Origin: a virus
Length of the DNA: 21,260 bases
Reading direction: 5' to 3' (one strand)
Virus record (IMG/VR): IMGVR_UViG_3300032828_000007
Coordinates: 1-21,260 of that record
The translations under genes and the position numbers were made by a program. Shown here one piece after another: positions 1-21,260 of this stretch (positions are counted from its first letter, which is position 1; every line of letters starts with the position of its first letter). The notes under the pieces were generated by a model, which saw only the letters and a program-made list of their open reading frames with translations, did not search any database and had not been told where the DNA came from.

Positions 1-540
1 CTTCCCATCTTCGTGCTCGTGAATCGCGGAATCAGAAGGCGCGCGATACGCGCGTAGCACCCGACGAAAGTCCTGTTCATCGGTCAACAGCTTGCGAAGC
101 TGTTTGATGCGTCGGCGTGCCTCATCGATCACTCGATGCGAGATGCCGGCCGCTTTCATCTCGGCCCGTGTCCAGCCTTCCATTTCGAGTCGTGCCACCT
201 TTTTATACTCCCTTGGCAAACTGAGTATAAGAGCATCGGCGCTCGACACCGCAGACGCCGCGGCTTCGGTAGTGTTGGCGGTCGGAATCTGTTCCAACGT
301 TTCAGCAGCGTGCTTGATCTCGCCACGGCTCCATTTCTTGTACGCGTCCCGCACAGCGTTCATAAACCACGTTTCGAGCGTGGTGGTGAGACTGTACTGT
401 GCGCGATTTTCCCAACACCACGCCAGTGCGGCCGCAATTACATCATCACGATCGGACCGTTGTAGGTGTCCAATCACGCGATTCGCACGGCGCGATACGC
501 GAGACAACTCCACCACAAACACTTCACTCGCGCTCGTCAT
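1..540 (-). CDS. Sigma-70/ECF-like RNA polymerase sigma factor, partial (runs off left edge)
   Basis: At least 180 residues are visible from an ATG at 540; the reading frame is still open at base 1, so the C-terminus is missing. Residues about 30-70 (DDVIAAALAWCWENR, then WFMNAVRDAYKKW) resemble a region-2 helix bundle. Residues about 110-145 (LPREYKKVARLEMEGWTRAE, then a helix ending RRRIKQLRKLL) resemble the region-4 helix-turn-helix that reads the -35 element. The order and spacing fit small ECF-like sigma factors; I infer that it redirects host RNA polymerase to phage promoters or acts as a DNA-binding regulator. The start overlaps the stop of the 63-aa gene upstream by ATGA, so it is the most distal visible gene of the leftward operon. 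Sigma-like architecture is a family-level reading; a plain HTH regulator is possible. Confidence 0.6.
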   Translation of the reverse strand, partial: MTSASEVFVVELSRVSRRANRVIGHLQRSDRDDVIAAALAWCWENRAQYSLTTTLETWFMNAVRDAYKKWSRGEIKHAAETLEQIPTANTTEAAASAVSSADALILSLPREYKKVARLEMEGWTRAEMKAAGISHRVIDEARRRIKQLRKLLTDEQDFRRVLRAYRAPSDSAIHEHEDGK

Positions 541-728
541 TCTTTCCCTATCAGCTTCGCGGCCTGAGCCCGAAGACGTTTGACTTCCTCGAAGATCTCG
601 TCCATCTCGCGCTTGTGTTGCGAAATCAATGTCATACGAAGAGCGTCCTGACCTAAGATTCCGATCCACGCGCCCATCACTCCACCAACGATGAAGAGTG
701 CGGCCCCCAACAAACTGCCCAGCATCAT
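537..728 (-). CDS. Small membrane protein with cytoplasmic coiled coil (63 aa)
   Basis: The N-terminal 25 residues form one hydrophobic segment rich in Gly, Leu, Ile and Ala (LGSLLGAALFIVGGVMGAWI), consistent with a single transmembrane helix. The remaining part is a charged heptad-like helix (KREMDEIFEEVKRLRAQAAK). The layout is that of a small bitopic membrane protein. Similar layouts occur in inner-membrane spanins and in small phage membrane effectors, but no lysis partner is visible, so no role is assigned. The start (two ATGs in tandem) overlaps the stop of the 108-aa gene by ATGA, and its own stop overlaps the ATG of the sigma-like gene, so it is translationally coupled on both sides. 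Confidence 0.7.
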   Translation of the reverse strand: MMLGSLLGAALFIVGGVMGAWIGILGQDALRMTLISQHKREMDEIFEEVKRLRAQAAKLIGKE

Positions 729-1051
729 GCGACGGCTCCCGGTGGCGATGGGGGTGGGTTCTTTGCGGTGTGATCCGCTTTCTGCAGCTCGAAATTCGCC
801 TGAGCCTTGAGCACGATCGAGTAGATTTTCGCCTGCACAGACTCCGGCAGCTCTTTCAGCTCAGGCATCGCCATCAGCTCTTTCATGCCGTTCCACAGAC
901 ACTGGCTCAACGTGGTCTTGTTGAAGTTGTCCACGCACACGAGCGCGATGTCTTCGGCACCCCGCCCAGTCCATTTCAGTCGTACGCCGTTGCGGTGCGC
1001 GTGCAGCTGTAGGAGTCGGGATACAGCGTCGCCGGTCAGTTCCACGCTCAT
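725..1051 (-). CDS. Hypothetical protein (108 aa)
   Basis: No family recognised. The protein is mixed alpha/beta in appearance (DIALVCVDNFNKTTLSQCLW) with a central acidic helical part (MPELKELPESVQAKIYSIVL) and a proline-rich, probably disordered tail (PPPSPPG). It has no signal peptide, membrane segment or obvious catalytic motif. The ATG at 1051 follows a purine-rich stretch (GGGAAAGAAAAG). The stop overlaps the ATG of the next gene by ATGA, placing it in the leftward operon just before the membrane protein and the sigma-like gene. Its frame is free of stops and its neighbours abut it, which supports that it is real. Confidence 0.65.
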   Translation of the reverse strand: MSVELTGDAVSRLLQLHAHRNGVRLKWTGRGAEDIALVCVDNFNKTTLSQCLWNGMKELMAMPELKELPESVQAKIYSIVLKAQANFELQKADHTAKNPPPSPPGAVA

Positions 1052-1084
1052 TGCTTTTCTTTCCCGTTCACTTGTTGCACGGCC

Positions 1085-1231
1085 TTAATAGGGCTTCAGG
1101 TTGTGCCGCTCGCGGAACACTATATCCGCAGCCTCTCTGAACGCCTTGCATAGCGCATCGAGGTTGGCCGCAGACTTCGGCAGCCAGAACGTGACGGCGC
1201 TCCTATCATCGTCTGCTGGCGGATGGTGCAA
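1085..1231 (-). CDS. Probable small protein with TTG start (48 aa)
   Basis: The stretch between the 73-aa and 108-aa genes has one frame that reads like protein, with the segment TFWLPKSAANLDALCKAF and a helical, charged end (REAADIVFRERHNLKPY). The frame has no ATG or GTG, and a stop lies not far upstream, so the likeliest start is the TTG at 1231, which overlaps the end of the upstream gene by a few bases (its stop is 1238-1236). The sequence just before it (TGAGCGG) is a weak ribosome binding site. Alternatives are a frameshifted extension of the upstream gene or a non-coding gap. No family recognised. Confidence rests on amino-acid composition and tight fit in the operon. Confidence 0.45.
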   Translation of the reverse strand: MHHPPADDDRSAVTFWLPKSAANLDALCKAFREAADIVFRERHNLKPY

Positions 1232-1235
1232 CCGC

Positions 1236-1457
1236 TCAGAGGATTGTAGGATGATAGGGTTCCGCGCCGACCCACGGCTTTACGACAAGCTGACACTCCG
1301 CCGCTCGATGAGCCGCTTGCGGTGTGGGTCCGTTTCCAGTCACGGTATGCCCGTTGCCCTTGATGACAACGCGGAAGCCTTTCGCTGTTTCATAGAGCGT
1401 CAGCGACCATACAAAGATCATGGACGTGGTTCCCCCGTTCTTTGAAGCTCTGCTCAT
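1236..1457 (-). CDS. Hypothetical protein (73 aa)
   Basis: No family recognised with certainty. After about 12 residues the chain alternates as short beta strands (MIFVWSLTLYETAKGFRVVI, then KGNGHTVTGNGPTPQAAHRA), which looks like a small double-stranded-RNA-binding-like or beta-hairpin-plus-helix fold in which the helix holds an Ala-rich AAHRAAE stretch; this is only an impression. The start at 1457 is chosen because its ATG overlaps the TGA of the 29-aa gene upstream (ATGA). A second possible start is the ATG at 1421, which is preceded by a GGGGGA ribosome-binding-like run. An extension back to 1604 would run through two other genes in another frame and is unlikely. Confidence 0.6.
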   Translation of the reverse strand: MSRASKNGGTTSMIFVWSLTLYETAKGFRVVIKGNGHTVTGNGPTPQAAHRAAECQLVVKPWVGAEPYHPTIL

Positions 1458-1543
1458 GTAAAGTGACTCACGATGAGGCCGATAACGAACGCGGCTACTG
1501 TCATCACAACGTACACAATAAAGAAGCGCTCGTGCGGATTCAT
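1454..1543 (-). CDS. Membrane microprotein (29 aa)
   Basis: A 29-residue ORF begins with MNPHERFF and continues as one hydrophobic helix (IVYVVMTVAAFVIGLIV) ending SHFT. This is a textbook single transmembrane segment with a short charged N-terminus. A good ribosome binding site (GGAG, about 7 bases before the ATG) precedes it. Its ATG overlaps the TGA of the zinc-ribbon gene (bases 1543-1540) and its TGA overlaps the ATG of the 73-aa gene (1457-1454), so it fits exactly between two coupled genes. Function unknown. Phage membrane microproteins include holin-like and host-takeover peptides, but nothing here discriminates. Confidence 0.7.
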   Translation of the reverse strand: MNPHERFFIVYVVMTVAAFVIGLIVSHFT

Positions 1544-1734
1544 TTCTGCTCCGCTGTCGTCTCGCCATAGCTCGCGCCGCAGCGCGGGCAAACCCAAAAG
1601 CCATTTCGTTTCACTAGCTGCGGATGGTCTGGCCTAGTGGCCCCGCGACGCCACGTCTGGCACTCGAACTTGAGGCAGCCTTCAGACAACAGGCTGAAGC
1701 CCTGATCCTCGCAGTCGTTCTCTACCGCAATCAC
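1540..1734 (-). CDS. Small Cys-rich zinc-ribbon-like protein (64 aa)
   Basis: The C-terminal part has a clear zinc knuckle, GFWVCPRCGASYGE (Cys 49 and 52), preceded by further cysteines at about 8, 20 and 25, giving a possible C-x4-C...C-x2-C site. Zinc ribbons of this size usually bind nucleic acid or act as adaptors to polymerases, but the partner here is not known. Start and stop overlap the neighbours by ATGA on both sides. It sits directly after another protein with two CxxC knuckles, so the two may share a function or arise from the same module. No catalytic motif is seen. Confidence 0.65.
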   Translation of the reverse strand: MIAVENDCEDQGFSLLSEGCLKFECQTWRRGATRPDHPQLVKRNGFWVCPRCGASYGETTAEQK

Positions 1735-2249
1735 GGTTTTCCCTCATGCTCCAATGTGTGATCAGCTCCGTCTTCGCTAACGGCCCCGCATTTCTCGCAT
1801 TCATACCTTTCGGCGTACCGCTTCCATACGTAGTCGTGATCGCATGGATCTGCTGTCGTCTCGTCCGAAACTCCGCACTTAATACACTGACGTGACGGAG
1901 CCCGATTCGGTTGAGTGTTCAGACCATGCGGAGTGCGCCACTCATGCTCACAGGTCTCGTCCCGTGGTGCGGCTTCGCCTCTTAGAGCTGCTTCCCATTT
2001 GGGTAGCATCGGCGGTGTCTCGCTATCCAAGCGAATATAGGCCAGCGCTCTTTCCAGCGCTGCACGCATTCTGTCTTGGACAGCACCCCGTTCGGCAGCT
2101 AACCGCTCCTCCAAAGCCAAGTCTCGGCGCAGCCGCTCGATCTCGACAGCAGCGGCATCTCGCAGGTCGAGGCACGGGCACACAACGTCATGCCTGCTGT
2201 CACGCAGACGTTGTAAGACATCCTTTGAGGGTCTGTTAGCTTCACTCAT
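1731..2249 (-). CDS. Coiled-coil protein with duplicated zinc-knuckle modules (172 aa)
   Basis: The N-terminus contains RLRDSRHDVVCPCLDLRDAA, a motif I recall from many phage-encoded small proteins, followed by a strongly helical heptad region (about residues 35-80, AAVEIERLRRDLALEERLAA). The C-terminal half holds two similar Cys/His modules: C-E-H-E-W ... C-I-K-C-G and C-D-H-D-Y-V-W ... C-E-K-C-G, each with a C-x-H-x(1-2)-W/Y start and a CxxCG end, so each could bind one zinc. The start at 2249 is preferred because GGAGG lies about 10 bases upstream and the ATG overlaps the stop of the primase-helicase (ATGA). An extra 11 residues upstream are possible but lie inside that gene. Likely a nucleic-acid or protein adaptor; function unknown. 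Confidence 0.7.
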   Translation of the reverse strand: MSEANRPSKDVLQRLRDSRHDVVCPCLDLRDAAAVEIERLRRDLALEERLAAERGAVQDRMRAALERALAYIRLDSETPPMLPKWEAALRGEAAPRDETCEHEWRTPHGLNTQPNRAPSRQCIKCGVSDETTADPCDHDYVWKRYAERYECEKCGAVSEDGADHTLEHEGKP

Positions 2250-4924
2250 GTTAACGTCTCCTCCACACGCACGAATTTCCATCTAGCCGCATGGCTCGCC
2301 GTCCTTGTCTGCGTCAGCTTCCAGCCGTTGCTGATCTTGTCGCGCTCGCCACGCATCCAATATCCGACCTTCAGCGGGCTGGTGGGCTCGGAGCATCCGC
2401 TCTGTTGGAGCGCGGTTACCAGCTCACCATTACCATCAAGAAGGCTGCCAACAACGCGAGCCACGTCATTAGAGGTGAATTCGCGATCTCCGAAATGCTG
2501 CGCCAAAGCGCTGAACACAGCGCCAAGGCTTTCTGTTTCATCATCGGTTTCGTTCCTTGTATCGCATGGGTCTGCCATTCCGAGCCACAACAGTGGATCG
2601 CGTACGACATGCGACCACTGAATGAAACTCGGAAATTCCGGGGGCACATCCGGCTTCACCTTCAGGCACCGGTACGCCTTGATGATCGTGAGCGCGTCAA
2701 TGAGCAGCGTCGCTCGGTTGGTGAGCACGTAGTGCGGAAGGTCAGAGATCTCGAATCGTCGCTCCCAGAGTCTTTCGGTATTCGCGTCCAGTCGGATGAC
2801 GATAGATCGCCGGGCCATGTCTCCGACCGGGGTGATGTTGTTGCCCGTAGCCGAGAGGACCGCTTTGTTCGGGACGTCATGTGATTTCGATTCTCCCAGC
2901 TTACGGCCGTTGTAGTCCGCGGTCGTGATGAACCCACATAGCTCGGCCGCGCGTGTCTTGAATCCTGCCGGCACATTGTCGAAGAGCAGCGAGCGGTCGC
3001 CGGCCAACAGCGCGGCGAACAGCACCTTGCGCAGCTCGTCGCCGTCGCTTACCCACGGTCGAATCGCCGGGATAGCGCCGTGGACAATCGTGCTTGCCAT
3101 CCTTGAGAGGATGGTTTTTCCGGTTCCGGCTTGAGGAGCGGTGTAGAAGAACATGGGGCTGGTGTCGATGGCGAGTCGAGCGGCTTCCGTAAGAATATGC
3201 GATACGAAAGCGGACTCACTGGCGGGTTCCTTCCAAGGAAATTGATGGAATACTCCACGAATCCTGTTGAGTGCTTCTCGCGCACTATCCTGATCCGGCA
3301 TTGCTCCGATTGCGGGGTACGTGGTGCTAGGAACGTAAAGAACTCTTGCTCGACGATCGTATCCGGGTGTGTCACAGATGCTCCCATCCGCTCGCACGAA
3401 CGGCGAGCGCGCAATTGCGTCCAGTGGTCGTAACACGCTCCAACTCCCTAACTCGAAAAGCGCATTGATATGCTCACCGCTCGCGTCCACGGTGTACCAG
3501 TTGCCGCCGGTCTTCGATTTCGCATATCGCTCGAATGTCGCGAGATCGCCGAACTTTTTCTTGCCCCACGCCTTCGTAGCCTCGCACAGCATGATCGCGT
3601 CCGTGCTGCGCTGGATCAGCTTGTCGCTGTGGGCCTCGGTCGGGCGCACGAGCAGCGGGCCCTGAGTGAAAACGTGAGGCTCGATGATCTCTTCGAGCTG
3701 GCGGAGGATGTTGGAAAACTCGCCCGCTACTAGTCTGACGACAGGTTTCTCGGGGAGAGGTGGTGGCGCAACATCCGGTTGATTCTCAGCTCCAGCCTCG
3801 ACTGCTCGTACGGCCTCGTCTTGAGGTTTCGATTCAACCAGATTGAACGCTGAGACATCACTGGTGCGCTGGAATCCGCGCTCACGCGCGAGCGTGAAGA
3901 TGTGCCGGTAGTCCGACCGCGGCTGTTGGTTCTTATGCGCTTGCCACCACGCGGTATCCGCGCCCGGCTGATAGCCGACCGCTTTGCGCGAGAAGTCGTA
4001 CCAGAGCTGCTCTGCGGGCCGCGTCTTTTGGAGCGAGAGGAGCGCGTACCCGATCGCTGACCACGTGTCATTGTCCGCCACCTTGTCCAACAGGAATCGC
4101 AGCGCCTTCAACAATTCGGACCACTCGGGTTCGCCAATTTCCGAAAGCGTCACGTTCGAGTCGGACGTGTCGGAAGCGCTTAACACGCCCATCGGGCCCG
4201 TAGTAAGCGAAGGTGTAGATGTCACCGGGGGCTGACCCTTGCCCAGTGCAATCAGGTTCACTTGCCGAGATTCGGGTGTCGCAAACGTCTCCGTCAGCTT
4301 CTCCCACATCGAATTCAGCTGATCCATAGTCATCATCGGCAGGCTCGAAGGCAGCTCCGGCGACCATTGGTAGCGCACACCCGATGAGTGCGAGCCCGCA
4401 GCCACGAATTGCTGCCCGTCGGCTAATAGCTCGATCGCCGGACCCTTCGGCGCATTGTCGAGTTTGATCTTGCGCTTTTTGCATGGTTGCTCCATTCGAA
4501 ACGGGACGAGGAACTTGAGGCTATTCTCGCGTACGCGCTCGCTCCAATGACCGCTCGGAAATTCATCGAGCAGGATACGCTTGACGCGCTGGCGCATCTC
4601 TTCGCCCTGATCGATGTCGACATCGATCGCGTACACGCCACTTATCGGGCCCGTGCGCACGCAGATGTTCAGCCGCGGATCAGCGCTCCACTGCTGCACC
4701 TCGGCCGACATGATCTCGCGCTTCTGCCAATCCTTGAGTCCGTGCGCTTCGCCGTCACGGTTGAACTGGCTCGGAATTTTACCTGTTTTTCCAGATAGGG
4801 CTGATCCCTTGACGACGCGCACGTCCGGGGATGCCGGTACGCAAGGCAGCAGATTGCTGCCGAGCCCCAGCACGAAATCGAAATGAAACCAGTCGGCCGG
4901 TGTCGCGCCGCGTTCGGCGGCCAT
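2246..4924 (-). CDS. PrimPol-type primase/polymerase fused to a helicase ATPase (892 aa)
   Basis: The replication protein of the phage. Residues about 10-215 form an archaeo-eukaryotic primase (Prim-Pol) domain: motif I is GVYAIDVDID with metal-binding Asp near 101 and 103; motif II is of the RENSLKFLVPFR kind; and IELLADGQQFVAAGSH then GVRYQW matches the last conserved block. Residues about 265-350 (LWYDFSRKAVGY, AWWQAHK) match the PriCT_2 domain. The C-terminal part is a P-loop helicase-type ATPase: Walker A TAPQAGTGKT (about 597-605), Walker B SLLFDN (about 645-650), sensor LSATGNN (about 691-697) and an arginine pair ARRS. It should prime and unwind DNA at the phage origin. The ATG at 4924 shares a base with the stop of the 33-aa gene (TGATG). 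A TTG one codon earlier is an alternative. Confidence 0.9.
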   Translation of the reverse strand: MAAERGATPADWFHFDFVLGLGSNLLPCVPASPDVRVVKGSALSGKTGKIPSQFNRDGEAHGLKDWQKREIMSAEVQQWSADPRLNICVRTGPISGVYAIDVDIDQGEEMRQRVKRILLDEFPSGHWSERVRENSLKFLVPFRMEQPCKKRKIKLDNAPKGPAIELLADGQQFVAAGSHSSGVRYQWSPELPSSLPMMTMDQLNSMWEKLTETFATPESRQVNLIALGKGQPPVTSTPSLTTGPMGVLSASDTSDSNVTLSEIGEPEWSELLKALRFLLDKVADNDTWSAIGYALLSLQKTRPAEQLWYDFSRKAVGYQPGADTAWWQAHKNQQPRSDYRHIFTLARERGFQRTSDVSAFNLVESKPQDEAVRAVEAGAENQPDVAPPPLPEKPVVRLVAGEFSNILRQLEEIIEPHVFTQGPLLVRPTEAHSDKLIQRSTDAIMLCEATKAWGKKKFGDLATFERYAKSKTGGNWYTVDASGEHINALFELGSWSVLRPLDAIARSPFVRADGSICDTPGYDRRARVLYVPSTTYPAIGAMPDQDSAREALNRIRGVFHQFPWKEPASESAFVSHILTEAARLAIDTSPMFFYTAPQAGTGKTILSRMASTIVHGAIPAIRPWVSDGDELRKVLFAALLAGDRSLLFDNVPAGFKTRAAELCGFITTADYNGRKLGESKSHDVPNKAVLSATGNNITPVGDMARRSIVIRLDANTERLWERRFEISDLPHYVLTNRATLLIDALTIIKAYRCLKVKPDVPPEFPSFIQWSHVVRDPLLWLGMADPCDTRNETDDETESLGAVFSALAQHFGDREFTSNDVARVVGSLLDGNGELVTALQQSGCSEPTSPLKVGYWMRGERDKISNGWKLTQTRTASHAARWKFVRVEETLT

Positions 4925-5025
4925 CAATCTTTGAATGCCTTGACGAACGCACCGACTACAAGCAGCAGGCCAAGCATTGCCAACACTCCAACCGCTGCGA
5001 ATCCAACAATCGTGAAGAACATCAT
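4924..5025 (-). CDS. Membrane microprotein (33 aa)
   Basis: A 33-residue ORF with one long hydrophobic helix (MMFFTIVGFAAVGVLAMLGL, then LLVVGAFV) and a short basic/acidic end (KAFKD). The ATG overlaps the stop of the Acb2-like gene (ATGA at 5025-5022), and its TGA shares a base with the ATG of the primase-helicase (TGATG at 4926-4922). The coupling on both sides, in a space with no other frame, makes a real gene likely although it is far below usual length limits. It lies between an anti-CBASS-family gene and the replication protein. Function unknown; a membrane anchor or a host-takeover peptide are guesses. Confidence 0.75.
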   Translation of the reverse strand: MMFFTIVGFAAVGVLAMLGLLLVVGAFVKAFKD

Positions 5026-5225
5026 CCGGTCACCCCTTTGACGGCCCACATCACGGCCTCTTCGAGTTTGGTCTTCGCGAGGGCGATCTCGCGCGTGCTG
5101 CCGCTCGCTGGTGCGACGGCATTGAAGAGCCCATACAGCAGCTCAGCTTTCTGCTTGATGCTCTCGACGAGATCTTTCTCGTACGGGCTCAGATCACGAT
5201 AGGTGGTGCGAAACGGTCCGCTCAT
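5022..5225 (-). CDS. acb2: Acb2/Tad1-hairpin family protein, probable anti-CBASS cyclic-nucleotide sponge (67 aa)
   Basis: Residues 8-66 show the pattern of the Acb2/Tad1 hairpin family (formerly DUF7681): YRDLSPYEKDLVESIK at the start, then a second helix TREIALAKTKLEEAVMWAVK. Acb2 is a small, two-helix protein that assembles into a hexamer and sequesters cyclic oligonucleotides (such as 3',3'-cGAMP or cyclic tri-AMP), stopping CBASS effectors from being activated. From memory, a Tyr and a Lys 15 residues apart (Y11 and K26 of the Pseudomonas phage protein) contact the ligand. Here Tyr 9 and Lys 24 have the same spacing, which supports function. The start at 5225 follows AGGAG and overlaps the upstream stop by ATGA. 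The gene sits in the early operon right before the 33-aa gene and the primase-helicase. Ligand choice cannot be read from sequence. Confidence 0.8.
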   Translation of the reverse strand: MSGPFRTTYRDLSPYEKDLVESIKQKAELLYGLFNAVAPASGSTREIALAKTKLEEAVMWAVKGVTG

Positions 5226-5431
5226 ATGTGCTCCTGTCCGCGAACGCGGACGTGGTGAATCAAGTTGTAATGCAGGCGCTGCCAGTAGCAGCGCTCGCAC
5301 AGGTCTGGATGCCCGGTGTGAAACTCAGGCGCCTCGGTGAACGTCAGCATGGGCCTTGTCTCAGCTAAGACAGGCGTATTGGCCTGTCCATCGATGGAGG
5401 CGTAGCACGGCGGAACGTTGACTGCCACCAT
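5222..5431 (-). CDS. Hypothetical protein with CxxC motif (69 aa)
   Basis: No family recognised. The N-terminal half is loose and polar; residues about 38-60 hold HTGHPDLCERCYWQRLHYNL, in which CERC plus the flanking histidines could form a metal site. The ATG at 5431 is preceded by AGAGGTGAG, a strong ribosome binding site that recurs in this operon. Its TGA overlaps the ATG of the Acb2-like gene (ATGA), so the two are translated together. This places it as a possible partner or co-regulated counter-defence gene, which is inference from position only. Confidence 0.6.
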   Translation of the reverse strand: MVAVNVPPCYASIDGQANTPVLAETRPMLTFTEAPEFHTGHPDLCERCYWQRLHYNLIHHVRVRGQEHI

Positions 5432-5434
5432 AGC

Positions 5435-5734
5435 TCACCTCTTCGGGCTGTAGTAAGCAGTGACGAATGCATGCGCTTTGCACCTTTCTCTGTCGTAGTC
5501 GGTTGTCTGTGCGAATGCGCTGCTCCAGTACACGGCGCGCTGTGCCGGCGTGAGCAGATAATCGGCGGCCCAGTTGATGCGGCGCGTACACACTTCCACC
5601 GCGAGCGCCGTGAGATACGTGACCGGCACCTTGCGACTGCGCGTGCCCAGCACTTCGTTGATCTGATCGCGCACGACTTTGCACGCGCCCTTGCGCTCCA
5701 GCATGGCGTCGGTGATGTACAGCTTGCGGGTCAT
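5435..5734 (-). CDS. Hypothetical early protein (99 aa)
   Basis: No family recognised. The protein is mostly helical and basic, with motifs such as LYITDAMLERKGACKVVRDQ, CTRRINWAADYLLTP and an aromatic-rich end (FVTAYYSPKR). The ATG at 5734 is chosen because GGAGGAG lies about 6-12 bases upstream and because the ATG overlaps the TGA of the 57-aa gene (ATGA). A longer reading to 5800 has no such support. It is separated from the next gene by three bases. Codon pattern and reading frame agree with the neighbours. Confidence 0.65.
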   Translation of the reverse strand: MTRKLYITDAMLERKGACKVVRDQINEVLGTRSRKVPVTYLTALAVEVCTRRINWAADYLLTPAQRAVYWSSAFAQTTDYDRERCKAHAFVTAYYSPKR

Positions 5735-5904
5735 CGAGTGCTCCTCCCACGCTGTCGCGTGAGCCAGTTGAAGAATGAGACGTAGACCATGTCGGCGCAC
5801 ACCATGCAGTCTTTGCGGTGTGGCCGGCTCGGGAACACCGAGCGCATCTCATCGTACGTACGCTGCGCGATGGCAGCGAGCGCGAGTGTGCCGCCGGGGA
5901 TCAC
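5731..5904 (-). CDS. Small hypothetical protein with GTG start (57 aa)
   Basis: This short frame fits exactly between two genes. The GTG at 5904 overlaps the TGA of the 78-aa gene (GTGA, 5904-5901) and its TGA overlaps the ATG of the 99-aa gene (ATGA, 5734-5731). The protein has a helical N-terminus (GGTLALAAIAQRTYDEM), a CxxC pair in HRKDCMVCADMVYV, and a hydrophobic, basic end (FFNWLTRQRGRSTR). The CxxC with nearby His could bind metal. No family recognised. Other long frames over this stretch start inside it and lack a comparable fit. Confidence 0.6.
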   Translation of the reverse strand: MIPGGTLALAAIAQRTYDEMRSVFPSRPHRKDCMVCADMVYVSFFNWLTRQRGRSTR

Positions 5905-6137
5905 GGGAATGTCTCGGGTGTTTTCAGTCTGATGGGTGTGTTGAGGAACGTATGTACGCGTTTCTTCAGCTCCGCGATCGAGTCCAGCGCCCCGAATATT
6001 CCGAGGGTGCTCTGCGTCGCGTACGTGTCTCCCATAAGATCGTGCAGCAGCTGCGCCTCTGCCTGCGACAGCTCCAGCGTGATGGTCAAGATCGGGGGCG
6101 GCTCAGGCTGCGCCCGATGTACAGTTGCTTTTGCCAT
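5901..6137 (-). CDS. Hypothetical protein (78 aa)
   Basis: No family recognised. A Pro-rich N-terminus (about residues 1-16) is followed by a beta strand (LTITLELS) and helices (QAEAQLLHDLMGDTYA, and ALDSIAELKKRVHTFLN). The pattern suggests a small alpha/beta DNA- or protein-binding fold, but nothing definite. A GAGGAG ribosome site lies about 9-15 bases before the ATG at 6137. Its TGA overlaps the next start by GTGA. It belongs to the leftward early operon, near its promoter end. Confidence 0.65.
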   Translation of the reverse strand: MAKATVHRAQPEPPPILTITLELSQAEAQLLHDLMGDTYATQSTLGIFGALDSIAELKKRVHTFLNTPIRLKTPETFP

Positions 6138-6149
6138 GTGGCTCTCTCC

Positions 6150-6542
6150 TCACTCTGTGACGATGCGAACAATCTTGGCCTTCTCGTAGGTCGCGGTGTC
6201 GCGGCCGTCCGTGTGCAGGAAGTCTTTCGGACTCACTTCCAGCTCGACGATCACGGCCTTTGCCTCTTTGTGCGTGCTCTTGGGGTTGGCCCAGCGACCC
6301 AGCTCAAAGCTCGCGGCCTCTAGCGTGCCGTAGACGTAGATGCCGGCGCGCGCCTCCCAGCCGTAGCAGGCGTCATACTTGCGCGTGTGGCCTTTGCTCC
6401 TGTGCTTGAAGCGGCCGAGAGTGTAGCGGCTATCCTGCCAGACCCCGGCGAAGCATCGCCCGCTCTTGCCGATCGGATAGACGACCTTGTAGACCCGCGT
6501 GTTGCCCCATCTCGGAGCGCTCGGGTTGATACTGAAACACAT
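6150..6542 (-). CDS. Hypothetical protein (130 aa)
   Basis: No family recognised with confidence. The chain begins MCFSINPS, runs as a beta-rich fold with many aromatic residues (VYKVVYPIGKSGRCF, CYGWEARAGIYVYG), and ends with strands such as AKAVIVELEVSPKDFLHTDG. The Gly/Tyr/Trp content and lack of charged helices suggest a small beta barrel or beta sandwich. GAGGTGAG sits two bases before the ATG at 6542, one of several copies of this strong start context. It is the second gene from the promoter-proximal end, with 12 bases to the next gene. Likely a highly expressed early protein; role unknown. Confidence 0.65.
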   Translation of the reverse strand: MCFSINPSAPRWGNTRVYKVVYPIGKSGRCFAGVWQDSRYTLGRFKHRSKGHTRKYDACYGWEARAGIYVYGTLEAASFELGRWANPKSTHKEAKAVIVELEVSPKDFLHTDGRDTATYEKAKIVRIVTE

Positions 6543-6550
6543 GGCTCACC

Positions 6551-6748
6551 TCAGATAAGTGGATCGGGTTTCTTCGGGCTTCGAGCTGTGTTGTCCGGGC
6601 GTGTGAGATGTCCGTTGGGTTTGACGCGCCCCTGCGCCTTCAGCGCCTCACAGATCGCGTGCTCGCGCTCACGCATCGAGCGGCGCGTGCCGTCGGGCTT
6701 GCGCGGCCCCGGATCCAGCGGCCGGTGATTGTAAACGTAGTTCCCCAC
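6551..6748 (-). CDS. Small basic hypothetical protein (65 aa), first gene of the left operon
   Basis: The protein is basic and polar (LDPGPRKPDGTRRSMREREH; ALKAQGRVKPNGHLTRPDNT), rich in Arg, Pro and Lys, without a known domain. It may bind nucleic acid, as small basic early phage proteins often do, but this is inference. Starts are GTG: the one at 6748 is chosen because GAGGTGAG lies about 4-11 bases upstream; a GTG three codons earlier (6757) lacks room for a ribosome site. It is the most promoter-proximal gene of the leftward operon and abuts the 670-bp control region. Confidence 0.55.
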   Translation of the reverse strand: MGNYVYNHRPLDPGPRKPDGTRRSMREREHAICEALKAQGRVKPNGHLTRPDNTARSPKKPDPLI

Positions 6749-6827
6749 TAGTCTCACCTCGGTTTGAACGGCTCTCCCACAGAAGAGTGATCACAGCTCG
6801 CGCCCAGAGTCAAGCGCTAGTTCACGA

Positions 6828-6902
6828 GATGAGGATGCCTGAGCGTGCTCACGGCGTAAGTTGTTGAAATATAAAACAGGGTGAGGATGGATGAGGATAC
6901 CT
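6828..6902. repeat. Direct repeat GATGAGGATRCCT, two copies 62 bp apart
   Basis: The 13-bp words at 6828-6840 (GATGAGGATGCCT) and 6890-6902 (GATGAGGATACCT) differ by one base. A further partial copy GTGAGGATGG is at 6881-6890. Inverted partial copies follow: TCCTCATC at 6965-6972, TCCTCA at 6974-6979 and ATCCTCA at 7341-7347. The 62-bp start-to-start distance is about six helical turns, so both copies face the same side of DNA. The set flanks the TATAAT box. This fits operator sites for a phage regulator or origin iterons; which one cannot be decided from sequence. Confidence 0.6.
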
Positions 6903-6908
6903 ACCTTC

Positions 6909-6936
6909 TTACGCGAGGGAGTGGTTTTTATATAAT
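6909..6936 (+). promoter_or_regulatory. Candidate sigma-70-type promoter, rightward
   Basis: A perfect -10 hexamer TATAAT lies at 6931-6936 in an A/T-rich island (TTTTTATATAAT) within an otherwise GC-rich region. The -35 site at a 16-base spacing (TTACGC) is poor, so activity may depend on an activator. The second copy of the 13-bp repeat GATGAGGATACCT ends only a few bases upstream of the -35 position, where class-II type activators or repressors often bind. Start of transcription would be near 6943, giving a leader of about 480 bases before the first right-arm gene at 7423. Predicted from sequence only. Confidence 0.5.
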
Positions 6937-7029
6937 ACCCCGGGGGGTCGGTTATTGGTCCAGCTCCTCATCCTCCTCAGGTGAGCCCGAGCCCGGCGCT
7001 CCGCCCACTCCCACGCCCCACTCTCTGTT

Positions 7030-7051
7030 CCCGGGGGCTCGACCTCCCGGG
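7030..7051. repeat. GC-rich inverted repeat (6-bp arms)
   Basis: CCCGGG at 7030-7035 and CCCGGG at 7046-7051 can pair across a 10-base loop. No T-run follows, so it is not a standard terminator. It lies in the untranslated leader of the right-arm transcript if that starts near 6943. Function unknown; may be chance in GC-rich DNA. Confidence 0.3.
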
Positions 7052-7124
7052 CGCCGCGAGTTGCCAATGCATAGCCCTCCGACACCAAATATGTAAAGTT
7101 TTCCGACAGTGGCTCGCGGCCTCG

Positions 7125-7150
7125 GTGACAGACGCGCCCCCGTCCGTCAC
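7125..7150. repeat. Imperfect inverted repeat (9-bp arms)
   Basis: GTGACAGAC at 7125-7133 pairs with GTCCGTCAC at 7142-7150 with one mismatch over nine positions, around an 8-base C-rich loop. No T-run follows. It could be an operator dyad or an RNA hairpin in the leader between the candidate promoter and the first right-arm gene. Confidence 0.4.
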
Positions 7151-7422
7151 GCGCAAGCCCTTGATCCTACTCCCGATTCCCGCGCCCGGCGCTGACCACT
7201 CCCGATCTCCGCGCGAGGTATAGAACCCAAAAACCCCCGGTGAAAGCGGCAGTCACGGCCATGTCCCGATCGTCGCGCCGGGCTCCGAAACCGTTATTTT
7301 GGACCGGGGGTCGCGATTTTTTTCCGTTATTCCGACCATCATCCTCAGGCAAAATGTGCCAAAAACCGCGGATTTGCCCTAACAAGGATACAGGGCGAGA
7401 TTTTCGAGCCCGGGAGATGCCC

Positions 7423-7557
7423 ATGATCTGGTTCTTCGCCTCGGTGGTGCTCTTTCTGGCGGTCGCGGACGCTGGGTTCCGGCTATTCGTCCTGTGGCTC
7501 GGCGTCGGTGTCGCCGGGCTCGCGCTCGCGCTCGCCATCTTCGGGGCGTTTCGGTGA
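7423..7557 (+). CDS. Small membrane protein, two hydrophobic segments (44 aa)
   Basis: The protein is almost wholly hydrophobic: MIWFFASVVLFLAVADAGF, then LFVLWLGVGVAGLALALAIF, giving two closely spaced transmembrane helices with a short loop (ADAGFR). This hairpin layout is seen in small phage membrane proteins, including some holins, but no endolysin lies beside it, so no such role is claimed. The ATG at 7423 is chosen because GGGAG lies six bases upstream; the ATG at 7417 would have the ribosome site touching it. Reading further back to 7240 enters non-coding-like sequence. Its stop overlaps the next start (GTGA). Confidence 0.65.
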   Translation: MIWFFASVVLFLAVADAGFRLFVLWLGVGVAGLALALAIFGAFR

Positions 7558-7838
7558 GCGCCGCCCCAGAGACCGGCCAGCAACAGCAGAAGCCCCGACC
7601 CGAGCCCCGGCCCCGGAACATGCCCTTGCCCCTTGGCGGCGAGGCGCTGATGTACACCCGGGAGAATCTCACCCAGCTGTACCGGTGCAGCCACGGCGAG
7701 CTGGGCCGGCTTCTCGCCCGGCGCATGGGTCCGCTGCCGATCCGCTTTGACCAGCAGATCCTGTGGTTCGTCGACGAGGCGCTGCGTGATCAGGCTCAGG
7801 TGATCAGGACGTTGGAGCGGTGGAGGACGAAGCGATGA
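7554..7838 (+). CDS. Hypothetical protein with Pro/Gln linker and helical domain (94 aa)
   Basis: The first 25 residues are disordered (QQQQKPRPEPRPRN). The rest is helical (LTQLYRCSHGELGRLLARRM, then a second helical part ending VIRTLERWRTKR), which resembles a small winged-helix or HTH-like nucleic-acid-binding domain. This is a guess from pattern. The GTG at 7554 overlaps the TGA of the membrane protein; an ATG-started longer frame would overlap the upstream gene. Its TGA overlaps the next ATG (ATGA at 7835-7838). First cytosolic protein of the right arm. Confidence 0.6.
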   Translation: MSAAPETGQQQQKPRPEPRPRNMPLPLGGEALMYTRENLTQLYRCSHGELGRLLARRMGPLPIRFDQQILWFVDEALRDQAQVIRTLERWRTKR

Positions 7839-8206
7839 CTCCCGCCGAGGAGCGACGCGCCCGGTTTCTGATCTCGCGCCATACGCGCCAACGCGAAGAG
7901 TGCGAGCTGCTCAAGGGTCGGATCCGTGAGACCAAGCAGTGGTGCCCGGAGTTTGATGCTGGTGTCGTGGTCTATCGCTATGACTTCGCATTCAAGGATC
8001 CGGCATCTGGCCGCTATCAGCAGTACGCGACCGAGCTATGGTGCGCGGACGATGAGCTGATTACCGAAGTGCGTGACGAGCGGCTCGTCGAGACCTACCG
8101 TGTTGCGATCGCGCGCTTGATCCAGCAGAAGTGCGGGATCAGAGAGGCGATCGCTAACCAACATCAGCTCGCGCTGCCGCGTGGCGTCGAGGCGAGGTAC
8201 GTATGA
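7835..8206 (+). CDS. Hypothetical protein (123 aa)
   Basis: No family recognised. The protein starts with a basic helix (EERRARFLISRHTRQREECE), continues with a beta-rich middle (FDAGVVVYRYDFAFKDP), and ends with a long helix (RLVETYRVAIARLIQQKCG). Start at 7835 is chosen for GGAGG about 9 bases upstream and the ATGA overlap with the preceding stop; a GTG at 7820 is an alternative. The stop overlaps the next ATG by ATGA. Base and codon use match the neighbours. Confidence 0.65.
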   Translation: MTPAEERRARFLISRHTRQREECELLKGRIRETKQWCPEFDAGVVVYRYDFAFKDPASGRYQQYATELWCADDELITEVRDERLVETYRVAIARLIQQKCGIREAIANQHQLALPRGVEARYV

Positions 8207-8436
8207 AGACCCGCTGGCGCATGCTCTCCGCCGATCTCGACGAGCGCGAAAAAGATTACACGGCCACATTCGTGATGCTGAACGTCGACTCAGGCGAACA
8301 GGTCACAGTGGCCCTCTCCGCCAACAAGGGCGGCCCGGCCACGGATCTCGTGGGCGCGTGCCGCGCCACAGCGACATCGCTGATCAACGCGGCCGGTGCG
8401 ACTGACACCGAAGCCACCATCGAAAGACTCAACTGA
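8203..8436 (+). CDS. Hypothetical protein (77 aa)
   Basis: No family recognised. The chain looks like a small alpha/beta fold: a helix (WRMLSADLDEREKD), strands (YTATFVMLNVDSGEQVTVAL) and an Ala-rich C-terminal helix (CRATATSLINAAGATDTE). The start overlaps the preceding stop by ATGA. A short gap with GAGGGA follows and serves the next small gene. No membrane segment or catalytic motif is present. Confidence 0.65.
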   Translation: MKTRWRMLSADLDEREKDYTATFVMLNVDSGEQVTVALSANKGGPATDLVGACRATATSLINAAGATDTEATIERLN

Positions 8437-8447
8437 GGGATTCCAAC

Positions 8448-8612
8448 ATGTTCACCGCAGCGTTCGCTGTTCTCGTCGTGGCCGGCATGGTCTACGGCGG
8501 CTATCGCATGTACAAGAGCCGGATCGTGGACGCCCCGGCGGCGCCCAACGCTCCCGGCACGACCGTGCCCCCGAAGCCCGTGACCACGGGTCAGAAACCG
8601 CCGCAGCCGTAA
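8448..8612 (+). CDS. Small membrane protein with Pro-rich tail (54 aa)
   Basis: A 54-residue ORF with a single N-terminal hydrophobic segment (MFTAAFAVLVVAGMVYGGY), a basic step (RMYKSR), and a Pro/Thr-rich, probably extended tail (APAAPNAPGTTVPPKPV). GAGGGA lies about eight bases before the ATG at 8448, and seven bases separate it from the tail-fibre-type gene. The layout resembles a signal-anchor with an extracytoplasmic or virion-attached tail, as in some outer-membrane or i-spanin-like proteins, but there is no partner visible. Function unknown. Confidence 0.65.
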   Translation: MFTAAFAVLVVAGMVYGGYRMYKSRIVDAPAAPNAPGTTVPPKPVTTGQKPPQP

Positions 8613-8619
8613 CAGGCTC

Positions 8620-9345
8620 ATGGCGATCCTGACGTATGGCGACTCGTTCGCCGAGCTGAACGCGCTCTTCAACGCGGTGTTCTCAGGATACTGGAACACC
8701 ATCGCGCAGAACGCGGGCTCGCCAGCGACGAACCTGTACGTCTCCCTGCACAACGGCGACCCCGGTCCGACGGGCTCACAGAACACGAACGAGACCGGGT
8801 ACTCGAACTACGCTCGTGTCGCGGTCGCGCGATCGAGCGCGGGCTGGACGGTGACTCAGGGCTCGGGCACGACATTCTCGAACGTCACCAACGCGGCCGC
8901 GATCAACTTCCCGGCGTGCGGCGCGAGCGGCGACATACTCACGCACTGGGGCATCGGGCTCGCGGCCTCGGGCGCCGGCACGCTGCTCGCGTACGGGTCG
9001 CTCGGTCCACAGACCGGGCCCGCGATTCCGTTCACGTGCACGAGCGCCTCGCCCGGCGTGCTCACGGCCTATGGCTACACCCCGGTGGTCAACGACCGGG
9101 TCTCGGTCTGGCAGCTGCCGGGCACCGAGGGCCTGCCCACGGGACTGACCGAGGGCACGATCTACTACGTCGGCACCGCGCCGGGCGGCAACACGCTCAC
9201 GCTCTCGACGACCCCGGGCAACGCGAACCCGGTGAACACCAGCTCGACCGGCTCGGGCGTCCTCTACAAGTGCGGGCCGCTCGTGGTCAGCACGCTGGTG
9301 GCGCCGAGCTTCGCGGCCGGCACCTTCAACATTCAGAAGGCGTGA
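8620..9345 (+). CDS. Tail-fibre-type virion protein (241 aa)
   Basis: The N-terminal half matches a common phage tail-fibre-type family: ATNLYVSLHNGDPGPTGSQN, YSNYARVAVAR, and later GDILTHWGIG and GTLLAYGSL. In relatives these motifs occur in order within about 130 residues. Here they are interrupted by an insertion at about residues 137-223 with PVVNDRVSVWQLPG, GLPTGLTEGTIYYVG and NTLTLSTTPG, which matches the small repeat seen in many phage fibre and decoration proteins. After it, PLVVSTLVAPSFAAGTFNIQ completes the first domain. It should be an exposed, surface part of the virion involved in host contact or stability. It starts the structural block. The insertion is a likely horizontally acquired module. 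Confidence 0.7.
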   Translation: MAILTYGDSFAELNALFNAVFSGYWNTIAQNAGSPATNLYVSLHNGDPGPTGSQNTNETGYSNYARVAVARSSAGWTVTQGSGTTFSNVTNAAAINFPACGASGDILTHWGIGLAASGAGTLLAYGSLGPQTGPAIPFTCTSASPGVLTAYGYTPVVNDRVSVWQLPGTEGLPTGLTEGTIYYVGTAPGGNTLTLSTTPGNANPVNTSSTGSGVLYKCGPLVVSTLVAPSFAAGTFNIQKA

Positions 9346-9623
9346 TGGGCGCTCAGGGCACCGCGGTCGTCAACTTCGGCTCGGGAGCGCTCGAAGCGTC
9401 AGTCGCTGTCACCGGTCAGAGCGGACTGCTCGCGGGCAGTCTCGTGGAAGCGTGGCCGCTCTGCAACGAGACGGTCGGCACACAGAAAGACGACTCCGCA
9501 TGGGTCGAGCAGATGCTCGCCCGCGCCACGTATCAAATCGCCGGGACCGGGTTCACGATCATCGTGAAGCCAGCGTGTCGCGCCGCGATCGGATCCTACA
9601 ACATCGGATGGGTGTGGAACTAG
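9345..9623 (+). CDS. Small structural-region protein (92 aa)
   Basis: The ATG shares a base with the preceding stop (TGATG). The protein is a compact beta fold: GTAVVNFGSGALEASVAVTG, then SLVEAWPL, then TYQIAGTGFTIIV and IGWVWN. I recall similar short proteins, with a VAVTGQSG motif and a WVWN end, lying next to tail-fibre genes in other phages. It is probably a minor virion or tail-associated protein; no biochemical role is known to me. The following gene begins after a single base. Confidence 0.55.
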   Translation: MGAQGTAVVNFGSGALEASVAVTGQSGLLAGSLVEAWPLCNETVGTQKDDSAWVEQMLARATYQIAGTGFTIIVKPACRAAIGSYNIGWVWN

Positions 9624-9624
9624 A

Positions 9625-11100
9625 ATGGCTGTTCAGCTAACCGACGGCACAACGAACAACGTAGTCGACGCGACGTCGAAGGGTATCATTGTCCAGAACC
9701 CGAAGACCGCGACGCAGGCTGGTTTCGTTGGGCTCGTGGGTGTCAACGATCAGGGCACCATCGTAGCTGGCGGCGACGTCAACCCGGTCTACGTGACTCA
9801 GGGCGAGGCGAGCGGCGGCATCTATGCCGCTGCCAAGAACCTGCTCTGGGACGACACGTTCAACGCTACGGCCCAGAACACGAGCAAGTACCGGTTCGCG
9901 TTCACGACGATGACCGCGACGATGAGCGGCGGGTTCCTGAACATGAACTCGGGCTCGATTGTCACCGCCAGCACGAGCTGCGGATTCCAGTCGTTCCGCA
10001 CGTTCCCGCTGTTCGCAAAGGCCGAGCTGCGCTTCAACGTCTCCGCCCAGATCCCGAACGGCGCGCAGGCGAACCAGACGATCGAGTATGGGCTCTTCCA
10101 AGCGACTCTGAACGGTGCCGCGCCGGGAGCGCCGACCGACGGTGTCTTCTTCCGGTGGGATCCGACCGGCAACCTGCGTGGAGTCGTCAACTACAACGGC
10201 ACCGAGACGCAGACCGGCACGATTACACCACCCGCGAACAACACGAATCACGACTGGCTGATCATTGTCAACACGGACGAGGTGCTGTTCTACATCGACG
10301 GCGTGTTGAACGGATCGATCATGCTGCTGACCGCTGCGCCGACGCAGGGACAGCCGTTCATGTCCGCCGAGATGCCGATCACGTTCCGCGTCTACACCGC
10401 CGGCTCCGCTCCGGCGCTGGCGCCGATCCTCAAAGTGTCGGATGTGTTCGTCACTGAGCTGGGCCCCGATCTCACGCGCCCGTGGCCTTACCAGAAGGCC
10501 GGGTTCGGGCACATGGCCTATCAGGGTCAGAACGGTGGCACGATGGGGTCGACGAGCAATTTCGGCAACAGTGCGCTCGGCACCGCCACCGCGTTGTCGA
10601 ACACGGCCGTCAGCACCGGTAACCCGGTCGGCCTCGGCGGATACTCGCACGATCTCGCGACGCTGGCCGCCGGCACAGACGGCATCGTTACGAGTTTCCA
10701 GAATCCAGCGGGCGGTGTGAACCAGACGCCTCGCAACCTCGTCATCACGGGTGTGTGGGTGCACAGCGTGGTCGACTCGGGGCTGACCGGTGGTCCGCTC
10801 GCGTTGCTTTACACTCTCGCGTACGGTCATACGGCCGTATCGCTTGCGACCGCTGAGTCCGCATCGTTTGCTACTGGCACGACCAAGGCCCCGCGTCGCA
10901 TCGCGCTCGGAGTCGAAGGTTGCGCCGCCGCCGCGACCGCTGGCACGCTTCTGAGCCCGGGAGGAATTACCCGTCAGTTTTCGTCGCCGATTGTGGTGGC
11001 CCCGGGTGAGTTTGTCGCGCTCGTAGCACGCAACGTAGGCACCGTAGCGAGCGCCGGATCCGTCGTGCACATGGTCGGCTTCGACGCCCACTTCGAGTAA
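9625..11100 (+). CDS. Large structural protein with LamG-like beta-sandwich domain (491 aa)
   Basis: The N-terminus (about 1-65) is a small beta domain (MAVQLTDGTTNNVVDATSKG). Residues about 72-290 read like a concanavalin A/LamG-like sandwich: LLWDDTFNATAQNTSKYRF, SFRTFPLFAKAELRFNVSAQ, ATLNGAAPGAPTDGVFFRWD, HDWLIIVNTDEVLFYIDGVL. Such domains often bind sugars or stabilise capsids. The C-terminal part (about 305-491) is Gly/Thr/Ala-rich and beta-rich, typical of virion decoration or fibre shafts. The protein is found in many phages as an abundant structural protein. It is the largest structural ORF here. No major capsid protein is recognised, so it could also be the main virion surface protein, though its fold argues against HK97. 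Confidence 0.65.
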   Translation: MAVQLTDGTTNNVVDATSKGIIVQNPKTATQAGFVGLVGVNDQGTIVAGGDVNPVYVTQGEASGGIYAAAKNLLWDDTFNATAQNTSKYRFAFTTMTATMSGGFLNMNSGSIVTASTSCGFQSFRTFPLFAKAELRFNVSAQIPNGAQANQTIEYGLFQATLNGAAPGAPTDGVFFRWDPTGNLRGVVNYNGTETQTGTITPPANNTNHDWLIIVNTDEVLFYIDGVLNGSIMLLTAAPTQGQPFMSAEMPITFRVYTAGSAPALAPILKVSDVFVTELGPDLTRPWPYQKAGFGHMAYQGQNGGTMGSTSNFGNSALGTATALSNTAVSTGNPVGLGGYSHDLATLAAGTDGIVTSFQNPAGGVNQTPRNLVITGVWVHSVVDSGLTGGPLALLYTLAYGHTAVSLATAESASFATGTTKAPRRIALGVEGCAAAATAGTLLSPGGITRQFSSPIVVAPGEFVALVARNVGTVASAGSVVHMVGFDAHFE

Positions 11101-11103
11101 ACC

Positions 11104-11730
11104 ATGTCGCTGCTGCTCGCGCTACAAGGCGGCAGTGGCGCAATCTACGCGCTCGGTGTCACGACTGACACTGGAACCGCTTCGCTCACTGGCTCCGGCG
11201 CGCTCGCCGCGCTGGCGCTCACGACCGATACCGGTACCGCCGATCTAGAGCCGGCCGGGTCAGTCGGCGCGCTCACGGCGCTCGGGCTCACGGTTGATGT
11301 CGGGACCGCTTCGCTCACCGGCTCTGCCGCGCTCGCTGCGCTCGCGCTGACGGCAGATACCGGAACTGCTCAGCTCACAGGGTCCGGCGCGCTGACGGCG
11401 CTCGGACTGACGATCGACATTGGAACTGCCGACTTGGAGCCGGCGGGAACTACCGGCATCCTGACGGTGCTCGCGCTGACGTTCGATGTTGGCACCGCGA
11501 ACCTGACAGGCGCCGCACCGTCGCCCCCGAATTTCTCGCAGTACCACTACGAGCCATATACGCCCGGCACGTACGGCGGTGAGGACAGCAAACCGCTCTC
11601 GGCGCGAACCGAGAACCTGCTCGCTGCTTCGGTCATTGCGCGTACGATGTGGGAGCGCGGGCAGATCACGAAGGAACGACACGACAAGATCGTCGACGAC
11701 ATCCGTCGGCGTCTGAAGGGGCGGCACTGA
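11104..11730 (+). CDS. Repeat-built structural-region protein (208 aa)
   Basis: Residues 15-138 consist of six units around a D-x-G-T-A-x-L core (DTGTASLTGSGAL, DTGTADLEPAGSV, DVGTASLTGSAAL and so on). The D residues lie at 22, 42, 65, 85, 105 and 128, so unit lengths are 20, 23, 20, 20, 23. Such short Ala/Leu/Gly/Thr beta repeats suggest a solenoid or fibrous segment. After a Pro/Tyr-rich linker, the C-terminus (RTENLLAASVIARTMWERGQ, then a basic helix ending RRRLKGRH) is helical and basic. Likely a virion fibre or neck accessory. The start follows three bases after the preceding stop; its own stop shares a base with the next ATG. Confidence 0.65.
   Translation: MSLLLALQGGSGAIYALGVTTDTGTASLTGSGALAALALTTDTGTADLEPAGSVGALTALGLTVDVGTASLTGSAALAALALTADTGTAQLTGSGALTALGLTIDIGTADLEPAGTTGILTVLALTFDVGTANLTGAAPSPPNFSQYHYEPYTPGTYGGEDSKPLSARTENLLAASVIARTMWERGQITKERHDKIVDDIRRRLKGRH
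11167..11544 (+). repeat. Duplicated 189-bp coding super-repeat
   Basis: Within the 208-aa protein the unit order is A-B-A-A-B-A, where A is a 20-residue unit and B a 23-residue unit carrying E-P-A-G. The two halves (11167-11355 and 11356-11544) therefore correspond as 63-residue super-repeats, with the last unit decaying into the linker. DNA identity is partial (many synonymous differences), so the duplication is not recent. Confidence 0.65.
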
Positions 11731-12065
11731 TGACTCGGCACGCGTACCTACGCCAGATTCTGGCGAACGTCGTGACCGCGTGGCAGGCGCGCCGCCGCGC
11801 TCGTGGCATCGGGCGCCTGATTGCCAAGCGACAGGAACACGCCGCGCTCGATGCGCTCGTGGAAGCGCTGTCCGAAATTGATGAGCCATTGGCTGGTGTC
11901 ATCTGGACACGCGCCTATCGGGTCGCGCTTTTCTGGGCGCAGAATCTTTCGATCCAACGGGCGATGGAGCAGTTGGTCGAAGCACACAAAGACGTCGTCG
12001 GTGGCGATGACGATCAACCCGGGACGCCGAGCGTCTGGGACAAATTGCGAGCAACGCTACGATAA
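11730..12065 (+). CDS. Helical hypothetical protein (111 aa)
   Basis: The ATG at 11730 overlaps the preceding TGA by one base (TGATG). The protein is almost entirely helical: HAYLRQILANVVTAWQARRR, ALDALVEALSEIDEPL, WTRAYRVALFWAQNLSIQRA, and an acidic/Pro tail (GGDDDQPGTP). No family recognised. The preceding protein also ends in basic helices, so the two could interact. Located in the structural block; may be a minor virion or chaperone protein. Confidence 0.6.
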   Translation: MTRHAYLRQILANVVTAWQARRRARGIGRLIAKRQEHAALDALVEALSEIDEPLAGVIWTRAYRVALFWAQNLSIQRAMEQLVEAHKDVVGGDDDQPGTPSVWDKLRATLR

Positions 12066-12080
12066 CAACGAGGAATCACC

Positions 12081-12536
12081 ATGACATGGGGTAACAACGG
12101 TGCCGGACCGATGGGCGTGCAGCCTTTCGCGCCCGGACAGGTAGGTCAGCCGCCGGGACAGGGGGGCGCGACGCTGCCCCCGCTCTATAATCCGAGCTTC
12201 GAGTCCGTGATGGCCGCGGTCTCGCGCGGCGAGATCTCGTTGAACCAGATCGTGGCGAACAACTCTCAGTTCGGCGGCAACGGTGCCTCGATTCAGGCGT
12301 CAGCCGGCAACCCGACGCTGATGCAGGCGATCTCACAGGGCCTGCCTCAGAACGGCACGAATGGACTGAACGGTATCGGCCCGGGCGGCGGGACCGTGAA
12401 CGCGAGCTACGCGAGCTGCAACGCGGCGCCGGGCTCACTTCACTCCGGCGGCCTCGACAATACCACCACGTGCGATCCGCGTGCCACGGTGGCCGCGACG
12501 TCGCTCCTGTCTCCGATCCAGTACGGCGGGAACTAA
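12081..12536 (+). CDS. Gly/Asn/Gln-rich protein, paralog 1 (151 aa)
   Basis: A low-complexity protein rich in Gly, Asn, Gln and Pro, likely disordered at both ends. The centre has FESVMAAVSRGEISLNQIVA, and the C-terminus reads LSPIQYGGN. The following two proteins share the D/E-S/T-V-L/M-A...R-G motif, and the next one also ends in S-P-x-Q-Y-x-G. GAGGA sits about eight bases before the ATG. Such proteins in structural regions of phages are often minor virion proteins or tail-tip adaptors, but I cannot assign a role. Confidence 0.6.
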   Translation: MTWGNNGAGPMGVQPFAPGQVGQPPGQGGATLPPLYNPSFESVMAAVSRGEISLNQIVANNSQFGGNGASIQASAGNPTLMQAISQGLPQNGTNGLNGIGPGGGTVNASYASCNAAPGSLHSGGLDNTTTCDPRATVAATSLLSPIQYGGN

Positions 12537-12538
12537 CC

Positions 12539-12997
12539 ATGACCATCTACGGAACGCCCGGCGGCACGCCGCTCAACACGACTCCGTTTCAGGGTACGCA
12601 GCCGGGCAACGCGGCACAGGCCACCCTGCAGCAGCAGAACCCCGGCGTTGGGCTCTTCCCGCCGAACTCGAACAACGCGAGCGGAGACACCGTGCTCGCT
12701 GCGCAGTCGCGCGGTTCGGTGCCGGCGAATGTGCTCGTCACCAACCTTGGGGTGCGGGATTCGCGCCCGGGTCGCAGCGCCAGTGAAACGCTCTCGCACG
12801 CGGGCGCTAACGGCGCGGGTGAAACCGCGGCGGCCCCGTACGCTTGGCCCAACTCTGCCGCGTCAGGCGGTAACTCACTCGGCGCTGGCGGCTTGAACCA
12901 GACGCCAAACGACGCGAGTGGCGAGCAGACCATTTGTGTCGCTGGCGCGCCCGCCTCTTTTCCAACCATCGCCTCGCCGGCACAGTATCAGGGGTAA
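12539..12997 (+). CDS. Gly/Asn/Gln-rich protein, paralog 2 (152 aa)
   Basis: Close in size to its upstream neighbour and built alike: disordered N-terminus (GTPGGTPLNTTPFQGTQPG), central SGDTVLAAQSRGSVPANVLV, and a C-terminal GGL...IASPAQYQG that corresponds to the GGL...LSPIQYGG of paralog 1. It begins two bases after the preceding stop, with GGGAA upstream. No catalytic motif or membrane segment. Probably a virion-associated, largely disordered protein. Confidence 0.6.
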   Translation: MTIYGTPGGTPLNTTPFQGTQPGNAAQATLQQQNPGVGLFPPNSNNASGDTVLAAQSRGSVPANVLVTNLGVRDSRPGRSASETLSHAGANGAGETAAAPYAWPNSAASGGNSLGAGGLNQTPNDASGEQTICVAGAPASFPTIASPAQYQG

Positions 12998-13000
12998 TGT

Positions 13001-13402
13001 ATGGCCGCAACATTCTGGACCGGCGCTCAGGCAGACGCTTTTGATACAAACGCCGGACAGCCCGGCGGGCCGCCGAACGGTTCGCAGATGCAGGGGAATC
13101 CGAACCCACTGCAGATCACGGTGCCCGCGGTAGCCGTCGAGCCGCCGTTGCCACAGAACACGGCCGCCGCGCCTCTCACCACTCAGCTCGCGGCCGGCAA
13201 CATTCCGCACAACCTGCAACCGACCAACACGCAGCAGGCCGGCGGCGACAGCGTGCTCGCGCAGCTCAATCGCGGACAGGTGATGCTGGGTGATTCGACC
13301 TACGGGCAGAGCATCGCGCCCGGCGCGGCTCCGCCTCCTGTTCCGACTGGCGCGGCCAGCGGCGTCACTTACTCAGGCAACGGCAACTACTCAGGGATGT
13401 AA
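13001..13402 (+). CDS. Gly/Pro/Gln-rich protein, paralog 3 (133 aa)
   Basis: Starts three bases after the preceding stop, with AGGGG upstream. The N-terminal half is Pro/Asn/Gln-rich (QPGGPPNGSQMQGNPNPLQI). It contains AGGDSVLAQLNRGQVMLGDS, the same D-S-V-L-A...N/S-R-G core as paralogs 1 and 2, and ends in Gly/Tyr/Asn (YSGNGNYSGM). The similarity outside the core is weak, so the homology is an inference supported by the tandem order. Confidence 0.6.
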   Translation: MAATFWTGAQADAFDTNAGQPGGPPNGSQMQGNPNPLQITVPAVAVEPPLPQNTAAAPLTTQLAAGNIPHNLQPTNTQQAGGDSVLAQLNRGQVMLGDSTYGQSIAPGAAPPPVPTGAASGVTYSGNGNYSGM

Positions 13403-13403
13403 C

Positions 13404-13646
13404 ATGGGCCCCATCTACGCGATCATTCTCATGGCGTTCATGAATGGTGAACTGGTCACCGACCCGGATATTCTCATGAGCGACGAGGCGCATCAGCTGA
13501 CGGCACAGAACTGCCCGAAGTATGCGGCGATGGTCATCGAGAAGATCCGCAGCGTGGCGCCGCCGGAAGTGCAGTTCGTCGCCAAGTGCGTCGACTTCGC
13601 GCAGCTGCCGACAGCAGTGAGCGCGTTCGGCTCGAAGGCGAAGTAG
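13404..13646 (+). CDS. Small alpha/beta protein (80 aa)
   Basis: No family recognised. The protein begins with a hydrophobic strand or weak signal-like segment (MGPIYAIILMAFMNGELV), then LTAQNCPKYAAMVIEKIRS and a Cys-containing strand (VQFVAKCVDFAQL). With two cysteines (about residues 36 and 60) and a hydrophobic start it could be exported and disulfide-bonded, but the N-terminus lacks a positive charge. AGGGA is about eight bases upstream. The layout 'MxxLYxIxLMAFMNGE' is familiar from small phage ORFs of unknown function. Its stop overlaps the next start (TAGTG). Confidence 0.55.
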   Translation: MGPIYAIILMAFMNGELVTDPDILMSDEAHQLTAQNCPKYAAMVIEKIRSVAPPEVQFVAKCVDFAQLPTAVSAFGSKAK

Positions 13647-13987
13647 TGGCCGGGCAGGCCACGGGCGGCCAGAAGCTGACGCCAAATCGGAACGTGAGCG
13701 CTCCGGCCGGCATCGGCGGAAGTTTGTGGGGCGCGAACGGCGGCGGCATCACGCCGATCGGTGGCGGCGTCAGCGGACAGACTGGCTGGGATGCACCGGT
13801 CGCACAGACCGCGAGCGATGGCGAGACGGCGACGAATACGATCGCGTCTTCGCCGGGATTCTTCCAGAACCAGTCGCTGCTGACTCGCGAGGTGACTGGC
13901 AACGCACCGAGCCCGCTTCCGAGCGGGATGCAGATTCCGGGCAGCCAGAAAGATTCTTCGATCAACGGTTGGAACAACGTAGGGTGA
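13646..13987 (+). CDS. Gly/Asn-rich hypothetical protein, GTG start (113 aa)
   Basis: The GTG at 13646 overlaps the TAG of the preceding gene (TAGTG). Composition is like the three paralogs upstream: Gly, Asn, Thr, Ser and Gln (IGGSLWGANGGGITPIGGGV; GETATNTIASSPGFFQNQS). The D-S-V-L-A core is not recognisable, so it may be a distant relative or just another disordered virion protein. GAAGG and GAAG serve as ribosome site. The stop overlaps a GTG of the next gene, which I do not use as start. Confidence 0.55.
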   Translation: MAGQATGGQKLTPNRNVSAPAGIGGSLWGANGGGITPIGGGVSGQTGWDAPVAQTASDGETATNTIASSPGFFQNQSLLTREVTGNAPSPLPSGMQIPGSQKDSSINGWNNVG

Positions 13988-13992
13988 GCACC

Positions 13993-14217
13993 ATGCAGAA
14001 GCAACGCGGCGGAACGGTGAACAACTGGGTGGCGATCCTGCTGCTCGCGGCTCTCGCGGCGAGCGCATCGTATAACCTGTACTGGCTGAAGCATCACACC
14101 ATCACGATCCGGTTTGGAAACGAGATCACCAACCCGTCAACGCGCCATGCCGGCGCTTTCCCGCGCAACGCGTACAGCTGCAGCGGGCCCGGCGTGGTCT
14201 GCTACGTAGAAATTTGA
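13993..14217 (+). CDS. Single-pass membrane protein with Cys-containing C-terminus (74 aa)
   Basis: A basic N-terminus (QKQRGGTVNN) precedes one transmembrane helix (WVAILLLAALAASASYNLYW). The C-terminal 45 residues are beta-like and end with two cysteines near the tail (AYSCSGPGVVCYVEI), which could form a disulfide outside the cytoplasm. The positive-inside rule puts the C-terminus in the periplasm. GGGTGA lies about eight bases before the ATG. A GTG three codons earlier (13984) overlaps the preceding stop and is an alternative. Function unknown. Two hairpins follow directly. Confidence 0.65.
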   Translation: MQKQRGGTVNNWVAILLLAALAASASYNLYWLKHHTITIRFGNEITNPSTRHAGAFPRNAYSCSGPGVVCYVEI

Positions 14218-14259
14218 TCCTCGCTTCCGGCGAGGACCGATAAGCCGGGCCGACCCGGC
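14218..14259 (+). other. Two tandem perfect hairpins between genes
   Basis: Immediately after the stop of the membrane protein gene, TCCTCGC (14218-14224) and GCGAGGA (14230-14236) form a 7-bp stem with a 5-base loop. Eight bases on, GCCGGG (14244-14249) and CCCGGC (14254-14259) form a 6-bp stem with a 4-base loop. No T-run follows either, so a classic terminator is unlikely. Both may stabilise or be processed in the mRNA, or bind a protein, and would control the level of the downstream gene. Confidence 0.55.
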
Positions 14260-14295
14260 GTCCAGTTGACGCGCCCTGAGCGCGAGGAAATTAAA

Positions 14296-14784
14296 ATGTC
14301 TAATCTTGGCGTCTTTCGAGACACCTTCTACAACGCGATTCACGCGCTTCCCGCGTCTCAGGCCATTGCTGGCCCGACCGCGACCGGCGTGATCCCCGCG
14401 TCGACTCTGGCTGGCGCGGTTGAGAACTGTCTCACCCTCGGCGGCACATCGCAGACGTTTACGACAGATACGGCGGCCAACATCATCGCCCAGCTGCAGA
14501 CGGCGGTTGCGGCGGCGCAGAAGGCTAACGTAGGCGGATTCGCTTCGGCTCTGGGGGACACCCCGCCGCCCGGCGTTCCGAACCTGTTCAACGTGTCGTT
14601 CACCGTGTCGATCAGCGGCACCGGCATCACCACGGGCGCTACGCTCGCGGCCGGTACTGGTGTAACGCTCGCGGCAATCGGCACTCTCAGCCCCACGGCG
14701 CTCGCCATCGGAGCTGCTTCCGTCTCTCGCTTCGTCGTGACCGTTACTGGCGCGTCCAGCGTGACTTTCACCCGCGTGCAGTAA
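14296..14784 (+). CDS. Structural-region protein with beta-rich C-terminus (162 aa)
   Basis: The start at 14296 follows GAGGAA by about seven bases. The N-terminal half is helical and Ala-rich (VFRDTFYNAIHALPASQAI; AANIIAQLQTAVAAAQKAN). The C-terminal half is Gly/Thr/Ser-rich and beta-like (NVSFTVSISGTGITTGATLA, RFVVTVTGASSVTFTRVQ). This alpha-then-beta layout fits a trimeric fibre or spike protein or a decoration protein. No family recognised. It is the first gene after the tandem hairpins. Confidence 0.55.
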   Translation: MSNLGVFRDTFYNAIHALPASQAIAGPTATGVIPASTLAGAVENCLTLGGTSQTFTTDTAANIIAQLQTAVAAAQKANVGGFASALGDTPPPGVPNLFNVSFTVSISGTGITTGATLAAGTGVTLAAIGTLSPTALAIGAASVSRFVVTVTGASSVTFTRVQ

Positions 14785-14811
14785 GCCGCGATCCAACAGA
14801 GGAAAATTCAA

Positions 14812-15060
14812 ATGGGCAAGACAGAACACGCCAACATGAAAGGCGAAGAGTACCTCAAGGGCCGGCGCGCTGGCGTTGAGGGAACCCACGGTGCGTCGCG
14901 CAAGGGCGTAGCCGAGAAGACCGCGCTACCTCACAGTGACGTCCACGAGAGTGGCGGTGAGGCGGAGCTGAACGAGAAGGCTGGCGAGATCTATCGCAAG
15001 GCTCTGAAGAACGGCGGCGGCCGTGATTCGGAAGGCGATCAGGCTCTGCACGAGCGCTAG
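14812..15060 (+). CDS. Small charged protein (82 aa), last gene before terminator
   Basis: No family recognised. The protein is highly hydrophilic (KTEHANMKGEEYLKGRRAGV; GGEAELNEKAGEIYRKALKN) with many Lys, Glu, Gly and His and no hydrophobic core, so it may be disordered or bind nucleic acid. GAGGAAAA lies about 8 bases before the ATG. Ten bases after its stop lies the strong intrinsic terminator, so it closes the first right-arm transcript. Confidence 0.65.
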   Translation: MGKTEHANMKGEEYLKGRRAGVEGTHGASRKGVAEKTALPHSDVHESGGEAELNEKAGEIYRKALKNGGGRDSEGDQALHER

Positions 15061-15069
15061 GCCGCAAAC

Positions 15070-15105
15070 GTCCGCGCCCCTACTCGGGGCGCGGACTTCA
15101 TTTTT
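15070..15105 (+). terminator. Strong intrinsic (rho-independent) terminator
   Basis: GTCCGCGCCCC (15070-15080) pairs perfectly with GGGGCGCGGAC (15086-15096), an 11-bp G+C-rich stem with a 5-base loop (TACTC). It is followed by TTCATTTTT (15097-15105). This is the textbook form. It ends the transcript of the first structural block. The next gene starts 12 bases after the T-run, so read-through or a hidden promoter must feed it. Confidence 0.9.
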
Positions 15106-15116
15106 GAGGTGATCGT

Positions 15117-15344
15117 ATGCCACTGATCAAGTCGGCCAGCAAGAAAGCGCGCAACGCCAACATCAAGACGCTGGTTCACGAAGTGGGCGAGAGCCCGCAC
15201 GTCAAGTCAGTGAAACAGGCGGTCGCCATCGCGTACAGTGAACAACGCCGCGCGGCGGCGAAGCACGGCCACAAGCCGAAGGGTCATTTGAATCACGAGC
15301 ACGTGAGCAAGTGGACCCGTGGAGAGAGGAAAAACTACCAGTGA
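15117..15344 (+). CDS. DUF6496-like small basic protein (75 aa)
   Basis: The N-terminus MPLIKSASKKARNANIKTLV, followed by a middle QAVAIAYSEQRRAA and a Lys/His-rich tail (KHGHKPKGH), matches my memory of the DUF6496 family, a short basic phage and bacterial protein of unknown function. An extended ribosome site GAGGTGATC is five bases before the ATG. The end (VSKWTRGERKNYQ) is basic. It is the first gene after the terminator and opens a run of very basic short proteins. It could bind DNA or RNA; no role is established. Confidence 0.7.
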   Translation: MPLIKSASKKARNANIKTLVHEVGESPHVKSVKQAVAIAYSEQRRAAAKHGHKPKGHLNHEHVSKWTRGERKNYQ

Positions 15345-15688
15345 GCATCGACACAACTTTCCAGCCGAAAACAGATCTGCTGGTAGTCGACAATACGGCG
15401 GCCGCGCAGGTTCCGGGCGCCAGTCAGAAGGGCGTCACGACGTTCCGCTGTGTAGCGCGCGTAGCAAACTGCTACCTCGCGTGGGGCCGTAAGTCCACCG
15501 TCACGGCACCCGCAGCGCCCGCGGCCGTTGGTCTGTTCGCCGGCTCTCAGAACGGCGGCATCATCGGTCTGACGAAGGACGCACCGTGCTACATCGAGGC
15601 TCCGCCGGATTCGTTCTTCATCGGTAGCGCAGCGTTCGCGACCTCGAATGTCGAGATCATCGGGGGTCAAGGAGGCACAGGTGGCTAA
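15341..15688 (+). CDS. Small beta-rich structural-type protein, GTG start (115 aa)
   Basis: The GTG at 15341 overlaps the preceding TGA (GTGA); AGAGAGGAAAA is upstream. The protein is beta-rich, with FRCVARVANCYLAWGRKSTV, GLFAGSQNGGIIGLTKDA and CYIEAPPDSFFIGSAAFATS. I recall phage proteins with the pattern 'R-x-x-N-x-x...A-Y-L-A-W-G...P-x-x...S-F-F-I' annotated as head or tail accessory. It is likely a minor virion protein. Its last eight bases overlap the next gene. Confidence 0.6.
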   Translation: MSIDTTFQPKTDLLVVDNTAAAQVPGASQKGVTTFRCVARVANCYLAWGRKSTVTAPAAPAAVGLFAGSQNGGIIGLTKDAPCYIEAPPDSFFIGSAAFATSNVEIIGGQGGTGG

Positions 15689-15890
15689 GAAAAGCGGCAT
15701 GCATATCAAACCCTCACATCGCGGTAAGTTCACCGCGCGCGGTATTAGCGTGAGCGAAGGTTTGCATTCGAAGTCTGGGCTCGTGCGTAAAGAAGCCAAC
15801 TTCGCTCGAATGGCGAAGCGACATTTCGAGCCGCTTGGCAAGTCGCATGGCCCCAAAGCTGATCATTTCGTACGCACAGGAAAATCTTGA
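15681..15890 (+). CDS. Basic protein, 69 aa, GTG start
   Basis: The GTG at 15681 follows GGAGG by five bases and overlaps the preceding gene by eight bases. The protein is Lys/Arg/His-rich (MAKKSGMHIKPSHRGKFTAR; GLVRKEANFARMAKRHFEPL; KSHGPKADHFVRTGKS) with little hydrophobic core. Short basic proteins of this type are common next to phage structural genes. No family firmly recognised. The next gene shares a base with its stop. Confidence 0.6.
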   Translation: MAKKSGMHIKPSHRGKFTARGISVSEGLHSKSGLVRKEANFARMAKRHFEPLGKSHGPKADHFVRTGKS

Positions 15891-16129
15891 TGGCAACCAA
15901 GATGCCGATGGGCGTGGCGATCGTACATGAACGTCGCCCCAGCGCCAAGCAGATGACGCGCGAGCACGCCAAATACGCGATGCGTCGCGCGACCGAAGAG
16001 TGGATCGACGGGCGCATCACCACGAAAGAGCACAACGCCGTGCACGAGCGCGGCAAGCACGTGCTCGAAGGGAAGCATCCGCGCCATTTCAAGGGCAAGA
16101 CCGGCGAGCGTAAGATCAGGGGGCTTTGA
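15890..16129 (+). CDS. Basic helical protein (79 aa)
   Basis: The ATG at 15890 shares its A with the preceding TGA. The protein is basic with helical content (SAKQMTREHAKYAMRRATEE; ERGKHVLEGKHPRHFKGKTG). It is the third in a run of Lys/Arg/His-rich short proteins after the terminator. No known motif. One base separates it from the 27-aa gene. A nucleic-acid-binding role is plausible, not shown. Confidence 0.55.
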   Translation: MATKMPMGVAIVHERRPSAKQMTREHAKYAMRRATEEWIDGRITTKEHNAVHERGKHVLEGKHPRHFKGKTGERKIRGL

Positions 16130-16130
16130 C

Positions 16131-16214
16131 GTGGAGCTGCACCACGTAGTCGGCATCTGCATAATTGCGCTCGGCGTGGTGTTGATCATACAGGCGCTAC
16201 GGAGCAAGCCGTAG
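16131..16214 (+). CDS. Membrane microprotein (27 aa), GTG start
   Basis: A 27-residue ORF starting at a GTG (MELHHV) followed by one hydrophobic helix (VGICIIALGVVLIIQAL) and a basic end (RSKP). GGGGG is about eight bases upstream. The TAG ends immediately before the ATG of the next gene, and one base separates it from the gene before. The tight fit and clean helix make a real gene probable. Function unknown. Confidence 0.65.
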   Translation: MELHHVVGICIIALGVVLIIQALRSKP

Positions 16215-16664
16215 ATGGGTCTGATCATTGGCAACCGGGCGCTGCAGGGCGGCCCGAACACTCCGTACCGATCAGACCAGATTCTGGCGAACGCGGACAC
16301 GTACCTCCAGTACACGTTCCTCGATCGCCAGAACGTGCCGGTGACGCCGACGTCGATCATCGTCGAACTCGACGACCTGACGAACGGCATCAACATGGAC
16401 GGCGGACCCAACACGCTGAACCCGGCCGGCGCGTCCACGACCAATTACATCTATCCGGCGTTCACGTCCGGCGCGACCCCTCCGTGGGTGCTGCAGCTGA
16501 CGGCAGCGCTGATGCAGATGTCGTACCCGTATCAGGGTTCGCAGATCTGCAAACTGACACTGAAATGGACCGGGGTGGACTCGGTCCTCGGCAACCCGTT
16601 CACTGGCAGGTTCGAGAACGTCATCGAGATGGTGTCTTCGCCGACGGTGAGCGGTTCGTTTTAA
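16215..16664 (+). CDS. Structural-region beta-rich protein (149 aa)
   Basis: No family recognised with certainty. The chain has alternating strands typical of a phage Ig-like or decoration fold: YLQYTFLDRQNVPVTPTSII, WVLQLTAALMQMSY, YQGSQICKLTLKWTGVDS and VIEMVSSPT. The segment 'S-Q-I-C-K-L-T-L-K-W' looks like a strand pair in a beta sandwich. It starts directly after the TAG of the microprotein, with GGAG about ten bases upstream. Likely a virion accessory protein. Confidence 0.55.
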   Translation: MGLIIGNRALQGGPNTPYRSDQILANADTYLQYTFLDRQNVPVTPTSIIVELDDLTNGINMDGGPNTLNPAGASTTNYIYPAFTSGATPPWVLQLTAALMQMSYPYQGSQICKLTLKWTGVDSVLGNPFTGRFENVIEMVSSPTVSGSF

Positions 16665-16710
16665 GCCTGGTTTAGTTTTGAACGCGAGTGACTAGTGAGG
16701 AGTTACGAAC

Positions 16711-17013
16711 GTGATTGAATTCAAACAGCAGCTGTTGGACGACTTCATTGTCGTCGCGCTGATCGACACGCCGGCTGCGCAGGGTATGATCAAGCTGCCG
16801 GACTGGCAGCGCACACTGCGTGGTGAAGTCACCGCGGCCGGACCGGGCCGCATGCTTCCGTTCGGTGGTCGCGCTCCGATGGAGTGCAAGGTCGGTGACA
16901 TCGTGACGTTCGCCGCGACGGCGGGGATGGATACTAATTACGGTGTTGGCCGCAAGATTCGGATGATGAGGGATGAAGACGTCGATACGATTGAGGTGCG
17001 CGATGACGTATGA
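16711..17013 (+). CDS. groES: GroES-type co-chaperonin (100 aa), GTG start
   Basis: The protein lines up along the whole GroES fold: LLDDFIVVALIDTPA (first strand), mobile-loop core AQGMIKLP, RGEVTAAGPGRMLPFGG, KVGDIVTF, and IRMMRDEDVDTIEV (the classic 'L-R-E-x-D-V' end). The mobile loop carries a hydrophobic tripeptide (M-I-K) where GroES has I-V-L/I, and the roof loop is present. GroES caps GroEL and closes the folding cage; phage versions, such as T4 gp31, help fold the large capsid protein with host GroEL. GAGGAG is about eight bases before the GTG. The next gene starts inside its last 11 bases. No GroEL is encoded in this window. Confidence 0.85.
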   Translation: MIEFKQQLLDDFIVVALIDTPAAQGMIKLPDWQRTLRGEVTAAGPGRMLPFGGRAPMECKVGDIVTFAATAGMDTNYGVGRKIRMMRDEDVDTIEVRDDV

Positions 17014-17296
17014 TCGCAAAGCCTATATTCGACGCTGGAGCAAAGAGAACAAACAGAAGATTCTGGATCAGCGTCTTCGCCGTCAGTTCGGAGATTTTCC
17101 ACCGCGGCCAGACGTCTGTGAAGTTTGTGGCGAACCTCCATCCCTAAAGAAAGCGCTGTGTCTGGATCACGAACATTTGACCGGCACATTTCGTGGATGG
17201 CTTTGTCATCGGTGTAACACCGCACTCGGATTGTTACGAGACAGCTCGGATCTCTGCGTCGCGCTCGCGCGTTATTTACGGGAGAAACAGCTGTGA
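17003..17296 (+). CDS. Recombination endonuclease VII-like protein (97 aa)
   Basis: Residues 39-75 contain the Endonuclease_VII signature: CEVCGE (zinc C39, C42), CLDHEHLTGTFRGWLCHRCN (D55, H56, H58, R64; zinc C68, C71; N72), then ALGLLRDS. T4 endonuclease VII cuts branched DNA such as Holliday junctions; short relatives act as HNH/His-Me nucleases and in some phages support packaging by clearing branches. A basic N-terminal helix (KAYIRRWSKENKQKILDQRL) likely binds DNA. The ATG at 17003 follows GAGGTG and overlaps the preceding gene by 11 bases; its TGA overlaps the next GTG. Confidence 0.85.
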   Translation: MTYDRKAYIRRWSKENKQKILDQRLRRQFGDFPPRPDVCEVCGEPPSLKKALCLDHEHLTGTFRGWLCHRCNTALGLLRDSSDLCVALARYLREKQL

Positions 17297-17838
17297 TCCT
17301 CACCCCCGAACTTGAGAACGTAGCGCGAAACATAACCGTGCTCCGTGACCGCGTACTCGTGAAGCCGCTGCCGTATGTGCATCCTCTTCTGGCGACGCCC
17401 GGCATCGAGATCCAGAAGGGTGTCGTGATCGCGGTCGGCTACGGCCGACGCCAGCGCCGTAAGGTCGCGTTCAAGCAGCAGATCGACAACACGCCTCCGG
17501 TAATCGGACCGGATGGTAAGACCGTGATGAAGTTTGGTCAGAGCCGGCTCACCGGTAAGACGCTCTACTTCGAGGACGGCGACGAGACCGGCAAGATCAT
17601 TCCGATGCAAGTGAAGCCGGGTGACGTGGTCGAATTCAGTTTTCGCAACATCACGATTGTCGACTTCGATCGTGTTGGGTTTTCGGGCATCGGCCCGCTT
17701 GCGTTCATCTGGCAGAAGGCCATCTATTCCGTCGACCCAGACGAATCGCTGAACGAATGTTTGCTCTGGCAGCAGAGCGCGGGCTATGACCGCCACGGCA
17801 ACTTCATGTCGGGCGCCGAGGACTGGCACCGAGCGTGA
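17293..17838 (+). CDS. Second GroES-like beta-barrel protein (181 aa)
   Basis: The first 50 residues (ITVLRDRVLVKPLPYV, then GIEIQKGVVIAVGYGR) and residues about 103-150 (IIPMQVKPGDVVEFSFRN) follow the GroES-fold order: L-x-D-R-V-L-V-K-P, a GxVxAVGxG turn, then V-K-P-G-D-x-V-x-F. The mobile loop with the G-G-I-V-I-P element is not present as such, and about 50 residues are inserted between the halves (KQQIDNTPPVIGPDGKTVMK and beyond). A C-terminal extension is rich in Trp and Asp. It might modify chaperone action or have gained another role. The GTG at 17293 overlaps the EndoVII stop (GTGA), and its TGA overlaps the start of the next gene. Confidence 0.6.
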   Translation: MILTPELENVARNITVLRDRVLVKPLPYVHPLLATPGIEIQKGVVIAVGYGRRQRRKVAFKQQIDNTPPVIGPDGKTVMKFGQSRLTGKTLYFEDGDETGKIIPMQVKPGDVVEFSFRNITIVDFDRVGFSGIGPLAFIWQKAIYSVDPDESLNECLLWQQSAGYDRHGNFMSGAEDWHRA

Positions 17839-18656
17839 GGAAACATAGCGGGAAGGCGGAATTCGCGCGCACGGTCTGCGATTCAGTCGTTGATGGGCGC
17901 CCGGATTTCTACAACGCTCCAGCGAAACGCCCCGTTTCCAAGGAAGAAGCCCAGAAACACGGCTGGTCGCACTACTTCGACGGCGTGAGCCAATGTCCGC
18001 AGGGTCACATTGCGGCCCGGTACTGCTCGAACCCGGGCATTTGTGTCGACTGTAAGCGTATCGGCGAGGGAAAACCACCAATCTACTCGGTGACGATGCT
18101 CGCGAGCGACCTGACGGGTGCAAAACCGTTCGTGAATCCGCTCGCGGACGCCCGATTCGTGTGGACCGACGAGAAAAAGTCTCAGTTGCTGTCCGCGTGG
18201 ATCAACACCGGGGGCGACATGCTCGCCGCAGTGAAGATTGTCGGCTGCCAGCCCGAGCACGTGATCGATTTGAAGGCGTCCGACCCGGATTTTCAGGCCC
18301 GTTACGAAGCCGCGCGCCTGAAAGTCGATATCGTCCAGCTTTGGTCGATGGAAAAGCGCGCCGCCGACAACGACCGTGTTGGTTTGGCAATGTCGCAGAG
18401 CAAATTTTCGGAATTCGGCGCCAAGACAGGTTTGGCTGACCGACCAGCTATAAACCCGGAGCAGATGCGTGCGGGACTTGCCCAACTCCTATCGAGCCTT
18501 AGACGCTCGATTAGTCAACAAGACCGACTTGAGTCAGCTGCAAGAGCTGCTCGAACTGTGGGATCGCATGACACCCCCGCAACAGCTGCTTCAGGAGAGG
18601 GAGTGGCGGAGCAGGGCGTACTGGCACACCCACACGACAATAGCGACTTGGTTTAA
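17835..18656 (+). CDS. terS: Small-terminase-like protein with N-terminal zinc finger (273 aa)
   Basis: Residues about 40-75 (HYFDGVSQCPQGHIAARYCS, then CVDCKR) have the Cys/His pattern C54, H58, C64, C70, C73, a finger found at the N-terminus of several phage nucleases and regulators. Residues 108-205 are helical with a DNA-binding layout (WTDEKKSQLLSAWINTGGDM; AAVKIVGCQPEHVIDL; SKFSEFGAKTGL) as in small terminase subunits. It lies directly before the large terminase ATPase. Its job would be to recognise phage DNA for packaging. The last 63 residues (18468-18656) overlap the next gene in another frame and look poor (Ala/Gly/Ser/His), so the real end may be earlier or the overlap genuine. GTG start at 17835 overlaps the preceding stop. 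Confidence 0.65.
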   Translation: MRKHSGKAEFARTVCDSVVDGRPDFYNAPAKRPVSKEEAQKHGWSHYFDGVSQCPQGHIAARYCSNPGICVDCKRIGEGKPPIYSVTMLASDLTGAKPFVNPLADARFVWTDEKKSQLLSAWINTGGDMLAAVKIVGCQPEHVIDLKASDPDFQARYEAARLKVDIVQLWSMEKRAADNDRVGLAMSQSKFSEFGAKTGLADRPAINPEQMRAGLAQLLSSLRRSISQQDRLESAARAARTVGSHDTPATAASGEGVAEQGVLAHPHDNSDLV

Positions 18657-19356
18657 GACGCCAGAAGTTCGCGCGGCGTATCCAAAGCAGATGCGCCACT
18701 TCAAACTTGGCGCGACGCACGACGAGCGCGGCCTGTTTGGCGGCAACCGAACCGGCAAGACGCATTGCGGGTGCTACGAAGACACGCTCCATCTGACAGG
18801 GCTCTACCCTGATTGGTGGGAAGGTCGGCGATTCGACCGACCGATCGGCGCGTGGGTTGCGACTGATACCGCGAAGAACGTCCGCGACATCCTGCAGGAG
18901 AAATTCTGTGGCGAGCCGGGCGTTCCGGTGCTGTTCGGTACCGGCATGATTCCGATCGATCTGTTCGCGGGCGACCCGGCTACGAAGCACGGAATCGCGA
19001 ACGCGTATGAGTCGGTGCACGTGCACCATCACACGAACGGCATCTACGACGGCGTCTCGACGCTGATGTTCAAGTCCTACGACCAAGGACGTCAGGCGTT
19101 TCAGGGCACCCAGCAGGATCTGATCCACCCGGACGAAGAGCCGAAGATCGAGATCTACACGGAGTGCTCGCTGCGGTTGATGAGCACCGCGCCGGGTGAG
19201 AAGAACGGCTCGCTAGTGCTGACTGAGACGCCGCTGCTGGGTATTTCGGAGCTGATGATCTCGTTCATGCCTGAGTTGAACCCCGCGCACGATCTGATGA
19301 AGAAGCGCGAGTACAATCACGAAGTGCAGGACTACGACATGGTGGTCGATGAGTGA
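18469..19356 (+). CDS. terL: Large terminase, ATPase half (295 aa)
   Basis: The motor part of the packaging machine, which pumps DNA into the head using ATP. Walker A is GLFGGNRTGKTH (about residues 88-99), Walker B is DLIHPDEEP (D222, E223, E224), and a motif III LTETPL at 251-256 links ATP hydrolysis to movement. The frame ends at ...DYDMVVDE, where whole terminases go on into the nuclease domain; here that domain is a separate ORF. The annotated GTG at 18469 gives a 188-base overlap with the preceding gene; TTG at 18529 or ATG at 18568 are other starts, though the helix SQLQELLELWDRM in front of that ATG looks conserved. See the nuclease half. Confidence 0.85.
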   Translation: MRDLPNSYRALDARLVNKTDLSQLQELLELWDRMTPPQQLLQEREWRSRAYWHTHTTIATWFKTPEVRAAYPKQMRHFKLGATHDERGLFGGNRTGKTHCGCYEDTLHLTGLYPDWWEGRRFDRPIGAWVATDTAKNVRDILQEKFCGEPGVPVLFGTGMIPIDLFAGDPATKHGIANAYESVHVHHHTNGIYDGVSTLMFKSYDQGRQAFQGTQQDLIHPDEEPKIEIYTECSLRLMSTAPGEKNGSLVLTETPLLGISELMISFMPELNPAHDLMKKREYNHEVQDYDMVVDE

Positions 19357-20134
19357 GCTGAGTCGTGTCGCCACGTTTCTGGATATGGACGACGTGCCAC
19401 ATCTGACAGAGGAAGAGAAACGCAAGATTTTGCGCGGTGTCGCACCCTACGAGCTGCAGGCTCGTAAGAGCGGCATCCCGGGTCACGGCGTTGGGGCGAT
19501 CTATCCGATCGCTGAAGCGCAGATGTTGATCCCGCCGTTCGAGATCCCTATGCACTGGCCCCGCAGCTACGGCATGGATCCGGGCTGGGTCTGCACCGCG
19601 GTGCTCTGGTTCGCGTGGGACATCGATCACCCGTACGTAGACCGCGACGGCAACACGCGCTACCCCGCGGTGGCGTACGACGAATACTATGTCGGGCAGG
19701 AACACCCTGCGATCCACGTCGCCTCGATCAACCTGCGCGGGAAGTGGATGCCGGGCGTCATCGATCCGGCAGCCGAGAAGGCTCGCGGGCCCGACGGCGA
19801 ATTGCTGATCGAGGCGTACCGCGGTCTCGGCCTGAACGTCTACAAGGCCGACAACGCGGTGCGGTCTGGGATCCTGACGTGTTGGGACGCGCTCTCGACG
19901 CAGAAGCTGCGGATCTTCAACACGCTCGTTCATTGGACGAAAGAGGTGCGCCTGTATCGTCGCGACGAGAAGGGCGAGATCATCAAGAAAAACGATCACC
20001 TCATGGATGCCATGCGGTACAACCTGATGAGCGGATTCCAGTACGCGAAGGTGCCGCCCGAAGGTGAGAACGGGATCCCGTGGCACACGTGGGATCCAGC
20101 GATGGTTACGCCCGGGGGCATATGGACAGGTTGA
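19349..20134 (+). CDS. terL: Large terminase, nuclease half (261 aa)
   Basis: The second part of the large terminase. It begins with the linker usually joining the domains (ATFLDMDDVPHLTEEEKRKI; ARKSGIPGHGVGAIYPI) and holds an RNase-H-like nuclease fold with acidic metal ligands: SYGMDPGW (D77), GVIDPAAE (D139) and KNDHLMDAMRY (D216, D220). It cuts concatemeric DNA to the packaged unit. Its ATG lies in the last eight bases of the ATPase half (ATGAGTGA), one frame over, so it is made as a separate, coupled protein or by a +1 frameshift. Together the halves total 556 residues, close to a normal TerL. No stop interrupts this frame shortly upstream of the ATG. Confidence 0.85.
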   Translation: MSELSRVATFLDMDDVPHLTEEEKRKILRGVAPYELQARKSGIPGHGVGAIYPIAEAQMLIPPFEIPMHWPRSYGMDPGWVCTAVLWFAWDIDHPYVDRDGNTRYPAVAYDEYYVGQEHPAIHVASINLRGKWMPGVIDPAAEKARGPDGELLIEAYRGLGLNVYKADNAVRSGILTCWDALSTQKLRIFNTLVHWTKEVRLYRRDEKGEIIKKNDHLMDAMRYNLMSGFQYAKVPPEGENGIPWHTWDPAMVTPGGIWTG

Positions 20135-20316
20135 TGTCTGTGGCTGCGATCGATGAGGAATACCGGCGCTCCGGCCAGACGCTGCTCGTCGATACCGACG
20201 GGCGGCTTATCGTGTGGGGGCTCCCGTCCAAACGTCCGATGGACATATCACTTCGAGGCAAAGAGGCCGAGATGAAACGTTTCTTGATAGCCCGCGCGTT
20301 GCGGGAGGAAAGGTGA
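20134..20316 (+). CDS. Small hypothetical protein (60 aa)
   Basis: The ATG at 20134 shares its A with the stop of the nuclease half (TGATG); ACAGG is upstream. An ATG at 20122 with GGGGG upstream is another choice (64 aa). The protein has a helix-strand-strand-helix layout (VAAIDEEYRRSG, TLLVDTDGRLIVWGLP, then a basic helix EAEMKRFLIARALREER). It lies between terminase and the 163-aa protein. No family recognised. Possibly a packaging or portal accessory. Confidence 0.6.
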   Translation: MSVAAIDEEYRRSGQTLLVDTDGRLIVWGLPSKRPMDISLRGKEAEMKRFLIARALREER

Positions 20317-20320
20317 GAAC

Positions 20321-20812
20321 ATGGCGATCAAGCTGAAGATTCAACATCGCGAGGGCCTGCGCCTGCGTCAGCAGACTGCGCAGGATGTCACGCGCACCGT
20401 CGGCAACACGGTGACCGCTGGTACGGACTGGAAATTCGACCAGCACACTGACTACGAAGGAAAGCCGATCGGCGAACTCGATCAGGACCGCGACGCGCGG
20501 CTCATTGACGGCGCGGGAAAGAAACTCAGGCTCGGAACCTATACGGTTCACATCAACGCCGGCATGCATAACCTCGTGATCGAGCAGAAGGGCAAGGTCA
20601 AGAGCGTCGACTTCAAGAACGAGTCGATCCGCAACCAGCTTCGCATCAAGTATCAGGAGCTGAAAGACACCGGCCGCAAGACCAAGGACAACAAGCCGAT
20701 CTACGAGTGGAAAGATCAGGCCGGTCCGCCTGTCTACATCCCGCCCAATACGTGGGGCGGAGCGTTCGTGGGCGACGGCCAGCGCGCGATTCTGGACGAA
20801 ATGTCGACGTAA
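20321..20812 (+). CDS. Hypothetical protein next to portal (163 aa)
   Basis: No family recognised. The protein is charged and mixed alpha/beta (DRDARLIDGAGKKLRLGTYT; VIEQKGKVKSVDFKNESIRN; RKTKDNKPIYEWKDQAGP). GGGAGGAAAGGTGAG precedes the ATG, one of the strongest ribosome sites in the window. It lies between terminase and portal, where head-completion, scaffold-related or packaging accessory proteins often sit. Placement suggests, but does not prove, such a role. Confidence 0.6.
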   Translation: MAIKLKIQHREGLRLRQQTAQDVTRTVGNTVTAGTDWKFDQHTDYEGKPIGELDQDRDARLIDGAGKKLRLGTYTVHINAGMHNLVIEQKGKVKSVDFKNESIRNQLRIKYQELKDTGRKTKDNKPIYEWKDQAGPPVYIPPNTWGGAFVGDGQRAILDEMST

Positions 20813-20821
20813 GAGAGCGGC

Positions 20822-21260
20822 GTGACTACAAACTCCGGCGATAACCTTGATCTCATCAGCAGCCGTCCCGGCGAGACCGGGCGGCTGCCTGATAGTCCCG
20901 GTTTCCGGATCAAAGACCCGGAAGCGTTGCTCGACCGCATCCGCCGCTTCTACGACGAGGGCGTCGGCGCGTGGGAAGAGAACCGCCGCATGCACTCGGA
21001 AGACCTGAACTTCATCTACAACTCCGAGGCGATGGGCCAGTGGGATCCGGTCGTCCTGCAGAACCGCCGCGGTAAGCCGAGCTACACGTTCAACCGGTGC
21101 CTCCAGCCGGTCAACATCGTGATCGCTGATATGCGTCAGACGCGCCCGGCCGGCAAAGTGCGTCCGGCCAGTGAGGGCGCCAGTGAGGCGGTCGCGGACA
21201 TCTTCGGCGGCCTGTGCCGCTCGATCGAGCAGTGCTCGCGCGCCGCCGACATCTACATGG
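20822..21260 (+). CDS. Portal protein, P22-like, partial (runs off right edge)
   Basis: At least 146 residues are visible, and the frame stays open to the end. The N-terminal part (LLDRIRRFYDEGVGAWEENR; EDLNFIYNSEAMGQWD; RGKPSYTFNRCLQPVNIVIA; DMRQTRPAGKVRP) follows the P22-type portal pattern, with the 'R-G-x-P-x-x-T-x-N-R-x-x-x-x-V-x' block and the 'x-x-R-Q-x-R-P-x-x-K' block. The portal is the 12-fold ring at one capsid vertex through which terminase pumps DNA. A GTG at 20822 with a purine-rich AGAG upstream is the likely start. Position right after terminase fits packaging order. Confidence 0.8.
   Translation, partial: MTTNSGDNLDLISSRPGETGRLPDSPGFRIKDPEALLDRIRRFYDEGVGAWEENRRMHSEDLNFIYNSEAMGQWDPVVLQNRRGKPSYTFNRCLQPVNIVIADMRQTRPAGKVRPASEGASEAVADIFGGLCRSIEQCSRAADIYM

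Follow-up and report, generated by a model that had tools for sequence, protein, structure and literature searches.

The window analysed here, a whole IMG/VR record of 21,260 bases (a metagenomic contig classed as linear and probably a fragment), very probably carries a genuine two-gene large terminase (TerL), in which translation of the two genes is coupled, the two chains assemble as an ordinary TerL, and the chain is broken at a site used recurrently in the family. The first gene encodes the ASCE ATPase core, with Walker A, Walker B and the coupling motif, and the second the remainder of the protein: the ATPase lid, the linker and the RNase H-like nuclease. The geometry of the overlap suggests that the ribosome completes the first gene and restarts at the overlapping start of the second, and such coupling would yield both chains in linked amounts. 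The ATPase and nuclease chains would need to associate non-covalently, since the nuclease chain contributes part of the ATPase fold; homology and single-chain models point to such an association. From the anatomy of the locus and from homology, the pair is predicted to act as an ordinary TerL docked on a P22-type portal, and ATPase activity and normal packaging function would be expected from the sequence and the models. The break is probably old within the clade of the window; in the wider family, the fused or split state has switched more than once, always at one position, and this position serves as a gene boundary that tolerates insertions and has been repeatedly visited by HNH/EndoVII-type endonucleases.

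The terL locus and its two chains

The terL pair lies between a TerS-like ORF and a P22-like portal gene, with two small ORFs separating the nuclease ORF from the latter (Table 1). The motifs reported in the first-pass annotation were all located: the ATPase ORF contains Walker A, Walker B and the coupling motif, the residues of which are conserved among homologues, and the nuclease ORF contains the four metal-ligand Asp residues, which show at least 90% conservation, or no variation at all, across 74 homologues. The overlap that it described is also present, with a +1 frame step from the ATPase ORF to the nuclease ORF. The ATPase ORF matches PF03237 (Terminase_6N, 1.3e-9; 2.1e-13 for the read-through protein described below), the nuclease ORF matches PF17289 (Terminase_6C, 1.8e-6), and residues 44–239 of the nuclease chain align with the P22 gp2 nuclease 4dkw (VIA-align, Z 24.8). 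A search of NCBIfam with both halves gave no match, and two of the PHROG families that the halves match (phrog_31467 and phrog_30463) carry the label of unknown function. Judged from its sequence, this terL belongs to the Terminase_6 (P22/T4-like) family by both the ATPase and the nuclease criteria. It is encoded not as one polypeptide but by two ORFs that differ in frame and have separate start codons, and is therefore filed as a split variant rather than as an ordinary Terminase_6 TerL. The start of the ATPase ORF lies within the TerS-like ORF, and substitutions relative to relatives suggest that both frames may be constrained over the shared stretch.

Table 1. Coordinates of the features discussed, in the window or in the related locus named
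Feature	Sequence	Positions	Strand	Details
TerS-like ORF	Window	17835–18656	+	Weak match to phrog_4044, terminase small subunit (E 0.0033); overlaps ATPase ORF by 188 nt
TerL ATPase chain (ASCE core)	Window	18469–19356	+	295 aa; GTG start, GGAG upstream; frame 1
Stretch shared by TerS-like and ATPase ORFs	Window	18469–18656	+	188 nt
Walker A	Window	18739–18762	+	GGNRTGKT
Walker B	Window	19117–19140	+	DLIHPDEE
Coupling motif	Window	19222–19233	+	TETP
Overlap ATGAGTGA	Window	19349–19356	+	8 nt; holds nuclease-gene start codon and ATPase-gene stop codon
Lid-plus-nuclease chain of TerL	Window	19349–20134	+	261 aa; ATG start; frame 2
End of ATPase domain (last strand, lid helices) and linker	Window	19349–19486	+	First ~46 codons of nuclease gene
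Catalytic acidic residues	Window	19577, 19763, 19994, 20006	+	D77, D139, D216, D220
P22-like portal gene	Window	20822–21260	+	PF16510, 7.6e-20; cut by window end
GroES-like ORF	Window	16711–17013
Endonuclease_7 ORF	Window	16973–17296	+	PF02945, 2.8e-14
GroES-like ORF	Window	17293–17838
Gly/Pro/Gln-rich ORFs	Window	12081–13402	+	Common motif like xxVLAAQSRGxV
Open frame, 484 aa	Window	9637–11091	-	Antisense to ORF 9625–11100
Tad2-like insert, placed by a guess from sequence	L077	4615–5205
Tad2-like insert, placed by a guess from sequence	L134	2789–3379
Small ORF between terL halves	L031	2687–2917
Small ORF between terL halves	L140	3241–3432
Small ORF between terL halves	L158	3744–4001
Small ORF between terL halves	L164	3771–4001
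Nuclease chain with apparent intein	L052	5156–6862		PF14890, 2.6e-7, below curated cut-off

Position of the break within the ATPase domain

The split had been placed exactly at the domain linker, but Pfam, solved TerL structures and AlphaFold models put it about 45 residues further upstream, inside the ATPase domain. For comparison only, a read-through protein (P0005) was built by taking AATC at 19315 as one step; the first Met of the nuclease chain is residue 261 of this protein. The ATPase ORF alone covers positions 4–153 of the 215 of PF03237, and the read-through protein positions 4–214. The crystal structure of the P74-26 TerL ATPase domain aligns with read-through residues 23–308 (Z 19.6) and the T4 gp17 ATPase domain with residues 8–305, so that these alignments (4znl and 2o0h) end at residues 305–308, corresponding to residues 45–48 of the nuclease chain; the P22 nuclease crystal aligns with residues 308–501 (Z 24.5). 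By sequence, D6E TerL from SEQRES position 199 matches positions 7–43 of the nuclease-chain profile. The start of the nuclease chain (~46 codons) is thus homologous to D6E TerL ~196–241, a stretch in which the lid residues Y213, M216 and R224 fall within the match with an offset of 3, and in which the published position of the linker is 230–241. Profile coverage, crystal alignments and the D6E match together indicate that the nuclease chain begins with the final part of the ATPase domain and the linker, ~46 residues in all. In D6E TerL, the lid Tyr touches the P-loop Arg (PMC5727402); by analogy, the same contact would span two chains here.

The models are consistent with this boundary. Residues 11–40 of the nuclease chain have a pLDDT of ~67–85 when this chain is modelled alone, and the matching blocks of the read-through model (residues 271–300) reach 75–95; confidence in the latter model is low at its artificial junction, residues 249–262. 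The distance from the coupling motif to DDVPH has a median of 34 residues both in fused proteins and in split proteins with short junctions, and of 34–36 in split proteins as a whole, as if the chain had been cut without loss. The window has a longer ATPase tail, with 37 aa of tail and 17 aa of nuclease head counted from conserved anchors (54 in all).

Junction geometry and translation of the second gene

Among 118 distinct split junctions surveyed, 79 are short and 39 have at least 150 nt (150–2,680 nt) between the halves. The nuclease start codon lies no more than 30 nt from the ATPase stop in 74 of the 79 short junctions, most often at -3 (26) or -7 (24), with seven starts at 0 and the rest nearby. 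In the -7 geometry, which is that of the window, the start codon is ATG in 17 cases, GTG in six and TTG in one, and an SD-like match precedes 20 of these 24 starts, as against 133 of 649 internal Met codons. Start codons that are retained across such varied junctions support two translationally coupled proteins, one of the options offered in the first-pass annotation.

Another of those options was programmed +1 ribosomal frameshifting, which would fuse both ORFs into a single TerL chain. The +1 relation with its 8-nt overlap is indeed common to the window and many close relatives, and in the window both frames are open together for ~55 nt. Frameshifting is nonetheless very unlikely, because the junction differs between loci in frame, spacing and content and yet keeps its start codon: all three frames are represented among the nuclease-frame offsets at the short junctions (40, 36 and 3), the 39 longer junctions separate the halves altogether, some of them with whole genes, the start codon at -7 varies only between ATG, GTG and TTG, and a conserved slippery motif was not seen in the junction listing. 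Low-level frameshifting may occur in the clade of the window, where the +1 relation is common.

It is less probable still that the split TerL is decaying and that DNA is packaged by another terminase encoded outside the 21-kb fragment. A second TerL elsewhere is conceivable in an incomplete contig, but both halves have dN/dS values of ~0.05–0.15, indicative of purifying selection (0.07–0.15 for the ATPase chain in comparisons with relatives at 65–90% identity), the catalytic residues are kept in homologues, and the pair retains its place between TerS-like and portal genes.

There is even less to be said for a group I intron or a split intein joining the halves. The terL genes of ICP1 (PMC10448857) and of the Jug phages (PMC12363816) are split by introns and, like those of the locus family studied here, consist of separate ORFs with homing endonucleases close by; an apparent intein is also present in the nuclease ORF of one relative (L052). 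However, the ICP1 and Jug genes are joined by RNA splicing, whereas the 8-nt overlap of the window halves leaves no intervening sequence that could be an intron. No Rfam match at gathering score was obtained for the window and 15 loci, and neither the ATPase tail nor the nuclease head has room for an intein.

Two-gene terminases in relatives of the window

The break is shared by relatives from other metagenomes: L002 is identical to the window, L003 has 99.7–100% amino-acid identity with mostly synonymous differences (dS 0.02–0.07), and L004 has 90–92% amino-acid identity (dS 0.7–0.8). Every relative with at least 58% identity and an assessable junction is split, so the comparison of homologues at the junction suggested in the first-pass annotation gave a shared split at 58–100% identity. 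Overall, 146 of 237 loci carrying both domains are split, as are 84 of the 162 loci in the non-redundant set (from which rows more than 85% identical with the same architecture were removed), proportions that are not a census, because relatives were collected with the window's own proteins as queries. With about half of the sampled relatives split, this TerL family is an exception to the statement that terminases are nearly always a single chain. The 84 breaks in the 162 distinct loci are all at the junction, and no frame break was found inside either domain.

Split loci are also found in cultured organisms. A GTDB-based genome collection contains 32 split and 29 fused loci, and split prophages are present in ~20 named isolates, including Azospirillum agricola (L134), A. 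cavernae (L138), Sphingomonas melonis (L141), Kushneria aurantia (L143), Phenylobacterium deserti (L155), Acetobacter musti (L156), Neptunomonas marina (L175) and Aminobacter aganoensis (L177). In MW202785, a deposited phage genome, two neighbouring CDS are each annotated as large terminase protein; a nucleotide search among isolate phages with one split relative gave no match. A one-base indel introduced into an intact terL by sequencing or assembly, the last option of the first-pass annotation, has next to no chance of being correct, for although the contig comes from a metagenome and has relatives with a single chain (such as L225, which shares ~65% identity with the split L021), this explanation is refuted by the same break in L002, L003, L004 and the isolate prophages, by the intact domains of all 162 loci and by the two annotated genes of MW202785.

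Repeated changes between fused and split forms

A tree of 44 divergent rows, on which split and fused forms intermingle, gave nine changes between the fused and split states (bootstrap range 8–10), at least five of which are forced by well-supported branches; quick trees gave nine changes with 75 rows and 18 with 162 rows, counts in which gains and losses of the split are not separated. Each terL half alone gave 11 changes, and recombination between halves could inflate such counts. A single origin of the split without reversal was also considered, and a single split clade was rejected by the AU test (p-AU 7.6e-5). The ~65% identity between L225, which is one chain, and the split L021 indicates that the transitions have been fairly recent in places. 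In a comparison made to look for exchange of halves, the correlation between N-half and C-half divergence was 0.09 in 16 divergent split rows versus 0.52 in 28 fused rows, and 0.60 versus 0.68 in the full sets.

Given that the splits arose repeatedly at the same joint and stayed stable, it can be suggested tentatively, and with some doubt, that the ASCE core and the lid-plus-nuclease are separable modules, with a second polypeptide that may dissociate, vary in amount or be exchanged between phages.

Genes inserted at the junction

Whole genes are present in some of the inserts of at least 150 nt, and 12 inserts carry HNH/EndoVII-type endonucleases: Endonuclease_7 (EndoVII) in L011, L086, L205 and L214, and HNH-type endonucleases, some assigned by mutual similarity, in L092, L139, L199, L215, L216, L052, L230 and L253. 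Other inserts include an LPD23 gene (L042), Tad2-like domains and other phage genes. In L011, which is ~90% identical to the window, the overlapping start is taken by an Endonuclease_7 ORF, whose stop in turn overlaps the start of the nuclease gene. These visiting endonucleases are probably homing endonucleases; it is possible that they caused the splits, and they could merely occupy an existing gap.

Several further observations were made on these and similar elements. The window has an Endonuclease_7 ORF of its own, flanked by GroES-like ORFs, and the core of its product is 65% identical over 48 aa to the Endonuclease_7 between the terL halves of L011. A Tad2-like (Thoeris anti-defence) Pfam domain was found in two of 42 insert proteins, the loci concerned being, as a guess from sequence, L077, L134 and possibly L269. 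A family of small ORFs (~64–86 aa, roughly '...TTSxAKRxxDxVRERGIxRGxLxxRIAR...') recurs between terL halves, and three of its four members are in prophages of halophiles. The apparent intein of L052 lies by the last catalytic Asp of the nuclease chain, and the same locus has an HNH gene between the terL halves, making two likely mobile elements in one terminase.

Comparison with known terminases

The P22-type TerL (P22 gp2) has the same families (PF03237 and PF17289), the same active-site motifs and a P22-like portal nearby. P22 gp2, gp39 of EBPR podovirus 1 and the product of gene 3 of Chlorobiaceae phage CV-1-33 are single polypeptides, whereas the window chain is broken inside the ATPase domain. 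A two-gene TerL has been described in Arthrobacter phages of cluster AY, such as BillyTP (PMC11920828), in which, as in the window, the ATPase and the nuclease are encoded by consecutive overlapping genes. The TerL family of these phages is different, however: the nuclease of BillyTP is PF20441, and that of the window is PF17289. The 198-aa nuclease gene of BillyTP starts ~14 residues upstream of what looks like the first catalytic Asp, compared with 77 in the window, so that the BillyTP break is near the true interdomain boundary; the nuclease gene of the window includes ~46 residues that belong to the ATPase domain and the linker, and its break site is not matched in cluster AY. A phmmer search of the BillyTP halves against the PDB returned chance matches only. 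Podoviridae sp. ct2G2228 (MW202785.1) belongs to the same family as the window (44–50% identity), with two separate terL genes and portal and GroES genes nearby, but its terL genes are ~130 nt apart, whereas those of the window overlap.

The open-access literature on split terminases yielded cluster AY and the intron-split cases only, and no report of a recurrent break inside the ATPase domain of the P22-like TerL family was found there. A two-gene TerL is thus already known, and what the window adds is a different TerL family and a different break site. The recurrent break between core and lid-nuclease marks a possible mechanical joint in viral packaging motors, and bears on how ATP hydrolysis in the core drives the lid, the nuclease domain and the movement of DNA. 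The halves of a two-chain motor would be open to separate purification, mixing and mutation; if the lid and nuclease are truly on a separable polypeptide, they could differ in amount from the core or be traded among phages. In split loci, TerL can be overlooked or cut short by automatic annotation and in phage taxonomy based on TerL.

Other features of the window

Elsewhere in the window, consecutive Gly/Pro/Gln-rich ORFs sharing a common motif resemble tandem paralogues, the first of which has no Pfam or PHROG match. A long open frame on the minus strand, antisense to a longer ORF, is probably an artefact of high GC content.
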